Shown here in pieces: positions 1-64,000 of a stretch of 64,000 nucleotides of DNA. Position numbers and translations under genes: made by a program. The stretch comes from Bdellovibrionia bacterium (GTDB lineage Bacteria > Bdellovibrionota > Bdellovibrionia > Bdellovibrionales > JAGQZY01): positions 132,148 to 196,147 of the forward strand of contig JAUHWH010000003.1 in assembly GCA_030424715.1 (NCBI GenBank). Direction: 5' to 3'. Under the pieces are notes generated by a model, which saw only the letters and a program-made list of their open reading frames with translations, searched no databases and was not told the origin of the DNA. Every line of letters starts with the position of its first letter. The stretch's first letter is position 1.

Positions 1-142
1 TGGCCTAAGACTAAAAAATAAAGCAACCACTGAGATCTCACGACCGCCCCTTCGGTGATGTTTTAAAGCCAATGGTGCATCATATCCAAGACTTTCTGGC
101 GACGCAACTTATGATAGCCTATAGCGGTTTGAGAGGTGAATC

Positions 143-1159
143 ATGGGACAAAGAACGCAAGATTATTTGCTGGAGTTAGAAAAATCGTTACAAGAACTGA
201 TATCGACCAGCTCCGGACGGCGCACCTTTTTGAAGGCCATGCCTCTGTTGCTGGCGGCCTGTGCCAGTACCCCAAAATCCCGCTACCGCGAGGGAGACAA
301 CTCGGGGCAAGCGGCTGCTCTCACTGTTAGTGAAGAAAAGCGCATGACTCAAGAAGTTCTACCGAAGATGCGTAAAGACTACCCGGAGTTAAAAGATCCT
401 GAGATGCAGCGCTATATCGCCAACCTCGGTCAAAAGATCGTACGAAAAAATAACCTGGCCGGAAAGCCCTACAATTATAGCTTTACGGTGGTCGATGTAA
501 ACTACATCAATGCTTTTGCTCTCCCCGCAGGAACTGTCTTTGTAACCACACCACTCATTGCCATGGCCGATTCCGAAGCTGAGCTGGCTGGCGTGATTGG
601 CCATGAGATCGGCCACGTCAAAGCCCGACACTCGGCCGAGAGGATGCATGTGGCGAAGCAGGCTCAAAAAAAGAGCTGGATGTACGCCCTCGGCGGGGGG
701 CTGGCTGGTGCCGCTCTGGGGCTGGGGATTGGTACGCTGGTGTGCCCTCCGAAAGATAAAAAGTGCCTCACTCAGGCCGCGACCTATGGCGGGGCTGCCG
801 GAGTCGGGGGCGGTCTGCTGATCCAGAAGTACGGATTTATGGCCAACTCGCGAGAAGACGAGATGGAGGCTGATCGTATTGGATTTCGCACCTCAACAAA
901 GGCTGGCTACCACAAAGATTATGTTGGCCGCTTCTATGCGAAGTTGTTAAAGATGGAGCAGCAAAGAAAGCAAGGCGCTGGTGTGATGGCTTCTTTTGCT
1001 GATGCATTGAGCACCCATCCTCCCAGTCGAGAACGGGTGGCTCAAATGAACGAAATGGCTCGGTCCAGCGGAAGTGCAGGACAAATCAACTCGAATCAGT
1101 TTGCCAGCATTCAGAATCGAGCTCAACAGATCGCCCGAAAACGGGGGGCCAAAATATAA
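143..1159 (+). CDS. Tat-type lipoprotein, M48 family zinc metalloprotease
   Basis: Membrane-anchored zinc endopeptidase of the M48 (BepA/LoiP-like) family, probably acting on envelope proteins. The zinc motif HEIGH is at residues 154-158, with the third ligand probably E242 in a MEAD motif. The N-terminus is unusual: a hydrophilic stretch of about 24 residues, then twin arginines R26-R27 followed by TFLK, a short hydrophobic run and a lipobox ending at C40, so it looks like a Tat-exported lipoprotein. A glycine-rich hydrophobic patch (184-226) interrupts the catalytic domain, as in many M48 proteins. The start is ATG at 143, preceded by GAGAGGTG (131-138). It lies 11 nt upstream of apt and may be cotranscribed with it. 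Family assignment is firm; the substrate is unknown. Confidence 0.9.
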   Translation: MGQRTQDYLLELEKSLQELISTSSGRRTFLKAMPLLLAACASTPKSRYREGDNSGQAAALTVSEEKRMTQEVLPKMRKDYPELKDPEMQRYIANLGQKIVRKNNLAGKPYNYSFTVVDVNYINAFALPAGTVFVTTPLIAMADSEAELAGVIGHEIGHVKARHSAERMHVAKQAQKKSWMYALGGGLAGAALGLGIGTLVCPPKDKKCLTQAATYGGAAGVGGGLLIQKYGFMANSREDEMEADRIGFRTSTKAGYHKDYVGRFYAKLLKMEQQRKQGAGVMASFADALSTHPPSRERVAQMNEMARSSGSAGQINSNQFASIQNRAQQIARKRGAKI

Positions 1160-1170
1160 AGGACGACAGT

Positions 1171-1683
1171 ATGTCATTAGAACATCATTTACGAGTGGTA
1201 CCCGACTTCCCCAAAGCGGGCGTGGACTTTCTTGATATTTCGCCACTGTTGGAGAGTCCCGAAAACTTAACAGCCTTGATTGAAGAATTGGCGGAAGCCA
1301 GTAAACAATTTGAATTTTCTAAAATCGTGGCCATTGAATCCCGCGGTTTTATTTTGGGCTCGGCTTTAGCACTTCGACTCAAAAAAGGCTTTGTCATGGT
1401 TCGTAAAAAGGGCAAGCTCCCTGGTGAAGTGGTCAGCATGACCTACGATCTTGAATATGGCACCGACACCATTGAAATGTTGCCAACCAGTCTCAATAGT
1501 GGAGAGAAGGTCCTGGTCTTAGATGATGTCCTTGCCACAGGCGGGACGGCTGCCGCCGCCTGCGATTTGGTGAAAAAAATTGGTGGACAGGTTACGGGTT
1601 GCCTTTTTATGGTTGAGCTCGATTTTCTAAAAGGACGCGATAAGATCGACCACCCCGTTCATTCACTGATTCACCGAGGTTAA
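1171..1683 (+). CDS. apt: Adenine phosphoribosyltransferase
   Basis: Purine salvage enzyme converting adenine and PRPP to AMP and pyrophosphate in the cytoplasm. The N-terminus (VVPDFPKAGVDFLDISPLL) and the ESRGFILG segment are typical of APRT. The PRPP-binding loop VLDDVLATGGTA follows at roughly residues 115-126. At 170 residues it is within the normal family range. The start ATG at 1171 follows AAAGGACG. It sits between the M48 protease gene (11-nt gap) and an FMN reductase gene (4-nt gap), so a small operon is likely, although the functions are not obviously connected. No missing catalytic element is visible. Confidence 0.95.
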   Translation: MSLEHHLRVVPDFPKAGVDFLDISPLLESPENLTALIEELAEASKQFEFSKIVAIESRGFILGSALALRLKKGFVMVRKKGKLPGEVVSMTYDLEYGTDTIEMLPTSLNSGEKVLVLDDVLATGGTAAAACDLVKKIGGQVTGCLFMVELDFLKGRDKIDHPVHSLIHRG

Positions 1684-1687
1684 TAAT

Positions 1688-2263
1688 ATGATTCACATTC
1701 TTGTTGGAACCAATCGAAAAGACTCTAGAAGCGCCGAATTGGCCGAAATCATTCGCCCCCTTTACGAAGCCCAAGGCCAGGCCATAAAAATTATGAACGT
1801 CGGTGATGTGGGCTTAGAAGAGCTCAACAACGAAAGCTACGGCGAGGGGCAAAAGCCAGCGAAGCTGCAAGCGGCTGTCGAAGAGCTATTGACCAGTGAT
1901 GGCTTAGTGGTGATCTGTCCAGAGTACAATGGCTCGATGCCAGGAGCCCTGAAGTACTTTATTGATCATTGGAAGTACCCAGACTCTTTTGAGTTTCGCC
2001 CGGTGGCCTTTATTGGTCTAGGGGGTATGTTCGGTGGCTTGCGTCCCGTGGAGCACCTCCAACAAGTTTTCGGTTATCGCAATAGCTTTATCTATCCAGA
2101 GCGGGTGTTCTTGCACAACGTCTGGGGCATTCTCAAAGAGGGTCAAATTGATCACGATATGAACAATCAGCTCCTCGAAAAGCAAGCCCAGGGCTTTTGT
2201 CGATTTATCAAGGCCCTAAAGTCTGAAAACCTCCACGCTGCTGGGCAGAGCCACCCAAAATAG
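1688..2263 (+). CDS. NADPH-dependent FMN reductase family protein
   Basis: Flavodoxin-fold oxidoreductase of the NADPH-dependent FMN reductase family (YieF/ArsH-like), expected to transfer electrons from NAD(P)H to a flavin or quinone. The N-terminal phosphate-binding stretch (GTNRKDSRSAEL) and the flavin-contacting segment with PEYNGSMPGALK near residue 78 are clear, followed by a glycine-rich GLGGMFGGLRP segment. The length of 191 residues is typical. It begins 4 nt after apt, suggesting translational coupling. The natural substrate cannot be told from sequence; quinone or chromate reduction are known activities in the family. Confidence 0.85.
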   Translation: MIHILVGTNRKDSRSAELAEIIRPLYEAQGQAIKIMNVGDVGLEELNNESYGEGQKPAKLQAAVEELLTSDGLVVICPEYNGSMPGALKYFIDHWKYPDSFEFRPVAFIGLGGMFGGLRPVEHLQQVFGYRNSFIYPERVFLHNVWGILKEGQIDHDMNNQLLEKQAQGFCRFIKALKSENLHAAGQSHPK

Positions 2264-2278
2264 GATAAACTTTGGGGT

Positions 2279-3055
2279 ATGAAAAAAATCCTACCTCTTG
2301 TTTTGCTATGTGTTTTTGTTGGTTGTACTTCTGATCAAACGATCAGTAAAAAGCCAACAGAGTTTAATAAAAAATTTCCAGTGGTGACCATCGAAACCTC
2401 GGGCGACCTTTATTACGAAGAGGGCGGCGGTAATGTGCAAATGGACCTCTTTGGGAACTGTGCACCAGGGCAATCGGTGATCTATCTTGAGGTTGATAAG
2501 AAAGCCGCACTTTCTCCCTGTAAAGATGGACGCTACCGTTTTTCCATGAACTTACCAGCTACTTTTTTTAGTAGTAAAAATGGCAAAATGCGCAGTCCTT
2601 CTTCTAAGTATGTCATGAAAGAGGTTTCGGCTTATCACAAAGGTCATAAAAAACTCAGTGCAACTTCTTATATTTTGATCAACAGGAAAAAGAAAGAAGT
2701 GAAGTCGGTGATCAACAAACAAGTGAAGTTTGAAAAGATCCCCACCGGCGAATACGAGCCCATCACGCAATACAACGCTTTTGGCAGCTGTGGTTCTGGA
2801 ACCCTATTGAAGCTCGATATCACTGCTCCGGATCGTTATGGTCATGAAGTTTCTAAATACGAAGAGAAAAAAGACTGCCAACAATCCGGCGGGTTCTATT
2901 TCTTAAGTCAGGTCCATGGCTACGCCAAATCGGGCACTAAGGTTTATCTTTTTGAAGATGTACCCAAGGCGAGCCCAAAAGGTCGCGCTCCGGCCAGTGC
3001 TGAAAAAGTAAAATACAAAAACCTTTTCAAGTGGTCGCTACCTATTAGCGAGTAG
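2279..3055 (+). CDS. Predicted lipoprotein of unknown function
   Basis: 258 residues with a lipoprotein signal peptide ending in the lipobox VGC at about residue 16, so probably anchored in a membrane and facing the periplasm. The mature part is lysine-rich and contains two similar blocks, each with a glycine-cysteine element (LFGNCAPGQS and AFGSCGSGT), which suggests a duplicated small beta domain held by disulfides. I recognise no named family. It follows the FMN reductase gene by 15 nt and could be the last gene of that operon. It ends 14 nt from the convergent gene at 3070-3564. Confidence 0.75.
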   Translation: MKKILPLVLLCVFVGCTSDQTISKKPTEFNKKFPVVTIETSGDLYYEEGGGNVQMDLFGNCAPGQSVIYLEVDKKAALSPCKDGRYRFSMNLPATFFSSKNGKMRSPSSKYVMKEVSAYHKGHKKLSATSYILINRKKKEVKSVINKQVKFEKIPTGEYEPITQYNAFGSCGSGTLLKLDITAPDRYGHEVSKYEEKKDCQQSGGFYFLSQVHGYAKSGTKVYLFEDVPKASPKGRAPASAEKVKYKNLFKWSLPISE

Positions 3056-3069
3056 CGAAATTAAGCTCA

Positions 3070-3564
3070 TCACTTCATTTCAGTGTAAATCAGCTCCATG
3101 CCATTGTTGGCATTGACCACAGCTTTGTCTTTATTAAAGGTCAAGCGACCAAAAGGAAGATCTGTGATTGATAACGAGCTGTCACTGCGCTCAATTTGGT
3201 GCTCGCTCATTTTAGCAATCTTAAACCCACCATCCATAGTGCTATCAACGTAGCTGACATAGGATCCTGATCCGTCAGCCTTTAAACTGGCAGCATGGAC
3301 GGGGATAAACAGCTCCGTGGCCGCCAAGGGACGAATAGGAGCGACAAAGGAGATTTGAAACGCCTGTACGGCTTTGTTGGTCTTGCTATCTTTGAACCAA
3401 GTGATGGTGCGACAGTCTGGCGTTGCTAAGTCAGAACGGCAAAAGACTTTAAAAGTCGTTGGTTCGTGGTTCTGGAAAAAGTCGTCGACAGTTTTTTGGT
3501 CAAAACTATCGGCGAAGCCGAGCGAGGACGTTAGACTTAAAACAATGGTTAATAAAATGATCAT
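3070..3564 (-). CDS. Small exported protein of unknown function
   Basis: 164 residues with an N-terminal signal peptide (cleavage plausible after GFA, near residue 18). No lipobox is seen. The mature part has two cysteines close together (CRSDLATPDC), is rich in beta-type sequence, and looks like a compact periplasmic domain. The start ATG at 3564 is preceded on the minus strand by GGGAG. It is convergent with the lipoprotein gene at 2279-3055. I do not recognise the family. Confidence 0.7.
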   Translation of the reverse strand: MIILLTIVLSLTSSLGFADSFDQKTVDDFFQNHEPTTFKVFCRSDLATPDCRTITWFKDSKTNKAVQAFQISFVAPIRPLAATELFIPVHAASLKADGSGSYVSYVDSTMDGGFKIAKMSEHQIERSDSSLSITDLPFGRLTFNKDKAVVNANNGMELIYTEMK

Positions 3565-3600
3565 GGATTCTCCCGTTTTAAGATAGAATACCGTTCTAGC

Positions 3601-3619
3601 ACGAGGCAGCCTCGTTTTT
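3601..3619 (+). terminator. Short hairpin with T run
   Basis: A perfect 6-bp stem (ACGAGG/CCTCGT) with a 3-nt loop is followed by four further T residues. It has the form of a Rho-independent terminator on the plus strand, yet no plus-strand gene lies just upstream. It may instead be a leader hairpin for the minus-strand gene at 3564, or stop antisense transcription. Confidence 0.4.
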
Positions 3620-3659
3620 AGAGTATTGAAAAAATATTGTAGAAAATACTAGTCCGCAC

Positions 3660-3830
3660 TTGTCTCTTTTATAAACTTTTTCCAGAACACGGGTTGTAAC
3701 ACCCATAGCAGAATCAAATGAACCAGCATAAACGACCTATGGGATGGGCTAATGACCTAAAAAACTGGCAATATCAAAGACTTCAGTAAGGGGCTGGATA
3801 GAGTTTAGACAGCCCTATCTTTTTTTCAGG
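3660..3830 (+). ncRNA. Candidate structured RNA ending in a terminator
   Basis: This is the core of the 316-nt gene-free gap between 3564 and 3881. CCCATAG (3702-3708) can pair with CTATGGG (3737-3743), and a small GGGT/ACCC hairpin sits just before it. The segment ends in a terminator-like element: GGGCTG (3791-3796) pairs with CAGCCC (3810-3815), then TATCTTTTTTT. A weak TATAAA box is at 3670-3675. No open frame of note is present. A small RNA or a leader element for the gene at 3881 would both fit. It does not match any riboswitch consensus I know. Confidence 0.3.
3791..3827 (+). terminator. Rho-independent terminator candidate
   Basis: A 6-bp GC-rich stem (GGGCTG/CAGCCC) with a 13-nt loop is followed by a T-rich run. 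An alternative GATA/TATC pairing overlaps it, so two exclusive folds are possible. It lies 54 nt before the next plus-strand gene. Confidence 0.5.
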
Positions 3831-3880
3831 CCTTCGCCCCTTTCAGAGGCTTCGCCTGAGATTCAGGGTATCCTGTCGAT

Positions 3881-5134
3881 ATGTTTTCCTTCTTATCACT
3901 CTTGGTCACCGCCACCTTGGGCCTCGCCCAGTCTCCATTGCCACACTATATGATGTTGCAGCCGGCGTTTCATCGTGACAGACCAGGACCTCAAAATCTC
4001 TGCCGTGAAATTTTCCAAATACCCTCTTACGACCTTATAAAAGTAGAAGAGAGCTGGGATTCTCAATATCAGCGGGGAGCCCAGGTCATTGGTCGCCACA
4101 AGGCCACGGAACGCGCTTCGGCTGTGACGGACTTGGTAGAGTTAACCTTGCGTGACTGGAAAGCGTCGGGGCACTATTCCAATGCAAAGATCGATTATTT
4201 ACGGCGCAAGGAAGCGGCCCTATCTCCCGAGCGAACCTCCTACCACTTTTTTAGTGCCGAAGGTAAAAATCTACCCATAAGGATATACGATGGCAGTGTT
4301 CGGCCGCTCTTAATGGGGATTCAGTGGTCGGGGATCCATGCTCGAGATCCCCGAACCCCCATTGAGAAAATTTACAATTATCGCTTTCCGGAGCGAGACC
4401 TTATGGAACACAGTCAAATCTGGGAGCTGGGTCTTTTAAGTGCCCCCCAATTTTTCTCGGGTGGTGTCGAAGCCATTTTCCATCGCTTGGCTTTAATTTT
4501 AGATAAGCACTACAACACGCATTTGATGGGCACATTTGGGGAGTCCAGTAATCTTGCGGAAGGCCGATTTGGTATCTACGGAGTGTCTAGGGAAGCTCTG
4601 GTGCCGCGATACGAAGAGTTGGGTTTCACAAGAGTTACTGATGCAAAGACTATGAAGCCGGTGGTTTTTGATGACGGTATGGTGCTGATTCGCATGAGTG
4701 GTGAAACCCTCCTTAAGAATTTTATCAACCAACAGGCCATGCCGAGCACTGCCAACTCACGCTATGTTCGTACCTCCGAAGGAGAGAGAACCGATCTCCT
4801 TCGGTTGCAGAGAAACCAATGGCTTCGTAAACGTTACATCCCCAATATGACCCTGAAAAGAGCGATCGATGAGTATTTATGGCTGTATCGGTACCTGCAA
4901 GAGATTAGCGCCATGCCGAAGGGCTCCCTTGCAACTGAAAAAGAGTGGCGACACTTTGTGGAGTCGTCCTACATCCTCTGGCAGTCAGTCCCAGAAGGCT
5001 TTTTGCCCTACGGGCGCTGGTACGAGACGCTTTCAGAAATACAAGCTCTGCTGTCGATCACAGCAAAAAACGTCGATATGGAGAATGTCTTTCACGTCCT
5101 TCATCTGCCGGAGTATCTAGGGCCTAGAAGGTAA
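3881..5134 (+). CDS. Exported protein of unknown function, possible acyltransferase-like fold
   Basis: 417 residues with a short signal peptide (hydrophobic to about residue 17, then SPLPHY). No lipobox. The middle, about residues 200-270, contains an EGRFGIYGVSREALVPRYEELGF stretch that resembles the end of an acyltransferase (GNAT-type) fold, where a tyrosine and the ELGF turn are common; this is only a visual impression. The C-terminal third is helical and rich in tryptophan and tyrosine. The gene ends inside the convergent hemB gene (11-nt overlap, 5124-5134). The start ATG at 3881 lacks a strong ribosome-binding site. Function not assigned. Confidence 0.65.
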   Translation: MFSFLSLLVTATLGLAQSPLPHYMMLQPAFHRDRPGPQNLCREIFQIPSYDLIKVEESWDSQYQRGAQVIGRHKATERASAVTDLVELTLRDWKASGHYSNAKIDYLRRKEAALSPERTSYHFFSAEGKNLPIRIYDGSVRPLLMGIQWSGIHARDPRTPIEKIYNYRFPERDLMEHSQIWELGLLSAPQFFSGGVEAIFHRLALILDKHYNTHLMGTFGESSNLAEGRFGIYGVSREALVPRYEELGFTRVTDAKTMKPVVFDDGMVLIRMSGETLLKNFINQQAMPSTANSRYVRTSEGERTDLLRLQRNQWLRKRYIPNMTLKRAIDEYLWLYRYLQEISAMPKGSLATEKEWRHFVESSYILWQSVPEGFLPYGRWYETLSEIQALLSITAKNVDMENVFHVLHLPEYLGPRR

Positions 5135-6092
5135 AGTCATCCAGTGCATGATAGGTGAAAATGATGTCGGCGCCGGCTCTTTTAATGCTGAGTAGTTTTT
5201 CGCCGACGGCTTTGGCTTCATCTAGCCATCCTTGCTGAGCGGCAGCCTTGATCATGGCGTATTCGCCGCTGACATTGTAGGCGGCGATAGGCAATTGGCT
5301 ATGAGCCTTCAGATCAGAAATCACATCAAGGTAAGCCAGAGCGGGTTTCACCATGAGGATGTCGGCCCCCTCGGCTTCATCGGCTTCACACTCTAGTAAT
5401 GCCTCGCGCTTGCTGCCAGGGCTCATTTGGTAGGTCTTTTTGTCGCCGGCTTTGGGAGCCGAGTCCAAAGCTTCACGGAAGGGGCCATAAAAAGCCGAAG
5501 CGTATTTGGCCGTGTAAGATAAGATTTGGGTTTCGTGAAAATGATTGGCGTCAAGATTCTCCCGCATGGCCAACACGCGACCATCCATCATATCTGACGG
5601 GGCTACGATGTCAGCACCTGAACTGGCATGCAGGACAGCCATTTTCGCTAAAATTTTCACGGTTTCATCATTCAAGATTTTACCGCCTTTGACCAAGCCG
5701 TCGTGCCCGTCACTGGAGTAGGGGTCGAGAGCGACATCGGTAATCACCACGAGCTCCGGAAAGCGCTTTTTGATCTCTTTAACGGCACGGCAATTGAGGT
5801 TACCGGGGTTTAGAGCTTCATAAGCATCGGGCGTTTTTAATGAGTCTTCTAAGGCGGGGAACAAAGCAATGGCCTGAACGCCTTTTTGTAAGGTTTGCTC
5901 ACAAATCGTTAAGACTTCATCAATCGACCAGCGGTACTGACCTGGCATCGAAGAAATCGCCTGTTTTTGCTTCGTCCCCTCCACAACAAAAAGAGGATAA
6001 ACCAGATCTTTGGGGTCGATGGAGGCCTCAGCGCGCCAGTGGCGAGAGAGAGAGTTTTTCCGATTGCGGCGGGGGCGTTTCAATAGTCTCAT
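5124..6092 (-). CDS. hemB: Porphobilinogen synthase (delta-aminolevulinic acid dehydratase)
   Basis: Condenses two 5-aminolevulinate molecules to porphobilinogen in haem biosynthesis. The two active-site lysines are visible: K196 in YTAKYAS and the Schiff-base lysine K249 in LMVKPAL. The metal loop reads DVALDPYSSDGHDG (119-132). The positions that are cysteines in zinc enzymes are A121, D123 and D131 here, so this is the aspartate-rich, magnesium-type enzyme rather than the zinc type. At 322 residues it is full length. Its start overlaps the stop of the upstream DUF1232 gene by 4 nt (ATGA), so the two are probably translationally coupled. Its 3' end overlaps the convergent gene by 11 nt. Confidence 0.96.
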   Translation of the reverse strand: MRLLKRPRRNRKNSLSRHWRAEASIDPKDLVYPLFVVEGTKQKQAISSMPGQYRWSIDEVLTICEQTLQKGVQAIALFPALEDSLKTPDAYEALNPGNLNCRAVKEIKKRFPELVVITDVALDPYSSDGHDGLVKGGKILNDETVKILAKMAVLHASSGADIVAPSDMMDGRVLAMRENLDANHFHETQILSYTAKYASAFYGPFREALDSAPKAGDKKTYQMSPGSKREALLECEADEAEGADILMVKPALAYLDVISDLKAHSQLPIAAYNVSGEYAMIKAAAQQGWLDEAKAVGEKLLSIKRAGADIIFTYHALDDFTF

Positions 6093-6397
6093 TTCAGATC
6101 CTCACTTTTGACAACCAAACCATGCTTCAAGCGACACTCATCGAGATGCTTTTTACCCACTCCACTAGCCGTCATGAGGGCGGCCATCAACACGGAAACA
6201 TCGTCAGCAAAACCACCGGGTAAAAAATCGGGGATAGCGTCCAAGGGCGATAGAAAATAGACAAGAGAGCCAAAAATAACGCCTTTGTGAACCAACGACA
6301 AGTCGGGGTCTTTTAAGGTCAAAAATGCGGCCTCAGCGACAGCCACAACCTCTTTACCAGCCCTTTGTCCGTGCTGTTTGATCTTTTTCCACTGCAT
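6089..6397 (-). CDS. DUF1232 (YkvA-like) small membrane protein
   Basis: 102 residues with the DUF1232 signature YFLSPLDAIPDFLPGGFADD near residues 47-66, embedded in hydrophobic segments. Proteins of this family are small and membrane-associated, with no established biochemical role. It overlaps hemB by 4 nt and is its immediate upstream partner on the minus strand. The ribosome-binding site is weak. Confidence 0.85.
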   Translation of the reverse strand: MQWKKIKQHGQRAGKEVVAVAEAAFLTLKDPDLSLVHKGVIFGSLVYFLSPLDAIPDFLPGGFADDVSVLMAALMTASGVGKKHLDECRLKHGLVVKSEDLK

Positions 6398-6446
6398 GTC
6401 TCTACACCTATCAATATTATGGTTCGAAGGTAGGGGACGACTTTGC

Positions 6447-6476
6447 TTGACTCAAGGATAAAGAGTAAACTAAAAA
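6447..6476 (+). promoter_or_regulatory. Possible promoter of the ion-transport operon
   Basis: TTGACT at 6447-6452 and TAAAAA at 6471-6476, 18 nt apart, lie just before the start codon at 6489, which has its own AAGGA ribosome site. The -10 match is poor, so this is tentative. Confidence 0.3.
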
Positions 6477-6488
6477 CAAGGACGCACC

Positions 6489-7781
6489 ATGACAAGCACC
6501 ACTATCCTGACGTTATTATTGGTTTTTAGTTTCGCCATCGGCCGGTTTCTCCGGCGCTTTGATACCCCTCATTTTGTATTCTCAGGGATGATCTATTTGG
6601 TCTTTGGCCTGTTGCTGGGGTCGACTCTTGGGTTCGGACTTCTTACCGAAGAAATTCTTTACAAACTAGAGCCCATGACTGATTTGCTGACGGGAATCGC
6701 AGGCTTTTTACTCGGTTTGCGCGTTCGTGTACTAATGCAAAACAAACGAAGCTTTCTTAGTGGAACTCTAACTGCCACAGCCAGCTTTGTCTTTACCGCC
6801 ATTGCCCTCTTCTTTTTGGCGCCCTTTGTCGTCAATTTTGCCGATATCACTTTAAATTTATCTCCACTCAAGGGGATCGCGATTGGTGACAATGTGGTGT
6901 TGGCCTTTCTCAATCTCTCCGAAGTCAACAGGCACCAATTGTGGTTTGCTTTGGGTGCCGGGGCCACCGCTTGCTCTATCTCATTACTCAGTCTCGGGAC
7001 GGTTTCTAAATTTAACAAAAATTCATCGGAGATCACTCGAGTGCTTAGTATTATTGCCCCGACCGGGCAATTGGTGGCTGTGTCGTTCTTGGGTGTCTTT
7101 TTGGCCTTGGCTCGAGCCGATACTTCGTCGTCGACACTGCAGATTTCCATGGGCACTTGGTTTGTGGTGGTTTTGCTTTCAGGGCTTCTTTGTGGCCTCC
7201 TGTTTTCTCTTTTTATCGGGCGCCAGTCTGATGAAAAAAGAATTCTGCTGGCGGCTTTAGGTGCTATTATTTTCGCCGCCGGACTGGGTACGCTGTTAAA
7301 TGTATCCGCCCTTTTTGTGTGCTTTATCACTGGGCTGACCATCAGTGTCTTTTCCAGTTATGCTCCAATACTCAAAGAAAGCCTGATCCGCTTGGAGGAG
7401 CCTGTATTTGTCCTTCTTCTGGTCATTGGCGGAGCCTTCTGGAAGCCTGCTTTAAATAGCGGTTGGCTGCTTCCTGTGGCCTATTTTGCGGTGCGAGCTG
7501 TTGTGTTTTCAGGATTGGCACAAGTCATTCATAAACAAATCACCAACCGCCAACTGACACGCCTGGGACAAGGACTTTTAGGACAAGATCTCATAGCTGT
7601 GGCAGTGGCCTTGTCTTTGTCAAAACAGTTCCCAACCCTGGCTCAGCTTTTTCTGACCACGGTTTTAGGAAGTATTTTTTTTAACGACATTGTGGCGAAT
7701 TCTTTACTGAAAAAGGTCATTTTAGATAACGAACAAGCCATCGAAGCCGAACCCATTATTATCGAGGACGAACCATCATGA
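6489..7781 (+). CDS. CPA-type monovalent cation:proton antiporter
   Basis: 430-residue polytopic membrane protein with about 12 hydrophobic segments and a short acidic cytoplasmic tail. The repeated glycine/proline-rich helices and the arrangement of segments resemble the Na+/H+ exchanger (CPA2) superfamily. No C-terminal TrkA-type domain is attached; a two-domain TrkA protein is instead encoded by the next gene, which overlaps it by 4 nt (ATGA). This suggests that the antiporter may be gated by, or co-expressed with, the NAD-binding regulator. Transported ion unknown; K+ is likely from context. First gene of a five-gene block running to 15519. Confidence 0.8.
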   Translation: MTSTTILTLLLVFSFAIGRFLRRFDTPHFVFSGMIYLVFGLLLGSTLGFGLLTEEILYKLEPMTDLLTGIAGFLLGLRVRVLMQNKRSFLSGTLTATASFVFTAIALFFLAPFVVNFADITLNLSPLKGIAIGDNVVLAFLNLSEVNRHQLWFALGAGATACSISLLSLGTVSKFNKNSSEITRVLSIIAPTGQLVAVSFLGVFLALARADTSSSTLQISMGTWFVVVLLSGLLCGLLFSLFIGRQSDEKRILLAALGAIIFAAGLGTLLNVSALFVCFITGLTISVFSSYAPILKESLIRLEEPVFVLLLVIGGAFWKPALNSGWLLPVAYFAVRAVVFSGLAQVIHKQITNRQLTRLGQGLLGQDLIAVAVALSLSKQFPTLAQLFLTTVLGSIFFNDIVANSLLKKVILDNEQAIEAEPIIIEDEPS

Positions 7782-9115
7782 AGATTGTTATAGTTGGGGC
7801 CGGTGACGTTGGTAGTTACTTGGCAAAAAATTTATCGCAGCGGGCTGAGGATGTCATTATCATCGACACCAACGCAAAAGCCCTAGAGAAAATTGAAGAG
7901 AAAACCGACGTTATGACCATGAGAGGGAACGGGACCTTTCGAAAAACTCTGTCCGAGGTGGGTGTGCAGTCCGCCGATCTCGTAGTGGGCGTGACCAGTC
8001 ACGACAACACGAATCTTGTTATCACAGCTCTGGCCAATAGCATGGGCGCGAAACGAACAGTGGCGCGGGTGGATGCTCCCGAGTTTTTTATGACTCCCGG
8101 AGGAATTGAAAGGGGTGTCTTGGGCAGTTTTGCCATTGTCTGTGCCTCTCGATTAGTGAGTGCCGAACTTTTACGCCTGGTTCGTAAAATCGAAATGCCC
8201 TACGTTGAAAATTTCTCTTCTAACTCCATCACTGTGGCCATGGTCGATGTGAATGAGGACTGTCGTTTTATAGAGAAAGCGGGTCGTGACATTGACCTTG
8301 GCAAAAGTGCTCGAGTGATTGGAATCTTCCGAGACGGGGAGCTTCGGAACGCATTGGATCTTTCTCATCTCTATCCCGGTGACAAAATTCTTCTGACGTC
8401 GAAATTAGAGAAGTTACCCATAGCCATGCGGCGCTTGGTGCAAATTCCGGGTAAAAAAGCTGTGATCATCGGAGGTGGTGATGTTGGCTATCAACTGGCG
8501 AAATCACTGCAAGAAGTGGAAAACCGCCTGACTTTGATCGATGTGGATCGTCGTCGCTGCGAGTTTTTAGCGGACAACCTCGACAAGGCGACAATCATTC
8601 ATGGTGATGGAACAAGTCTATCCTTACTGCAAGAAGAGCATGTCGAGATGGCCGACTATACCCTTGCCGTCACCCGCGCCGATGAAGTCAATTTGATGTC
8701 ATCGCTTATTAGTCAAGAAATCGGAGTGGCTAACTCTTACACCCTCGTGCATCGCCCGGGGTACGCCCATGTCTACGAGCACTTAGGGATCAAGGGCACT
8801 GCCAGTGCTCACGAATTGATATCATCGGCCGTGAACAAATACTTCCCGAACCAAACCGTACTTACCGAATCACACATTCCCGACACAGAATATTTAGTCG
8901 GGGAGTTCCAGATTCCCATCAACCTCAACAGTAAGTCGTTAAAAGTTCGCGATTTGACGATTCCTCCAGGTTGCTATTTTGTAGGCCTTTCGCGGCAAGA
9001 AGAGTTTTATTTCGGTGATGGTGATTCAGAAGTCCTAGCCGGAGACGTGATTCTCATTGTTTTAAAGAAACAAGAACTAAAAGAGCTAGAACATATGTTT
9101 AAGAAACTCAAGTAG
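7778..9115 (+). CDS. trkA: TrkA potassium uptake regulator
   Basis: Cytoplasmic ring-forming regulator of TrkH channels, binding NAD(H)/ATP. Two tandem RCK halves are visible, each beginning with a Rossmann glycine motif: GAGDVGSYLA at about residue 7 and GGGDVGYQLA at about residue 234. Each half is followed by an acidic strand end (IIDT, LIDV) and a TrkA-C-type domain. At 445 residues it has the usual E. coli-like two-repeat length. It overlaps the antiporter gene upstream by 4 nt and is followed 7 nt later by trkH, so coupled synthesis is expected. Confidence 0.92.
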   Translation: MKIVIVGAGDVGSYLAKNLSQRAEDVIIIDTNAKALEKIEEKTDVMTMRGNGTFRKTLSEVGVQSADLVVGVTSHDNTNLVITALANSMGAKRTVARVDAPEFFMTPGGIERGVLGSFAIVCASRLVSAELLRLVRKIEMPYVENFSSNSITVAMVDVNEDCRFIEKAGRDIDLGKSARVIGIFRDGELRNALDLSHLYPGDKILLTSKLEKLPIAMRRLVQIPGKKAVIIGGGDVGYQLAKSLQEVENRLTLIDVDRRRCEFLADNLDKATIIHGDGTSLSLLQEEHVEMADYTLAVTRADEVNLMSSLISQEIGVANSYTLVHRPGYAHVYEHLGIKGTASAHELISSAVNKYFPNQTVLTESHIPDTEYLVGEFQIPINLNSKSLKVRDLTIPPGCYFVGLSRQEEFYFGDGDSEVLAGDVILIVLKKQELKELEHMFKKLK

Positions 9116-9122
9116 GAGCCCT

Positions 9123-10583
9123 TTGCAAAAACAAGTCGTGGCTTACTACGTAGGTCAGCTTTTCATTATTCTGTCTTTCTTCATGCTTGCACCGTTGAGC
9201 TTAGCCTTTTTTGATGGTTCCCAGAAATCGATCAACGCCTATGTTATGGCCATCGCCGTATCGATATGCTCTGGGCTGCTGCTACGCTACATCGCGCACC
9301 GTAAAAAGGTGAACATTCTCTCTATCACTCGGCGAGAAGCCTTCGGGATTGTTGCCATCGGTTGGGTGGGGCTGGGGCTATTAAGCGGATTGCCCTTTCT
9401 ATTCGAGAACAGTATCGCCACCTTAAGTGGTTCGACCTTCGAAGCGATCTCAGGCCTGACAACGACTGGGGCCACCGTTATCAACGATATCGAATCCTTA
9501 TCGCGAGCCACCCACCTGTGGCGAGTGCTCTTGCATTGGATTGGCGGCATGGGAATCGTCGTACTCTTTGTCGCTATTTTTCCCCACATGGGATTGGGTG
9601 GTAAGCACCTCTTTAAAACAGAAGTCGCCGGCCCTATCACAGAGGGACTAAAGCCCCGCATCAAACAAACAGCGGTCCGTCTTTGGTGGCTCTACATGTT
9701 GTTCACTGCCACCTGCACGGGCCTTCTTTACCTGTCGGGTTTTTCGCTTTTCGACTCTGTCTGCCACGCCTTTTCGACCCTATCCACTGGGGGGTTTTCC
9801 ACGCGCGGCGCCAGTGTCGGAGCTTTTGACAACCCGCTGGCTGAATGGATCATCATCTTTTTTATGATGATTGGTGGGATTAACTTTAGTCTCTATTACG
9901 GTTTTTTCCGTGGACGCTTTGATAAGTTGTTCTCTAGCGTCGAAGTGCGCTTTTTTATTATGATCAATCTCTTCGTGGCCGGAGTGATCTTTTTTCTAAC
10001 CACAAGCTTTGATAGCCCGCTTATGCACGAAGAGTTTCGCGATGCCCTTTTCCAAACCGTGGCTGTTACAACGACCACCGGTCTTATGACTGCCGACTTT
10101 GACACCTATCCAGTGGTCGCCAAGTACCTACTGTTCCTCTGTATGTTTATCGGAGGCTGTGCAGGCTCGACCGCTGGGGGGCTGAAAGTCTCTCGGGTGA
10201 TGATTGTGTTCAAACGCTGCTTGCAAGAGCTCCGGCTCACTCTCCACCCCCAAGAGGTTGTCAGCACCAAGCTAGGCTCACAAACCATATCGCGACGAGT
10301 GATTAGTTCCGTTTTTATTTTTGTCTGTTCTTATTTCTTACTCTACCTCTTTGGGGTTTTTATCATGGGCGCCTTGGGCATGGACCTATCGACAGCATCA
10401 AGCAGCGTGGTCGCCTCTTTATCAAGTGTTGGCCCTGGGTTTGGCCAGGTGGGGCCAACCCAGAGCTATGACTTTGTTCATCCCATTGGGAAATACGTCT
10501 TGTGTTTTTATATGATCGCCGGTCGTCTTGAAATTTTCGTGCTTCTGACCTTGTTCACACCATCATTTTGGAGGAGGGGATAG
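9123..10583 (+). CDS. trkH: TrkH-type potassium transporter subunit
   Basis: Pore-forming membrane subunit for K+ uptake. All four pore-loop signatures can be seen: SGLTTTGAT, STLSTGGFST, VAVTTTTGLM and SLSSVGPGFG, the last being the usual degenerate fourth filter. The C-terminal basic motif GRLEIFVLL is also typical. The start is TTG at 9123, chosen because AGGAG lies at 9114-9118 and the reading frame and first hydrophobic helix begin there. The length of 486 residues is normal. It should work with the TrkA encoded just upstream. Confidence 0.93.
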   Translation: MQKQVVAYYVGQLFIILSFFMLAPLSLAFFDGSQKSINAYVMAIAVSICSGLLLRYIAHRKKVNILSITRREAFGIVAIGWVGLGLLSGLPFLFENSIATLSGSTFEAISGLTTTGATVINDIESLSRATHLWRVLLHWIGGMGIVVLFVAIFPHMGLGGKHLFKTEVAGPITEGLKPRIKQTAVRLWWLYMLFTATCTGLLYLSGFSLFDSVCHAFSTLSTGGFSTRGASVGAFDNPLAEWIIIFFMMIGGINFSLYYGFFRGRFDKLFSSVEVRFFIMINLFVAGVIFFLTTSFDSPLMHEEFRDALFQTVAVTTTTGLMTADFDTYPVVAKYLLFLCMFIGGCAGSTAGGLKVSRVMIVFKRCLQELRLTLHPQEVVSTKLGSQTISRRVISSVFIFVCSYFLLYLFGVFIMGALGMDLSTASSSVVASLSSVGPGFGQVGPTQSYDFVHPIGKYVLCFYMIAGRLEIFVLLTLFTPSFWRRG

Positions 10584-13500
10584 ATGAGAAAGATCGTTAT
10601 CCTTATCATTCTGTTCTCGATCAGCTTCGCTTTACAGTACTTCGGCGTGCTCGGTGACACCCATCAGGCCGTTCTTATGGCCATCGGATTGGTTATATTG
10701 TCAGCCTACACCTTGTCGGAGGTGGGCTCGAGTATCACTCTCCCTAGAGTCACAGGCTACATCCTGACCGGCTTGCTGCTCGGCCCTTATGCACTGAAGA
10801 TTCTATCAAAAAACGTGGTGCAAGAAATTGAAATGTTTAACACCCTAGCCATCGGATTGATTGCCATCACCGCCGGACTAGAACTGCACTTCTCTTCTCT
10901 TAAAAAGGTGATTGGTCCGATATTGACCACCTCGATCCTTAAAATTGTCAGCCTTGGAGTCTCCTTTGTTGGATTGATGTACGCTGCCAACATTTATATC
11001 TATGACTTCAATATAGGCATGGGCCTGCCTCTCGTCTCACTCGCTCTAGTGTTTGCGGCTCTGGCGCTTGGAACCAGCCCCGCTATTTCGATTGCGGTCA
11101 TCTCTGAGATGAAAGCAAAAAGTCGTATGAGCCAAATGGTTCTAGGCTCTGCGATTGTGAAAGATGTTATTGTGGTCATTATCCTGGCGGTTGCCATTTC
11201 ATTTGCCAAGTCGGTAAGTAGTGGTTCTGGCGATATGGCTGGCAGCTTCTTGCATCTTATGGAAGAATTGGGGCTTTCATTAATTGCCGGTGGATTACTT
11301 GGTCTTCTATTTATTGGGTACATTAAATACATCCGCAAAGAGATGTTTCTTTTCATCGCGGCCATGATTCTTACTACGGCTCAAATCAGTCAAGCGATCC
11401 ACTTAGAGTTGCTCTTAGTGTTTATTGTGGCTGGTATCGTGGTTCGCAACTTTTCAAAAGATCAGCATTTTTTGCACGAAGCTCTTGAGAGAGTTTCGTT
11501 ACCTGTGTTCGTTGTGTTCTTTACCAACGTCGGTGCTGGACTCAACCTAAACACCACCTGGGAGTTTTTACCCATTGCTGGATTGCTGTTTGCGGCGCGG
11601 GCCCTATGCTTTTGGGTGAGCACCCGATTGGCTGGGGGCTGGCACGATGAGTCTAAGTCCATAAAAAACCGCACATGGCTGGGATACTTGCCTCAGGCCG
11701 GAGTGACTTTAGGGCTTATTCAAATAGCATCTCGTGACTTAACAGACTACTCCGAACTAATTACCAATATCGGTATTGGCCTCGTCACTTTGAATCTGTT
11801 GATTGGCCCCATCTTTTTACGAATGGTTCTCAAAAGTGAAGAGCCCAATACGGCCAATGATACAGAAACCGACGCCCCAGTAGAAGGCAAAGAAGCAATA
11901 GAAAGTGCCGACACTGAGCAACAGGAACTGACCGAGTATGACAGCGAGTTCGACAAGATGCTGCACACTCGCTGTGAAGATATCGATGACCCCGTCTTAG
12001 AAAAGCAGTTTTACACCCTGGCTAGCAACTTCTACGACATTTTTAAGCGCAAACAAGCTCTGCCCCAACACAACATATTGAGTAACTTTATTGAAGAACT
12101 CAACAAAGTGGACGAACTCGCCCCCAAACAGATTGTTAACAAAATTGACGATCACTTTCGAAAAATGGGTGAGAAGGGTAAAGATATTTACAATGCCATC
12201 TCGTCTTTGCAAAAAGAAATCGACAAACAAGTGATTTTGGTCAAGCGTCCTTACCCGTTGAGTGCCATATATGTCCAGCAAGAGGACAGTTTATTTATCG
12301 CAATAAAAAAAGTGCTGCGGCGCCCTTACTACTGGTTCGCCAAGAAGCCGATGCGCGAAATACCACTACGAAAAGTGGCTAAATACAACCTTGAGCCTTT
12401 TATCGGCTCCTTTTCACTCCATTTGATCAATTCATGGTATCGATTGCTCGGAAAGCACATCGAGATTTTTCAAAGATCTCTTGAGAATAGTGATTTTGAA
12501 GGTGAAGACATCACAATGAGTATCGCCAAAGAAAATGAAATCTGGTTCCGCTCGATTCAGGCTGACTTCAACCTCGAGTTCTCAAGAGTGTGTGACTCAT
12601 GGGTAAAGCACCTACTTCGCATCAATACAGCTTACCTGAAAGACAGTTCTTTGCGCTATTCTCAGGTGGAGCCGATTATCTCTGAGCAGTTTGAAAAGGC
12701 CAAGAAAGACTCCATGAAGTGGGAGGAGAAGTTTATTTACTGTCGCAATCGCTTGAAAGTGATTGTACAGTCGGCTCTTCTTTCCAATGCCGTCGAGAAG
12801 TTACTCGACGAAAAGTTTTTTGGCCCCGTTAAGATCTCAAAAGAGAACACAGATCAACTTGTAAAAGATGTCTTTGAATTCTTTGACAAAATAGAAACCG
12901 ATTTAACGGAAGTGAATCAGCTCGAGAAAGACACCTATCAGGGTCTCTTGGCAGAGACCAAAAAGTTCGCCGAGGAGCATCTGCAAGCGGACCTAAAAAC
13001 AAAGTATGTCCGAGGCAGCTTTCGCTTACTCAATCGTGATATCTCAATGAATCTAAAGCAGAGCCTACCAAAAGAAGATGGGGCTTTTCAAATCGCATCG
13101 GAGCAGACCCCGGCCCACAAGGTCACCGACCCCTCGCAGATTTTAGTTAAAAAGATCAACCTCACCGAGCTGTTCGAGCAGAGTATCCTTATTAATTTTC
13201 TACCTGTGATTGAAGAGCGAATTGAGGGGGTTTCCAACTACCTAGAGTCTTTATTAATTGAGATGGAACAGGCCTTCTCCATTATCACTTACAGCCTCGA
13301 ATCTCAAATGGCAGGGGAGTCTGAGCTCAATGCGAAAGATCTCGCTGACAGTCTTATGACTTCGATTTCATCGGAGAGAGGCAAGATCAATGAGCTGTAC
13401 CAGGGACTCACGGACTACATCGATTCTTCCAGTGTTTCCACAGAAAAACTTCTTGAAGACGTACAGATTGAAGTGCGACAAGGCATCGAGCGTTCCTCGG

Positions 13501-14807
13501 TGGTTCACACTGCAAAAAACCAGTTTCGCCAGAGACTGTTCACCTTAATTCAAAAGTTCAGAGTACTAAAAGCCATCGTTGACGCACGAATTGAGTCGAC
13601 CTCTGACAAGATAAAAAAACTGGGCATCCAGCATATCGAGCGTGACATCGATAAAGAGATCGTCAAAAAAATCCAATCCAAAACCCTCGACACCACAACG
13701 ATTCGACAGTTCATTAAAGAGACCTACTCTTTTGACCGTGAGATGCAGCAACTGCCACGGGTGTACTTTCGCCTTTTCAGCCTTGACCCTATCCAAGACA
13801 AGCGTTTCTTTGTCGCCCACCGTGATCGATGGCATCATTTTGAGCCCTTCGCTAAAGCTGATGGCTTCACCGAGAGTCAGAAAATATTGATTATTGGTGA
13901 TCGGGGGATTGGAAAATCGTCTCTGATTAATATCGCTCAAATGGACATTCAGACCAATCGGCTCATCCGTTTAGAAGGGGAGAGTCTTTATGGCCCCTTG
14001 GGAGATCTGTCTCGTGCTCTGGGGGTAAAAAATACCAATGCCTCAATTCTAGCAGCTCTCCGCAAAAACGGTGCAACAATCATTATCGACAACGTTGACC
14101 ATCTTTTAAATCTGAAAAAGTTGGAGCAGTTTGAAAGACTTTTCGAAATCATAAAGCAGTCGCCTCATCAGGCCCATTGGATTCTATCCATTACAAAATT
14201 CAACCTAGACTCTTTGGATAGAGCTTTTAAGATACGCAGTCTCTTTAATAAGCTTATCGACCTCAATGAGGTTGACCTGACCACCAGTCGAGAGATCATT
14301 CTCGGCCGTCACCGCCTAAGCGGTTTGAGCATTGATTATCCGAAAACCTTCATGAGTGATTTTGCTATGAGGGTTGGTCTGTCCACAGAAGACGAAATGT
14401 TCTTTCGAGTGCTTTACGAAAGGTCTCACGGTCAATTGCGCCATTTGATTTATTTGTGGGTGCTAAGTCTCTCTGGAGCCGATGGCAAACAGATCAGCCT
14501 TTCACTTAGCCGAAGTATCGAGCGCGGACTCCCCATGATTCACGAGTTCTCGATCATTCAAAAGTACATTCTGAGTGAGCTCTATTGCTTTCATAGCATG
14601 ACTGTCAAAACACTTAGTGAAAACTTAGGGGTCTCCTATTCCATCATCGATAATGAAACTCAGTATTTGGAGCACTGTGGATTGATTGCCAGCAAAGGCA
14701 TTGATCGCAGTTTGTTTGAAATCCCCAACCCATTGGTCACTCCCGTGGGCTCTGAACTTAAAAAGGAGGGCATTCTCTATGAAGGATTCAGCCAGCTCCG
14801 CAGCTAA
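10584..14807 (+). CDS. Antiporter fused to a long cytosolic region with a P-loop NTPase
   Basis: 1407 residues in an unusual order. Residues about 1-420 are a complete CPA2-like cation:proton antiporter of some 12 membrane helices. An acidic linker follows (about 420-460), then about 600 residues of charged helical sequence. Near the C-terminus is a nucleotide-binding domain with Walker A GDRGIGKS at 1105-1112 and Walker B IIIDNVD ending at D1172. The last 70 residues resemble a winged-helix fold. The NTPase most resembles AAA/STAND-type proteins, by motif only. ATG at 10584 follows GAGGAGGGG and abuts the trkH stop. I infer an ion exchanger gated by nucleotide or by assembly. No internal stop or frameshift is present, so the fusion appears genuine. 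Confidence 0.85.
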   Translation: MRKIVILIILFSISFALQYFGVLGDTHQAVLMAIGLVILSAYTLSEVGSSITLPRVTGYILTGLLLGPYALKILSKNVVQEIEMFNTLAIGLIAITAGLELHFSSLKKVIGPILTTSILKIVSLGVSFVGLMYAANIYIYDFNIGMGLPLVSLALVFAALALGTSPAISIAVISEMKAKSRMSQMVLGSAIVKDVIVVIILAVAISFAKSVSSGSGDMAGSFLHLMEELGLSLIAGGLLGLLFIGYIKYIRKEMFLFIAAMILTTAQISQAIHLELLLVFIVAGIVVRNFSKDQHFLHEALERVSLPVFVVFFTNVGAGLNLNTTWEFLPIAGLLFAARALCFWVSTRLAGGWHDESKSIKNRTWLGYLPQAGVTLGLIQIASRDLTDYSELITNIGIGLVTLNLLIGPIFLRMVLKSEEPNTANDTETDAPVEGKEAIESADTEQQELTEYDSEFDKMLHTRCEDIDDPVLEKQFYTLASNFYDIFKRKQALPQHNILSNFIEELNKVDELAPKQIVNKIDDHFRKMGEKGKDIYNAISSLQKEIDKQVILVKRPYPLSAIYVQQEDSLFIAIKKVLRRPYYWFAKKPMREIPLRKVAKYNLEPFIGSFSLHLINSWYRLLGKHIEIFQRSLENSDFEGEDITMSIAKENEIWFRSIQADFNLEFSRVCDSWVKHLLRINTAYLKDSSLRYSQVEPIISEQFEKAKKDSMKWEEKFIYCRNRLKVIVQSALLSNAVEKLLDEKFFGPVKISKENTDQLVKDVFEFFDKIETDLTEVNQLEKDTYQGLLAETKKFAEEHLQADLKTKYVRGSFRLLNRDISMNLKQSLPKEDGAFQIASEQTPAHKVTDPSQILVKKINLTELFEQSILINFLPVIEERIEGVSNYLESLLIEMEQAFSIITYSLESQMAGESELNAKDLADSLMTSISSERGKINELYQGLTDYIDSSSVSTEKLLEDVQIEVRQGIERSSVVHTAKNQFRQRLFTLIQKFRVLKAIVDARIESTSDKIKKLGIQHIERDIDKEIVKKIQSKTLDTTTIRQFIKETYSFDREMQQLPRVYFRLFSLDPIQDKRFFVAHRDRWHHFEPFAKADGFTESQKILIIGDRGIGKSSLINIAQMDIQTNRLIRLEGESLYGPLGDLSRALGVKNTNASILAALRKNGATIIIDNVDHLLNLKKLEQFERLFEIIKQSPHQAHWILSITKFNLDSLDRAFKIRSLFNKLIDLNEVDLTTSREIILGRHRLSGLSIDYPKTFMSDFAMRVGLSTEDEMFFRVLYERSHGQLRHLIYLWVLSLSGADGKQISLSLSRSIERGLPMIHEFSIIQKYILSELYCFHSMTVKTLSENLGVSYSIIDNETQYLEHCGLIASKGIDRSLFEIPNPLVTPVGSELKKEGILYEGFSQLRS

Positions 14808-15519
14808 TGATTTCCCGATGGACTTGCCAGAGCTGTCTCTGCAAGTGGTGTCGTTTCTACAGATTGGCTTTTTTGTCCTTCTGGCTTCGTTCACGTACTA
14901 TGTCATGCGACGCTTTCTTTTGGCCATGCGAAGTACGGGTGCTCTAGAGAAGAAGACTGTCTTTTACCAAATAATCAACGTGTCGACCTTTCTCTTACCG
15001 GGCTTTATTTTTCTGTATGGCTTGACCAATGTTTCACAGGATTCACTTTTTGTATCTCTGCTGTTCTTCGTTATTTTCAGCATCATTGCCGGATTCGCTC
15101 TTGTTGAACCCAGCAAATCCATATTGGCTTCTATTTTGATCACCATCCGCGGCGATTTAAAAGTTGGCGACTATATTAGCTTTGATTCCATTGAAGGGGA
15201 GATTCATGCGATTGGAGCTTTTAACATCTTATTGCTATCTAAAAATGGCTCTCGGACTTTTATCCCCACCCACCAGATTTTGCAGCGGCCCTACGAGGTT
15301 CATGCGAAAAAAGGGGGGCCGTCGATTATGATCAGTGTTTCTGCTGACAAGATTTCGAAGCGGAATCTGGAGCGCCTCGCTCACCTATGCAGCTTTAAGC
15401 GCAAGGGTTCGGACATTCGGATCTCAACCCTGGACGGCCAGCATAAACTCTCCATCGAGATCGTGAATCGTGAATCGCGCCCCTGGGTGCAAAAATATTT
15501 TGAGCGCCATACGCAATAA
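14779..15519 (+). CDS. MscS-like mechanosensitive channel protein
   Basis: 246 residues with about three N-terminal membrane helices, then an MscS-type beta domain around LKVGDYISFDSIEGEIHAIG and the TFIPTHQIL element where the family usually has an IPN motif. This indicates a small-conductance channel-like protein, probably for turgor or ion release. I chose ATG at 14779 because AGGAGG is at 14764-14769; a longer frame from 14686 would start without a ribosome site. The gene therefore starts inside the end of the antiporter-NTPase gene (29-nt overlap), which implies coupled translation. Last gene of the ion-transport block. Confidence 0.8.
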   Translation: MKDSASSAANDFPMDLPELSLQVVSFLQIGFFVLLASFTYYVMRRFLLAMRSTGALEKKTVFYQIINVSTFLLPGFIFLYGLTNVSQDSLFVSLLFFVIFSIIAGFALVEPSKSILASILITIRGDLKVGDYISFDSIEGEIHAIGAFNILLLSKNGSRTFIPTHQILQRPYEVHAKKGGPSIMISVSADKISKRNLERLAHLCSFKRKGSDIRISTLDGQHKLSIEIVNRESRPWVQKYFERHTQ

Positions 15520-15615
15520 ACTAATTTTCACTCACTTTGGCCCAATCCTGAATTGAGGAATCCCCGCTAAAGGCAATTGTTCACAATTCCACAGGCCGAG
15601 CTGTAACATAATAAA

Positions 15616-15629
15616 GTCTTTCAAAAGAC
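15616..15629. promoter_or_regulatory. Small inverted repeat before the L,D-transpeptidase gene
   Basis: GTCTTT and AAAGAC form a perfect 6-bp inverted repeat with a 2-nt centre, 73 nt before the start codon at 15702. It may be an operator or a short leader hairpin. No clear promoter boxes can be assigned. Confidence 0.2.
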
Positions 15630-15701
15630 CATGGCCCAAAATTGAGAACCAGTCTTTCATGAAAAATCACCCCGTCAGATAATAGATCTCAGGGGGATCT
15701 T

Positions 15702-16535
15702 ATGAAAACTTTGGCTCTAGTGCTTGTTTTTCTTTCATCCAGTGCCCAAGCGATCTCGCTCGATTATCGGGTGCAGCGGGCTTATCTCAATGCAGGGGGC
15801 TCAGAAAAGGCTCTGAGCCATTTAAAATGCTTTCTCCATAACTATGGTGATGCCAGTTTCTCTCTTCGCCCAGCGAGTCTCTCAGAGCGTTGCAACAATA
15901 TGGCGGGTTCCCAGCGTCGAATTGATATCAACAATATCGAGCACGTGGTTATCGTCGACTACACCTTACCATCGACCCAGCGTCGCCTTTTCATCCTCGA
16001 CCTCAAAAGGTTAAGCCGTCCTTTTGTCGAGACCTATTTCGTGAGTCATGGACGTTATGAGGCCCCCTACGACAACGAGGTCTTAGGGATCAACCGAAAC
16101 ACCGTGCGAGACGCTCGCTATTTTAGTAATGTGTCGGGCTCCAATGCCTCTTCGTCTGGTTTTTTTATAACAGGACACAAATACCAGGGGCGTTGGGTCG
16201 GACCAGGGGGTGATAAGTACTCACTGATCGTCCACGGGATCAGTAAAAGTCGTAACGACCGCGCCTGTGACCGGGCCATCGTGCTCCATGGTAACGGCTG
16301 GGTCAAAGAGACCGGTGAGAGTTCCGGTGTGGGCATTATGAGTGATGGCTGCTTTATGGTGGACTACAATCGAGTGAACTCAATTATTGCGAAAATTCGT
16401 GGCGGAGGGGGAACTCACCACCCCAATGAAGCGAGAGTGGGAGGCAGTCTCTTTTTCACTTACGGACCCAGTGAACTCCGCTTGCCCTCAAACCACTACT
16501 GTTCTCCAAAAAGCGCCGAAACTCTCCGGCTGTAG
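15702..16535 (+). CDS. Exported L,D-transpeptidase-like protein (YkuD_2 type)
   Basis: 277 residues with a signal peptide ending at AQA (about residue 17). The catalytic part matches the murein L,D-transpeptidase-like family (YkuD_2). The histidine is H196 in VLHGNGW and the nucleophile C217 in SDGCFMV, giving the HxG...SxGC pattern. Proteins of this type are expected to act on peptidoglycan stem peptides in the periplasm, either crosslinking them or attaching other groups. The ribosome site GGGGGAT precedes ATG at 15702. A hairpin overlaps its stop codon. It is distinct in sequence from the second L,D-transpeptidase at 44937. Confidence 0.85.
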   Translation: MKTLALVLVFLSSSAQAISLDYRVQRAYLNAGGSEKALSHLKCFLHNYGDASFSLRPASLSERCNNMAGSQRRIDINNIEHVVIVDYTLPSTQRRLFILDLKRLSRPFVETYFVSHGRYEAPYDNEVLGINRNTVRDARYFSNVSGSNASSSGFFITGHKYQGRWVGPGGDKYSLIVHGISKSRNDRACDRAIVLHGNGWVKETGESSGVGIMSDGCFMVDYNRVNSIIAKIRGGGGTHHPNEARVGGSLFFTYGPSELRLPSNHYCSPKSAETLRL

Positions 16536-16553
16536 TAGTCTGTGTCTACAGCC
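16528..16553. terminator. Perfect hairpin between convergent genes
   Basis: GGCTGTAG (16528-16535) pairs with CTACAGCC (16546-16553) around a 10-nt loop. The left arm contains the stop codon of the transpeptidase gene. There is no T run on either side, so it is a non-canonical terminator or an mRNA 3'-end structure. Confidence 0.4.
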
Positions 16554-16567
16554 CCGACTCATCTCAA

Positions 16568-17734
16568 TTAACGAATGGCTTCGATACCAGTCGCGGCGAG
16601 GCCAACGACCAGGCGATGAATGTCTTCTGTCCCTTCATAGGTGTTCACCGTTTCTAAGTTCATCATGTGACGAATCACGGGGTACTCGTCAATAATGCCA
16701 TTACCACCCAGCATGTCGCGGGCTTCGCGAGCAACGTCGAGAGCCATGCGGCAGTTGTTCATTTTAGCAAGGGAGACATGATGGGGCTCCATCTTGCCGG
16801 CTTCTTTCATGCGGCCCAGTTGTAAGGCCAACAGCTGTCCTTTGGTGATCTCTTGCACCATCTTTACCAACTTCGCCTGAGCCAATTGGTAACCCGCCAA
16901 GGGTTTTGTAAAAATCATGCGTTCTTTCGAGTAATTCAAAGCTTCGTGGTAACAAGTGTTCGCGGCACCCAAAACACCCCATGCAATGCCGTAGCGCGCT
17001 TGGGTCAGGCAGCTCAGGGGGCCTCGCAAACTGGCAATGCCTGGTAAAATGGCGTCTTCCGGCACGATACAGTCCTGAAAGTGCAACTCCGAGGTCGTAC
17101 TCACACGCAACGAAAACTTGCCCTTCATCAAAGAAGTCGTGAAACCAGGGGTGCCTTTCTCGACAATAAAACCATGCACTTTGCCATCGAGTTTGGCCCA
17201 CACAACAGCCACATCACTGACACAACCATTGGTGATCCACATTTTGTTACCGTTGAGTTTGTAGCCGCCGTCGACTTTTTCTGCTGTGGTAAGCATACCA
17301 CCGGGGTTGGACCCGGCATCGGGCTCTGTCAGGCCAAAACAGCCAATCATTTCGGCTTTGGCGAGCTTCGGTAGATACTTTTGCTTTTGCTCTTCAGAGC
17401 CGTAGGCATAAATCGGATACATAACCAAAGCCCCTTGTACCGAGCAAAACGAGCGAATCCCTGAATCGGCACGCTCCAGCTCTTGCATCAAGAGTCCATA
17501 TGCGACATCGCCCAAACCGGGACAGTCATAGCCTTTGATTGTTGAACCCAGCAGACCCAGCTCAGCAAAGCGGGGAATGAGCTCCATGGGGAATTTCTCG
17601 TCACGATTGGCTTGTTGAAGAGTCGGAATGATTTCGTTAGTGGCAAACTCACGAACCGTGTTGCGCACCATGAGCTCTTCGTCGGTGAGTAGACTATCAA
17701 AATCCATATAATTCAGTGATTCATAAGCGGCCAT
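16568..17734 (-). CDS. gcdH: Glutaryl-CoA dehydrogenase
   Basis: FAD-dependent acyl-CoA dehydrogenase that oxidises and decarboxylates glutaryl-CoA to crotonyl-CoA at the end of lysine and tryptophan breakdown. Characteristic stretches include SVQGALVMYPIYAYGSEEQ, the flavin-binding GCFGLTEPDAGSNPG and WITNG. The catalytic glutamate is E367 in NTYEGTEDIH. The YPIYAYGSEEQ-type sequence and the YEGT context fit the glutaryl rather than the straight-chain acyl-CoA group. Length 388 is normal. ATG at 17734 follows GAGGGAG. It is divergent from the E1 fusion gene at 17910, sharing a 175-nt control region. Confidence 0.92.
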   Translation of the reverse strand: MAAYESLNYMDFDSLLTDEELMVRNTVREFATNEIIPTLQQANRDEKFPMELIPRFAELGLLGSTIKGYDCPGLGDVAYGLLMQELERADSGIRSFCSVQGALVMYPIYAYGSEEQKQKYLPKLAKAEMIGCFGLTEPDAGSNPGGMLTTAEKVDGGYKLNGNKMWITNGCVSDVAVVWAKLDGKVHGFIVEKGTPGFTTSLMKGKFSLRVSTTSELHFQDCIVPEDAILPGIASLRGPLSCLTQARYGIAWGVLGAANTCYHEALNYSKERMIFTKPLAGYQLAQAKLVKMVQEITKGQLLALQLGRMKEAGKMEPHHVSLAKMNNCRMALDVAREARDMLGGNGIIDEYPVIRHMMNLETVNTYEGTEDIHRLVVGLAATGIEAIR

Positions 17735-17817
17735 GTTTTCTCCCTCTCAAGTCTGTTCCTCTTTTAAAACGCTCGAAAGCACAATAAAGATTCTTTTCAT
17801 CCTGCAATATTTAAAAA

Positions 17818-17856
17818 TGCCATTGCCATTGCCCTCTAGGATAGGGGAAAATGGCA
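17818..17856. promoter_or_regulatory. Extended hairpin in the gcdH/E1 divergent region
   Basis: TGCCATT (17818-17824) can pair with AATGGCA (17850-17856), and a nested CCCT/AGGG stem closes a CTAGGAT loop. The left arm also holds a GCCATT direct repeat. It lies 54 nt before the E1 start and could be an operator or leader structure controlling one or both genes. Confidence 0.35.
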
Positions 17857-17909
17857 CAGAAGAGTAGAAATCGATCCTTGTGCATCACATCAAGAATGGA
17901 GAAAATCCC

Positions 17910-20123
17910 ATGAGCCTTTTTAACCGTGCTGAGGTTGTAGACAAAAACTTTCAAGAATCGGTCAAAGCTCAAGATTTTCCCGAAGCGAAGTCCTATTCTA
18001 GCCTGAGGAGCGGCGGTCTCCTGCCCGAAGAGTTGATTGATTTGTTTGAGACCCAAGTGATGAGCCGGCTTCTAGACCTTCGTGCCCGAGAGCTAAAGAA
18101 AGACAACCTTTGCTACTACACCATTGGTAGCTCCGGCCACGAGGGCAACGCCGCCTTCGCCAAAGCCTTTCGTCATACTGACATGGCATTTTTGCACTAT
18201 CGGTCAGGGCCCTTTTTTATTCAGCGAGCCAAGCAGCTAAAAGGCAGCACGCCGCTTTTTGATCTACTCCTTTCGTTTATGGCCTCCAAAGAGGACCCCA
18301 TCTCTGGGGGACGACATAAAGTTCTTGGCAGTAAAGACCTCTTTATCCCGCCACAGACCAGCACCATCGCCTCTCATCTTCCGAAAGCGGTGGGAGCGGC
18401 TCTCTCCATTTCAAAGGCCAATGACCTCGGTATCGTAGGCACCATGCCCAAGGACGCTGTCGCCTTGTGCAGTTTCGGAGACGCCTCTAGCAATCACTCA
18501 ACGGCTCTGGGAGCGGTAAACACCGCCAGTTGGATCTCCTATCAGAATATTAAACTGCCGTTGGTGTTCTTTTGCGAAGACAACGGCGTGGGGATTTCAG
18601 TGAAGACCCCCAATGATTGGATCAAAAAGAATTTTTCAAACCGACCCGGCTTGCTCTACCTCGAATGCGATGGGCTTAACTTGATTGATGTCTATCAAAC
18701 CTGTCGCCATGCCGAGCAACAGGCCCGTTATCGTAAAAAGCCAGTGTTTGTCCGCATGAAGACGGTGCGTCTACTGGGCCATGCCGGCTCCGACGTCGAG
18801 TCCAACTACCACAGTATCGAGCACATTCAACAAACCGAGCGGCAAGATCCTTTGCTCCACAGCGCTCGCTTGCTGATTGAAAACCAAGTGTTATCGAGCC
18901 AGGAGATTTTAAATCTCTATGAACACATACGGAAGCGTATTTTCCATGTATCACAAGAAGTGGTCACCCGCAGACCACTAGAGAACATCGATGAAGTGGC
19001 CGCAAGTATTACGGCCTGTGAAATTCCGAAGCCACCAGTCGCGGCGCCAATCCTAGAGAAGCGCGAAGAGGTGTTCGGCAAAGAGTTCGAGAAACTCTCG
19101 GCTCCACAGCATATGGCCAAGCTGATCAACTGGGGACTCACAGATATTATGCTGCAATACCCAAACACTCTGGTGTTTGGTGAGGACGTGGCTGAGAAAG
19201 GCGGCGTCTACCACGTGACCGACAATTTAAAAAAACGCTTCCGTTCGCGGCGCGTGTTTAACTCGCCTCTCGATGAACAATCCATCTTGGGCACAGCCAT
19301 CGGATTGGCTCACAATAATTTTATTCCTATACCGGAAATTCAATTTCTTGCTTATGTACACAACGCCGAAGACCAAATTCGTGGTGAGGCGGCAACGCTG
19401 CCATTCTTCTCGCAGGGGCAGTACACCAATCCGATGGTGGTCCGCATTGCTGGCTTGGCCTACCAGAGAGGTTTTGGTGGACACTTTCACAACGACAACT
19501 CTCTGGCGGTGTTTCGCGACATTCCGGGCCTGATCATCGCTGTTCCTTCTCGGGGGGACGATGCCGTTAAAATGCTACGCACCTGCTTAAAAGAAGCCCA
19601 CGAAAATGGCCGGGTTTGCATTTTTATTGAACCCATTGCTCGCTACATGACGCGTGACCTGCACGAAGACAACGACAAACTTTGGACCTTTCTATACCCA
19701 GAGCCAGAAGAGGTCAGTCCCCTCGGAGAGTTTTCGGTATACGGAGAAGGTGAGACTGTGCTTCTCACTTACGGCAATGGCACCTATTACTCATTGCAAG
19801 CGCAAGATATTTTGCAAAGAGAGCATGGACTGCAAACCCAAGTGATTGATCTCAAGTGGATCGCCCCTTTAAATTACGAAGCTTTGATTGAAGCTTTACA
19901 AACTAAAAAACAAGTTCTGTTTGTGGAAGAGTGCCGGCAGACAGGGTCGTTGGCCGAGGGCGTTCTTGCCCAGCTAAGCACTCTCATGCATGGCCCCCGT
20001 TGGGGCTTACATGCGGCGGAAGATTGTTTTATACCCCTGGGACCAGCGGCCACCGCCGGGCTCCCCAGTAAAGAAAGCATCGTTGCCGCCACCCTGAAAC
20101 TAGTGGGAGCCCATAATGAGTAA
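17910..20123 (+). CDS. 2-oxoacid dehydrogenase E1, alpha and beta subunits fused
   Basis: 737-residue thiamine-diphosphate enzyme. The N-terminal half is E1alpha of the branched-chain 2-oxoacid dehydrogenase type, with the ThDP motif GDAS at 190-193 and EDN at 223-225. The C-terminal half, from about residue 395, is E1beta, with FGEDVAEKGGVY and SPLDEQSILG. The normally separate subunits are joined in one chain. ATG at 17910 was chosen because GGAG lies at 17898-17901; a GTG at 17880 is less likely. E2 and E3 genes are absent nearby. The next gene overlaps by 8 nt. The substrate could be branched-chain 2-oxoacids or, given gcdH next door, 2-oxoadipate. Confidence 0.88.
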   Translation: MSLFNRAEVVDKNFQESVKAQDFPEAKSYSSLRSGGLLPEELIDLFETQVMSRLLDLRARELKKDNLCYYTIGSSGHEGNAAFAKAFRHTDMAFLHYRSGPFFIQRAKQLKGSTPLFDLLLSFMASKEDPISGGRHKVLGSKDLFIPPQTSTIASHLPKAVGAALSISKANDLGIVGTMPKDAVALCSFGDASSNHSTALGAVNTASWISYQNIKLPLVFFCEDNGVGISVKTPNDWIKKNFSNRPGLLYLECDGLNLIDVYQTCRHAEQQARYRKKPVFVRMKTVRLLGHAGSDVESNYHSIEHIQQTERQDPLLHSARLLIENQVLSSQEILNLYEHIRKRIFHVSQEVVTRRPLENIDEVAASITACEIPKPPVAAPILEKREEVFGKEFEKLSAPQHMAKLINWGLTDIMLQYPNTLVFGEDVAEKGGVYHVTDNLKKRFRSRRVFNSPLDEQSILGTAIGLAHNNFIPIPEIQFLAYVHNAEDQIRGEAATLPFFSQGQYTNPMVVRIAGLAYQRGFGGHFHNDNSLAVFRDIPGLIIAVPSRGDDAVKMLRTCLKEAHENGRVCIFIEPIARYMTRDLHEDNDKLWTFLYPEPEEVSPLGEFSVYGEGETVLLTYGNGTYYSLQAQDILQREHGLQTQVIDLKWIAPLNYEALIEALQTKKQVLFVEECRQTGSLAEGVLAQLSTLMHGPRWGLHAAEDCFIPLGPAATAGLPSKESIVAATLKLVGAHNE

Positions 20124-21153
20124 AAAAAGAGTGGTCGTTGTTTGTCCTGGCCGAGGATCCTACACCAAAGAGAACCTCGGAACCTTACACGGGCGTCCAT
20201 CCATAGCCCAAGATGTTCTCGCAATCGACAAAGAGCGCACCGAGCGGGGCTATCCCACCATCACCGAGCTAGATAGCGCCCCACAATTTAAGACCTCGCT
20301 GCACACCAAAGGGGAGCACGCATCGCCGTTGATCTATGCCTGTGCGAAAGCGGACTTTCTAGAGATCGATCAAGATCATTTCGAGATCGTGGCCGTTTGT
20401 GGAAACTCCATGGGGTGGTACCTCACTTTGGCCTTGGCGCAAGCTTTAAACCCCATGGACTCATACCACTTGATCCAAACCATGGGCTCCATGATGAAAG
20501 GAGGATTGATTGGCGGTCAGATCATCTATCCCGTCATTGGTGAAGACTGGCGGGTGGACCCAGCGCAGGTTCTTTTAATCGAAAACACCCTTCGAGAAGT
20601 CAATCTTCTGCCGGACTGCGAAGTTCATTTGTCGATCCATCTGGGGGGTTACAAAGTCTTGGCGGGCAACAAGGCTGGTTTGCAACAACTGATGCAACGG
20701 CTGCCGAAACAAGACCCTTTCCCTTTTCAGCTGGTGAATCACGGTGCATTTCATACGCCACTTCTCAAAGACATTTCTGAAAAAGCCGAACACTCCCTTT
20801 ATCACTTGCAGTTCTCAAAACCGAAGTTTCCTATGATCGATGGCCGTGGTAAGATTTGGACCACCTACGGCAGTGATTTGAAAGATTTGTACAGCTACAC
20901 CATCGGCCATCAAGTGATCGAACCTTACGACTTCACTCAGTCCATTGAAACGGCCCTCAAAGAGTTTGCACCCGACCACTTAGTTCTTTTGGGTCCCGGC
21001 AATAGTTTGGGTGGCGCCATTGGGCAAAGTCTGATTCAGTATGGGTGGCGCGGGATTCAGAGCAAATCCGACTTTGTCGAGTTGCAAAAGCAGAAGCCCT
21101 ATTTGATATCCATGGGTGTTCCAGAACAACGTCAGCTGCTCAGCAAGCACTGA
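20116..21153 (+). CDS. Acyltransferase-domain protein (FabD-like)
   Basis: 345 residues with the acyl-transferase fold of malonyl-CoA:ACP transacylases. The nucleophile serine is S98 in GNSMGW (usually GHSLGE) and the catalytic histidine H213 in NHGAFHTPLL. Replacement of the residues flanking the serine suggests a different acyl specificity from FabD. It overlaps the E1 fusion gene by 8 nt, an arrangement that implies coupled expression, so it may move the acyl product or a precursor to a carrier. That link is inference. Fold assignment is good; the acyl group is unknown. Confidence 0.8.
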   Translation: MSKKRVVVVCPGRGSYTKENLGTLHGRPSIAQDVLAIDKERTERGYPTITELDSAPQFKTSLHTKGEHASPLIYACAKADFLEIDQDHFEIVAVCGNSMGWYLTLALAQALNPMDSYHLIQTMGSMMKGGLIGGQIIYPVIGEDWRVDPAQVLLIENTLREVNLLPDCEVHLSIHLGGYKVLAGNKAGLQQLMQRLPKQDPFPFQLVNHGAFHTPLLKDISEKAEHSLYHLQFSKPKFPMIDGRGKIWTTYGSDLKDLYSYTIGHQVIEPYDFTQSIETALKEFAPDHLVLLGPGNSLGGAIGQSLIQYGWRGIQSKSDFVELQKQKPYLISMGVPEQRQLLSKH

Positions 21154-21242
21154 AACGGCTTTGCGCAAATTGTCTGTTGTATAACCTGTAAATATCTATT
21201 TCTTTCAACAATTATAAGCCCTTAGAAAACCACCTTGGTAGA

Positions 21243-21263
21243 ATTGTCAAAAAAATTGACAAT
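21243..21263. promoter_or_regulatory. 8-bp inverted repeat upstream of the lipoprotein operon
   Basis: ATTGTCAA and TTGACAAT flank five A residues, a perfect symmetrical site 162 nt before the first gene of the 21.4-33.7 kb operon. The right arm includes TTGACA, but no good -10 box is spaced correctly. An operator or a weak terminator for the preceding gene are both possible. Confidence 0.35.
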
Positions 21264-21424
21264 CGCCTCTCTTCGAGATCAACGAATAACCTGGTAATTT
21301 CAATATCTTACTGATTGGCCCTAATCTTGAACTCTAAAGGTGCGTTGAACCATCTAAAAGTTCTCGACCGTCTATATATAGGTTTTCTATGTCGTGATTG
21401 ATCGAGCTGAAAGGGAAGAGATCC

Positions 21425-22291
21425 GTGATCAAGAAGAACGCCTCCGTTAAACAGACCACATTGTTGTTTACAGCAATGATCCTCGTGCTGTTTGCCAGTT
21501 CTGTTGCGTTCAGCTCTTTTGAGAACAGCACGGCCGTTGGTGTTGAAGACAAAGAGGCAAAACTCGTTTTGGTTAACAGTTTTGGCTACCGGATCACTAC
21601 CGACACGGCTGACAACAATAGCCAAAAGGTTTTTAACCAAGGCTTAGCTTACAGCGGGACCCTTTTCTTTTTAGACCAATACTATGCCATAGCGAACATT
21701 GGTGCTGCCTACCACACTGTGGACGCTACCCTTATCGAACAAGACAATGGCTCCATTCAATTATCCGACATGTTAATTGGTGTCGGTACCAAAGGTTTCC
21801 ATTTATATAAATCTCAGCGCGACAGTGTCTCCGCGTTTGCCAAAATCTTTAATGTACTCCCATTGAGCGAAAGAAGTCGTAACGAAGGCTACCGCTCCAT
21901 ACCTTCTATTTCAGGTGATTTGGCCTATCAGCAGGGCCCTTGGGGATTTGTTATTTCCGCCGAGCAGGCCTATGTCTTTAACGAATTTGATACCAACGTC
22001 CAAGGATTATACAACTTGCAGTCCGCCGTATCGGGGGGAATGACCCTGCGCTACTCCCATCGCTACTTTCGTTTGCAATACAGCTATCGCGCGGGCGTGC
22101 GTACTTATATGGACAACAACCGTCTTGGTGGGTCCGGGAACAGTTTTTCAGTCACCGGTATTATCAATCAAAACTTTTGGGCTTCGGTCAGCACGACCAA
22201 TGTGAACTATCTTGACGAACAATTTATCGATGTTTGGTTTTATAACCCTTTTGAAAGAATTTATAACCTAAGAATGGGAGTCACCTTCTAA
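21425..22291 (+). CDS. Probable outer-membrane beta-barrel protein
   Basis: 288 residues from GTG at 21425; TTG at 21398 is an alternative, but AAGGGAAGAG lies well placed before the GTG. A signal peptide runs to about residue 28. The mature protein is made of alternating hydrophobic/polar strands with many aromatic residues at strand ends, and the last residue is phenylalanine (RMGVTF), the usual signal for barrel insertion. It is therefore a likely outer-membrane barrel of about ten to twelve strands. Its stop overlaps the start of the protease lipoprotein gene (TAATG), so it is the first gene of a coupled operon and probably a partner or anchor for the large lipoproteins. Confidence 0.75.
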   Translation: MIKKNASVKQTTLLFTAMILVLFASSVAFSSFENSTAVGVEDKEAKLVLVNSFGYRITTDTADNNSQKVFNQGLAYSGTLFFLDQYYAIANIGAAYHTVDATLIEQDNGSIQLSDMLIGVGTKGFHLYKSQRDSVSAFAKIFNVLPLSERSRNEGYRSIPSISGDLAYQQGPWGFVISAEQAYVFNEFDTNVQGLYNLQSAVSGGMTLRYSHRYFRLQYSYRAGVRTYMDNNRLGGSGNSFSVTGIINQNFWASVSTTNVNYLDEQFIDVWFYNPFERIYNLRMGVTF

Positions 22292-25200
22292 TGAAAGTTC
22301 TATTAACGATCACCCTCTTATTTAGCTTCGCTTTGACCGCCTGTAATGTGAAAAAGCGGGATGCGGAAACTCCAGTACCAACCCTCAAGCGGGTGAATAC
22401 GGACTTCTTTTTTAACTTTAACGAAGACCGCACGTCCTACACTTCAAAGCGATTTCTTTTTGGTTCAAGTATCGAAGATAAGGCCGGTCCTTACCGAGAC
22501 CTTTATATGGATCACTGGAACCTAGAGGGACACGCCAATATTGAGTTCGAATACAATCAAGAGGGTAACAAACTTATCGGAAAACTGGTGAATCCGACCT
22601 ATCCCAACGACAAAAGCAAGTGGCAAATTATAGTCACCTTTGATATCTCCAGCGCCTACTACGAAGAGAAAAGAGTGGATGCAACAGGCAGAACCAGCAA
22701 CGATGAGATCCGTCGCTCAGACCGTAGTGACCCTCGCGCTCGCCCTTTTATCGATTTAGAAATTAGCTCCATGAAGGTTTGGGCCACAGATCGTCTACAA
22801 AATCCAGTAACAGCGTTCATGGGTCAGACGGTTTACGATGTTGAATGGGCCAAAGAGGGCAATTTCCTCGGTTTTACAGTCATCGGAGGATCAGCCCTTC
22901 TAGGCCAAACCGCACAAACAACAAAACGCTTCAACCTTATGCAATTCGAACCCGGGTCGCCGGATTTCGAAGAAACCCCCTACCATCGTGACAATGACAA
23001 ATACACCCAGATTATTGACATCATCGGCTCACGTCCCAACCACTTTGGTGAGCGTCTTAAGGCCGTTCATTGGGACATCAATGCCAAAACAAAAAAGAAA
23101 CATGTGATTCATCTCCACAACTTTCCGGACAAGTACCTACACGTCGCACAAGACTCCGTAAAAGCCTGGAACGATGTTTTTCAAAAAGAAGTCGGCTATC
23201 GACCTTTTATTGCTGAAGTCTCAAAACGAAAATACGCCTTTGATTTGCGCTACCATACTATTCATTGGGTTGATGATATTCGTTTGTCTTCGGCTGGCCC
23301 ATTAGGACTCGCCAATATGGCAGCCGACATCACCAATGGTAAGGTCTTATGGACCGCGTCCATCATCTGGGGTGGCATGCTTGATCAATATGCGGCCATG
23401 GACATCCCATCGAGTGCTGGTAGCATCAGTGGTTTAACATCCAGTCGCTATAACCTAGAAGGTCTCGTTCCAGAAAGTATGACTTCTTGGAGAGCGCCAC
23501 TAGTAGCGAACACCAGTTTTAATCAGTTCGATAATCAAAATTTTGTGAACTTTCTCAGTCAATTTATTACAGACACCAGCAGTAACTGGATGAAGACACA
23601 AATTTCCGAAAAGACCGAAGAACTAGAGGAACTTGTAAAAACAGGTGACATCAATAAATCCACCATGGAATTACTCGTGGCTAACTACAAAGAACAGCTC
23701 AAAGAACTGCAGTCTTTGAATTCACCCAGTGAATTGCGTGCCGTTATGGCGAAGCTACTCGGTAAAGGATCTGTCAATCAAGTCGACGTCGGATCTGCTT
23801 GGCTAGACCTTAAAGACAATCCCTACAAGTTCGCTCAAATTTTGAAAGAAATCAAAATGGAGGACGTCACTAAGGACGACGGTGATTTGCTAGACATGGG
23901 TGCTTTTGACGCCAAATCAGAGGCTTACCAGGCTCTCCCGGAGACTCTTCGTAAACATATCATTGAGCACTCGGCTGAAACCATCAACCTTAGTTTTGAC
24001 GGTGACAACCCGGCTGTGGACATTCTTAGTGATCTCAGCTCAAGTTTTCAAGAGCTCAACACCGATGAACGCCCCATCGATATCGTTGACGTCAAAAAGT
24101 CAATGATGCGCAAAACTATTGTTCATGAAATTGGTCACACTCTTGGTTTGGCTCACAACTTTAAGGCCAACATTCTTCCTGAAAAGGGGACCGTGCCTAA
24201 CGCCATTTACAACGATCTCAAAGAAAAAGCCGAGAATGGCATGATCAACTCGAGCAGTATTATGGGTTATCCTGATGGACGTACAACGGTTCTTACTCCC
24301 TATGAAAATCAAGTGCCGGGCCACCATGATATCGCTCGCATCAAGTACCTCTATAAAAAACAGTATCCGATGTATGACAAATCCACCAATGGTGAATCCG
24401 ACTACGTGTGGAAGACTGTCGATGATAGCAATGGTCGCATCGAGCCCCAGGTCACGATTGACGGCAAAACTCTAACCCCAGGCTATCTACCAGGCTGTAA
24501 CGATTTTGCGGCTAGCTTTTACTCTGATCCCTATTGTAATCGGCATGATCGCGGTTACAACGCCCGTACGCTGATGAAAAGCTATTTCACAGGCTACTGG
24601 AACCGTATCATGAAAAATCTAGAATCTAATATCGATGCTCTGAAACGTCGCGACTACTTCGGCATAGAAAGATATCTATGGAGAATGACTTCGATGACTC
24701 TTTCTCGCGGGCGTCTGTTTCACGACTATATGAGAAACAAGTACCGCGATGAAATCGCGGCTCTTAACACAGCCACCACCAAGGGCACCTATCAAAACTT
24801 GATCTCTTTTTCTAACAGCTGTCGTAGCTTGGTGAACTCTGAGACGGGTGCTGATAAAACTTCAGACGAACTGGAAGCCATGAAAGATGGCAAGATCGTC
24901 TCCAATTTCATTGAAGAAAAGTCGGATGGTTCTTACGGCATCAATGAGTTCGGTGATCTTTGTATCGCGTCGACCATCTATTTTGATGAAATCAATAAAC
25001 TCGTTAATCTCGAGGGTAAAGAATACACTCAGATTGACTATTTCAACAGACTGATCCCAGGTGGTATTCGCTCTGGCGAGAGTCGGTCGGATTACGCCCA
25101 GGCTTTTGGTAGTTGGAAGCGCATGTCTTTGCTTCCCATTCGCTTTATGGTTATGCAGAGCATGATCTTGCCTTACGCCACAATGTCGACCCGTTATGGT

Positions 25201-26091
25201 GACTATCCGCTCTATCCTTACAACCGAGAGGACACCTCTTTTAGTACTGCGACACTTTTTCCAGAAGAGTACTTAAAAGTGGTTCGCTCACTGATCCAAA
25301 GCACCATGCATTTTGAAGATGCCAACAAGCAACCCCGCATCTCAAGATCTTTACTCTATCTTGGCTACTTTTTAAGGATGCAAGCTTACTCTGAGGATTC
25401 TCAGTTCTTTTCCTCTGATATATTGAAAGCGATTTCGGATCAAACGCAATTCCGTTTTTCTCAAGCATTGATCGAAGTCGAAGCCAACAAGATCAACAAC
25501 GATGACTACGCCAAGACCTTCAAAGGATCCATCTACAATGCTCATAACTCATTTGGTAAAGAGACTTTGGGGCCCATCTATTTGTTCTCGCTGGACAAGC
25601 TGATTATGGACTCCCAGCCCAACAGTCTAATACTGCAATTGTCTCCTGTGCGCTGGCGCTCAAACTCCAGTGGGGTTTCTCTCGCTATTAAACTCGACTA
25701 TGAGCCAAATATCCACTTTGAAGAACTCGATGCTTTCTCGCCACGCAAATATTTTATTAACCAGTATAAAAATGCCTTAACCACATGTATTGAAGGTAAC
25801 AACGCAGCCAATGACAACGGACTGCAGTCTTTCTTTACGAACACCACCGATGACGAGATCTTTCGAGGAATCGAAATACCCAATGATATCCATCGACGAG
25901 ATCGCGCCTACATAGAGCTGAATGACTCTATCGAGAAAGCGCTTCGTTTGTTTGCAGAAAAAAATAACTTTGATCTGCGAGAGTGCGAAAACGCAATCGA
26001 GACTCAAAAAGTGATGGTTTTGGGTGCCGCACTTATGGCCGGCCTGGTGTTTCCAGAGACCATTGACTATCTAGAAATGGGAGTTCGATAA
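22291..26091 (+). CDS. Giant lipoprotein with metzincin-type zinc protease domain
   Basis: 1266 residues. The lipobox ends at C18 (ALTAC), followed by Asn, so outer-membrane sorting is likely by the E. coli rule. The zinc motif HEIGHTLGLAH spans 612-622 and the methionine turn SIMGY contains M658, which together define a metzincin-like metalloprotease. The surroundings (HNFKAN, then a HHDIARIKYLY segment) resemble bacterial zinc proteases of the DUF4953/DUF5117 type. The rest is about 600 N-terminal and 600 C-terminal residues without recognisable domains. It is joined to the flanking genes by TAATG overlaps on both sides. I infer a surface or periplasmic protease acting with the barrel and the two lipoproteins that follow. 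Confidence 0.85.
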   Translation: MKVLLTITLLFSFALTACNVKKRDAETPVPTLKRVNTDFFFNFNEDRTSYTSKRFLFGSSIEDKAGPYRDLYMDHWNLEGHANIEFEYNQEGNKLIGKLVNPTYPNDKSKWQIIVTFDISSAYYEEKRVDATGRTSNDEIRRSDRSDPRARPFIDLEISSMKVWATDRLQNPVTAFMGQTVYDVEWAKEGNFLGFTVIGGSALLGQTAQTTKRFNLMQFEPGSPDFEETPYHRDNDKYTQIIDIIGSRPNHFGERLKAVHWDINAKTKKKHVIHLHNFPDKYLHVAQDSVKAWNDVFQKEVGYRPFIAEVSKRKYAFDLRYHTIHWVDDIRLSSAGPLGLANMAADITNGKVLWTASIIWGGMLDQYAAMDIPSSAGSISGLTSSRYNLEGLVPESMTSWRAPLVANTSFNQFDNQNFVNFLSQFITDTSSNWMKTQISEKTEELEELVKTGDINKSTMELLVANYKEQLKELQSLNSPSELRAVMAKLLGKGSVNQVDVGSAWLDLKDNPYKFAQILKEIKMEDVTKDDGDLLDMGAFDAKSEAYQALPETLRKHIIEHSAETINLSFDGDNPAVDILSDLSSSFQELNTDERPIDIVDVKKSMMRKTIVHEIGHTLGLAHNFKANILPEKGTVPNAIYNDLKEKAENGMINSSSIMGYPDGRTTVLTPYENQVPGHHDIARIKYLYKKQYPMYDKSTNGESDYVWKTVDDSNGRIEPQVTIDGKTLTPGYLPGCNDFAASFYSDPYCNRHDRGYNARTLMKSYFTGYWNRIMKNLESNIDALKRRDYFGIERYLWRMTSMTLSRGRLFHDYMRNKYRDEIAALNTATTKGTYQNLISFSNSCRSLVNSETGADKTSDELEAMKDGKIVSNFIEEKSDGSYGINEFGDLCIASTIYFDEINKLVNLEGKEYTQIDYFNRLIPGGIRSGESRSDYAQAFGSWKRMSLLPIRFMVMQSMILPYATMSTRYGDYPLYPYNREDTSFSTATLFPEEYLKVVRSLIQSTMHFEDANKQPRISRSLLYLGYFLRMQAYSEDSQFFSSDILKAISDQTQFRFSQALIEVEANKINNDDYAKTFKGSIYNAHNSFGKETLGPIYLFSLDKLIMDSQPNSLILQLSPVRWRSNSSGVSLAIKLDYEPNIHFEELDAFSPRKYFINQYKNALTTCIEGNNAANDNGLQSFFTNTTDDEIFRGIEIPNDIHRRDRAYIELNDSIEKALRLFAEKNNFDLRECENAIETQKVMVLGAALMAGLVFPETIDYLEMGVR

Positions 26092-29000
26092 TGAAAAATC
26101 TAATCCGAATCATCGCTGGCCTCCTTTTTGTTTCGGCCTGCACACCTAAAACTATGGAGAACAACACCCATAGCGAAGCTCCCGTTTATGGACAAACACC
26201 TGAGGTGAGTTTTCTCGCGGTCCCCGGGATCGATGCCGCTAAGGCAATGTACGAGGAGAATCGACGTCTTGTAGATACCGAAACCGAAAGTAGTACTCTC
26301 AAAGCAATAGCGAATTTAGAGGTGTATGTTCTCAACAGAGAGAACTTGAAGAATCCGGAACTTAATTTTCAAGGGCAGCTTCACCCCACGTACAGAAGTC
26401 TGATCAATCTTCATGGCTACGCTTTATCTGTGGCGATTAGCAAGGGCTATACCCAGGAAACTCTGTCTGGCCACCTTAAGGCCTACAAAGACACTATTTT
26501 CACAAATTGTAAGATTGAAAATGCCGACTGTCCTCTGGCCGCTCCTTTTAAGGGTCCTTACGGCGCCCAAATTTTGAGCCACATCATGAAACAAGAGGTT
26601 GGACGTGTATCGACAATTGCTCAGAATAAAAAGCTGGATATGCAGACTCTAAAAAATATTATTTTTGGCCTGTATGTGTTGAAAAACTTCAATGAAAGTC
26701 ATTCTACGAAAGCTTCTGAGCTGTTTCTAAGCTTTTCTTCGATTTTCTTTAATAACACCAAAACCGATAACATTACCGACCCATTGCTTCTGAAGTATCT
26801 GACCGACTTGCAAAATGTTATGCTAACCCAAATAGAGGCAGACCCTAATGGTTCATCTTGTGCTATTTTCTCGGAAATCAGTCGTGAGAAGATCACTGAA
26901 ATATCCACGACCCTAAACAGTCGGTTTGTAACACAGCTGACCAACCACTATTACCGCTGCCATTCGCCGGAACAAGTTTTTGAACGTCTGCAAGAAGATG
27001 AAAAACAACGTAAAGAGACAGCCGAAAAAGAAATTGAAGAGAAGGGCGACTGGACGGAGTTTCGTAAAGACATTCACAGTCGCGCCTATGTACTTAAAAA
27101 GAATCACAGTAAAGTATTGAGCAACTTTGGTGTTCAAGGCGAAATTTCTTTGCCTGTTCTCTATCTGATGGACCAACTTTATTATGGTAATCTCGATGCC
27201 TCTGAAATTGACACTGTTCTTGAGCGTTTTTCAGAGGAGATGCTTGCTCAGTTCGTCGAGCAGGCCGAGCAATACATTCAAATGAACTTTCTGTATACCA
27301 TGCAATACACTTTTCAGCTCTTCAACAAGGCTCTCAAAGAGAGTTTTGAAACCAACGGAGCGATTAACAAGGAATTTGTCCAACTTGTCTACGACAAGCT
27401 TTGGGATCAATCGGGCAACACCTGGAACAAGCATAAAGAGCATATGAGTCAGTTCAGCCTGGGTCTTGCGGAAGTCTATTTCAAGCTCAGCGATGAGAAC
27501 AAAGATCGTCTAGCAGAGACCTACAATGATCTTAAAGACGTAAAGTTGAACACCAGTTCACTGACCAACCTAATTAACCTCACTGTTACGTATCCCATTG
27601 TTTTGGCAACGACTTATTTTGCCGGTGAAAATGGCGGAGGCGTGATGAGTATTCGTGTCACTTGGGGTCGGGGCACCGACACCACTCTCGACATCGCGAC
27701 CGTTCGCCCTTTGAAGGACTTCTTTATAAGCCCTCAATACAACATCTTACAGCTTCTTGATTTTGGAAATCTTGGTTATCAACCTCGTGAGTTTGAAAGA
27801 AACATTGGTCTAGCTGCAGCGATCAAGACTGGATTTTTTGACACCGTAAACCTGGACCTCGGCAAGGAAAATCAAGGGCTACGCCACAATCTGGCTCTAT
27901 TTTTCAAACGCTATGTTGAGGACAATGACGAGCGAACAGAAGCGGCACAAGAACAAATTGAAAAGCTTCGTAAAATCAAAGACGAAAACTGGCGTAAAGT
28001 GCAAAGATTCTGCTCTCAACCCATTTCAGGATTCCGTCGATTGGATTTGGCATCAGTGAAGAGTGACTTCTACCTTGACGCAAAAGAGGCCACCTCATCA
28101 AGTGGAAAAAAAGATCTCTCTTATGTGTCTAGTGTTTTAGATTTTCGCACTTCGGTGGACCTCTTAGATAGTGAGATTAATAAAATTAAGCGTCTTTACC
28201 AAGTCTTGCTAGGTGCATTGGAAGATGCCGGAGAGCGAACGTCTGATATTAAAATGCGATTTCAAGAAGAGGTGATTCCACAATTCTCCGCCCAGCAGCG
28301 AATTTTGAGTCAGATGAACGATTTGTTGAAGGATCTCAAGCAGGACAATGAAAACTGTCTTCTCACTTTGACGAAAATGCAGATGTTTCAACAGAATATA
28401 ATGCAAAAACAAAGCGTCGACTATCTTGCGAAAGTTCACGCTGCGATGACTTTACTGTCGCCGACTCGTCTCAATCCCGTAGTGGATCAAATCGATACCT
28501 CGCGCGAGGCCAATGAGATTGCTTCTCAGTTGATATCTAACCTGAGGCAAGAACAGTCGAAGACTTCTGACCCCTATGAGAAAGATCTCATCGCGAGTCT
28601 GACGCAGTCATCAGTATTAAAAGACGTGATGTCACAGCTAGGACACGGACCCAAGAAAGCCCTTGAGAAGGCTTTAAACCTTATGCTCCTTCCCCATAAC
28701 TACGATGGTGATGATGACATGGGCTATCAATACAGAATATCTGGCATGACCACGAGAGCACGGTCTCTGGATGATTCGAACAGCTTTTTGAATCCTCGAG
28801 GTGGCTTTAATGAGGACACCTTTATCATGAGTCGTCATGACCAAGAGATGCGAGCCAGGGAAGAAATCCTGCACCTGCAAGCGCGAGCTTCAGAATTGGA
28901 GACGTACTTTGCCGGTATGCCGAGTATTCAAAAGGAGATTGAAAAGCAGCGAAAACAAAAGAACCTTGGCACCTCTGAAGACTTTTGGGTTGAATTGAAC

Positions 29001-30227
29001 CCCAATCTTCGGATTCAAATAGAGACCTTTTCGATTTATAAAGATCGCTACAAGTCCACGGAGGCTCGAAGCGAGATGCACTATCAAGCCGATCGCGATG
29101 CCTTTATTATTGATGGGCTAGAAAAGATGCTTGGTCGCAATCATAGTCGCTTGTTCTATTGGGCCAATTTGTCTTGGAGCGGCAACCCCTATGACCAAAT
29201 GATAAAAGAAGACCTAGCAAACTACAAAAAAGGTCCCATCTACATACCCACTCAACTGTCAAAGCAGGGCGGAAACCTCAGCTGTATGCTTGATGCTTCT
29301 TTTGAAGAATTAGATGATAGGCAAAACTGTCAGCGCTTTGCTATCGATGCCAAGAAGGTTGTAGACAACTTTGTTGAACAGGCACAGTTTTATCACTTAA
29401 CTGAAGGTGAGATCTCTCCGATTCTTCGCTACGACGAAGAGGGTGACTTGACCCCTTTAAGTGCTTTGGCCAATCGAACTCTTTTGAATTCGGTTAATAT
29501 TGAATATTATGACCCTTCGGCAATTCTAAGTGGTTTTGACTATTATCAATACAAAGATGAGATCAATAAATGGACTTGGTTCGATCACTTTCTAGCGCGA
29601 AAGTTCACGGTTTTTGTTGGCTTGGATGGAGAAAAACAGGTCGTCAATGTTCCTATGTTACCAGGAACTTATATGTATCAAATGTTTTATGAACAGTCGG
29701 TAAACGGTCGTTTTAATGATCATTTTCTCCAGCTCGGAAAAAAGACGGAAGATGTTTTTCGAAACTTCTACCGCAGTGAAATTCAGAAATCCATCAGACT
29801 CACGGAGGATATCATTGAGCAAATTGTGAAACGCGAATACACAACCAAAGAAACTGATTACCCTCAGATCTCTTTACAGCGAAAAGACATCGCTGACACG
29901 GGGAGTGACAACCTCAGAGAGTGGGTCAGTCTAGAGATTAAATCACGTAACAACGGAAGTCTCATTCTATTGGGTGACAAAAACTACGAGGTCGATCAGT
30001 TCACCACCCAACAGAAAACGGTCTTCAAGGACTACAACTGCACGCTTCTCCCTAAAAAGGGTGACTCGGACCACTCTGCTGAGCTTTCGGCTTGGATTGA
30101 AAAATCCACAAGTTGTCCGCTGAAAGTTCGCCGTTGGTTACAATTTAAGGAATGCGAGAAAGCCACTGCGAGAGCCAAAAAATTTGACTCCTACAGCGCG
30201 CAATGCGCCGCTGGGTTAGGGGAGTAA
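26091..30227 (+). CDS. Giant lipoprotein of unknown function (paralogue A)
   Basis: 1378 residues with lipobox VSAC ending at C17, followed by a NNTHSEAP motif that recurs almost unchanged in the next gene. The mature chain is mostly charged helix, with coiled-coil-like stretches near 300-330 and 620-760, and a beta-rich section near 490-600. There are few cysteines. No enzyme motif is seen. Several blocks correspond in order to the next protein: a helix ending in a YPI/YPA element, an acidic FKRYVEDN-type helix, and a FNDHF motif. This suggests duplication. The start overlaps the protease gene (TAATG). Function unknown; a structural or client-binding role near the protease is inferred. Confidence 0.8.
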   Translation: MKNLIRIIAGLLFVSACTPKTMENNTHSEAPVYGQTPEVSFLAVPGIDAAKAMYEENRRLVDTETESSTLKAIANLEVYVLNRENLKNPELNFQGQLHPTYRSLINLHGYALSVAISKGYTQETLSGHLKAYKDTIFTNCKIENADCPLAAPFKGPYGAQILSHIMKQEVGRVSTIAQNKKLDMQTLKNIIFGLYVLKNFNESHSTKASELFLSFSSIFFNNTKTDNITDPLLLKYLTDLQNVMLTQIEADPNGSSCAIFSEISREKITEISTTLNSRFVTQLTNHYYRCHSPEQVFERLQEDEKQRKETAEKEIEEKGDWTEFRKDIHSRAYVLKKNHSKVLSNFGVQGEISLPVLYLMDQLYYGNLDASEIDTVLERFSEEMLAQFVEQAEQYIQMNFLYTMQYTFQLFNKALKESFETNGAINKEFVQLVYDKLWDQSGNTWNKHKEHMSQFSLGLAEVYFKLSDENKDRLAETYNDLKDVKLNTSSLTNLINLTVTYPIVLATTYFAGENGGGVMSIRVTWGRGTDTTLDIATVRPLKDFFISPQYNILQLLDFGNLGYQPREFERNIGLAAAIKTGFFDTVNLDLGKENQGLRHNLALFFKRYVEDNDERTEAAQEQIEKLRKIKDENWRKVQRFCSQPISGFRRLDLASVKSDFYLDAKEATSSSGKKDLSYVSSVLDFRTSVDLLDSEINKIKRLYQVLLGALEDAGERTSDIKMRFQEEVIPQFSAQQRILSQMNDLLKDLKQDNENCLLTLTKMQMFQQNIMQKQSVDYLAKVHAAMTLLSPTRLNPVVDQIDTSREANEIASQLISNLRQEQSKTSDPYEKDLIASLTQSSVLKDVMSQLGHGPKKALEKALNLMLLPHNYDGDDDMGYQYRISGMTTRARSLDDSNSFLNPRGGFNEDTFIMSRHDQEMRAREEILHLQARASELETYFAGMPSIQKEIEKQRKQKNLGTSEDFWVELNPNLRIQIETFSIYKDRYKSTEARSEMHYQADRDAFIIDGLEKMLGRNHSRLFYWANLSWSGNPYDQMIKEDLANYKKGPIYIPTQLSKQGGNLSCMLDASFEELDDRQNCQRFAIDAKKVVDNFVEQAQFYHLTEGEISPILRYDEEGDLTPLSALANRTLLNSVNIEYYDPSAILSGFDYYQYKDEINKWTWFDHFLARKFTVFVGLDGEKQVVNVPMLPGTYMYQMFYEQSVNGRFNDHFLQLGKKTEDVFRNFYRSEIQKSIRLTEDIIEQIVKREYTTKETDYPQISLQRKDIADTGSDNLREWVSLEIKSRNNGSLILLGDKNYEVDQFTTQQKTVFKDYNCTLLPKKGDSDHSAELSAWIEKSTSCPLKVRRWLQFKECEKATARAKKFDSYSAQCAAGLGE

Positions 30228-30231
30228 GAGA

Positions 30232-33200
30232 ATGAGTCAAACCTCCTCCCTAGCAGTCATCTGTTTAACCTTAGGACTGTGTTTCACTGCAGCTTGCACA
30301 GAAACACAGACTAAGAACAACACGCACAGTCCAGCTCCTTCACAAACTCGCCCCGTACCGGAAGAAGAAAGGTCTTCATTGGCTGTCGCGGCGCTGGCTT
30401 TGGAAAATCAAACAGATTCCGTGGTCGATCATCTCGAGGCGTTTTTCGAAGACTATTTGACCGAAGACTTCTTTAAATCCATGCCTCAAACTCGTGATCC
30501 CGAAGAGATTCAATCTCTCATTCGATTTCATTTGAAGTTTGTACAAGAATTTCGCGTGAAACCAGCAAGTCGGGGTCGGTTAGAGAAACTGAGCGCAAGA
30601 TACTACCAAAGGCTCCTCACGATTTGTAAAAATGATTTCAATGATTGTGATGCCATAACCGTTTACAATCGGACGATCTACGCTGGCGATGTATTCTTTG
30701 CCGCCGATCCATTGATTGAATCGGGTAGAGAAACCTACGTCCAATTTCGAAGTCTAGTGGGCCATCCAGAGAATAATATCCACATTCTGAACAGCCGCCT
30801 CCAAGAACTGAACCTTGCTCTCATTAACAAATCGCAAGTTTCCGTCGAAGACATCAACCAACTGACAAATCTAATGACCTATTTATCAGCTCGCACCAAA
30901 AATATTGATATTTCCACGGTCAAAACCCTGCGACAACTGGCTAAGATTAATCCAGATAAACCCTATATTAAAAAACGCTTTGAGCGAGTCTTGACCATTG
31001 CTTTGGCAGGGGCATCTAATACTGAGGTTTCCAGCATCGCTGAAAGCTACATTAAGACCATAATCAAAGATGAGGGGCTCGCTAAGACTCTCTCGATGCA
31101 AAAAAGACCGGGTCTGGTGCAATGGAAAGGATCCATCGAATCCTTTGATGCCCTGGAAGAATGGGCTCTAGTTTTTGTATTGCTGGGTTTAAAAGATGGT
31201 AAGTTCTCCGGCGATCTCCATGACTTTTACACCCGCAATCAACTCCGCGACGACGAAAAACGTCGCAAGCTTCTTCGTATCGCCCGTAGCTTTGTTTATA
31301 AGCAGCTTATCGATAACGTTTACCGGTCGCATGAAGTCGTCGGTGACCACTTTCAACAAGAGCTTGACCGACGCGGAAGCATTGAGGCTCTATTCTTTGA
31401 TTTCTTTGACGTCGCCGACCGAGAGCTGGCTTTGATTTGGACAAACTCCTATCGTTCCGAGGTCTTTGCCCTTGCCCAAGGACTCAGCCCGTTCTTCTCA
31501 GCCGAAGAGTTGAGTGAGTTCTCTCAGATCACCGCTCAGCTGGATAACAACATTAGAAATTTGGTCGTCTATCCAGCTCATTTTATTATCGGATACTACG
31601 CCACCAAACAGGGGAACTTTGATTTTACCATCCCACTACGTGGCGGCAAAACTTTACAGATGAATGATAAAGACTATTTTAATGATCATTTTGAAGGTCG
31701 GACACCGAACTTTTTTAATGCTGTACAGGCAACTCGATCCACAGCACAAGAGATTTTACTGTCGTTCTACCTATCTCTTGATGAATCGATATTGCAGTCT
31801 TATGGCTTAAATCTCTCCTTTGTCGAACGCTTTGTGAAGAACTACCTCGAGGATGATCGTCGCAAAATTATAGAAATGAACGAAGACCTGAAACAAAAAT
31901 TTGCCTCAAGCACTGATGCCAATCGCTTTTTACAGAGCTGCTCCCGGTTGTCAAAAAATGATTTCGCCTTTGACTACAACCTTTCTTTTAAGAAAGCCGA
32001 CAGTTACTATTTCTATGGCCAGACCAATCTTTTTGCAGGGTCTCAAAGCGTCCAAGGAACCAGTCGTGAGTTTGCTAATTTTGTGAACATTTTTAACTGG
32101 GATGACATTAACACGAATCTCTCTGAAGATATGGAATACCTTCGAGTCGATGTGGGCCCCAAGATAAATCGTCTAAGACTCATGAAAAAAGCCCTCACTG
32201 ACCAGGCTGCTACAACCAAGGCCGGACTCCTTGATTCGTTTATCTCTTCTTTTGAGAAGCTGTCAGAGGATTTTGCAGCCACTGCTGAAAATCGATTTAG
32301 AGACTCTGTCAAATGCATACAATTGCATAATGATATTGAAGCAAAAATGCGAAAAGTCTTTTTTATTAAAGAGATTGAAATGGCAAAAACCATCTACGCC
32401 GTGCTCCGAGTTCTTAATTCCAACGAAGGACCACTGCCCTCAGTGACCGAGCTAAGAAAAACAAATCCAGCCCTTTTCCGAAGCCCCCTCTTGAATAACC
32501 TCTCGGAAAATAGCGATATCATTACTGAACTGAACCAAGAGTTTGCAAGCATCGGAGAAGACCTCAAAAGGCAAGTGCGAGGCTACCAGCGAACGGTTAA
32601 CCCAACCATTGGGTTTTCTAAAGAAAAGTCATCAGGTCAGTACATCTTCCGTTCTAATCGTTTCGAGGAACGCTTTCGCCGAATTGCCTTTATGCAGGAT
32701 GAGTCAAAACAGGGCTCGCAATACCCAACAGCACGCATCACCGAGATGCCTGCCGACTACGAACAGTTGATTGAAACTTTCCAAAAATACAACGACTCTT
32801 ATAGCCTCCGCTTGACATCTGAGCGTCAAACAGAGAGTGATTTTGTCTTGAACTACCTCAATACCGTACAGTTCCCTAGCGCGGGTCGAGAAACAACCTA
32901 CGAGGTCGATCGTCGATTCGTTTGGAAAAATATTATTCTCAATTCGGCCACCATCAGTAAATTGAAAGCCTTTAACGCTGTCAAAAGGAACTACGATTAC
33001 GGGACCTATACTAAGAGCGTTGGCGCAGCACTTGATGAAACTTTTGACTTCCTACAAACACGGATCAACCAACTTTTGACGTCTATGAACATCGATAACG
33101 AGGAAGAAGCTATTTTAGATGCTCTTCGCAGTCAAAGCATGATGAGAGAAGACGGTCGCTACAATGGTAACGAATTGTTCCTCTATGATCGAGGCGGTGC

Positions 33201-33747
33201 AAATATTTATGAAATGGGCAAGTATGACTTATTCTTTCATGTCTTGGTAAGCTACCAGCTAGGAAAGAAATTTGTTTTGCGCGACCGATTGTTCCTGGAT
33301 GACCCGAACCCGGTCTTAAGTGCTTGGTTGCCGCGTGCCTCAACCTCAAATGGGGGAGACACCAATGGTGACAATCGAATCACTACCGACGAGATTGTTG
33401 TCCGAAGAGACATCAAGAACTTTTCTATTACTAACGCTCCAGTGGTGAAGCGCTTTTCGGAAAACCTGATGTTTGAAATTGAGTCTGAAGCCAAAGAAAT
33501 TATTCAACATGACTTGTTCCAAACTCTGATGGCCGACTACGCAGCTGCGGATGCTTTTATTCTTTGGACCAAAGACAATCGAGACTCCGAGGCGGAGAAG
33601 GTGCCTTATGATATGGATCTTATAAGGTTTCCTTCACCCTACCAGCCACATGCCCTTTTACCATCGGTGGTGACTAGGTACTATGAGTCTCGGTCAAACT
33701 TTGACGCCGAAACATTCAATGTATTTGCCGTCGAGTCAGAAGAATAA
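30232..33747 (+). CDS. Giant lipoprotein with an EF-hand-like loop (paralogue B)
   Basis: 1171 residues, lipobox TAAC ending at C22, then NNTHSPAP as in the preceding lipoprotein. Overall it is helical, charged and without enzyme motifs, and appears to be a shorter diverged copy of the preceding gene. Near the C-terminus, residues 1043-1054 read DTNGDNRITTDE, a close match to a calcium-binding EF-hand loop. It starts 4 nt after its neighbour and closes the four-gene operon. A GC-rich hairpin without a T run follows the stop. Function unknown; calcium could stabilise the assembly. Confidence 0.8.
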   Translation: MSQTSSLAVICLTLGLCFTAACTETQTKNNTHSPAPSQTRPVPEEERSSLAVAALALENQTDSVVDHLEAFFEDYLTEDFFKSMPQTRDPEEIQSLIRFHLKFVQEFRVKPASRGRLEKLSARYYQRLLTICKNDFNDCDAITVYNRTIYAGDVFFAADPLIESGRETYVQFRSLVGHPENNIHILNSRLQELNLALINKSQVSVEDINQLTNLMTYLSARTKNIDISTVKTLRQLAKINPDKPYIKKRFERVLTIALAGASNTEVSSIAESYIKTIIKDEGLAKTLSMQKRPGLVQWKGSIESFDALEEWALVFVLLGLKDGKFSGDLHDFYTRNQLRDDEKRRKLLRIARSFVYKQLIDNVYRSHEVVGDHFQQELDRRGSIEALFFDFFDVADRELALIWTNSYRSEVFALAQGLSPFFSAEELSEFSQITAQLDNNIRNLVVYPAHFIIGYYATKQGNFDFTIPLRGGKTLQMNDKDYFNDHFEGRTPNFFNAVQATRSTAQEILLSFYLSLDESILQSYGLNLSFVERFVKNYLEDDRRKIIEMNEDLKQKFASSTDANRFLQSCSRLSKNDFAFDYNLSFKKADSYYFYGQTNLFAGSQSVQGTSREFANFVNIFNWDDINTNLSEDMEYLRVDVGPKINRLRLMKKALTDQAATTKAGLLDSFISSFEKLSEDFAATAENRFRDSVKCIQLHNDIEAKMRKVFFIKEIEMAKTIYAVLRVLNSNEGPLPSVTELRKTNPALFRSPLLNNLSENSDIITELNQEFASIGEDLKRQVRGYQRTVNPTIGFSKEKSSGQYIFRSNRFEERFRRIAFMQDESKQGSQYPTARITEMPADYEQLIETFQKYNDSYSLRLTSERQTESDFVLNYLNTVQFPSAGRETTYEVDRRFVWKNIILNSATISKLKAFNAVKRNYDYGTYTKSVGAALDETFDFLQTRINQLLTSMNIDNEEEAILDALRSQSMMREDGRYNGNELFLYDRGGANIYEMGKYDLFFHVLVSYQLGKKFVLRDRLFLDDPNPVLSAWLPRASTSNGGDTNGDNRITTDEIVVRRDIKNFSITNAPVVKRFSENLMFEIESEAKEIIQHDLFQTLMADYAAADAFILWTKDNRDSEAEKVPYDMDLIRFPSPYQPHALLPSVVTRYYESRSNFDAETFNVFAVESEE

Positions 33748-33750
33748 GTA

Positions 33751-33774
33751 GTGGCGGGGCAAGGAAGCCCCACT
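33751..33774. terminator. GC-rich hairpin between convergent genes
   Basis: GGGGC (33756-33760) pairs with GCCCC (33767-33771) around AAGGAA, with further GTG/CAC pairing outside a bulge. It separates the end of the large operon from the convergent carbonic-anhydrase-like gene. There is no T run. Confidence 0.4.
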
Positions 33775-33777
33775 CGT

Positions 33778-34587
33778 CTAATAATTGGTGATCGGCCGAT
33801 CGTTGGTTGGCTGAATGGGTCGATTGTTACTCTTGAACAACCCACGAACCATAGCAATCTGCTCTTTGCTCAATTGTAATGGAGTATTAAACACAAACCA
33901 TTGCACACCTTCAAGACAAGGTGGGTGAGTGAGTGAGCCCTGATAGTGATAATAAGTCTGTCGTGGCGGGATCAATTGTAAAGGATTGAACTTAAAAGTG
34001 GGCGACGATTTGTAGCCATTGAGAACTTTGGCTTTATCCCATAAACGATCAAACCACGCACTCCCACGACCGGTAATCACAAATAGCGAAATCATAGCCT
34101 GCTTTAATCCATTGGTCGAACGGTGGTAAAATTGCAACTCCATTGGCAATCGATTGCCAGACAAGGAGTGCTCACTCGGTGTGCGCATTTCTATTTTTTC
34201 TAAAATATAGTCAGTCCCCTTAAAATTGACCTGACTCTGGGGAGTCATCTCAAGCCTGATGGTGTATCCCGTATTCATCAAGGTGGCATTGGTCTCACGG
34301 TAAGAGATATCCAACGGGTTGGGTGACGAAGGCTTGTGCCAAACCAAGTTGATTGGAGATTGCTGAGTTCCCGTGGCACACATGTCATACTGTGGGTTCA
34401 ACTTAGACCACCTTTCGGGGCCTCGCGGACTGTCGGCCTCATAGTCCCAGCTCCAGGAGTCTTTTTGCGGAGTCGGTGCTTGTTGCACTTCAACCGGCCT
34501 TTTCTCAACAGGTTGTTCCGGGGGTGTGGAGCTACAAGCCGTAAAAAGAAAAAGGGCCAAAGTGACAAACGCGACAGATGGATTCAT
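33778..34587 (-). CDS. Carbonic anhydrase-related lipoprotein lacking zinc ligands
   Basis: 269 residues: lipobox TAC at C18, a proline-rich linker, then an alpha-carbonic anhydrase fold. Conserved landmarks include QSPINL (76-81), SEH (138-140), GSLTHPPCLEGV (218-228) and the cysteine pair C70/C224. However, the positions of the three zinc histidines are E133, R135 and Q152, and the proton-shuttle histidine position is Y108. It should therefore not bind catalytic zinc and is best called a carbonic anhydrase-related protein, perhaps a binding or structural lipoprotein. AGGAGA precedes the start. It is convergent with the giant lipoprotein operon. Confidence 0.88.
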   Translation of the reverse strand: MNPSVAFVTLALFLFTACSSTPPEQPVEKRPVEVQQAPTPQKDSWSWDYEADSPRGPERWSKLNPQYDMCATGTQQSPINLVWHKPSSPNPLDISYRETNATLMNTGYTIRLEMTPQSQVNFKGTDYILEKIEMRTPSEHSLSGNRLPMELQFYHRSTNGLKQAMISLFVITGRGSAWFDRLWDKAKVLNGYKSSPTFKFNPLQLIPPRQTYYHYQGSLTHPPCLEGVQWFVFNTPLQLSKEQIAMVRGLFKSNNRPIQPTNDRPITNY

Positions 34588-34673
34588 GATGAGAGTCTCC
34601 TGTGTATAGACTTAAGATCTCATTATCACTTGTGAATTTCAAAAAAATTAAACTTTAGCTGGACCTATGTCGG

Positions 34674-35402
34674 TTATTCCGGCAGCTCGAGGTAACTGCG
34701 GAGGCGATAAACCAAGAAATAGAAGGGGAGGGTGTCTAGAAGTGCGGCAATCATTTTAAACAAATAGTTACTGCCTAACAGTAAAACAAAGGCCGACAGT
34801 GACATCTTGCCGGCGATGAGACTCAAACCAAAGGTTACCGATATCACCACCACCGAGTCGATCAATTGTGAACATAAGGTGCTGACGTTGTTACGTAACC
34901 AAAGGGCCTTGCCCTTGGTTTTCTTTTTTAAGTAGTGAAAGATCTGCACATCAAAAAACTGAGCTGCAATGTAGGCCAGCATCGAGGCCAATACCGACCC
35001 CGCCGCACAGGAGTATATGATCGAAAACAAATCGACACGACCGGTGACCTCTTCGCCTGTGGCTAAAAGAACAGGTTTCGCTAACACGAGGACCTGCCAA
35101 GGTGGTTGAGACCCGGGCTCCACTGACTCTAACCATTGGCCCATAAACAACACGCTGATCACAAAGATGTTTAGACCTAACCCGACCCAGACCACGAAAT
35201 TCGCACGAGAACGTCCATAGAGCTCACTAATAAGATCCGTGACCAGAAATGTCAGAGGGTAGGGCAAAACGCCCACAGCTAAAGCGAGGGGCCCCATTTG
35301 GACAAAGCGAGTCAGCCCCACCACATTCAACAGCGTCATTGAAGCAAAAAATAGGGCAGACAAAATAATGAAGACGCGCTCTCGCTTTTCCGTAAGGCTC
35401 AT
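34674..35402 (-). CDS. Queuosine precursor transporter family (YhhQ/VUT) protein
   Basis: 242-residue inner-membrane protein with about six hydrophobic helices, carrying family landmarks such as YPLTFLVTDLISELYGR near residue 47 and an FDVQIFHYLKKK segment near 150. YhhQ-type proteins take up queuosine precursors (preQ0/preQ1) for tRNA modification. The assignment to the family is strong, the ligand less so. The start codon at 35402 is preceded 12 nt away by a 7-bp inverted repeat that could control translation. Confidence 0.88.
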   Translation of the reverse strand: MSLTEKRERVFIILSALFFASMTLLNVVGLTRFVQMGPLALAVGVLPYPLTFLVTDLISELYGRSRANFVVWVGLGLNIFVISVLFMGQWLESVEPGSQPPWQVLVLAKPVLLATGEEVTGRVDLFSIIYSCAAGSVLASMLAYIAAQFFDVQIFHYLKKKTKGKALWLRNNVSTLCSQLIDSVVVISVTFGLSLIAGKMSLSAFVLLLGSNYLFKMIAALLDTLPFYFLVYRLRSYLELPE

Positions 35403-35413
35403 AGGCTCTAAAA

Positions 35414-35434
35414 TTTACCGAGAGGGGCGGTAAA
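35414..35434 (-). promoter_or_regulatory. Hairpin just upstream of the YhhQ-like gene
   Basis: TTTACCG and CGGTAAA form a perfect 7-bp inverted repeat around a 7-nt purine-rich centre, ending 12 nt before the start codon. Its position fits an operator or a leader hairpin near the ribosome site. It does not match a preQ1 riboswitch consensus. Confidence 0.4.
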
Positions 35435-35614
35435 ACTCAAGTTCATAACGTTCTGAAATGAGACATTTATGAAGATTTTTCCCTAAGAACAGGCTCCTGG
35501 GCTGGTTTTACCGGATCTCCTCAATGAACTCTAGACCCCTGTGCTTCATTTTGATAACTTATTATTTATCAGATGTGGACTCCATTTCTGCACGCGAACA
35601 ACCGAAAGAGAGAG

Positions 35615-35896
35615 ATGCTACAAACTATTCCTTGTTTTTTCATTACGCTTTTGGCCGCAGCGACTTTGCACGCAAAGCCGGAGTTGGGCCCAGAGCCACC
35701 AGAGCCTGGTCTCGAAGAGTCCAGTGTCACAAGCATCACCGACCTTTATCAAGGGGTTCAGCTCTATTTGGCCCCTGACGCTGGCTTTTTGTATGGCAAA
35801 GAAGACGAAACAGCCTTTTTGACAGCCGACCAAAAAGAGCGCGACGCCCGCAAGGGGCAAGGGACTGAAGAAAAAGGCCGCGCCTCTGAAAAATAA
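35615..35896 (+). CDS. Small exported protein of unknown function
   Basis: 93 residues from ATG at 35615, the start that gives a proper signal peptide (MLQTIPCFFITLLAAATLHA) and follows a purine-rich AGAGAG. The mature part is short, proline- and glutamate-rich, with a GVQLYLAPDAGFLYGKED segment and a charged tail. Two other open frames overlap this stretch, but only this one has an export signal. Family unknown. Confidence 0.5.
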   Translation: MLQTIPCFFITLLAAATLHAKPELGPEPPEPGLEESSVTSITDLYQGVQLYLAPDAGFLYGKEDETAFLTADQKERDARKGQGTEEKGRASEK

Positions 35897-35952
35897 ATCG
35901 TAAAGATTTACTATGGGCTTTCCGATCTAGATTTATAGTAAAGGGGAGTCCC

Positions 35953-36387
35953 ATGAATCAAAGCAAGATCCAGACAATTACTTATATGCCCGGTGAATTT
36001 ATCCTTCGCGAAGGAGCAAAATGCGACTCGCTATTCGTAGTCAAAGAAGGTCAAATTCAAATTTTTAGAATGGACTCTCACAAAAACAGAATCCCCGTGG
36101 GAATTGTCCAGTCGGGTGAGTATCTTGGAGAGATGTCTCTGATCTCGGATCGCCCCCACTCTGCCAACGCAGTGGCCCTTACGAAAACAGTCTGCCTGAA
36201 GTTCACAACAGATGCTCTTGAAGAGCAGCTTAAGAGTGTGCCCAATTGGCTGGTTGCGCTCACGAGAGGTTTGGTTTTTAAACTTCATCGCACCAACGAT
36301 GTCTTAAAGCGCAATGGTATCGTCGACGAGTCAATCACTGCCGCCGTACAGGCCATCGAATCCAAGATCAAAAAAACAGCAGCCTAA
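35953..36387 (+). CDS. Single-domain cyclic nucleotide-binding-fold protein
   Basis: 144 residues forming one cNMP-binding (Crp N-terminal type) domain without a DNA-binding domain. The phosphate-binding cassette reads GEYLGEMSLISDRPHSANAVA at about 53-73: the glutamate is kept, but the arginine that normally contacts the cyclic phosphate is replaced by histidine in the PHSA element. Ligand binding may therefore be altered. It could act as a regulatory subunit or scaffold. AAGGGGAG precedes ATG at 35953. Its last four bases overlap the convergent phosphatase gene. Confidence 0.82.
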   Translation: MNQSKIQTITYMPGEFILREGAKCDSLFVVKEGQIQIFRMDSHKNRIPVGIVQSGEYLGEMSLISDRPHSANAVALTKTVCLKFTTDALEEQLKSVPNWLVALTRGLVFKLHRTNDVLKRNGIVDESITAAVQAIESKIKKTAA

Positions 36388-37799
36388 AACGAACTATTTT
36401 TTATAGAATAACTTTGATCAAAGTAAGGCTTCTTCTGTTTGACTCCAAAAGAGCGTGCACGCACGCTCAGCCCTTGTGAAGAAGCTTCAGAATCAATCAA
36501 CAAATAATTATGTTCTTTCACAGAAATTAAGCGTCTTGGATTGTCCAACCAAGACTCTGGTTCGCCAGCTTTCGATCGAAATATATAGCTATGAAGCGGG
36601 CTCGACGTAAACTCATAGGTCTGATAGCCGAGCAGCTCCGGTTCAATGCCGACGACTTCAGAATAGTGAATGTCCCCTGACAAAAAAACCACCGGATGTT
36701 TTGCCTGCTTAATGTCGTTCATCAGAGTTTTGAAATGGCGAGGGTGGTCGTCTACAAAGGTCTCGTTAATCTGTTTCTTTTTACCATTATCCTGGGTGAT
36801 TGTTGTGGCTTTGGTAAAAAACTGTCCACCATTGGCCAACCAAATGGGACCCGTGGCCGTCTTTATCTGTTTACGAAACCATTGATGCTGGGCTTCACCC
36901 CACTGACCATACTTTGATTGGGCGTCTGGGTTTCTATAATAGCGGTCATCCATAAACAGAAATTTTTGGCCATAGCCCTGAAAACTAAAATAGATCTGGT
37001 TTTTAGAGACGTCAAAATGGTGAGGGATCGGCTCGCTACCGAAAAAAGCATTAAAAACTTTTTTTGCGGCTTTCTTACTTTTGAAGGTCCTGTCGGAATT
37101 ATTAGTCCCATAATCATGGTCGTCCCAAATCGCAAAAATAGGAATCAACTGCCGACTTTGGAAAAGCGGGGTTTTACGAAAGCTATCGATATAACGGGTC
37201 CACAGATCAAACTCAGTGACCTGTCCTCGTTTCACAAAGTCATAGTCGTCGACGTAAACCTCGTCGCCCAGGAGAACTAGAAAATCTGCGTTGTGGGTCA
37301 GCATCTGTCCCCAAATACGATTGCGCACATGCTCGAAGGCATGGGAATCTGACATGCACGAGCCTACGATGAACTTGGCCTTTTTTTGTTTTAGATCTAT
37401 GGTTTTAAAGCGTCGCCAGTCCACCACTTTTTTGTACCGTTTGTTGACCACTGAAAGTCGATAACTTTGACCAGGTCGTAAATCTTTGACATGAATCCGA
37501 TCCATGGCCCAGTGAATATGGGGACCTTCAGTGGTTTTTAGCACTTTTTGAACTCGACTCTCCCATTCTCCAAGGTCGTAATCGGGGCGATCAATATCGA
37601 CAACATAAGCCATCGGGGCAAGACGAGGTCGCAAGATATTGATCGTGGTTTCTGTGTCCGAGGTTTTGGTTTGAAAAACTGAAACCCAACCAGACTTGTC
37701 CGTGAAGTCCGATGTCTTTACTATGTCATCGAGATGTTGAGAATGTTGACAAGCAGCCAACAGAAAAACCAAAACCAAAGGAATAAGACGCATGTTCAC
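36384..37799 (-). CDS. PhoD-like metallophosphatase lipoprotein
   Basis: 471 residues: lipoprotein signal with lipobox LAAC at C17, then a PhoD-type calcineurin-fold phosphatase. Metal-binding motifs are visible in order: VGSCMSDSH, LLGDEVYVDDYDF, IWDDHDYGTNNSD and SGDIHYSEV. PhoD enzymes are phosphodiesterases/alkaline phosphatases that need Fe and Ca; the substrate here is unknown. Being lipid-anchored, it probably acts in the periplasm or at the surface. AAGGTGA precedes the start. Convergent with the cNMP-fold gene (4-nt overlap). Confidence 0.9.
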   Translation of the reverse strand: MNMRLIPLVLVFLLAACQHSQHLDDIVKTSDFTDKSGWVSVFQTKTSDTETTINILRPRLAPMAYVVDIDRPDYDLGEWESRVQKVLKTTEGPHIHWAMDRIHVKDLRPGQSYRLSVVNKRYKKVVDWRRFKTIDLKQKKAKFIVGSCMSDSHAFEHVRNRIWGQMLTHNADFLVLLGDEVYVDDYDFVKRGQVTEFDLWTRYIDSFRKTPLFQSRQLIPIFAIWDDHDYGTNNSDRTFKSKKAAKKVFNAFFGSEPIPHHFDVSKNQIYFSFQGYGQKFLFMDDRYYRNPDAQSKYGQWGEAQHQWFRKQIKTATGPIWLANGGQFFTKATTITQDNGKKKQINETFVDDHPRHFKTLMNDIKQAKHPVVFLSGDIHYSEVVGIEPELLGYQTYEFTSSPLHSYIFRSKAGEPESWLDNPRRLISVKEHNYLLIDSEASSQGLSVRARSFGVKQKKPYFDQSYSIKNSSF

Positions 37800-37895
37800 C
37801 TTCTTTTTATTTTGGCTCCTTGTGTAGTATGAAATTTTGCGCGAGTCCAGATGACTCCTTGCAAGAGACTGTTTGACGTAGAGGGGCGAAGACTC

Positions 37896-37920
37896 AGACC
37901 TGAGCCCACGGCTCAGGTCT
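37896..37920. terminator. Strong hairpin after the EF-hand lipoprotein gene
   Basis: AGACCTGAGC (37896-37905) and GCTCAGGTCT (37911-37920) form a perfect 10-bp stem with a 5-nt loop. It lies 14 nt beyond the stop of the minus-strand gene at 37934. The sequence after it is not a T run, so it is at best an atypical terminator. Confidence 0.5.
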
Positions 37921-37933
37921 CATTGGCTTCTTT

Positions 37934-39895
37934 CTAGAAGTTGTCCGGACGGTTGGGGGAGACGGTGTCATCGTGACGATCGGGCTCCGTGGGCTCTGGA
38001 GGAGTCACGGGAACCGGATCACCACTGGAGATCCCAATATCATCGTCCGGGATGGTTGCGGCTGGGTAGTCTACGGCATTTTTAGGAGCACCCTCACAAC
38101 GATCGGCTGTTTTAACTTTAAAAATAAGGTCGATAGCCAAATTGAAATAACTTCGCTCGCCATCGAGCCCCTGGCCGTACTCAAGGTGGTTGACGATCTC
38201 CCGCTCGCTATCTAGGAGATAACTATAAGGTCCTGCCATGAGCACAGCAGAGCGCAAGTGCGTGCCATTACCAAAAGCATCGGTCTCGTCGGTGTGTAAG
38301 ATATGACAAGCATTGATGGCGGCAATGCCATGATCTCTGAGGCTAGCAATCTCACCAAGGTCGGAAACACCATTGCGATTGGCATCAACCCAGATTTTTA
38401 ACTTATCTGAGTAGATCTCATCATCCCACGGCCCAACATAGCGATGCTCGACGTTAACACTTTCACAGTTTTTACCGGCGAAGGCTTGGAGAGCCTGGAA
38501 GCCATTTTCGTAGGTCTTTCCACCCACGATCATGTTGTCACCAAACATCTGTGTGGAACTTGTCACTTGCCCCTGATCATCCGGGATCACCAAAAAGCCA
38601 TCGCGACTGCGCAGTCGCACATCCAGGTTAACCCTTGAGTCGTTTATGTTTAGATTTTCATCGACATAATCGCCACCCAGCCAAGCCGAACGGTGCGACT
38701 CGCCAGCATTTCCATTATTCTCGAGGGCGGCCATATTAAAGTAGGTACCCCAGCGCACGCTAGATGTTTTAACACCATCGCCATCAAGGTCGATCACTAT
38801 AGGAGTGTACTGTGACGATAGCATGGTGCCATCGACATCATGGGACAAAATATTATTCACCAATTGCGCGGCTCCATTGATCGGGTCAAAATGATAGCCA
38901 TTCACCTCTTTGGGTAAACTGAGGTTTTTTGTTAGATCATGATAATTTTTATGGACGGCACAGACATCCAAAATATTATCGATGGAGGAGTCAATCTCAA
39001 GCCCACGAGTGGTGTCTTCGGAAAGTCGAACTATATCGTGTTGCATCTGCTCTGATCTTAAGTCAGCGACATAAAGTTTAATGATCTGAGGGTCACCGTT
39101 TTCAACAGAGGGCACAGGTCCGAACAGGCGGTTGGCAAACTCGCCAGCAAAGGCCTGGTCAGGAGCACAACGCCCCACCTTGCAATACCCGTAATACATA
39201 TAGTGAATCATGTGTTTCAGGTAACTGCGCTTTGCACTGGCTGTTTTTTTGCTCCTCAGGAGATCGGCCGACAACACTGGATCAGAATCACTCACTTTAA
39301 TAAAATCGTATTTGTTGGGAGACACCACCAATTCGTCGGCATTGACTTTAATGGTACTAAAGAAACAACGCTCGCCGGTTCGATATTGCCGAGCCACTTC
39401 GCGATTATCAGCCGGGTAGTAAGCGTGTTTGCCACCGTAGGTTGAGGTTTTTTTGCCTCCCACCGGGATATAACTGACACCGCCGTTGCTCGCACTTAAA
39501 ATAGCGCGTTGGTTCGCCGCCTTTGCCAAACCGTCATGCTTTTTACCAAAGGAGTAGGAAAACTTCACCGGAATCGTTTGCCCACTCTCATCAGCGGCAG
39601 CCTCGGTCAGAGCCATCTGTTTTTCCATTTCGTAAAGACCATCGATCGTACAGTCTCTAATGGGAAGCTCGATGGCATCACTTATCTCGTTGACATGGAA
39701 GGGTCGTGAAGCGGGGATCGCATCCTTAATGCTGTAGACATCACCCACTTGTTCATGAACGTTGAAAGAACTTGAGAAAGCGGCTGCTTTTAAGGCCGAT
39801 TTTTCAGCCTCACTGGGCCCGGCACCATTGGTACAAGCGACCACTCCAAGGGATAGAAAAAGGATCCAACAACACACTCTTAATAAAGCCATCAA
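37934..39895 (-). CDS. Lipoprotein with RTX-associated/EF-hand calcium motifs
   Basis: 653 residues, lipobox VVAC at C21. The C-terminal half matches the region often found at the end of RTX-type calcium-binding proteins: PIVIDLDGDGVKTSS near residue 369, an exposed DGFLVIPDD segment, then an EF-hand loop DANRNGVSDLGE near 504-515 and the HGIAAIN element. The N-terminal half has no recognised domain. The C-terminus is proline- and aspartate-rich. AGGAG precedes the start. A surface or periplasmic calcium-dependent protein is likely; activity unknown. Confidence 0.75.
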   Translation of the reverse strand: MMALLRVCCWILFLSLGVVACTNGAGPSEAEKSALKAAAFSSSFNVHEQVGDVYSIKDAIPASRPFHVNEISDAIELPIRDCTIDGLYEMEKQMALTEAAADESGQTIPVKFSYSFGKKHDGLAKAANQRAILSASNGGVSYIPVGGKKTSTYGGKHAYYPADNREVARQYRTGERCFFSTIKVNADELVVSPNKYDFIKVSDSDPVLSADLLRSKKTASAKRSYLKHMIHYMYYGYCKVGRCAPDQAFAGEFANRLFGPVPSVENGDPQIIKLYVADLRSEQMQHDIVRLSEDTTRGLEIDSSIDNILDVCAVHKNYHDLTKNLSLPKEVNGYHFDPINGAAQLVNNILSHDVDGTMLSSQYTPIVIDLDGDGVKTSSVRWGTYFNMAALENNGNAGESHRSAWLGGDYVDENLNINDSRVNLDVRLRSRDGFLVIPDDQGQVTSSTQMFGDNMIVGGKTYENGFQALQAFAGKNCESVNVEHRYVGPWDDEIYSDKLKIWVDANRNGVSDLGEIASLRDHGIAAINACHILHTDETDAFGNGTHLRSAVLMAGPYSYLLDSEREIVNHLEYGQGLDGERSYFNLAIDLIFKVKTADRCEGAPKNAVDYPAATIPDDDIGISSGDPVPVTPPEPTEPDRHDDTVSPNRPDNF

Positions 39896-40123
39896 TCACT
39901 CCTGGGCAAAATCACTTTTGGTTATATTAAGAATTTAATAGAGAAGAGCAAAAGAGGAGTTCAAGGTGCGATGATCTTTCATCGGAGTCGAGTGCTGGCA
40001 AGACCACTAAAAACACCAAAATACAGTTGAAATGTTTCAACCTGAATCACAAAAACCCGGTTTATCGAAAAGATAGGCAATAACAGAAAACTTCGTAATG
40101 AAGGGATTTGCAGAGGCTGTCTG

Positions 40124-40468
40124 TTAATAAACAAAGCCAAGGGGGTCAACCCGAGTGCACTGCGTGTGCTCGTCATTTTTCGACCAGTATTGGAACTCGT
40201 AGGTCAGTCCATCCTGGTCCGTTGGCGAGCGGAACTCAATCTTAAAATACTGATAGCCGATGGTTTTCGGGAACACCTTTTCGATTTTCTCCACTTGAGA
40301 AATTTTTTGGGCTGCATAGGCGATGGCGGCTTCAAGCTCTTCGGCGCAGGTTTCGGTCAATAAAGAGAATTGCCATTCATCGGAATGCTCCGTGGTGTAG
40401 GAAGATGCAAAACATGACGAATGGTAGGTTAAAAGAGTGATCACAGTAAGAACGGTAAAATATTTCAC
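40124..40468 (-). CDS. Small exported protein of unknown function
   Basis: 114 residues from GTG at 40468 (GAGAGGT upstream). The signal peptide is cleaved probably after CFA, near residue 21. The mature domain is a small alpha/beta unit with two cysteines (ETCAEE and TQCTRV) that may form a disulfide, and ends in aromatic residues. No family recognised. A gene-poor gap of about 230 nt separates it from the lipoprotein gene at 39895. Confidence 0.6.
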   Translation of the reverse strand: MKYFTVLTVITLLTYHSSCFASSYTTEHSDEWQFSLLTETCAEELEAAIAYAAQKISQVEKIEKVFPKTIGYQYFKIEFRSPTDQDGLTYEFQYWSKNDEHTQCTRVDPLGFVY

Positions 40469-40673
40469 GGAAAGACCTCTCTGTTTAAGTCGGTCTTATA
40501 TTCGTTGACGTCATGATTGTCCACTCTTCTGAAATCAACAGCCAATATCAAGAAAACCTGGCCAATTCCTACATTTTACCTTGAATTTAATTCAAAAAAC
40601 ACAGGCTAGATTTAAGTAGCCTCAGCAGCCTATCTGCTTAAAGCGAAAGGATTGGGATTAAACGAGAGACTCG

Positions 40674-41330
40674 TTAGTCTTTTATAATTAAACCATTTTG
40701 TAATTCGTTGATGTCATCGTTCTGTATCGGAAAATGGGTCTTCAAAAGCTCACCACTCATAGCAATGGCTTGGCAAAAGCCGTCGGCCATATCTTTCTCT
40801 TTTATTCCACGAATCAGGCGATCAACGACCCCCTGCCAATCCTCTGTCGAGAGCTTCTCAGCGATGGCATGATCGCCAAGGACCACAGCTTGATGCTCCA
40901 TCAGCGATACAAATATTAGAATGCCAGTGGCGCCTTTAGTGTCGCGAATATTGTGGTTGTAAAACTCGTTAATGGCCCGCTGTTCGACTTGTGACATTTG
41001 ATCGTATTTTGAAGTGAGCAGTCTCTCAACAAAGGGTAGGGGAGCTAACAGGCGCACCAGCCCTGCAAGAATCAATAAATCGCCAACAACGAACATCCAT
41101 AACGGAAGGTCAAACCACTCATGCTGCCAGTAGGGCCCTTCAAGAACAAAAAATAATAGAGAGAAAAACAGGATCAAAATAATCGGCACGTGCCCGATGG
41201 TGGATGAACGCCTAACAATAACGGGAACGAGTTCACCACTGGTTTTAGCCTCGGCTTGCTGCACGGCTGACTCCACAGCCAAGAAGCCTTTCTCGTCGAG
41301 ATACACCGATGCCCACTTTGGAATATCCAT
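40674..41330 (-). CDS. Membrane protein with a TPM domain
   Basis: 218 residues. The start was set at 41330, where its ATG overlaps the stop of the upstream gene (TGATG); a longer frame reaching 41495 only adds an Arg/Trp-rich stretch antisense-like in character. An N-terminal part of the TPM fold (TSGELVPVIVRRS) is followed by two membrane helices (about 48-95), then the rest of the domain with GATGILIFVSLMEHQAVVLGD. TPM proteins are linked to envelope maintenance. Last gene of the lemA-TPM-TPM operon. Confidence 0.85.
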   Translation of the reverse strand: MDIPKWASVYLDEKGFLAVESAVQQAEAKTSGELVPVIVRRSSTIGHVPIILILFFSLLFFVLEGPYWQHEWFDLPLWMFVVGDLLILAGLVRLLAPLPFVERLLTSKYDQMSQVEQRAINEFYNHNIRDTKGATGILIFVSLMEHQAVVLGDHAIAEKLSTEDWQGVVDRLIRGIKEKDMADGFCQAIAMSGELLKTHFPIQNDDINELQNGLIIKD

Positions 41331-42091
41331 CACCAGCCTCCCGAGGCGCCGCCGCCACTGAATCCACCGCCGCCGCCGAAGCCACCCCCTCCGAAACCGC
41401 CACCGCCACGATAGCCTCCGCGCCCCATGGCACCTCCGAGAAAAAGGAGGGGAAGCATGCCAGAACGGCCGCCAATAAAAAAGATAAAAATCCAAAAGAG
41501 CAGCACCAGCAGATTGCCTTTACCAGACCGTCGCTGACTGGATCGCCGCAACTGACGTTCATCGACCCCTTCGTAGAAGGTTTTCATATCTGTATTAGGT
41601 GCCGCGGTCTGCAGCATCTGAAACGTGGCCAACATGATGGCGTTATTAAAATCACCGGATTTGAGAAGGGGAGTCATGGTTTGGTCAATGATGCGTCGAC
41701 TTTCAGCATCAGTAAGGTCTCCTTCGAGACCTTGGCCCACTTCGATACGAATTTTGCGATCTTTGATCGCCAACATCAGAAGAAGACCCTTATCACCCTT
41801 AGCCGTACCCAGCTTCCACTGATCGGTGACCTGGATCGACGCCATCTCAATAGGGACGCCATTCAAAGACGGTACGGTCAGCACCGCCAACTCAATTTCA
41901 GTCCTTTGCTTCACTTGGGCAAGAATGGCGTTAAGCTGCTGTTCCATGGCCCTGGGTAAAACTCCACCGTAGTCATTCACATGCCTTTTCAGAGAAGGGA
42001 CCTCAAACTCCTGGGCTTGCACTCGATCGCTAAGCCCAACAACTAAGAAAATCACAAGGCACCCGGGCAATTGCGTTTTCAGAGTCCGCAA
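41330..42091 (-). CDS. Exported TPM-domain protein with Gly-rich tail (YgcG-like)
   Basis: 253 residues: signal peptide to about residue 26, a TPM domain with ELAVLTVPSLNGVPIE and GDKGLLLMLAIKDRKIRIEVG, one membrane helix near 195-215, and a C-terminal tail almost wholly glycine, phenylalanine and serine. This is the usual YgcG architecture. The start is TTG at 42091 without an obvious ribosome site, 31 nt after lemA; the exact start is uncertain. It probably works with LemA in the envelope. Confidence 0.85.
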   Translation of the reverse strand: MRTLKTQLPGCLVIFLVVGLSDRVQAQEFEVPSLKRHVNDYGGVLPRAMEQQLNAILAQVKQRTEIELAVLTVPSLNGVPIEMASIQVTDQWKLGTAKGDKGLLLMLAIKDRKIRIEVGQGLEGDLTDAESRRIIDQTMTPLLKSGDFNNAIMLATFQMLQTAAPNTDMKTFYEGVDERQLRRSSQRRSGKGNLLVLLFWIFIFFIGGRSGMLPLLFLGGAMGRGGYRGGGGFGGGGFGGGGGFSGGGASGGW

Positions 42092-42122
42092 TAAAACAGT
42101 AAAGCTTCGCTTAAAATAAATC

Positions 42123-42716
42123 TTAAAACTCCACTTCAGGGGTCTGTTCGACGTTTTCGCCTTCTTTCACATCCCATTGTGGCATTTTCTCGTAATGAAA
42201 GAACAAACTGTTGGTTAAACTTGTTGGAAAGACCGTTACAAGGTTGTTGAACCCCTTGATACTCTCGATGTGCCGTTGTCTGGCAATGCCGATCCTGTTT
42301 TCAGTTCCTTCAAGCTGCGCTTGCAGATCCAAAAAGTTTTGATTGGACTTGAGGTCAGGGTATTTTTCAACCACAACCATCAATTTACCCAGGGCTTGTC
42401 CAAGAGCTCCCTGAGCTTGTTGATACTGTTGCAACTGCTGAGGTGTTGCGTTGGATGGATCAATCTTTGTTTGAGTGGCTTTGGCTCGAGCCTCAACAAC
42501 GGCGGTGAGCGTGTCTTTTTCTTGTTTGGCATACCCCTGCACCGTTTTTACCAAATTAGGAATCAAGTCGGCACGTCGCTTGTACTGATTGGTGACTTCC
42601 GCCAGCTTCGCTTCGACCTCATTTTTAGCCGTGGGGATGGATTGCACCCCACAGTGGGTGAGGGACAGAGATAGCATAACCAACGCGGCAACTTTTAATA
42701 GAGATTGCATAAACAC
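42123..42716 (-). CDS. lemA: LemA family protein
   Basis: 197 residues, with a signal/anchor segment that includes a possible lipobox (LTHC, C22). The LemA core follows: NEVEAKLAEVTNQYKRRADLIPNLV, a helical coiled section and RHIESIKGFNNLV. LemA proteins are envelope-associated, of poorly known function, and are commonly encoded beside TPM-domain proteins, exactly as here. AAGGAG precedes ATG at 42716. First gene of the three-gene operon, divergent from the gene at 42886. Confidence 0.92.
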   Translation of the reverse strand: MFMQSLLKVAALVMLSLSLTHCGVQSIPTAKNEVEAKLAEVTNQYKRRADLIPNLVKTVQGYAKQEKDTLTAVVEARAKATQTKIDPSNATPQQLQQYQQAQGALGQALGKLMVVVEKYPDLKSNQNFLDLQAQLEGTENRIGIARQRHIESIKGFNNLVTVFPTSLTNSLFFHYEKMPQWDVKEGENVEQTPEVEF

Positions 42717-42732
42717 TCCTTATTCATTGAGA

Positions 42733-42784
42733 GGGCCGGAGAATGCCTCATTCGCAAGAAACAGGCAACCTATGACGCCGGCCC
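42733..42784. promoter_or_regulatory. Inverted repeat in the lemA divergent region
   Basis: GGGCCGG (42733-42739) pairs with CCGGCCC (42778-42784) around 38 nt. It lies upstream of lemA and could be a control site or a structured leader. No promoter boxes could be placed with confidence. Confidence 0.25.
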
Positions 42785-42885
42785 GTGGATGACCACCAGG
42801 TCGTTAAAACCAAACCACTCGCCCTTCGTCCACAACTTTAAGGGAACCGCAGCCAGCGGCCATTTCTTTGAGTAAACTGCAAATA

Positions 42886-44067
42886 ATGACAACAATGAGG
42901 CTTTTTTGCTTTTTTATCGCTTTCTTGGTCTCCAGCGCGACTTTCGCAGCCCAGTTTGAGGTGCTCTCCGACTTCCCCGAAGACTCGCGAGGCTTCGAGG
43001 TGAAGGCCACTTGGCCAGAGGTCCCCGAAGCCAAAGGTTACCAACTTTATGTTCACAGAGAGAACCCCACGGACTTCTATAGTGAGTTTGTATCCTCAGG
43101 CCCGTGGTTCTATCTTAAGCTCTATCCCTGGCGCCTTTACCACTGGCGTGTCCAAGCCCTCGACGACAAAGGGCAGCCGTTAGGGCCCCTCATCCACGGG
43201 CCCGACATCTACCTTGAAAGCTCCCTCTTCCCTCGTCCAGAGGAGGTTGACGTCAATTCCATGGAGTTCTTAGCCATCGATGAAGGGGAGGGACTGAGCG
43301 ACAAGGTTTCAGGCCTTACTGCTGTCGTGAGCGACGACAGCCAGTCGGAAATCTCCCCACCTATTGAAGAACCCGAGCAGAGCACATCGGGGCCGATGAT
43401 CTTCTCCCTCCAAGGGTCCGTAGGCGGCACAGCCATTGGGCATGATCAAAAAGTAACCAACAGCTTTGACACCACTTTCTCCAGCGCCAAAGCCCCATCT
43501 CTAGCGCTTGGGGTTGGTCTGAAAAAGGGGCGTTTGCAAGTCAACCTCTCTTACCGAACCTCTCCAGGCTCCATCAAGACATCATTGCCACTGGCCGGCG
43601 GAGCCGATTTCAATTGGAACACTTTGCAAGCATCCTTAGGGTTCGAAATCGCAAAAGACACGTTTCTCGGAGGTTTTACTGGCCTGGCACCGGTTTTGTT
43701 TTGGCAACAAGATGAGCTACCGCTGCTAGAATCCAGTGGTTTCAACAATGTTTCACGACGACAACCATCCATCAGCTCTTTAGGCTTTGGGTTGACCTCA
43801 GGATATCAAGTCGCGGAAAAATGGACCATACCCTTAACCCTTATGGTCCTGAGCAGTCTTAGTGACGATCGCTATTTACAAATTCAGTCCGGTCAAGCCT
43901 GGAGTCTCCAGACAGGCCTACACTGGCGCTGGCGACCCAGCTTAACACCACTTCTGCTGATTCAGACCACCCAACATGATTGGACCTATCGATCAGCAGC
44001 AAACAACCCGGGCAACTTATCTACCAATATCATCAATGTAGAATTGGGCCTACAATACAGCTTTTAA
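42886..44067 (+). CDS. Exported protein: FN3-like domain plus probable outer-membrane barrel
   Basis: 393 residues from ATG at 42886 (starts at 42868 or 42895 are possible; no strong ribosome site). A signal peptide ends at TFA. Residues about 25-105 look like a fibronectin-type-III-like module (VKATWPEVPEAKGYQLYV and WRLYHWRVQALDDKG). An acidic linker follows. From about residue 170 there are alternating strands and the final residue is phenylalanine (LGLQYSF), typical of an outer-membrane barrel. A cell-surface role is inferred. No close family recognised. Confidence 0.72.
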   Translation: MTTMRLFCFFIAFLVSSATFAAQFEVLSDFPEDSRGFEVKATWPEVPEAKGYQLYVHRENPTDFYSEFVSSGPWFYLKLYPWRLYHWRVQALDDKGQPLGPLIHGPDIYLESSLFPRPEEVDVNSMEFLAIDEGEGLSDKVSGLTAVVSDDSQSEISPPIEEPEQSTSGPMIFSLQGSVGGTAIGHDQKVTNSFDTTFSSAKAPSLALGVGLKKGRLQVNLSYRTSPGSIKTSLPLAGGADFNWNTLQASLGFEIAKDTFLGGFTGLAPVLFWQQDELPLLESSGFNNVSRRQPSISSLGFGLTSGYQVAEKWTIPLTLMVLSSLSDDRYLQIQSGQAWSLQTGLHWRWRPSLTPLLLIQTTQHDWTYRSAANNPGNLSTNIINVELGLQYSF

Positions 44068-44081
44068 GATTTTAGATAGGA

Positions 44082-44702
44082 TTATAGAGATTCACCAAAA
44101 ACCATTTGTTCCAGAAGCGAAATATCACGCCCTGGATCTGAGAACTTGAGCCCTTGGATGCCACAAGTCTCCGCTCCTGCAATATTCTCTGCCTTGTCAT
44201 CAATAAAAAATAAATCAGCGGGGACCAGCCCCGTTTTTTGCAGGACAGTTTCGTAGGCTGCAGGTTCCGGTTTACGGGTGCCAATTTGACTGGAGCAGAA
44301 CACGGTATCCATCAATGAAAGAGTCTCCGCGTATTTTACCGTCCACAGATCACGATGCAAAACGTTGGAGTTGGTGAGCAAGTAAAAGGGGAGACGTCCG
44401 TGATGCTTTTTTAAGAAGTTGAGGGTGACGGCGATTGGATCACCCAAGACCGAGTTCCATCCCCGCACAAAGTCGCCGTAAGACAATGAAATCTGAAGTC
44501 GACCAACGATAGACTGATGGTATTGGCGACCAGTGATCTCGCCTCTTTCGTGCTTTTGATAAAAGGCGTCTTCACCAAAAAAAGCTGTGAGCTCTTCAAC
44601 ACTCATTCCAGAACAATCGCTCCATACCTTAAGACAGCGATCAAAATGAATGTCAATGATGACATTACCCAAATCAAAAAGTAGCGCTTTATAATGCAAC
44701 AT
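44082..44702 (-). CDS. yihX: HAD-IA phosphatase, YihX-like
   Basis: 206 residues similar throughout to E. coli YihX, an alpha-D-glucose-1-phosphate phosphatase: motif I FDLGNVIIDI with the shared Gly two residues after the nucleophile Asp, a cap region with HERGEI, motif II LLTNS, the lysine in GTRKPEPAAYE, and motif IV FIDDKAENI. The start was set to ATG at 44702 because GGAGG sits 5 nt before it; TTG at 44714 would be longer by four residues. It ends 14 nt from the convergent barrel gene. The sugar-phosphate role is inferred from similarity. Confidence 0.88.
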   Translation of the reverse strand: MLHYKALLFDLGNVIIDIHFDRCLKVWSDCSGMSVEELTAFFGEDAFYQKHERGEITGRQYHQSIVGRLQISLSYGDFVRGWNSVLGDPIAVTLNFLKKHHGRLPFYLLTNSNVLHRDLWTVKYAETLSLMDTVFCSSQIGTRKPEPAAYETVLQKTGLVPADLFFIDDKAENIAGAETCGIQGLKFSDPGRDISLLEQMVFGESL

Positions 44703-44936
44703 TATCGCCTCCAAGCAACAACTTTTGGAATACGAACAAATGGAATTTTAAAAGTTCACATTCCCAAAGCCAAAATCAAAAAGCTTCAATCGATCGAACA
44801 AGCTCTGATCAAAACTGTCCAAAACTTAAACAAGTCTTTCGCTCATCTGTAAAACCTTTACACTCTCGATCCAAAATATTGGAAATCAAGAATATCCCAT
44901 AATAAGTTAAAGGCTCTCTCACCACCAGGAGTTTTA

Positions 44937-45560
44937 ATGTTAAAAATTATCCCTTTCTTTGTTGCGTTGATCGCCCTACCGTTCGCTGCTCAGGCAGAGA
45001 AAATCAGTAACTCTCAAGATGTTGAATCCTGCAAAAGTTATAAACTTTGCATTCATGTCAGCAAGGGAAAGCAGCGCATGGTGGTTTGGCTCAATGTCCC
45101 GGGTGTGGGACCAACGGCCATTGGCTCTGGTCAGTCGTTCAATGAGGGCGGACTGGACGGTGCAAGAGGCGCTAAGATCTCCACCGCTCGCGGTGGCAAA
45201 TCAACACCGACCGGAACCTTTAAAATCGAAGAGGTGGCTTGGGCCGGACGTCGCTCAAACCGCTACGATCGGGCTGCGTTGTTTTACGCCATGCAGTTGG
45301 ATGGACATATTTTTATCCATGCGACTTCACCGGGAAATTACGGAGCTTTAGGCTTTCGAGCCTCGGCCGGATGTGTGCGAACGACACTCGTCAATGCAGA
45401 ACTTATCAACACTTTAATGCTTGAGATCGGAGCCGATGTGGATCAAGACTCGATTCTTTCTGCTGAAGAGTTTGCTCGGTCTGGCAAAAACCTGGGCCGT
45501 GGGGGAGTTCTCAACTCAACCGGTCGCGCCAACATCCGCGTGGTCATCACATCGACCTAG
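44937..45560 (+). CDS. L,D-transpeptidase (YkuD) with C-terminal EF-hand-like loop
   Basis: 207 residues: signal peptide ending at AQA (20), then a YkuD domain with STPTGTFKIEE, H128 in IFIHATSP and the catalytic C146 in RASAGCVR. It should form 3-3 crosslinks or other L,D-linkages in peptidoglycan. After the catalytic site, residues 167-178 read DVDQDSILSAEE, matching an EF-hand loop at positions 1, 3, 5 and 12. Such a loop is not a standard part of the YkuD fold. The second transpeptidase of the window (15702) belongs to another subgroup. Confidence 0.88.
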   Translation: MLKIIPFFVALIALPFAAQAEKISNSQDVESCKSYKLCIHVSKGKQRMVVWLNVPGVGPTAIGSGQSFNEGGLDGARGAKISTARGGKSTPTGTFKIEEVAWAGRRSNRYDRAALFYAMQLDGHIFIHATSPGNYGALGFRASAGCVRTTLVNAELINTLMLEIGADVDQDSILSAEEFARSGKNLGRGGVLNSTGRANIRVVITST

Positions 45561-45573
45561 TAGAGCTTGCCGA

Positions 45574-45615
45574 TTTTTTAAGGGAATATTGGTAGAAACA
45601 ATATTCTCTTAAAAA
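45574..45615. repeat. Long imperfect inverted repeat
   Basis: About 17 bp on each side, TTTTTAAGGGAATATTG against CAATATTCTCTTAAAAA, pair with a single G-T wobble around a 7-nt loop. It follows the transpeptidase gene. The outer T run is 5' of the stem on both strands, so it is not a classical terminator. Confidence 0.5.
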
Positions 45616-45723
45616 GCGAGAGGCAGAAAGAGATGAAAGCTTTGCTCAGATCAATCAAATAATAGAACCCAAGTGACACCTTAATCTTTTAGAGACTTTG
45701 TCTTTTGTGCCAAAGTCTATGCT

Positions 45724-45750
45724 AAAGCCCAAGTGCAAGTCTGGGCTTTT
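45724..45750. terminator. Bidirectional terminator candidate
   Basis: AAAGCCC (45724-45730) pairs with GGGCTTT (45743-45749), with a short T run on both strands. It lies just past the stop of the minus-strand gene at 45756 and 164 nt beyond the plus-strand transpeptidase, so it could serve both. Confidence 0.5.
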
Positions 45751-45755
45751 AGAAA

Positions 45756-46268
45756 TTAATTAGAAATATGACATGAAACTTCTATATAAGACTTTCCTGA
45801 ATTGCTAATTTCAGAAGATCTTCCTTCCTCGAAAGCCACAGGTGATGTTCCATACACTTTAGCTTGAAACACGTAGCCAGGCATCGCCCATGCTTCTTGT
45901 TTAAAGGTCCCAGAGGTCGCACTCAAGACTGAATACGCTCCAGAAACACTTGATTTGGCATTTTTAGATAATGTAACAACAACAACTTGGTTTTCTGGAT
46001 CAATAATTGACAAACCATTGTCGGAACTAGCTTGATTTTGTTTATCATTTGTCTCGTAATGAATATTTTTTCTTCCCCAAGAGACCACCACAGGCCCTAA
46101 TAAGGCTTTTTCACCACCTACAGTCTCTTGCATATCTATAGATCCTTGAAAGTAGAATTTTTCACCAGTAGGAGTATCCCCATGGCACCATAAAGTTGAA
46201 GGTTTCGTCTCAGCTAAAGCTGTCGAAGACATTAGCAAAGAGCAAAAAAGGGCAATAATTTTCGGCAT
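45756..46268 (-). CDS. Exported protein of unknown function
   Basis: 170 residues with a signal peptide ending at ALA (about 19). The mature part is beta-rich, with two cysteines (LWCHGD near the start and VSCHISN at the end) that could be joined. GGAGG precedes the start. No family recognised. It lies at the left edge of an AT-rich stretch reaching about 48.6 kb. Confidence 0.65.
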   Translation of the reverse strand: MPKIIALFCSLLMSSTALAETKPSTLWCHGDTPTGEKFYFQGSIDMQETVGGEKALLGPVVVSWGRKNIHYETNDKQNQASSDNGLSIIDPENQVVVVTLSKNAKSSVSGAYSVLSATSGTFKQEAWAMPGYVFQAKVYGTSPVAFEEGRSSEISNSGKSYIEVSCHISN

Positions 46269-46341
46269 AAATCCTCCATATTCGTTTTAAACCATATTCA
46301 GCTCATATACTGCAAAAAAAGGCCATTAACGAATCGTCAAG

Positions 46342-46584
46342 TCAACTAGCTTTTTTACCCAATTTTAAAGACTTACCTGTAACCAGGCAGAGTTTAGCAG
46401 CATTATTGACCTCAATAATTCGCTTGTACATTTCGGCCTGAGGGTCTGGCAATCCATCAAACCTTGGCAACACATCGGAACCTCTCAGTACAACGACAAA
46501 TACCACGTTGCTCTCACACCGAACGGTCTTTTGATAGGCGGGCAGTTTTAATCGGGAACAACTTGACGTTGAGACAACAGCTTT
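46342..46584 (-). pseudogene. Remnant copy 1 of an unknown gene family
   Basis: An open minus-strand frame of 80 codons without a usable start, ending at 46342. It encodes a protein-like tail: VVFVVVLRGSDVLPRFDG, then MYKRIIEVNNAAK and a lysine-rich end with KKAS. The last 30 residues match 20 of 30 in a second fragment at 48108-48269, and the DNA shares 31 of 33 bases (46401-46433 versus 48167-48199). I read both as broken 3' ends of one family. Function unknown. Confidence 0.5.
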
Positions 46585-46616
46585 TTAACCTTCGATTATT
46601 CTATACGGAGATCAAA

Positions 46617-47360
46617 ATGATTGAAGTCGACGGATTACCAGTGATACCTAAAAACCAAAGTTGGTCGGGTGGAGATTCTGTGACTGTTCGCAGCCAGAAC
46701 GTTTTCTCTCAATCCTTCAATTATGGTGTGTTCTTGGTTGCTATTTTTTTGCTAAGTAGTAAGATGTTCGAACTCATGCTCTTTGGCGCCATTGCGCTGA
46801 TTTACTTAGGCTATAGAATTTCTCTGAAAGAGACAAAAATAATAATCTCAGAAAGCCAAATCATGTGGTATCGAGCCTCATGGTTCGGCGTCAAAAAAAT
46901 CGTGCTTGCATTGAACGATGTCATAGAATTCCATTTGACGAAAGGGACAATCCGAAGCATGGCTTCTTTCTACAGCTCGGTTTCTTTCAAAGATAAGGGG
47001 CATCGATTTTTCAGTGTCAGCGACATCGAGGTAGAGAACATGGCCGAACTGTTACTGTTTTTAGAGAAAAAACAGATCGCCATTGGAAAAAAACAGCGAT
47101 GCTCCTCAACAGGAAAAGTCTCTTATAACGGTGAAAGAAAATTGATGGCCCGAATGTATATTTTGACATGTATTCAAGTCAGTGTTTTCCCCTGTGTTTT
47201 TATATTCGGAATCGGTATCGTCCTGTCTCAGCATACAGGAAACCTCGTGATGTTCCCGATCGTTGGCTTTTCAGCCGTGTTATTTTTCTACTGTTTTTAC
47301 AAACGGGCGCGTCCCAAATGGCTCAGCCTCCGTGGATCCGTGACGCAGCCGTCATCCTGA
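46617..47360 (+). CDS. Membrane protein of unknown function
   Basis: 247 residues from ATG at 46617, chosen because GGAG sits 6 nt before it; an upstream extension overlaps the remnant on the other strand and looks non-coding. Two membrane helices (about 35-72), a soluble beta-rich middle (about 75-165, possibly PH-like) and two further helices near the C-terminus. No enzyme motif. It lies between the two copies of the gene-family remnant. Confidence 0.65.
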   Translation: MIEVDGLPVIPKNQSWSGGDSVTVRSQNVFSQSFNYGVFLVAIFLLSSKMFELMLFGAIALIYLGYRISLKETKIIISESQIMWYRASWFGVKKIVLALNDVIEFHLTKGTIRSMASFYSSVSFKDKGHRFFSVSDIEVENMAELLLFLEKKQIAIGKKQRCSSTGKVSYNGERKLMARMYILTCIQVSVFPCVFIFGIGIVLSQHTGNLVMFPIVGFSAVLFFYCFYKRARPKWLSLRGSVTQPSS

Positions 47361-47455
47361 GCAAAAGGCGAGTGCAAAAAAAGCCCAGCTTGGTAGCTAG
47401 ACATTTTTGGGAAAAACCTTCTTATTATGAAATGGATTTATTTGTAAATGATGTT

Positions 47456-47989
47456 TTATTCATTCTTAATACAATTATCAAAGTCTTTATCCTTAATGTA
47501 CTGAAGGATATCCTCAAGCCGGATGGATTCGATATTAATTGGTTTATCTCCCTTAACTTCATTAATGTAACTTGAAATTTGACTTCTAAACATCAAGGCA
47601 TAATGCTCATTAATGCTTCGTTTAAATTTTTTGGCATTTGCTTGATCAAGATGCTTACAATTATTGATTTTATACTTAATGTAACCATCGCATGTTCCTA
47701 AAAAATTTGGAAGAATAGCATGTAAACGTTTGAGACCTTTAAAAACAGAACCAACTCCATTGACTGAAAGCTCAGTTTCATTGATTATTTTTTTCTTTTC
47801 AGGACCAATTGTGATTTTTGGATTATTGGTTTTTAATTCAGAAAGCCACGTTACTCCAATTGACATACATTTTGAGTCAATACCAGCATTAACTCCTTCT
47901 CCAGATACTCCCAATATCAAGTTTAATAAAATACTTATAAGACTAATGCTTCCGAATATTATGACAAACCACGTTACTACTTTTTTCAT
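47456..47989 (-). CDS. Membrane-anchored protein of unknown function, AT-rich gene
   Basis: 177 residues with one N-terminal membrane helix (about 5-28) and a lysine/asparagine-rich soluble domain with three cysteines. AAGGAGA precedes ATG at 47989. Its codon usage is clearly more AT-rich than that of neighbours, suggesting recent acquisition. No family recognised. Confidence 0.65.
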   Translation of the reverse strand: MKKVVTWFVIIFGSISLISILLNLILGVSGEGVNAGIDSKCMSIGVTWLSELKTNNPKITIGPEKKKIINETELSVNGVGSVFKGLKRLHAILPNFLGTCDGYIKYKINNCKHLDQANAKKFKRSINEHYALMFRSQISSYINEVKGDKPINIESIRLEDILQYIKDKDFDNCIKNE

Positions 47990-48107
47990 CCTGTCTCCTT
48001 TTAATTTGCCCTCTCATTATATAGGAAAAATGTAGCAAAACGAATTTCGAGGCAGTACTTTGGTAAAACTTCTTTTAGAAAAACACCAAAGAGTTAATCT
48101 CACTGAC

Positions 48108-48269
48108 CTAAGAGGCCTTTTTCTTAAATTTCAATGGTTTCCAGGTCACTCTATGGATCTTAACGGCATTATTGACCTCAATAATACGCCTGTACATTTT
48201 TATGTAGAGCGGGGGATCGAGCTTTATAACAGGATTTTTAGCCTCCTCTAAAACCTCCACAAATATCAA
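48108..48269 (-). pseudogene. Remnant copy 2 of the same unknown gene family
   Basis: An open frame of 53 codons ending at 48108, starting with possible TTG (48269) or GTG (48260) codons but no convincing ribosome site. It encodes NPVIKLDPPLYIK followed by MYRRIIEVNNAVK and a lysine-rich tail ending KKAS. It matches the tail of the fragment at 46342-46584. It could be a short intact gene, but a truncated copy is likelier. Confidence 0.45.
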
Positions 48270-48654
48270 TTAAAGTAGCCCCTGAAAGCCTGCTGATAAT
48301 TTATATTATGTAACAATTGATGTGTATCTTATTGAAACAACTGGTATTTATATAATAGTCTAATCGATGCGAACTGAATTTGTCTATATTTAGTGCCTTC
48401 AATCCTCGTAAAGTTCCTTTGTCGAGGTCCGAGCCTTGTTAGGGCCAGAAATGTTTATTCCACCGGTGCATCAACTCTACGTTAGCATTGCTCTTTGGGG
48501 CGGCGCCGCTCTAAAGAGCCTCAATCAGAACGCTACCATGTCCGCCTTATTTATCTAGAAATCTAGACACTTTTCATAACAACTCGTCAGATTCCATCGC
48601 CCCATTGGGTGGTAGTCTGGTCGCGTATCAAATATGAGTCTGCAAGGAGACATT
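48270..48654. other. Gene-free interval with a GC-rich hairpin
   Basis: No credible reading frame on either strand. The left part is AT-rich. At 48490-48519 GCTCTTT pairs with AAAGAGC around a GC-rich centre that contains the self-complementary GCGGCGCCGC. A small RNA or the decayed end of an acquired segment are possible. Confidence 0.4.
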
Positions 48655-48870
48655 ATGAAAATGAAATTATCGCAAGTCGCGAAACCGTGGGTTTTTGTCG
48701 TGGTCATTTTCTCGGTGATCGGGCTGATTGTCGCTACGGGAATATTTACTCACCAAGACAGCAATCCAAAGGGCCCAGGAGACAACTACTTCACTGGAGA
48801 TATGGAGCTTAACGGTATCCATCGCGACGATGTGGACTACGAGCCGCCCTCAAATGATAACGATGAATAG
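48655..48870 (+). CDS. Small single-helix membrane protein
   Basis: 71 residues from ATG at 48655, with AAGGAGA at 48644-48650 deciding the start. One membrane helix (about 13-34) precedes an acidic, aspartate/asparagine-rich tail facing, by the positive-inside rule, the periplasm. Family unknown. The good ribosome site is the main support. Confidence 0.55.
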   Translation: MKMKLSQVAKPWVFVVVIFSVIGLIVATGIFTHQDSNPKGPGDNYFTGDMELNGIHRDDVDYEPPSNDNDE

Positions 48871-48950
48871 TCTCTGCAAACTACAGTGACGACCCAAAAT
48901 TTCACATCTAGAATCACACGAAAACAAACGAGCACGGGTCTTCCACAGAG

Positions 48951-48970
48951 GCCATGCTTTTTAGCATGGC
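48951..48970. terminator. Perfect hairpin between convergent genes
   Basis: GCCATGC and GCATGGC form a 7-bp stem with a TTTTTA loop in the gap between the small membrane protein gene and the AraC-type regulator. No T run follows on either strand. Confidence 0.4.
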
Positions 48971-49049
48971 ATTGGTGGTCTAGCGCCCGGTGCAAGTGAC
49001 AACCATGGAGACAACGCTGTCTCACCATAGTTTTTTCTGAACATCACAA

Positions 49050-50207
49050 TCAACCATCGTGCTCTGCCCTTGATTCCGCTTTTTTACGATACTGTGACGG
49101 AGTTACGCCGGTTTGTTTTTTGAAAGCAGTATTGAAGGTCGACTTGCTATTGAATCCTGAACTGTAGGCAATATCAATAATGGTCTCCTCACGCCTTGCC
49201 TCGTCGAGGAGTTTCGCTTTGACATCGTCAATTCGATAACTGCTTAAAAGTTCAAAAAAAGTGGTATTTAAACCGATATTCACAACCTGAGAAAGTTGGT
49301 AACCAGGTATACCAATTTTACGAGCTAAGTCTTCAGAGTTTAGATTGGGATTTTCGAACAATCGCTGTTCACCTAAAACTTGGGTGATTTTTTCAGCTAA
49401 CTCTTGGATTCTTTGCTCTGTCAAATTTGAGTTCTGATATTTTTTAGTTTCGACATTGACCGCCGATTGTTTCACCCTCTCTTTTTCTTTACGAAATTCC
49501 CGGTAGGAGAGTGAATTCATCCGAAAGGCCTCGAAGAGGTTTGACAAAAAAATCACCGGAACAAAGTAACTAAAGGTAAAGGGTAGTAAAAAGTTTTCTA
49601 TGACCGCCGCAAAAATTGAGAACAGCAAGCCAACGACCAGATAAGTATCCTGTGACGATCTTAAAACATTGCGCAAGATAACGGCTGCCCCCAACACGGT
49701 CACGGCACCACTCACCGATAAAATACTGGATATTACCAGAACCGGCTGCCCCAGTCTTGTCGCGTAAGAATCGACAAAATAGTTGCCCGTAAATCCCATC
49801 TGATTCGGATCGAACCCAAAGTAGATATTGAAAAACAAGAACGCCGGCACCGATGCCAAAGCGACAAAACTCAGCACGGCCGCCAACCAGCGATAAGGGC
49901 GAAACACCCAACCAGGAATCGCCACAAAATAACTGAGCGAGCTTATGTAGAAAAACAGTGAGGCACACAAGCTGGCTGTTGAGAGGAGAACGTAGAGATG
50001 GCTGAACCAGGGAGAGAACAGTCTCGACTGCACCACAAAATGCTCGAGGGCAAAGACAGCTGAGAAAAAACAAAAAAGGGATAAGGATCGCGATCGCTGA
50101 TAACCCTTCTTTAAATAGATCTTTAGCTGGATACCACTGAGAACCAGCAGGAAAAATCCAACGGCAATACTCACCCCAGGAATGATGCTAATCAAAACAT
50201 TCATCAT
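49050..50207 (-). CDS. Membrane-bound AraC-family transcriptional regulator
   Basis: 385 residues. About seven membrane helices occupy residues 1-220, then a short charged linker and an AraC-type DNA-binding domain. The second helix-turn-helix is clear in IIDIAYSSGFNSKSTFNTAFKK, followed by TGVTPSQYRKK. This arrangement couples a membrane signal to transcription; the ligand is unknown. The start region (ATGATGAATG) has no strong ribosome site. It could control the neighbouring small genes, but no operator can be named. Confidence 0.88.
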   Translation of the reverse strand: MMNVLISIIPGVSIAVGFFLLVLSGIQLKIYLKKGYQRSRSLSLFCFFSAVFALEHFVVQSRLFSPWFSHLYVLLSTASLCASLFFYISSLSYFVAIPGWVFRPYRWLAAVLSFVALASVPAFLFFNIYFGFDPNQMGFTGNYFVDSYATRLGQPVLVISSILSVSGAVTVLGAAVILRNVLRSSQDTYLVVGLLFSIFAAVIENFLLPFTFSYFVPVIFLSNLFEAFRMNSLSYREFRKEKERVKQSAVNVETKKYQNSNLTEQRIQELAEKITQVLGEQRLFENPNLNSEDLARKIGIPGYQLSQVVNIGLNTTFFELLSSYRIDDVKAKLLDEARREETIIDIAYSSGFNSKSTFNTAFKKQTGVTPSQYRKKAESRAEHDG

Positions 50208-50282
50208 AGGTTGGGGTTATCACAGTTCACGTAAAATGTATGCCATTCACCAACAGCAATCTCGTGCCAATTGAGAGCGAGG

Positions 50283-50564
50283 CTAGTGAACCGTCTCTTT
50301 TTCAAAGAATAGTGCCAACGAAACGCGACCATCCTCGGACAATCGCTCTTTTATGTACCGAAATGAGTCTGAAATCGGCGTTGAACTTCGAGTCAGAATC
50401 GCAAAGTGCCGAGCCCCATCTTCGGCCAGAGCCTTAAAAACCTGATTAATATCTGTGCAGACCTTAACCGTGGCCTTAAAATGACCTCCGAGCCCTGCCT
50501 CGCGCATGATTTCTTCGATTTCAGCAGAAAAGTCTTCTCTTATTCCCAATGACTGCATAGGCAC
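50283..50564 (-). CDS. Small cytoplasmic protein of unknown function
   Basis: 93 residues with an alpha/beta look: an N-terminal helix, a TVKVCTD strand, a helix and FAILTR strand, then a SLALFFEKE strand. No export signal. GAGGTG lies before ATG at 50564. Family unknown; no clear partner, since the neighbours are an AraC regulator and an amidotransferase. Confidence 0.6.
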   Translation of the reverse strand: MPMQSLGIREDFSAEIEEIMREAGLGGHFKATVKVCTDINQVFKALAEDGARHFAILTRSSTPISDSFRYIKERLSEDGRVSLALFFEKETVH

Positions 50565-50679
50565 CTCTTTGTCTCGTTAGGATGCCTTGACTCTCCTCGT
50601 CGAGTCGTCCGGACCGAGAAAAGCGAACCCGTGGGAAGTTCTATTTCTCTAATACGAACCCGGATGGTCAGAAACCAAG

Positions 50680-50696
50680 GTTTCTAATACGGTTGT
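50680..50696. other. Short perfect hairpin upstream of the small-protein gene
   Basis: AGAAACC and GGTTTCT around an AA centre form a 7-bp inverted repeat at about 50680-50695, in the 212-nt gap between 50564 and 50777. Two CTAATACG copies flank it. It could be an operator for the minus-strand gene at 50564. Confidence 0.3.
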
Positions 50697-50776
50697 TCGG
50701 TAAATGAGGCAGCGTGCAATTTCCCACAAAAAGAAGCGAGTGAGCGCTTCGCGGAACATAAAGTGTGACGTCAACT

Positions 50777-51625
50777 CTACAAATCGATGTGCCCCAGATG
50801 AAATACAAAGTCTCGATCCACACCGACAAAATCACCATACCCCAGAGGCGACCACTCATTTTCATTTTCGATCACTTCTGAACTGATCAAAAGGTGATGG
50901 ATTTTATCACTATTATTGGCCTTCGTCTCACATATGGGGTTAAAGAAGGAACAGTGATCACGTTCAGAGCAACGCCCTTTGTGTGTTGAATAAAACAAGG
51001 GCTGCCCCCCGTTGAGAGCAAACATGCTGCGACCATTGGTCACTAAAAAAGTAAGGTAATTTTTGTCGTAATCTCCCTGTGATTTTGTCAGCGGTCCACA
51101 AGTTTCCTTAAAAATTTGCACAAATTCACTGAGTACATTCTGAATCTGAACACCCCCCACCCCAGGGTCTAAAGCATTTTGGCGCCGCAAAATTGCCAGC
51201 AGTAAATAAAAGAGATGCTCACTGTCAGTGCTACCCAAAATATATCGCTTCAAATCATCATCAATACGAGCAAGAAGTTGCGCTTTGTGATCTGAGAAGT
51301 TTTCGACATTGCCATTGTGGACGAACACCCAGGGACCATATTGAAAAGGATGGGTATTGAGTGGGCCCACCTCACCGATGGTGGATTTTCGAATATGGGT
51401 CACCACCGTGTTGGAAGACACCACTCCAGAAACCTTTTCAAAGATCTTGCATTTTCGAGCCTGGCTTTCATTTTTTACTAAATGGGGGCTCCCCATGTGG
51501 TAGTAGGCCACGCCCCAGCCATCGGGATGCCGATCACTCTGCTGGATTATGGCATTATCGGAGTCCATAAGGCTCCTATGGACACCACTTTGAAGAATAG
51601 AGCGAAAACCAAAAATACGGCACAT
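50777..51625 (-). CDS. Class II glutamine amidotransferase-like protein (YafJ-type)
   Basis: 282 residues beginning MCRIFGF, so the N-terminal nucleophile is Cys2 after methionine removal. Family landmarks are SDRHPDGWGVAYY, RKSTIGEVGPLNTHPF and FVHNGNV. Such stand-alone Ntn-hydrolase domains release ammonia from glutamine or cleave gamma-glutamyl compounds; the substrate here is not known. A DSEHLFYLLLAIL element supports the YafJ/EgtC-like group. No ribosome site is evident before the start. Confidence 0.88.
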   Translation of the reverse strand: MCRIFGFRSILQSGVHRSLMDSDNAIIQQSDRHPDGWGVAYYHMGSPHLVKNESQARKCKIFEKVSGVVSSNTVVTHIRKSTIGEVGPLNTHPFQYGPWVFVHNGNVENFSDHKAQLLARIDDDLKRYILGSTDSEHLFYLLLAILRRQNALDPGVGGVQIQNVLSEFVQIFKETCGPLTKSQGDYDKNYLTFLVTNGRSMFALNGGQPLFYSTHKGRCSERDHCSFFNPICETKANNSDKIHHLLISSEVIENENEWSPLGYGDFVGVDRDFVFHLGHIDL

Positions 51626-51676
51626 TCTTATATGATAGCCTATTTGACTCTGATTGCCGAGAATCTTACAATATCA

Positions 51677-52432
51677 ATGATGGACAAACGACCAAAGCCC
51701 TCGCCCAACAAGGTCTGGCTCAACCTCATTCTAGACATTGCCCTCCCCGTTATAATCCTCAATAAGCTGTCGCCTTATCTCGGTGAGAGAGGCCCACTTT
51801 ACGCCCTCCTCATAGCCATCTCTTTACCCCTGGGACACGGGCTTTTTGACTTTTTTAAGGAAAGAAAAATCAATTGGATTTCCCTACTCGGTCTATTCAA
51901 CGTCTTGCTGACTGGTGGGTTTGCTCTTCTGAAATTAGAAGGTTTTTGGTTTGCCGTGAAAGAGGCCAGCTTTCCCGCCCTTATTGGGATTTTCGTTTTC
52001 TTTTCGAGCTTTTCGAAAAAGCCCTTGTTCTCGTTTTTCTTAAACCAACCCGGACTATTTGCCGACGAGCTGATCCAAGAACGATTGACCTCAAACAATA
52101 ATCACCAGGACTACCGTGCTCTTATAAAACGCTGCACCTTGTTTTTCTCAGGCACTTTTTTCTTAAGCGCCTTTCTCAACTTTGTTTTAGCCATTCGGGT
52201 ATTCAAGGATATTCCCCTAGAACTAACCCCCTTAGAAAAAGCCGAAACTCTGAACACCCAGATTGCCGACATGACCTGGATGGGGTACGTGGTCATTGCT
52301 CTGCCACTTATGGTCATTACGACCAGTCTTTTTTACTACTGCTTACGCAACCTCGCTAAAATGACTGGCCTCAGCCTCAATGAGCTAATGAACGCCCCTG
52401 TTCCAACCAAAGAGGTCGTGACTGACAAATAA
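51677..52432 (+). CDS. Polytopic membrane protein, VC0807-like
   Basis: 251 residues with five to six membrane helices, beginning at ATGATG (51677); an earlier frame from 51482 runs antisense through the amidotransferase gene and is rejected. The pattern NLILDIALPVIIL...LGHGLFDFF recalls the VC0807 family of inner-membrane proteins with no known substrate. A cytoplasmic loop near 170 and a short polar tail follow. Ribosome site weak. Confidence 0.72.
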   Translation: MMDKRPKPSPNKVWLNLILDIALPVIILNKLSPYLGERGPLYALLIAISLPLGHGLFDFFKERKINWISLLGLFNVLLTGGFALLKLEGFWFAVKEASFPALIGIFVFFSSFSKKPLFSFFLNQPGLFADELIQERLTSNNNHQDYRALIKRCTLFFSGTFFLSAFLNFVLAIRVFKDIPLELTPLEKAETLNTQIADMTWMGYVVIALPLMVITTSLFYYCLRNLAKMTGLSLNELMNAPVPTKEVVTDK

Positions 52433-52513
52433 CGGCAGTCAGTTCAATTGATAAAATGTTCACGATTCTCTGATATCTCACCTGCCAACAGAATTCTTTG
52501 ATAATTTGTGGGT

Positions 52514-53209
52514 ATGAAAAATTTAATCCTGATTTTCTCTAGTTTCGTGTTTTTCGCCCACCCTGCAACAGCCGAATTTATTATTTCGGAGAAAAATTTT
52601 ACCGCCTTTCAAACCGTGGAGTTTCGCATTGGCCAGAACATGTCACGAACCCATCTGCCCTCACGCGAACTTCGCGAACAACGGGGCGACTACACCTACC
52701 CCCCTTACGTCCTCGGCGCAGAAGCACCCTCTCCTTTTGATTTTCAACACCAAGGGTTCACCGTTTTTAAAGCAGACCCCTCTGAAGGTGAAATGGACAA
52801 GCTGCAGAAGACCCAAGATCTCCTGGTGAAAGCCTGGGGGCAAAAGGCCTACGACGAACGAATCGCTCAACTTGCAGAAGTTTACAGTTTGATCGACGTG
52901 CGCTACTACAGCTTTCCCAGTGATGTCAGAAAAAATGAAGCCTGTGTTTCGGTCCGCTGGATCGCTCGTGCGAACAGCACGATCAACTTTTGCGGCTTGC
53001 AGTGGGTGACCAATGATACCTTTATCTTTGAAATCACTGAGTGGAGCGACAATCGCCCTGGTAGCCTGATTAGTCATTTCACATCACAAGAAGACGCCGA
53101 GGCCTTAGCCGAAGTGGCTCTAGCTTCGCTCAAAGCCCTGTACAGCCTGCCGAGCAATCAAACACTACTGATCGAGGCTATCAACCGTGCCCGCACTGAG
53201 AGCCCGTAG
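52514..53209 (+). CDS. Exported protein of unknown function
   Basis: 231 residues from ATG at 52514 (GTG at 52508 is possible). A signal peptide ends at ATA (about 20). The mature part is a mixed alpha/beta domain with two cysteines (EACVSV and NFCGLQW) that may pair. The last 45 nt overlap the 3' end of the convergent hydrolase gene, an unusually long coding overlap. Confidence 0.65.
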   Translation: MKNLILIFSSFVFFAHPATAEFIISEKNFTAFQTVEFRIGQNMSRTHLPSRELREQRGDYTYPPYVLGAEAPSPFDFQHQGFTVFKADPSEGEMDKLQKTQDLLVKAWGQKAYDERIAQLAEVYSLIDVRYYSFPSDVRKNEACVSVRWIARANSTINFCGLQWVTNDTFIFEITEWSDNRPGSLISHFTSQEDAEALAEVALASLKALYSLPSNQTLLIEAINRARTESP

Positions 53210-53959
53210 TTCGTCCTCAACCACCTCAATAACCCATGCCGGATCGTCCACACAAAGGTCGTGACCAGCACTGGGGTGAGTGTGCAGTGGCAATTGCCAA
53301 CGCTCCGCCAGGGCCTCTGAACAAGCTGGGCTCACCATCTTATCTTCTTTCGAATTCAAGACCAGCACAGGGACGTCAGGCTTGGCGTCGGCCAACCGAT
53401 AGCGGGCGGCTGCGATCAATTGGCGAAAAAAGTTTTTTACTGCCATCGGGCGCTCACGGGCAATCTCGGCCCACTCCTCACTGATTCTTTCATGCTTTTC
53501 TGAAGCCTGACTGACCATTTTTAAAACTTCACGCTCACGCTCCTCTAAACTTTTAGAACGACCGATTTTAAGAAACTGCTTAAAGGCATGCAGTTGTAAA
53601 CGATGTAAGAGCGGCGACAGATTGGCGAAACTTGTGTTCATTACAAAAGCCGCGGCAAAGCGTCGGGGCTGGCGCTGTACCATCTCAACGGCCACCATTG
53701 ACCCCATAGAGACGGAGAGCAACACTTTCGCAGCCGACGAGGACTCATCCAATTGTGAGAGAAGAAACTCAGCGTTCTCCTCGATCGAGAGAGGGCTCGT
53801 GAGTTTGCGGTATTTTCCAGTCCCAAGCAGATCCAGGCAATGGACGGACTGCACAAAACTCTGTGACTCAAGGGCCGGCACAAAGTCTCCCCAGTGCCCG
53901 GCCTCGCGGCCCAAACCGCGAATAAGATAAATATCAACAGGCGACATTGTGTGATCCAT
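53165..53959 (-). CDS. Alpha/beta hydrolase
   Basis: 264 residues with an alpha/beta-hydrolase fold. The nucleophile is S84 in SVSMGSM, the acid Asp in NSKEDKMVS and the histidine in SAGHDLC. The N-terminal RGLGREAGHW gives the oxyanion turn. Substrate unknown; an esterase or thioesterase-like action is likely. The start may be at 53959 or 53947; either overlaps the upstream carboxypeptidase-like gene. It is third in the mutM operon, and its end overlaps the convergent gene by 45 nt. Confidence 0.85.
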   Translation of the reverse strand: MDHTMSPVDIYLIRGLGREAGHWGDFVPALESQSFVQSVHCLDLLGTGKYRKLTSPLSIEENAEFLLSQLDESSSAAKVLLSVSMGSMVAVEMVQRQPRRFAAAFVMNTSFANLSPLLHRLQLHAFKQFLKIGRSKSLEEREREVLKMVSQASEKHERISEEWAEIARERPMAVKNFFRQLIAAARYRLADAKPDVPVLVLNSKEDKMVSPACSEALAERWQLPLHTHPSAGHDLCVDDPAWVIEVVEDELRALSAGTVDSLDQ

Positions 53960-54980
53960 TAAACCAAAGGTTTAAGGCTTCAAACCGCCATATATTACGT
54001 TGCTCATCGTTCATCTTAATCCAATCACTGGACAAAACGGCTCGATGCAAAAAGTCCATGAAAGTTTTTTGATCGCGCAACACCCGAGCTTGTCGGTGGG
54101 GTAATATAGGATTAAAAACCCCAAGCGCTCCCAGTATTTGTTTGGGGTTCTTGCGAATCCACTTCCACGATCCTAGCTCAAGAGTCAGAGGAAAGAAAAA
54201 CTGATCGGTTTTGTTCTCAAAATGAACGTCAAAAAGGTAATCCCAAAAGTCACCATGGGTGGTGTATTGGATCGACTGCGGTTCAACGGCATAGGCATGA
54301 TTGGGATATGTTTTGTTCAGCAGCTCACGAAAGGCGTAAGCTTCAACAAAGTATGGGAAAGGCTTTTTGGTTCGAGCATAGGGAAACCACAATCGGTCAT
54401 CAGCCCCGAACCCAGAGTGCACATCCAAACAAATGGACACCTTAGCTGGCAGAACCCTTTCTTTGAGGAAATCAAAAAGCACCTGATTCTCCACTTCCAT
54501 TCCATCGGCTAAAGCTCCGCGGTAAAAGGGGATTTTCGGTGAAAGTCGATGCCCGCCGTACAAAAAGCGGGTGGCTTCTTCGGAGAACACCGGAGCGTTA
54601 CGCATCAGATCCACATTGTTACCGTTCGAACGAGAGCGGCGAAACATGCCCACCGGATTGAGAATCGGAACAAAGATCAACCGCGAGTGAGCCAAACGGT
54701 CTTTCAAAGTTTGGTCCCAACTGAGGAGTTCAATCACCGTCCGCAGGGTCGAGATCACAACCATGGAGCCAATGCGCTCAAGGCCATGAACACCCCCCAC
54801 CATTGTGAAACAGGGTGATGTCGGGTCTTCACTACCAATTTCGATGGAGTGAATCGGAAAAACATGATCTTCATATGGGATCTCAGCTAAGACGTTGACC
54901 CTGGCTTCGGGACCCAGCTTTTCTATTAACCCCTCTAACTCGACCAGTTCGGGGATACGGCTTTCAAGAACTTTGCGCAC
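53934..54980 (-). CDS. M14-type zinc carboxypeptidase-like protein
   Basis: 348 residues from GTG at 54980, with GAGGT before it. The zinc ligands of the M14 fold are H65 and E68 in GGVHGLERIG and H188 in LDVHSG, with the catalytic glutamate E268 in LTLELGSW. The RRSRSNGNNVDLMRN stretch supplies substrate-binding residues. It lacks a signal peptide, so it acts in the cytoplasm, perhaps on murein peptides or acylated amino acids (MpaA or succinylglutamate desuccinylase-like). It lies 28 nt after mutM and overlaps the hydrolase gene by 26 nt. Confidence 0.85.
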   Translation of the reverse strand: MRKVLESRIPELVELEGLIEKLGPEARVNVLAEIPYEDHVFPIHSIEIGSEDPTSPCFTMVGGVHGLERIGSMVVISTLRTVIELLSWDQTLKDRLAHSRLIFVPILNPVGMFRRSRSNGNNVDLMRNAPVFSEEATRFLYGGHRLSPKIPFYRGALADGMEVENQVLFDFLKERVLPAKVSICLDVHSGFGADDRLWFPYARTKKPFPYFVEAYAFRELLNKTYPNHAYAVEPQSIQYTTHGDFWDYLFDVHFENKTDQFFFPLTLELGSWKWIRKNPKQILGALGVFNPILPHRQARVLRDQKTFMDFLHRAVLSSDWIKMNDEQRNIWRFEALNLWFNGSHNVAC

Positions 54981-55008
54981 AATTAACCTCGCGTAAGGTT
55001 TTATTATA

Positions 55009-55830
55009 CTATAGTTTCTGACAGCGAGGACACCAAAAACTGCTACGCCCGACGATGGCTTGGCTTTGGATCATGGTCCCACAGAAATGACACTCTTCAA
55101 GACCTCGCCCATAGACGAGTAGAAAGTTTTGAAAATAGCCACTCGATCCACCCGCCTGCTTAAAATCGCTAATGGTGGTGCCTCCACAGAAAATAGCCTC
55201 GTTTAACACATCTTTAATCGCCCGCACCAGTTGCTCGGCCTTTTTACGGGTCAACTTGTGGGCGAGGAGCTTCGGGTGGATGCCTGCCATGTACAGGGCT
55301 TCGCTGGCGTAGATGTTTCCAACTCCAACAACAACCTCTTGGTTCATGATAAAGGTCTTTATACTGGTTTTCCGGCCCCGTGATTTTTCATAAAGGTAGG
55401 CAGCGGAAAACTCATCCCCATCGACAGGTTCTGGCCCCAAGTGGCTGAACCGAAAGTGGTTTTCGAGATCGTTCTTATTAACAACTTCAAAAAAACCAAA
55501 GCGGCGGGGGTCATGATAGGTCAGCACCCGGTTGGATTTTAGCTTTAAGCGAACGTGGTCGTGTTTTTTCGATTCGTTCTCAATTCGCCAACTGCCCGTC
55601 ATCCCCAAGTGAGACAGGAGGTAATGACGATCCAGCTCAAACAAAAGATACTTAGCCCGCCGGCGCACACTGTGGAGGTGCTGACCCTTCACTTGATCAA
55701 GATCGTCTAAATTGCATGAAAACCTCAGCTTTTGGGCGCTCATCTCAACCCCAAGCAAACGCTCTCCGGGCAGATCTAGAATCTGCTCAAGGCCACGCTT
55801 GACGGTCTCAACCTCGGGTAGTTCAGGCAT
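55009..55830 (-). CDS. mutM: Formamidopyrimidine-DNA glycosylase
   Basis: DNA repair enzyme that removes oxidised purines such as 8-oxoguanine. The N-terminal MPELPEVE has the catalytic Pro2 and Glu3, and the C-terminal zinc finger is intact (CHFCGTMI... WCPRCQ). The conserved NQEVVVGVGNIYASEAL segment is also present. At 273 residues it is full length. First gene of an operon with the carboxypeptidase-like and hydrolase genes; no functional tie to them is obvious. Confidence 0.96.
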   Translation of the reverse strand: MPELPEVETVKRGLEQILDLPGERLLGVEMSAQKLRFSCNLDDLDQVKGQHLHSVRRRAKYLLFELDRHYLLSHLGMTGSWRIENESKKHDHVRLKLKSNRVLTYHDPRRFGFFEVVNKNDLENHFRFSHLGPEPVDGDEFSAAYLYEKSRGRKTSIKTFIMNQEVVVGVGNIYASEALYMAGIHPKLLAHKLTRKKAEQLVRAIKDVLNEAIFCGGTTISDFKQAGGSSGYFQNFLLVYGRGLEECHFCGTMIQSQAIVGRSSFWCPRCQKL

Positions 55831-56335
55831 TGGGCTCCTCTGACAATAACGAAATTACATGAACCTTCGTCCTTATGTTCGAACCCGCTTTTACCAGCCG
55901 CCAATGCTCATAGCCAGCTTATTTCATACTGCATGATGAGTCGGAGTGACGAACTCGAAAAGCAAATTTTTTCAAGGACACTAATATTTATTTTGCACCG
56001 ACATGAATACTGGAAGACCCGTGAAACCTATTTTCTCAAACTCTTTTGCTCCTATGGATAAAATCTTTTCATAATTGCTCAATGCCTTGCACAACCAGCA
56101 ATGTTGAGATCTGTACCCATGCCGACCGGATCGCGTCAGCCAATCGTCATAACGAACCCAAAGGGTGATTATGACGCCTCAGAAGAAATATGCAGCGCTT
56201 AAAAACTTCGTCATCGAGTACTGCACGACGGATGTGTACTTTTTTACACACCATTTTTTTTGACGGAGCCGGGCCAAGTCCCGTACCAATGGGTCTCAAA
56301 CGAACAACAACAAAGCTCAATTAAGGAGGGTTTTT
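55831..56335. other. 505-nt gene-free interval with a terminator-like hairpin
   Basis: No convincing gene. A 30-codon frame (56171-56263) follows an AAGGGTG but has no other support. TGTGTA (56233-56238) pairs with TACACA (56245-56250), followed by CCATTTTTTTT, the form of a Rho-independent terminator on the plus strand. This may mark the end of a small RNA from this interval. Confidence 0.4.
56233..56261 (+). terminator. Terminator-like hairpin with T run
   Basis: A 6-bp TGTGTA/TACACA stem with a T-rich 6-nt loop is followed by eight Ts. The upstream transcript it would end is not identified. Confidence 0.45.
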
Positions 56336-56773
56336 ATGAAAAAAGTAGTATTTTTGGTGACTCTATTGGCATCAATGACAGCAATGGCTGGCGGATTTTC
56401 TTCTGTTTCAAAAATTCAATTTCAAGCGGGTGATGCTTGGATCAACGCAGACAAAGTTTGCCAAGATTCTGGATACCTCTATCTCAAAAGCGGTGAGCTT
56501 TTCAGAATGCTTGATGTCGATGATAACAAAGCCGAAGGAGAGTTCTACAAGCCAATGGTACAACCTGTAAGCAGCTCAAAACAAGTTTGCATGGTCTTCG
56601 CCGTTCGCGCCGGTGAGTGTGTTGAGTACGCTAAAACAAACTTTACTCAAGACTCCTACACTGTAAAAACATACAGCAGCCAGCACTACATGGAGAACGA
56701 CTACAACCCTATGTCTGTAGAAACAAAATCAATCGATCTTTGTCCTTCAGCAATGGCCACTCCAGCTCTATAA
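56336..56773 (+). CDS. Small exported protein of unknown function
   Basis: 145 residues with a signal peptide ending at AMA (18). Four cysteines in the mature part (DKVCQD, KQVCMVF, GECVEY and DLCPS) could form two disulfides. The ribosome site AAGGAGGG is near-perfect and a strong terminator follows, so it is probably well expressed as a single-gene unit. Family unknown. Confidence 0.72.
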   Translation: MKKVVFLVTLLASMTAMAGGFSSVSKIQFQAGDAWINADKVCQDSGYLYLKSGELFRMLDVDDNKAEGEFYKPMVQPVSSSKQVCMVFAVRAGECVEYAKTNFTQDSYTVKTYSSQHYMENDYNPMSVETKSIDLCPSAMATPAL

Positions 56774-56788
56774 TCTAGTTTAAAATAC

Positions 56789-56822
56789 AAAACACCTCTC
56801 AGCATTGAGAGGTGTTTTTTTT
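56789..56822 (+). terminator. Strong Rho-independent terminator
   Basis: AACACCTCTCA (56791-56801) pairs with TGAGAGGTGTT (56806-56816) around GCAT, followed by a T run. It ends the transcript of the small exported protein at 56336. Confidence 0.85.
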
Positions 56823-56876
56823 CGATAAGCAAATTTTAAAGCCCCGATTTCAATTCTGTTCTTCAAGGAGTTCTTA

Positions 56877-57821
56877 ATGCAACTCGTGTCTGTTTTAATC
56901 TTCTCATTGATATTTATTAACTCCACTCAAGCTAAGATTTCAGGCTTGCAGGGCTTTTACCAAAGAAAGATTTTCAAAGCTCGCTCAATTCTTGAAACTC
57001 AAGGTCACCTTGAACCGACAGCAAACTGTTCCGAGACAAATAGAAACATCTCAATCACTCTCGCCTTCGGCTACATGGACGTCAGTGCTGGACAAGATAT
57101 TATAGACTCACAGACCTCTTTGTACGGCCGCGGAGCTGTGCTCGATGGAGACTCAAGACAGGCTATGGAAACCATGTTAATGGCCCCATGCAAGGTCCTA
57201 TCAGGGGGCAGTCAGGCCCAGGGTTGTGGCTTCAAAAAATCAAGAGGCCGCCTGGTCAAAACCCTCGTCAATCCAATCACAGGGCAGCGTTACTCAGCAT
57301 CGATCCAACTGGTCTCAGCGTCAGTGACCGCGGATGATCATACCAATCGCACCCGATTCAAAGCACAGCAGATCAAAAAGTCCAGATCAACCAAAAGTCG
57401 TTTTTTATCAGCTATTGCGACCGATGATGTTGTCATTTATTTGGGGCATGCACGCAGCGGTGGAGGCCCAGACTTTGAACCTCCGGTGATGACTTCATCG
57501 AATCGAGTGAACTATTCTCACTATCGATCGACACAAGAAGGCATTCGAAGTTTACTAGGGGCTCTACAGAGCAATCGAAAGAAGCCACAAGTCATCGGCT
57601 TGCTCGCATGCAAAAGCGCCAACTTGTTCGCAAGGTCGGTGAAGCGTGTCGCCCCAACGAGTCGCGTGGTCACCGCCGATCATCTTTTTGACTACAGCGA
57701 TATTGTACCCACAGCATATGCTATTATCGAGAGCACTCTCGCCAACCAATGCGGCAACTCATTTAAAAAAACGGCTAGCGCTCCACTTGGTAAAAAAGCG
57801 AGACATCTTTCCTTTCATTGA
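56877..57821 (+). CDS. Exported protein with a possible clan-CD (caspase-like) His/Cys pair
   Basis: 314 residues: signal peptide ending at TQA (about 19), then a domain of unknown family. H191 lies in DVVIYLGHARSGGG and C245 in VIGLLACKSANLF. A strand ending in GH followed some 50 residues later by a strand ending in a cysteine is the pattern of caspase-like clan-CD peptidases, so a protease or related hydrolase is possible. This is motif reading only. The mature N-terminal part is basic and contains several other cysteines (three within 86-120). AAGGAG precedes ATG at 56877. Confidence 0.65.
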   Translation: MQLVSVLIFSLIFINSTQAKISGLQGFYQRKIFKARSILETQGHLEPTANCSETNRNISITLAFGYMDVSAGQDIIDSQTSLYGRGAVLDGDSRQAMETMLMAPCKVLSGGSQAQGCGFKKSRGRLVKTLVNPITGQRYSASIQLVSASVTADDHTNRTRFKAQQIKKSRSTKSRFLSAIATDDVVIYLGHARSGGGPDFEPPVMTSSNRVNYSHYRSTQEGIRSLLGALQSNRKKPQVIGLLACKSANLFARSVKRVAPTSRVVTADHLFDYSDIVPTAYAIIESTLANQCGNSFKKTASAPLGKKARHLSFH

Positions 57822-57928
57822 AGGTGCTCCACAACGCCTTGTAATAGTTTCAATCTGAATGCAAGCGATCTGTGGATTTATGAAGAAGACTCAATAATTT
57901 TTAGATCTTCTATGTTACGCTGTAGGGC

Positions 57929-59026
57929 ATGAAGCAATATATCCAAAATTTCAAAGTGTATCGTAGTCATCTTGAACTACGACAAGAAGACGCCGTTAAA
58001 TGGTTGGCGGCCTATCAAAACTTTGAAAATTTAGATCATTACGATCGATATGCTGTAAAGCCGGAACACATTAATTCTAGACACATTTATGCTGAAGGCA
58101 TAGGCAATTTACCCTTTGAAGGAGCCCCTCTTTATTCATTAGATGAAGCTGAAAAGCCAACGCTGGATAAACGTTCAGAGCATGCCCAAGCAAAAGTTAT
58201 AGAGATTCTGCGAGACCTTTATAACGGAGAAAGTGAAGCTCCGGATTATTTGAATCATGTCAGCTGTACACATTACCAATCACCTTCAGCGGCTCAACTG
58301 ATGGTTCTACAAAAAGCGTGGTTTCAAAGAACGGCTGTCACTCACCTTTATCATATGGGTTGCTACGCGGCTCTCCCTGCCATTCGGGTTTCTAAGGCGT
58401 ATATCGCCGAGGGCTGTAACCATGTCGACATTGTACACACTGAGCTGTGCACATTTCATTTGGACAGAGACGACCCTCGACCGAGCCAAACAGTCATGAA
58501 CACTTTGTTTGCTGACGGAGCGATCAGGTACTCGGTAACCAGTGAGCAACATTTTGAGCTCAAAAAGCAAGCGGGCTTTGAAATCATCGCTCAAAAAGAA
58601 ATTATAGTACCGAAATCTGAAAAAGAAATGACCTGGAAACCAGGCGACCATGGCTTTGTCATGACTTTGAGCCGTAAAGTTCCATTACTATTAGCAAAAA
58701 ATATCGAAACTTTTATGCGAGAGATCTTTACCCAGGCCGGATTGGATTTTGACGACGACAAGGATGACGTGGTCTTTGCTGTGCACCCTGGTGGACCAAA
58801 GATCATTGAGCTCGTAGAAAAATTTCTGAAGTTAAAAGCCGATCAAGTTAAACATTCCAAAGAAATCTTAAGAACGAGAGGAAACATGTCCTCTGCAACA
58901 ATCCCATATATCTGGAGCGAGATTCTGCAAGACGAAGATGTGAAAGCAGGCACCTATGTAGCAACCGTCGCTTTTGGACCAGGATTAACATTAACAGGAG
59001 CCATTTTAAAATTATGCAGATACTAA
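57929..59026 (+). CDS. Type III polyketide synthase
   Basis: 365-residue chalcone/stilbene-synthase-like enzyme, a homodimer that extends an acyl-CoA starter with malonyl-CoA and cyclises the product. The triad is complete: C145 in HMGCYAALPA, H286 in FAVHPGGPK and N319 in RGNMSSATIP. The GFGPG-type loop is present as FGPGLTLTG. In bacteria such enzymes mostly make alkylpyrones or alkylresorcinols from fatty acyl starters. The start of the membrane protein gene lies inside its end (13-nt overlap), so it leads a three-gene coupled operon. The starter acyl group cannot be told from sequence. Confidence 0.93.
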   Translation: MKQYIQNFKVYRSHLELRQEDAVKWLAAYQNFENLDHYDRYAVKPEHINSRHIYAEGIGNLPFEGAPLYSLDEAEKPTLDKRSEHAQAKVIEILRDLYNGESEAPDYLNHVSCTHYQSPSAAQLMVLQKAWFQRTAVTHLYHMGCYAALPAIRVSKAYIAEGCNHVDIVHTELCTFHLDRDDPRPSQTVMNTLFADGAIRYSVTSEQHFELKKQAGFEIIAQKEIIVPKSEKEMTWKPGDHGFVMTLSRKVPLLLAKNIETFMREIFTQAGLDFDDDKDDVVFAVHPGGPKIIELVEKFLKLKADQVKHSKEILRTRGNMSSATIPYIWSEILQDEDVKAGTYVATVAFGPGLTLTGAILKLCRY

Positions 59027-59469
59027 TTGTGGGTCTATGGCTGCTTCAAGGGTCTTTGATGTTTGTTGATGAGTTCAAATTTCACCGAGAAAGAGGTTTA
59101 AAAAAATGGGAGAGATTAGGCCACCCTATTGATTCTTTGTTTTTCTTAATTCCTTTTCTATACACAATGACCTACATCGACACTCAATCGCAAAACTTAT
59201 ATAGTTTTATCGGACTCTGCGGCCTTTCATGCCTGACCGTGACAAAAGACGAATTCATCCACGCTGAAGAATGTGCTGCGAGTGAGCACTGGCTGCATTC
59301 AGTGCTTTTCATTATCCATCCGGTTGCCCTTTTTGGTTTATGGTTGGCGTGGAAAAACAACTTTCAGTCTATCATTCAAGTACAGTCGACAATCATCTTT
59401 TTATTTATGCTGTATCAGATTATTTACTGGAACTTTGGCGTTGGAGCTCAAAATGAAGCCGAAAGTTAA
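59014..59469 (+). CDS. Histidine-rich membrane protein of a polyketide operon
   Basis: 151 residues with four membrane helices. Polar loops carry conserved-looking ligands: DEFKFHRERGLKKWERLGHP after the first helix and DEFIHAEECAASEHWLH near 85-100, a spacing suggestive of a metal site. The sequence type recurs, as far as I recall, beside other bacterial type III polyketide synthases, but I cannot check this here. An oxidoreductase or membrane-bound tailoring enzyme is inferred. It overlaps both flanking genes (13 and 17 nt). Confidence 0.75.
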   Translation: MQILIVGLWLLQGSLMFVDEFKFHRERGLKKWERLGHPIDSLFFLIPFLYTMTYIDTQSQNLYSFIGLCGLSCLTVTKDEFIHAEECAASEHWLHSVLFIIHPVALFGLWLAWKNNFQSIIQVQSTIIFLFMLYQIIYWNFGVGAQNEAES

Positions 59470-60193
59470 TAACGATTACTATAACCATCTCGGCCAAAAT
59501 TGGTACGATGCTGACGATGACCCTATAGCTGTTTTGAGAGCGGAGCAACGAGCAAAAAACCCTTGGGTTGAACAGATTATCAATAAAAACTTCAAAACTA
59601 AAAACCTGCGTATCGCCGACATTGGCTGTGGAGGTGGGTTCTTAACCAACTATTTGTCTTTAAGGTACTCCCATGTTTTTGGACTAGACGCTTCAGAATC
59701 CAGCCTTGCTGTAGCTCAGTCAAAAGATTCAACCAGTAATGTAGAGTACGTCGTCGGAGACGCATACAACCTCCCCTACCAAACGGCTTCAATGGACGTT
59801 GTCTGTGCCATGGATTTTTTAGAACATGTCGAAAGACCTCACGATGTGATTGCCGAGTGCTCAAGAGTGCTAAAGCCCGATGGCTTGTTTTTCTTTCATA
59901 CCTTCAATCGAAATTTTGCGTCATGGCTAATAGTGATTAAATTCATGGAATGGTTTGTCCCCAATACTCCGAAAAATCTACATGTCTTGCATTTATTTAT
60001 AAAGCCAAGTGAGCTGAAAGCCATGATGCTGCTAAATAATTTAAAAACCAAAGAAATTGTTGGAATCGGACCACGTTTTAACTTTGGATTTTTAAAGTCT
60101 ATTCTTGCTCGAAAAGTAAAGCCTGGCTTTTCCTTTAACGTTGGCGGACCACCTCTTTTGGGCTACATGGGATTTTCAAAAAAACAACGTTAA
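59453..60193 (+). CDS. SAM-dependent methyltransferase, UbiG-like
   Basis: 246 residues from ATG at 59453 (TTGGAG before it); a longer frame from 59273 only covers the overlapping gene. Motif I is ADIGCGGGFL near residue 55, followed by the acidic GLDAS strand and the GDAYNLPY element. The C-terminal part resembles the O-methyltransferase UbiG. It should methylate the polyketide product. Third gene of the operon, overlapping the membrane protein gene by 17 nt. Confidence 0.9.
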   Translation: MKPKVNNDYYNHLGQNWYDADDDPIAVLRAEQRAKNPWVEQIINKNFKTKNLRIADIGCGGGFLTNYLSLRYSHVFGLDASESSLAVAQSKDSTSNVEYVVGDAYNLPYQTASMDVVCAMDFLEHVERPHDVIAECSRVLKPDGLFFFHTFNRNFASWLIVIKFMEWFVPNTPKNLHVLHLFIKPSELKAMMLLNNLKTKEIVGIGPRFNFGFLKSILARKVKPGFSFNVGGPPLLGYMGFSKKQR

Positions 60194-60665
60194 CTCCGTT
60201 AGTTCGACCACGATGTTTCTTGCCTGGAATTTTGAACAATGGCAGCAGGAATGCCCTGTGACTGACTAGGACTTAAGGCCCAATTTTCTTAGTTTTCAGG
60301 AGGACCGACTTTGTTAAAACCGAGTACGTCCTATTTCAAGGAACATTGTCGTGGTTTCTGAATTCCTCTCAAAAAATTAATACGATGAGATGCTCATCAA
60401 AGCCATGCTCTGGGCGCAAGGAGGATAAAAGCTTTTCAAAACTAGCAATCCCCTTCCCTTACCAAAAGGGACTCGGTTTTCTTAAAGGGGCCACGGCATG
60501 CGAAGCTGTACAGCTCCGTTTGTGGCTGCACCGAAGGCCTTGCTTTCGTGAGGAAATCTTATGTAACAATAACTTATGCAAATACAGACTGCAGGTGAAG
60601 TTGCTAAGACATCATTTTCGCTTGCTATTTAAGGAGAAAGTCCAGCGACAACAAGATCGTTTTAA
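60194..60665. other. Gene-poor interval after the polyketide operon
   Basis: Only an open frame of 107 codons at 60346 is present, with cysteine/arginine-rich, unpatterned sequence and no ribosome site, and I do not believe it. The interval contains a palindromic AGCTGTACAGCT and several short GC-rich blocks, but no structure I can name. It may be a decayed gene. Confidence 0.35.
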
Positions 60666-60821
60666 GTGAGCTATTGTTGTGCCATAATTAATGAAAATGA
60701 GAATGAAGTGCAAATGAAAGAAGAGGGCGCGGCTGGTTCAATGACAGAAAAAAAGATTTTTCATCCAATACGAGAGGCTTATGTCAGTGACCCGATACTT
60801 TCTCCTCATTTTGAAGTCTAG
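60666..60821 (+). CDS. Possible small protein of unknown function
   Basis: A 51-codon frame from GTG at 60666 (an ATG at 60714 is also possible), rich in Glu and Asn at the start and ending LSPHFEV. It lies 17 nt before the pilin-like gene and might be coupled to it. No ribosome site of note. Weakly supported. Confidence 0.25.
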   Translation: MSYCCAIINENENEVQMKEEGAAGSMTEKKIFHPIREAYVSDPILSPHFEV

Positions 60822-60838
60822 GGTAAGAGAGGTTAATT

Positions 60839-61225
60839 ATGAAAAAGAAAGTCGCTTTGATTGTATTAGTTTTATCAGTGGTGGGAGTAGGCTTAGGTTA
60901 TCGTTCTTATAGAAATTTTATGAAAAATGCGATGAACAAAGAAGCTCTAGCTTTGATTAATGGAGTTTCTGCTTCTGCTGAGGCAGCTAAAGCAGAGATA
61001 GGGTATTACCCTAAAACATTTGCCGAGATTGGCTTTCAGCCGGCTGGAGAACTTAATGTGGTTGTAAAATATTTGTCTAGCCGTGACGCTTTCAAAGTAA
61101 GTGCCCGACATAAAAAAACTGGTTATGCAGTTTCAAAAGACTCAGGTGGAAAAGTCTACCAAAAAGATATTTTAGAAAACTCGCCAAATGTTCAACTGCT
61201 AGGTCAAAAGCTGGGATATCAATAA
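60839..61225 (+). CDS. Membrane-anchored pilin-like protein
   Basis: 128 residues: one N-terminal hydrophobic helix (about 5-22), then an amphipathic helix and a small beta domain with YYPKTFAEIGF, the kind of layout seen in type IV pilin-like proteins. The consensus prepilin cleavage site GFTLxE is not present, so assembly into a pilus is doubtful. AGAGAGG precedes the start. Family unproven. Confidence 0.65.
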   Translation: MKKKVALIVLVLSVVGVGLGYRSYRNFMKNAMNKEALALINGVSASAEAAKAEIGYYPKTFAEIGFQPAGELNVVVKYLSSRDAFKVSARHKKTGYAVSKDSGGKVYQKDILENSPNVQLLGQKLGYQ

Positions 61226-61322
61226 AAAAAGTAATGTCCCTTTTTATGGCAGCGATGGGCGCCCCCCCCTATTCTTTGTCAGGGCAATCAGGGTCGTATT
61301 GCATGAAGCCGTTAACATATAA

Positions 61323-61562
61323 TCATTCTCTTAAGTAGATTCCGCTGGGGTTTTCATATCCGGAGAAGAGTGCGGGTTTTGACGACATTTGATACAGTGA
61401 GCGGCAACCCTCCGGAGTCAATGAAAACCTTTCCATAGTGGCGGGAAACCCAACGAGGGTTAGGTGTTGTGTAAATTTGTGCACATTAAGTCCAACAAGA
61501 TTGGGTGTTAGAGCAAGATGATTCACATAGTCTACCGAAATGGGAAACAGCTCTTCGAACAT
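61323..61562 (-). CDS. Doubtful reading frame antisense to the DUF4112 gene start
   Basis: A minus-strand frame whose part below 61540 is not covered by another gene encodes plausible protein sequence (TPEGCRSLYQMSSKPALFSG). The upper end overlaps the 5' end of the DUF4112 gene. No ribosome site. It may be a gene remnant or chance. Confidence 0.25.
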   Translation of the reverse strand: MFEELFPISVDYVNHLALTPNLVGLNVHKFTQHLTLVGFPATMERFSLTPEGCRSLYQMSSKPALFSGYENPSGIYLRE

Positions 61563-62040
61563 ACAAGGAGCCGACCAAGCCGATGGCACCAGCGGCATTG
61601 CCTCTTTGGCGCATTGGTTGGACAGTAAGTATAAAACACCTTTTGGTCTTAGAATCGGTTTCGACGGCATCATTGGGTTGATACCAGGAATTGGGGATGC
61701 CTTTACGGCCTCTCTATCGCTCTATATAATTTTTAAAGTCGCTATGGCGGGATACCCTCGATCAATTTTGATCAGAATGCTCGGCAACGTGGCACTTGAG
61801 AACGTGATCGGTACGATACCGATTGTGGGCTCGATTTTTGACTTCTTCTGGAAGGCCAACTCTCGAAATATCAAACTGCTCCGTGAGTTCGATAGCCAAG
61901 GGACTGCACCTACAACGCGCTCACCTCTTTTTTATATTTTAGTTATTTTCTTCACATTAACCGCCTTGGCCTTGCTTCTCGGGTTGTCAGTTTATCTCGC
62001 CTACTGGCTTATCATATCATTGGTGCAGGGACTCTCATGA
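61540..62040 (+). CDS. DUF4112 membrane protein
   Basis: 166 residues with the DUF4112 core LAHWLDSKYKTPFGLRIGFDGIIGLIPGIGD near residues 22-52 and three membrane helices. ATG at 61540 is the first start after an in-frame stop, though an AAGGAG element lies out of frame just downstream. Function of the family is unknown. It ends 18 nt before the NADH dehydrogenase gene and is probably cotranscribed with it. Confidence 0.85.
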   Translation: MGNSSSNIQGADQADGTSGIASLAHWLDSKYKTPFGLRIGFDGIIGLIPGIGDAFTASLSLYIIFKVAMAGYPRSILIRMLGNVALENVIGTIPIVGSIFDFFWKANSRNIKLLREFDSQGTAPTTRSPLFYILVIFFTLTALALLLGLSVYLAYWLIISLVQGLS

Positions 62041-62058
62041 GAAAAGGGAAAGTGAAAT

Positions 62059-63372
62059 ATGAGTTATAAAGTTGGAATAGTTGGAGCTGGCTTCGCCGGC
62101 ATCACTCTGGCACAAGAGCTGGCGGGAGCATCTCGAATTGAGGTTGAGCTCATAGACCGAAGAAATCACCACCTGTTTCAACCGCTGCTCTATCAAGTCG
62201 CGATGGCCGGTTTGAACCCCTCAGATATTGCGATTCCTATTCGCAAGCTTTTCGCTAAAGTAAAGAATGTTCAAGTGCTCCTTGGTGAGGTTAAAGATGT
62301 TAACATTTCTAAAAAGCAAGTGTGCATGGATGGCCAGTGGAGACGTTACGACAAACTTGTCTTAGCATGTGGAGCAAAACATGATTATTTCGGTAATAGT
62401 CAGTGGGAGCCATTGGCACCAGGGCTCAAGACGATAGAGCAAGCCACAGAAATTCGGCGTCGGGTTCTTACGGCTTTTGAGATGGCAGAAAAATGTGAAG
62501 ATGATAAAGAGCGAGAAGCTTATTTGCGATTCTGCGTGGTTGGTGGAGGCCCCACTGGCGTGGAGTTGGCAGGTGCGATTCGAGAAATGGCCACCGTCAC
62601 CTTAAAAGAGGATTATAAACAAGCCGACCTCTCTAAAACTGAAGTCTTTCTGATAGAGGCGGGCGATCGGGTTTTAGCAAGTTTTCACCCGAACTCCTCG
62701 AAACAAGCCGAGAAGTCCTTAGAAGAGCTAGGGGTCACTGTCTTGAAGGGAGAACCAGCGAGAAATTTGAGCGTTGATGGTTTGGAAGTTGGCAACCAAA
62801 AAATAGACGCACGCACAACCCTTTGGGCCGCTGGAGTGAAGCCTTCGAGTTTGGTCAATTGTATGCAAGTGAGCCAACACTCTTCGGGGCGTGTGAAGAT
62901 TGAAAAGGATTTAAGTGTTCCGGGTCACCCAGACGTGTTCTGTCTTGGTGACATGGCCTACCTCGAAAATGATACGGGCGAAGGCCTGCCAGGTATGGCT
63001 CCGGTGGCACTACAGCAAGGAAAGCATCTTGCAAAAAATTTGAAAGCTGACCTTGAGGGACGCGACCGACAGCCATTTCACTACTTCGACAAAGGTCAGA
63101 TGGCCACCATCGGTCGCTCCAGAGCCGTCGCGGAGACAGCCGGACGCCAATTCTCAGGATTACCGGCATGGTTGGCTTGGGTTTTCATACACGTCCTCTA
63201 CCTACTGAGGTTTCGAAACAAAATGTTTGTACTGATGCAATGGATCTGGGGTTACTTCAGTTTTGGAAGGGGCGCTAGACTTATCGTTCAGAAGAAATGG
63301 CGGTTTTATGGCGGCGAAGATATCCAGTACCTGGGCAGCGAGAATGAAAGCAACAATGAGAAACAAGCTTAA
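62059..63372 (+). CDS. ndh: Type II NADH:quinone oxidoreductase
   Basis: 437-residue flavoprotein that passes electrons from NADH to the quinone pool without pumping protons. The FAD motif is GAGFAGITLA near residue 8, the NAD motif GGGPTGVELAG near 163, and the second FAD element CLGDMAYLE near 296. The C-terminal hydrophobic segment (about 370-410) should anchor it to the membrane. A ribosome site AAGTGAAA is weak. The DUF4112 gene precedes it by 18 nt. Confidence 0.93.
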   Translation: MSYKVGIVGAGFAGITLAQELAGASRIEVELIDRRNHHLFQPLLYQVAMAGLNPSDIAIPIRKLFAKVKNVQVLLGEVKDVNISKKQVCMDGQWRRYDKLVLACGAKHDYFGNSQWEPLAPGLKTIEQATEIRRRVLTAFEMAEKCEDDKEREAYLRFCVVGGGPTGVELAGAIREMATVTLKEDYKQADLSKTEVFLIEAGDRVLASFHPNSSKQAEKSLEELGVTVLKGEPARNLSVDGLEVGNQKIDARTTLWAAGVKPSSLVNCMQVSQHSSGRVKIEKDLSVPGHPDVFCLGDMAYLENDTGEGLPGMAPVALQQGKHLAKNLKADLEGRDRQPFHYFDKGQMATIGRSRAVAETAGRQFSGLPAWLAWVFIHVLYLLRFRNKMFVLMQWIWGYFSFGRGARLIVQKKWRFYGGEDIQYLGSENESNNEKQA

Positions 63373-63418
63373 TCATAAAGTGAATATCCATACATAGCAC
63401 CACCATTGAGGAGGAAAA

Positions 63419-63691
63419 ATGGTAAGAACAGTTATGACTCTTATTTTAACAGCGACTGCAACTCTCTGGATTACGAAGGTCTCGGCCAATAATTCAGTGG
63501 AGAGGGAAAGTGAGAGAATCGAACGAAAGGGCGAAAGAATTAGTAGAGATGCCAAGCATCTCGACAACACTGTAGCCGAAGGAGTTGAAGACACCTACGA
63601 GACCACCCAGGAAAAAGTCAAAAGCGATTCTTATGAAGTTGAAGAGTCAGGTGAGAACGCAAAAGACAATCTAGAGCCTGAAGAGTACTAG
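63419..63691 (+). CDS. Small exported acidic protein
   Basis: 90 residues with a signal peptide to about residue 23, then a charged, glutamate/lysine-rich helical chain with heptad-like repeats (ERESERIERKGERISRD). GAGGAGG lies just before ATG at 63419. It resembles small stress-type periplasmic helices, but I recognise no family. Confidence 0.6.
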   Translation: MVRTVMTLILTATATLWITKVSANNSVERESERIERKGERISRDAKHLDNTVAEGVEDTYETTQEKVKSDSYEVEESGENAKDNLEPEEY

Positions 63692-63711
63692 GTTTTGAAA
63701 AAAGAAAGGCT

Positions 63712-64000
63712 TCAAGACTGTGTGACGATCACGTAGATGATGTAGATATGGGTAAGATGGTGCACCATCTGATCGAGTCCCAGTACGTTCCAGAAGCCGG
63801 AGGCTTTCAAATTATTGAAACGACCAAGGTAACGTGGCCCAGACTTCAAGCGATCCATTAAGAAGTGCACCACAAAGTCAAACACAGCAAGCCACCAGAG
63901 CCCAGGGGCAAAGACCAAGCAGATCCCCAGTGTGAGTACCGCGTGCACGAGACAATGGGTCATCAAGGGCACAAGAAAGCTCCACTCGGCCAGTGTTTTT
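63712..64000 (-). CDS. DUF3307 family membrane protein (5' end outside the window)
   Basis: The C-terminal part of a polytopic DUF3307 protein: LMTHCLVHAVLTLG, FVVHFLMDRLK and FWNVLGLDQMVHHLTH are family landmarks. The reading frame stays open to the right edge (upstream codons read KTLAEWSFLVP), so the gene is truncated by the window, not by a mutation. The convergent partner is the small acidic protein gene. Confidence 0.8.
   Translation of the reverse strand, partial: KTLAEWSFLVPLMTHCLVHAVLTLGICLVFAPGLWWLAVFDFVVHFLMDRLKSGPRYLGRFNNLKASGFWNVLGLDQMVHHLTHIYIIYVIVTQS

Follow-up and report, generated by a model that had tools for sequence, protein, structure and literature searches.

Four consecutive genes, all on the plus strand, occupy positions 21425 to 33747 of the window, which is the whole 64,000-nucleotide stretch analyzed here. 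An open reading frame (ORF) listing showed that the coordinates given in an earlier note were correct to the base. The features of this unit, hereafter the cassette, are as follows:

21425 (GTG)..22291, + strand: BAR, predicted outer-membrane beta-barrel protein, 288 aa, with signal peptide (ORF, AF2 model)
22291..26091, + strand: MET, metzincin lipoprotein, 1266 aa, lipobox LTAC18, PF16313 match
24124..24156, + strand: zinc-binding catalytic motif HEIGHTLGLAH, MET residues 612-622
24253..24270, + strand: Met-turn SSIMGY, MET residues ~655-660
26091..30227, + strand: giant lipoprotein A, 1378 aa, lipobox VSAC17
27570..27839, + strand: part of the best-conserved A/B core in giant A, residues 494-583 (pooled alignment, 46 proteins)
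30232..33747, + strand: giant lipoprotein B, 1171 aa, lipobox TAAC22, homologous to A
31549..31794, + strand: part of the conserved core in giant B, residues 440-521 (pooled 46-protein alignment)
33748..33780, no strand assigned: 3' boundary, GGGGC..GCCCC inverted repeat, from the end of B to a convergent carbonic anhydrase gene

The ORF listing and junction sequences confirm the arrangement that the earlier note had proposed, namely four genes for exported proteins joined by two TAATG overlaps (CTAATGA at BAR/MET and ATAATGA at MET/A) and one 4-nt gap (TAA-GAGA-ATG at A/B). The GTG at 21425 was likewise upheld as the start of BAR and is preferred over the TTG at 21398, because the RBS-like AAGGGAAGAG sits right upstream of it. 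MET, A and B each begin with a signal peptide closing in a lipobox cysteine (residues 18, 17 and 22, respectively). The inverted repeat at the 3' boundary is a putative terminator. Base composition lends no support to a recent horizontal import (GC 0.444 in the cassette vs 0.466 in the remaining window).

The catalytic motif and methionine turn had been recognized beforehand and were found at the residues listed above; as a refinement, MET does match a known family, Pfam PF16313 (DUF4953, 'Met-zincin'), over residues 603-789 (E = 5.2e-10; 39.5 bits against a curated cut-off of 24.2). This profile was matched in five of six aligned cassette metzincins, and both HExxHxxGxxH and the Met-turn (S/T-x-x-M-x-Y) are intact in all 27 that were inspected. 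PF17148 and PF17162 (the DUF5117/DUF5118 domains) had no match in the cassette metzincins, which lack the DUF5118-DUF5117-DUF4953 order of ordinary members; all three domains are present at loci L078 and L061. Matches of the MET alignment to ApoE fall within a variable insert (~400-520) and were set aside as apparent artefacts of helical composition. A contig scan with a single metzincin query returned no matches, whereas an alignment query did find homologues.

The earlier statement that the two giants have no recognized domain stands, as searches against Pfam, NCBIfam, PHROGs, PADLOC and PDB sequences returned matches at chance level only and placed neither giant in a described system; the lack of PADLOC and PHROGs matches also led us to reject a phage or defence element. 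What had been missed is the homology between A and B. A profile comparison aligned them over 1039 columns (probability 100, E = 1.8e-85), and in the tree they fall on opposite sides of one branch (support 92). To judge from their sequences, A and B are the products of one ancient tandem duplication. Pooling 46 A and B proteins in one alignment revealed shared core motifs (N-I-K-..-Y-P-x-M, G..P-W-F and D..L..E), with the lipobox cysteine aligned in 46/46 and Cys132/139 and 570/695 conserved in 98-100%. Overall conservation is low, at 15-20% identity. The AF2 model of giant B is mainly helical and of moderate confidence (pLDDT 67.6). As for TPR/HEAT-type helical repeat scaffolds, its Foldseek matches were confined to importin/CAND-type solenoids, were weak (E = 2e-3 or worse) and, at TM ~0.1, were treated as no match; no confident PDB-fold match was obtained for the giants.

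The first gene had been called a probable outer-membrane barrel, and its AlphaFold2 model supports this with ~12 strands (pLDDT 70.4, pTM 0.66), although BAR has no Pfam match. The best Foldseek matches of the model were to FapF (5o67/5o65; E = 2e-9, TM ~0.55), and at a pLDDT of 70 it also matches other 12-strand channels, those of COG4313 type included.

Homologous cassettes were found in ~20 other genomes, far beyond chance, when gene order was surveyed in the Bdellovibrionota. Full-length MET and the giants are present in exactly the same 18 of 144 genomes of the class (hypergeometric P ~3e-23), and the barrel is found in 17 of these and, in addition, in G091 beside a MET fragment; separately scattered homologues, which would have spoken against a dedicated assembly, are not the pattern observed. 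Wherever a locus has enough sequence, MET is followed by A and then by B, the genes lying a short gap apart or overlapping, and cassette order is kept across families and in a second class. The barrel gene varies in position, lying mostly between A and B and coming first only in the window and in one fragment. This is a conserved system that recurs across the Bdellovibrionota and not a one-off.

The cassette is also multiplied and lost as a whole. The window's own genome carries a second complete copy (L006), and the related genome G004 carries four metzincin-A-B cassettes. Each copy takes up ~12 kb, and one 4.5-Mb genome houses as many as four. In the same-genus genome G001, the whole unit is missing between the same neighbours (an empty site at L168 6767-6770), the flanking genes abutting at the cassette's 3' boundary. 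All four genes have gone from G066, compared with G065, by a single 10.6-kb deletion. The MET, A and B trees agree, with matrix correlations of 0.82-0.86 that none of 2000 permutations equalled, and these values partly reflect the shared ancestry of the genomes and come from quick-method trees with long branches that include the window's copy. That the four genes form one co-inherited unit that is kept, duplicated and lost together is well supported. The sharp co-occurrence, same-genus empty site and one-step natural deletion make this unit directly testable.

Membership of the unit differs for the barrel. Where the cassettes of a genome have no barrel gene, that genome encodes a BAR homologue at another site, whereas none was found in the cassette-free G001 and G018. 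In G004 and its relative G003, one stand-alone barrel is the only homologue detected, and in G004 it accompanies the four metzincin-A-B sets, an arrangement that fits a shared docking partner.

We propose, with a probability of roughly 0.6, that the four genes build a proteolytic complex at the outer membrane. All four products are strongly predicted to be exported, three of them lipid-anchored and one a beta-barrel. MET would be the catalytic subunit, and its motif and Pfam family suggest that the zinc-bound HExxHxxGxxH active site, with its Met-turn, cleaves proteins. A and B, predicted to be mostly alpha-helical and probably disulfide-bearing given their conserved cysteines, have no recognizable enzyme motif and probably serve MET as a pair, in the role of scaffold, clamp or substrate-presenting platform. 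The 12-strand barrel would be the anchor of the assembly and may let polypeptide through the membrane. We favour processing of surface or extracellular proteins over a housekeeping role, given the patchy distribution of the cassette, with extra copies in some genomes and loss from others. The earlier idea of a dedicated protease assembly holds strongly for the genetic unit (co-occurrence and order), while physical association, localization and substrate are inferred; shared occurrence and matching trees are evidence of joint inheritance rather than of contact. Aspartate at position +2 causes inner-membrane retention in E. coli, and its presence in some giants (G004, G003 and G081) counts against an outer-membrane complex. 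A looser binding role that evolves fast would likewise suit the low identity of A and B. As a tentative extension, exchangeable metzincin-A-B sets could dock as modular machines on a polypeptide-conducting 12-strand barrel that is sometimes shared. Were this true, one cell could display several different protease heads, and the giants would be the first members of a structural family of paired helical lipoproteins.

A nutritional role, in which a metzincin at the surface breaks down protein from the environment that the giants bind, and a barrel of diffusion-porin type takes up the peptides in a functionally SusCD-like manner, is an unlikely alternative that nevertheless accounts for the recurrent pairing of barrel with protease, for several divergent copies per genome (different substrates) and for an accessory cassette whose loss is tolerated. 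It sits poorly with the barrel, whose nearest folds are FapF and COG4313-type 12-strand channels and not SusC, and with the cassettes read, in or beside which no TonB-dependent transporter was identified; moreover, a soluble secreted protease could manage without two partners of 130-150 kDa. More doubtful still is a role in export and maturation, in which a FapF-like barrel would export a polypeptide whose gene may lie elsewhere, with the metzincin trimming this product and the giants serving as chaperones for its passage through the periplasm. The FapF polypeptide-transporter structures are the barrel's best fold matches and helical giants could be a periplasmic chaperone or scaffold, yet at TM ~0.55, and with other 12-strand channels matching too, the fold match may reflect strand number only, no cargo gene is common to the loci and no FapA-E-like genes were noticed nearby.

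The earlier note had suggested interaction with other cells, and a contact or predation apparatus whose protease acts on their envelope would suit a phylum with predators and a set of exported subunits, three with lipoboxes. We consider it improbable, and a role in prey interaction gains no support here: no listed genome of genus g7 (many are complete; the genus is probably Bdellovibrio) has the cassette, a genome labelled Bdellovibrio sp. ZAP7 is without giants, the same-genus G001 is without the cassette, and the cassette is not coupled to any adhesin, toxin or secretion partner. A MAG labelled Bdellovibrio sp. LF-bin-127 carries the metzincin and giant A. Independent proteins merely sharing an operon, for example under one regulator, are very improbable and already disfavoured; operon neighbours are not always functional partners and the barrel can sit elsewhere (G004), but against this stand occurrence lists that are nearly identical, a gene order that holds across families and in a second class, gain or loss of the unit as a whole, and congruent trees.

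No counterpart of the protein set is described in the searched libraries and papers; the literature search found no prior description of a Bdellovibrionota metalloprotease-lipoprotein operon and no paper on DUF4953/DUF5117, and the Myxococcus masABK operon, which was also considered, proved unrelated. With the DUF4953/DUF5117/DUF5118 Met-zincins (PF16313, PF17148, PF17162), MET shares the catalytic module, HExxHxxGxxH and Met-turn, but cassette metzincins are longer (~1250 vs ~830-960 aa), match PF16313 only in part and have A, B and the barrel as fixed partners; the giants are missing from genomes of other phyla in which the ordinary family occurs. Loci L007, L037, L133, L134, L135 and L185 hold a more distant pairing of metzincin with barrel, both halves being homologous to their cassette counterparts. 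At L007, L037 and L133-L135, for which the papers searched hold no description, a homologous barrel (probability 97, E = 1e-11) lies adjacent to, or one gene away from, a homologous metzincin (E = 1e-35). Unlike the cassette, these two-gene loci are without giants, have divergent metzincins of 1083-1795 aa and also occur in genus g7.

BAR may resemble FapF, the 12-strand polypeptide transporter of the Pseudomonas functional amyloid, in its predicted 12-strand barrel; identity is only 10-13% at TM ~0.55, and FapF membership is not claimed. No other fap genes were seen beside the cassettes; according to the profiles used, genes neighbouring one another in ~25 loci belonged to MET, A or B or were unrelated. 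SusCD, BAM and LptDE are assemblies of an outer-membrane barrel with lipoproteins, and the cassette would work like them in joining a barrel with surface or periplasmic lipoproteins, although no sequence relation was detected. SusCD pairs a TonB-dependent SusC barrel with a SusD lipoprotein, whereas BAR has 288 aa, ~12 strands and no Pfam assignment. To our knowledge, none of the three unites a metzincin and a pair of homologous giant lipoproteins, and the complex proposed here would extend the short list of outer-membrane lipoprotein-barrel complexes by a protease-plus-scaffold type.

The ORF listing places the four genes where the earlier note had put them. The cassette and its conserved right neighbour are as follows.

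21425-22291, barrel gene
22291-26091, metzincin lipoprotein gene
26091-30227, giant A gene
30232-33747, giant B gene
33778-34587, minus strand, alpha (eukaryotic-type) carbonic anhydrase lipoprotein gene

The tight coupling claimed for the operon also held, as the junctions read TAATG, TAATG and then TAA-4 nt-ATG. The barrel gene starts with GTG and is preceded by a purine-rich, RBS-like stretch. A putative lipoprotein of 653 aa without a significant Pfam match (37934-39895, minus strand) is encoded near the cassette and is not a member of it.

Across the 144 Bdellovibrionia genomes surveyed, a full-length metzincin was found by profile in 18, and the giant-A profile matched exactly the same 18 (hypergeometric P ~3e-23, ignoring relatedness). 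The barrel profile matched 17 of these and G091, in which the barrel's neighbour, at the end of a contig, is a fragment of a metzincin; the sole metzincin/giant genome without a barrel match, G114, is incomplete (74%). The cassette is also lost as a unit. Compared with its close relative G065 (L041:9940-20564), genome G066 (L157:10600-11400) has flanks of 83-88% DNA identity and a single 10.6-kb deletion that begins just inside the metzincin gene and stops shortly before B ends. This clean natural loss of the whole cassette spares ~45 nt of metzincin sequence and, from giant B, only the last 122 codons (~365 nt). In the same-genus, cassette-free genome G001, the genes flanking the cassette site, among them that for the carbonic anhydrase lipoprotein, are adjacent with nothing in between; the presence of the 12.3-kb block is thus all or none.

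Between the metzincin, A and B, correlations of the distance matrices were 0.82-0.86, with 0 of 2000 permutations giving values as high, and groupings agree across the three trees, which were built by a quick method and have long branches. The window set groups with one set of G304 (G304a) and, in the metzincin and A trees, with G137 and G098. A second complete set in the window's own genome, adjoining ATP synthase on another contig (L006) and ordered metzincin-A-barrel-B, groups with G092, G110 and one set of G004 (G004b). These two sets belong to different old subfamilies, as do the four metzincin-A-B sets of G004, a member of the window's family; the sets within either genome are therefore not recent copies.

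Wherever enough sequence lies downstream of a full-length metzincin, A is the following gene and B comes last, usually with the barrel between them, and intergenic gaps are short or negative. The barrel is in first position only in the window and at the fragmentary G091 locus. Matches occur in 23 of 369 genomes of the phylum, among them members of a second class in which sets are intact. When one genome per species was scanned, all further full-length metzincins came from records labelled as Bdellovibrionota or one of its subgroups. In G082 (L057:9698-13533), the metzincin is divided between overlapping ORFs of 692 and 586 aa, reflecting a frameshift, an assembly error or a real split.

The barrel is modelled with about 12 strands (pLDDT 70). 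Foldseek ranked FapF structures best in the PDB (E 2e-9, TM about 0.55), followed by other 12-strand channels, and we read the model as a 12-strand channel without claiming FapF membership. The sets of G004 and its relative G003 contain no barrel; each genome has one stand-alone homologue of 404 aa, adjoined by a 506-aa lipoprotein gene.

L181:8171-9385, stand-alone barrel homologue
L184:6693-7907, stand-alone barrel homologue

G271, G304 and G110 carry barrel-less copies beside copies with a barrel, and no barrel match was obtained in cassette-free G001 and G018. Taken together, these patterns link the barrel to the rest of the cassette even when it is not adjacent, and one barrel may serve several metzincin-A-B sets. 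A second kind of locus, with barrel and metzincin and no giants, recurs in Bdellovibrionota, including genus g7; the window's genome has two such distant pairs (L007 and L135).

L007:5832-9946, giant-free barrel and metzincin
L135:5688-12306, giant-free barrel and metzincin
L133:6103-11793, giant-free barrel and metzincin
L037:3618-10908, giant-free barrel and metzincin
L134:4004-11749, giant-free barrel and metzincin

At some of these loci a further lipoprotein gene follows, whose product (447 or 792 aa) has no Pfam match.

Homology between A and B extends over nearly all of their length (hhalign probability 100, E 1.8e-85, 1039 columns). A joint tree splits them at a single branch (support 92, one label change), so one tandem duplication came before the spread of the system. 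In the pooled alignment the lipobox Cys is aligned in 46/46 giants, Cys 132, 139, 570 and 695 (B numbering) are present in 98-100%, Trp898 and Phe871 hardly vary, and the core is recognisable by N-I-K-x-x-x-x-Y-P-x-M and P-W-F motifs; no conserved residue set resembling a catalytic site was seen. An AlphaFold2 model of the window's giant B (29 sequences) is mostly helical, with one 70-residue helix (pLDDT 67.6), and its best PDB match by Foldseek reached only E 2e-3 and TM about 0.1, too weak to assign a fold. On a small contig of G170 (L156:3401-9160), a divergent giant-like protein (E 2e-18) precedes a 1006-aa lipoprotein without a match to any profile used, and may mark a third family branch.

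The zinc motif and methionine turn reported for the second protein are intact (HExxHxxGxxH plus Met-turn) in 27/27 cassette metzincins, which suggests that the activity is under selection. By sequence, the co-inherited block comprises a metzincin that carries a signal peptide and lipobox and keeps its active site intact, two homologous lipobox giants and a barrel. The four proteins would assemble on the outer membrane, where the barrel would serve as an anchor or channel, A and B would provide a scaffold or substrate platform, and the metzincin would be the catalyst acting on surface or extracellular protein. All lipoboxes found in metzincins lack Asp at +2, as expected for sorting to the outer membrane under the E. 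coli rule, which may not hold in this phylum; unlike the metzincins, some giants of G004, G003 and G081 have this Asp. A role in predation finds no positive evidence: the listed genomes of genus g7, taken to be Bdellovibrio, lack the cassette, although a MAG labelled Bdellovibrio sp. LF-bin-127 carries its metzincin and giant A.

PF16313 (DUF4953 Met-zincin; E 5e-10), in the metzincin, is the sole clear family match among the four proteins. NCBIfam, PHROGs and PADLOC added nothing to it, and the giants stay without a recognised domain, as first noted. The literature searched held no prior description of the cassette, and the libraries used held no counterpart of the giants or of the four-gene arrangement. 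The catalytic domain belongs to a known superfamily, functionally uncharacterised as far as found. Ordinary DUF4953 proteins of other phyla carry DUF5118 and DUF5117 in front, whereas the cassette metzincin lacks both by profile, and no giants were found in other-phylum genomes with an ordinary DUF4953 protease. In our assessment the system is new in kind as a gene arrangement, and the mechanism given above is a proposal.
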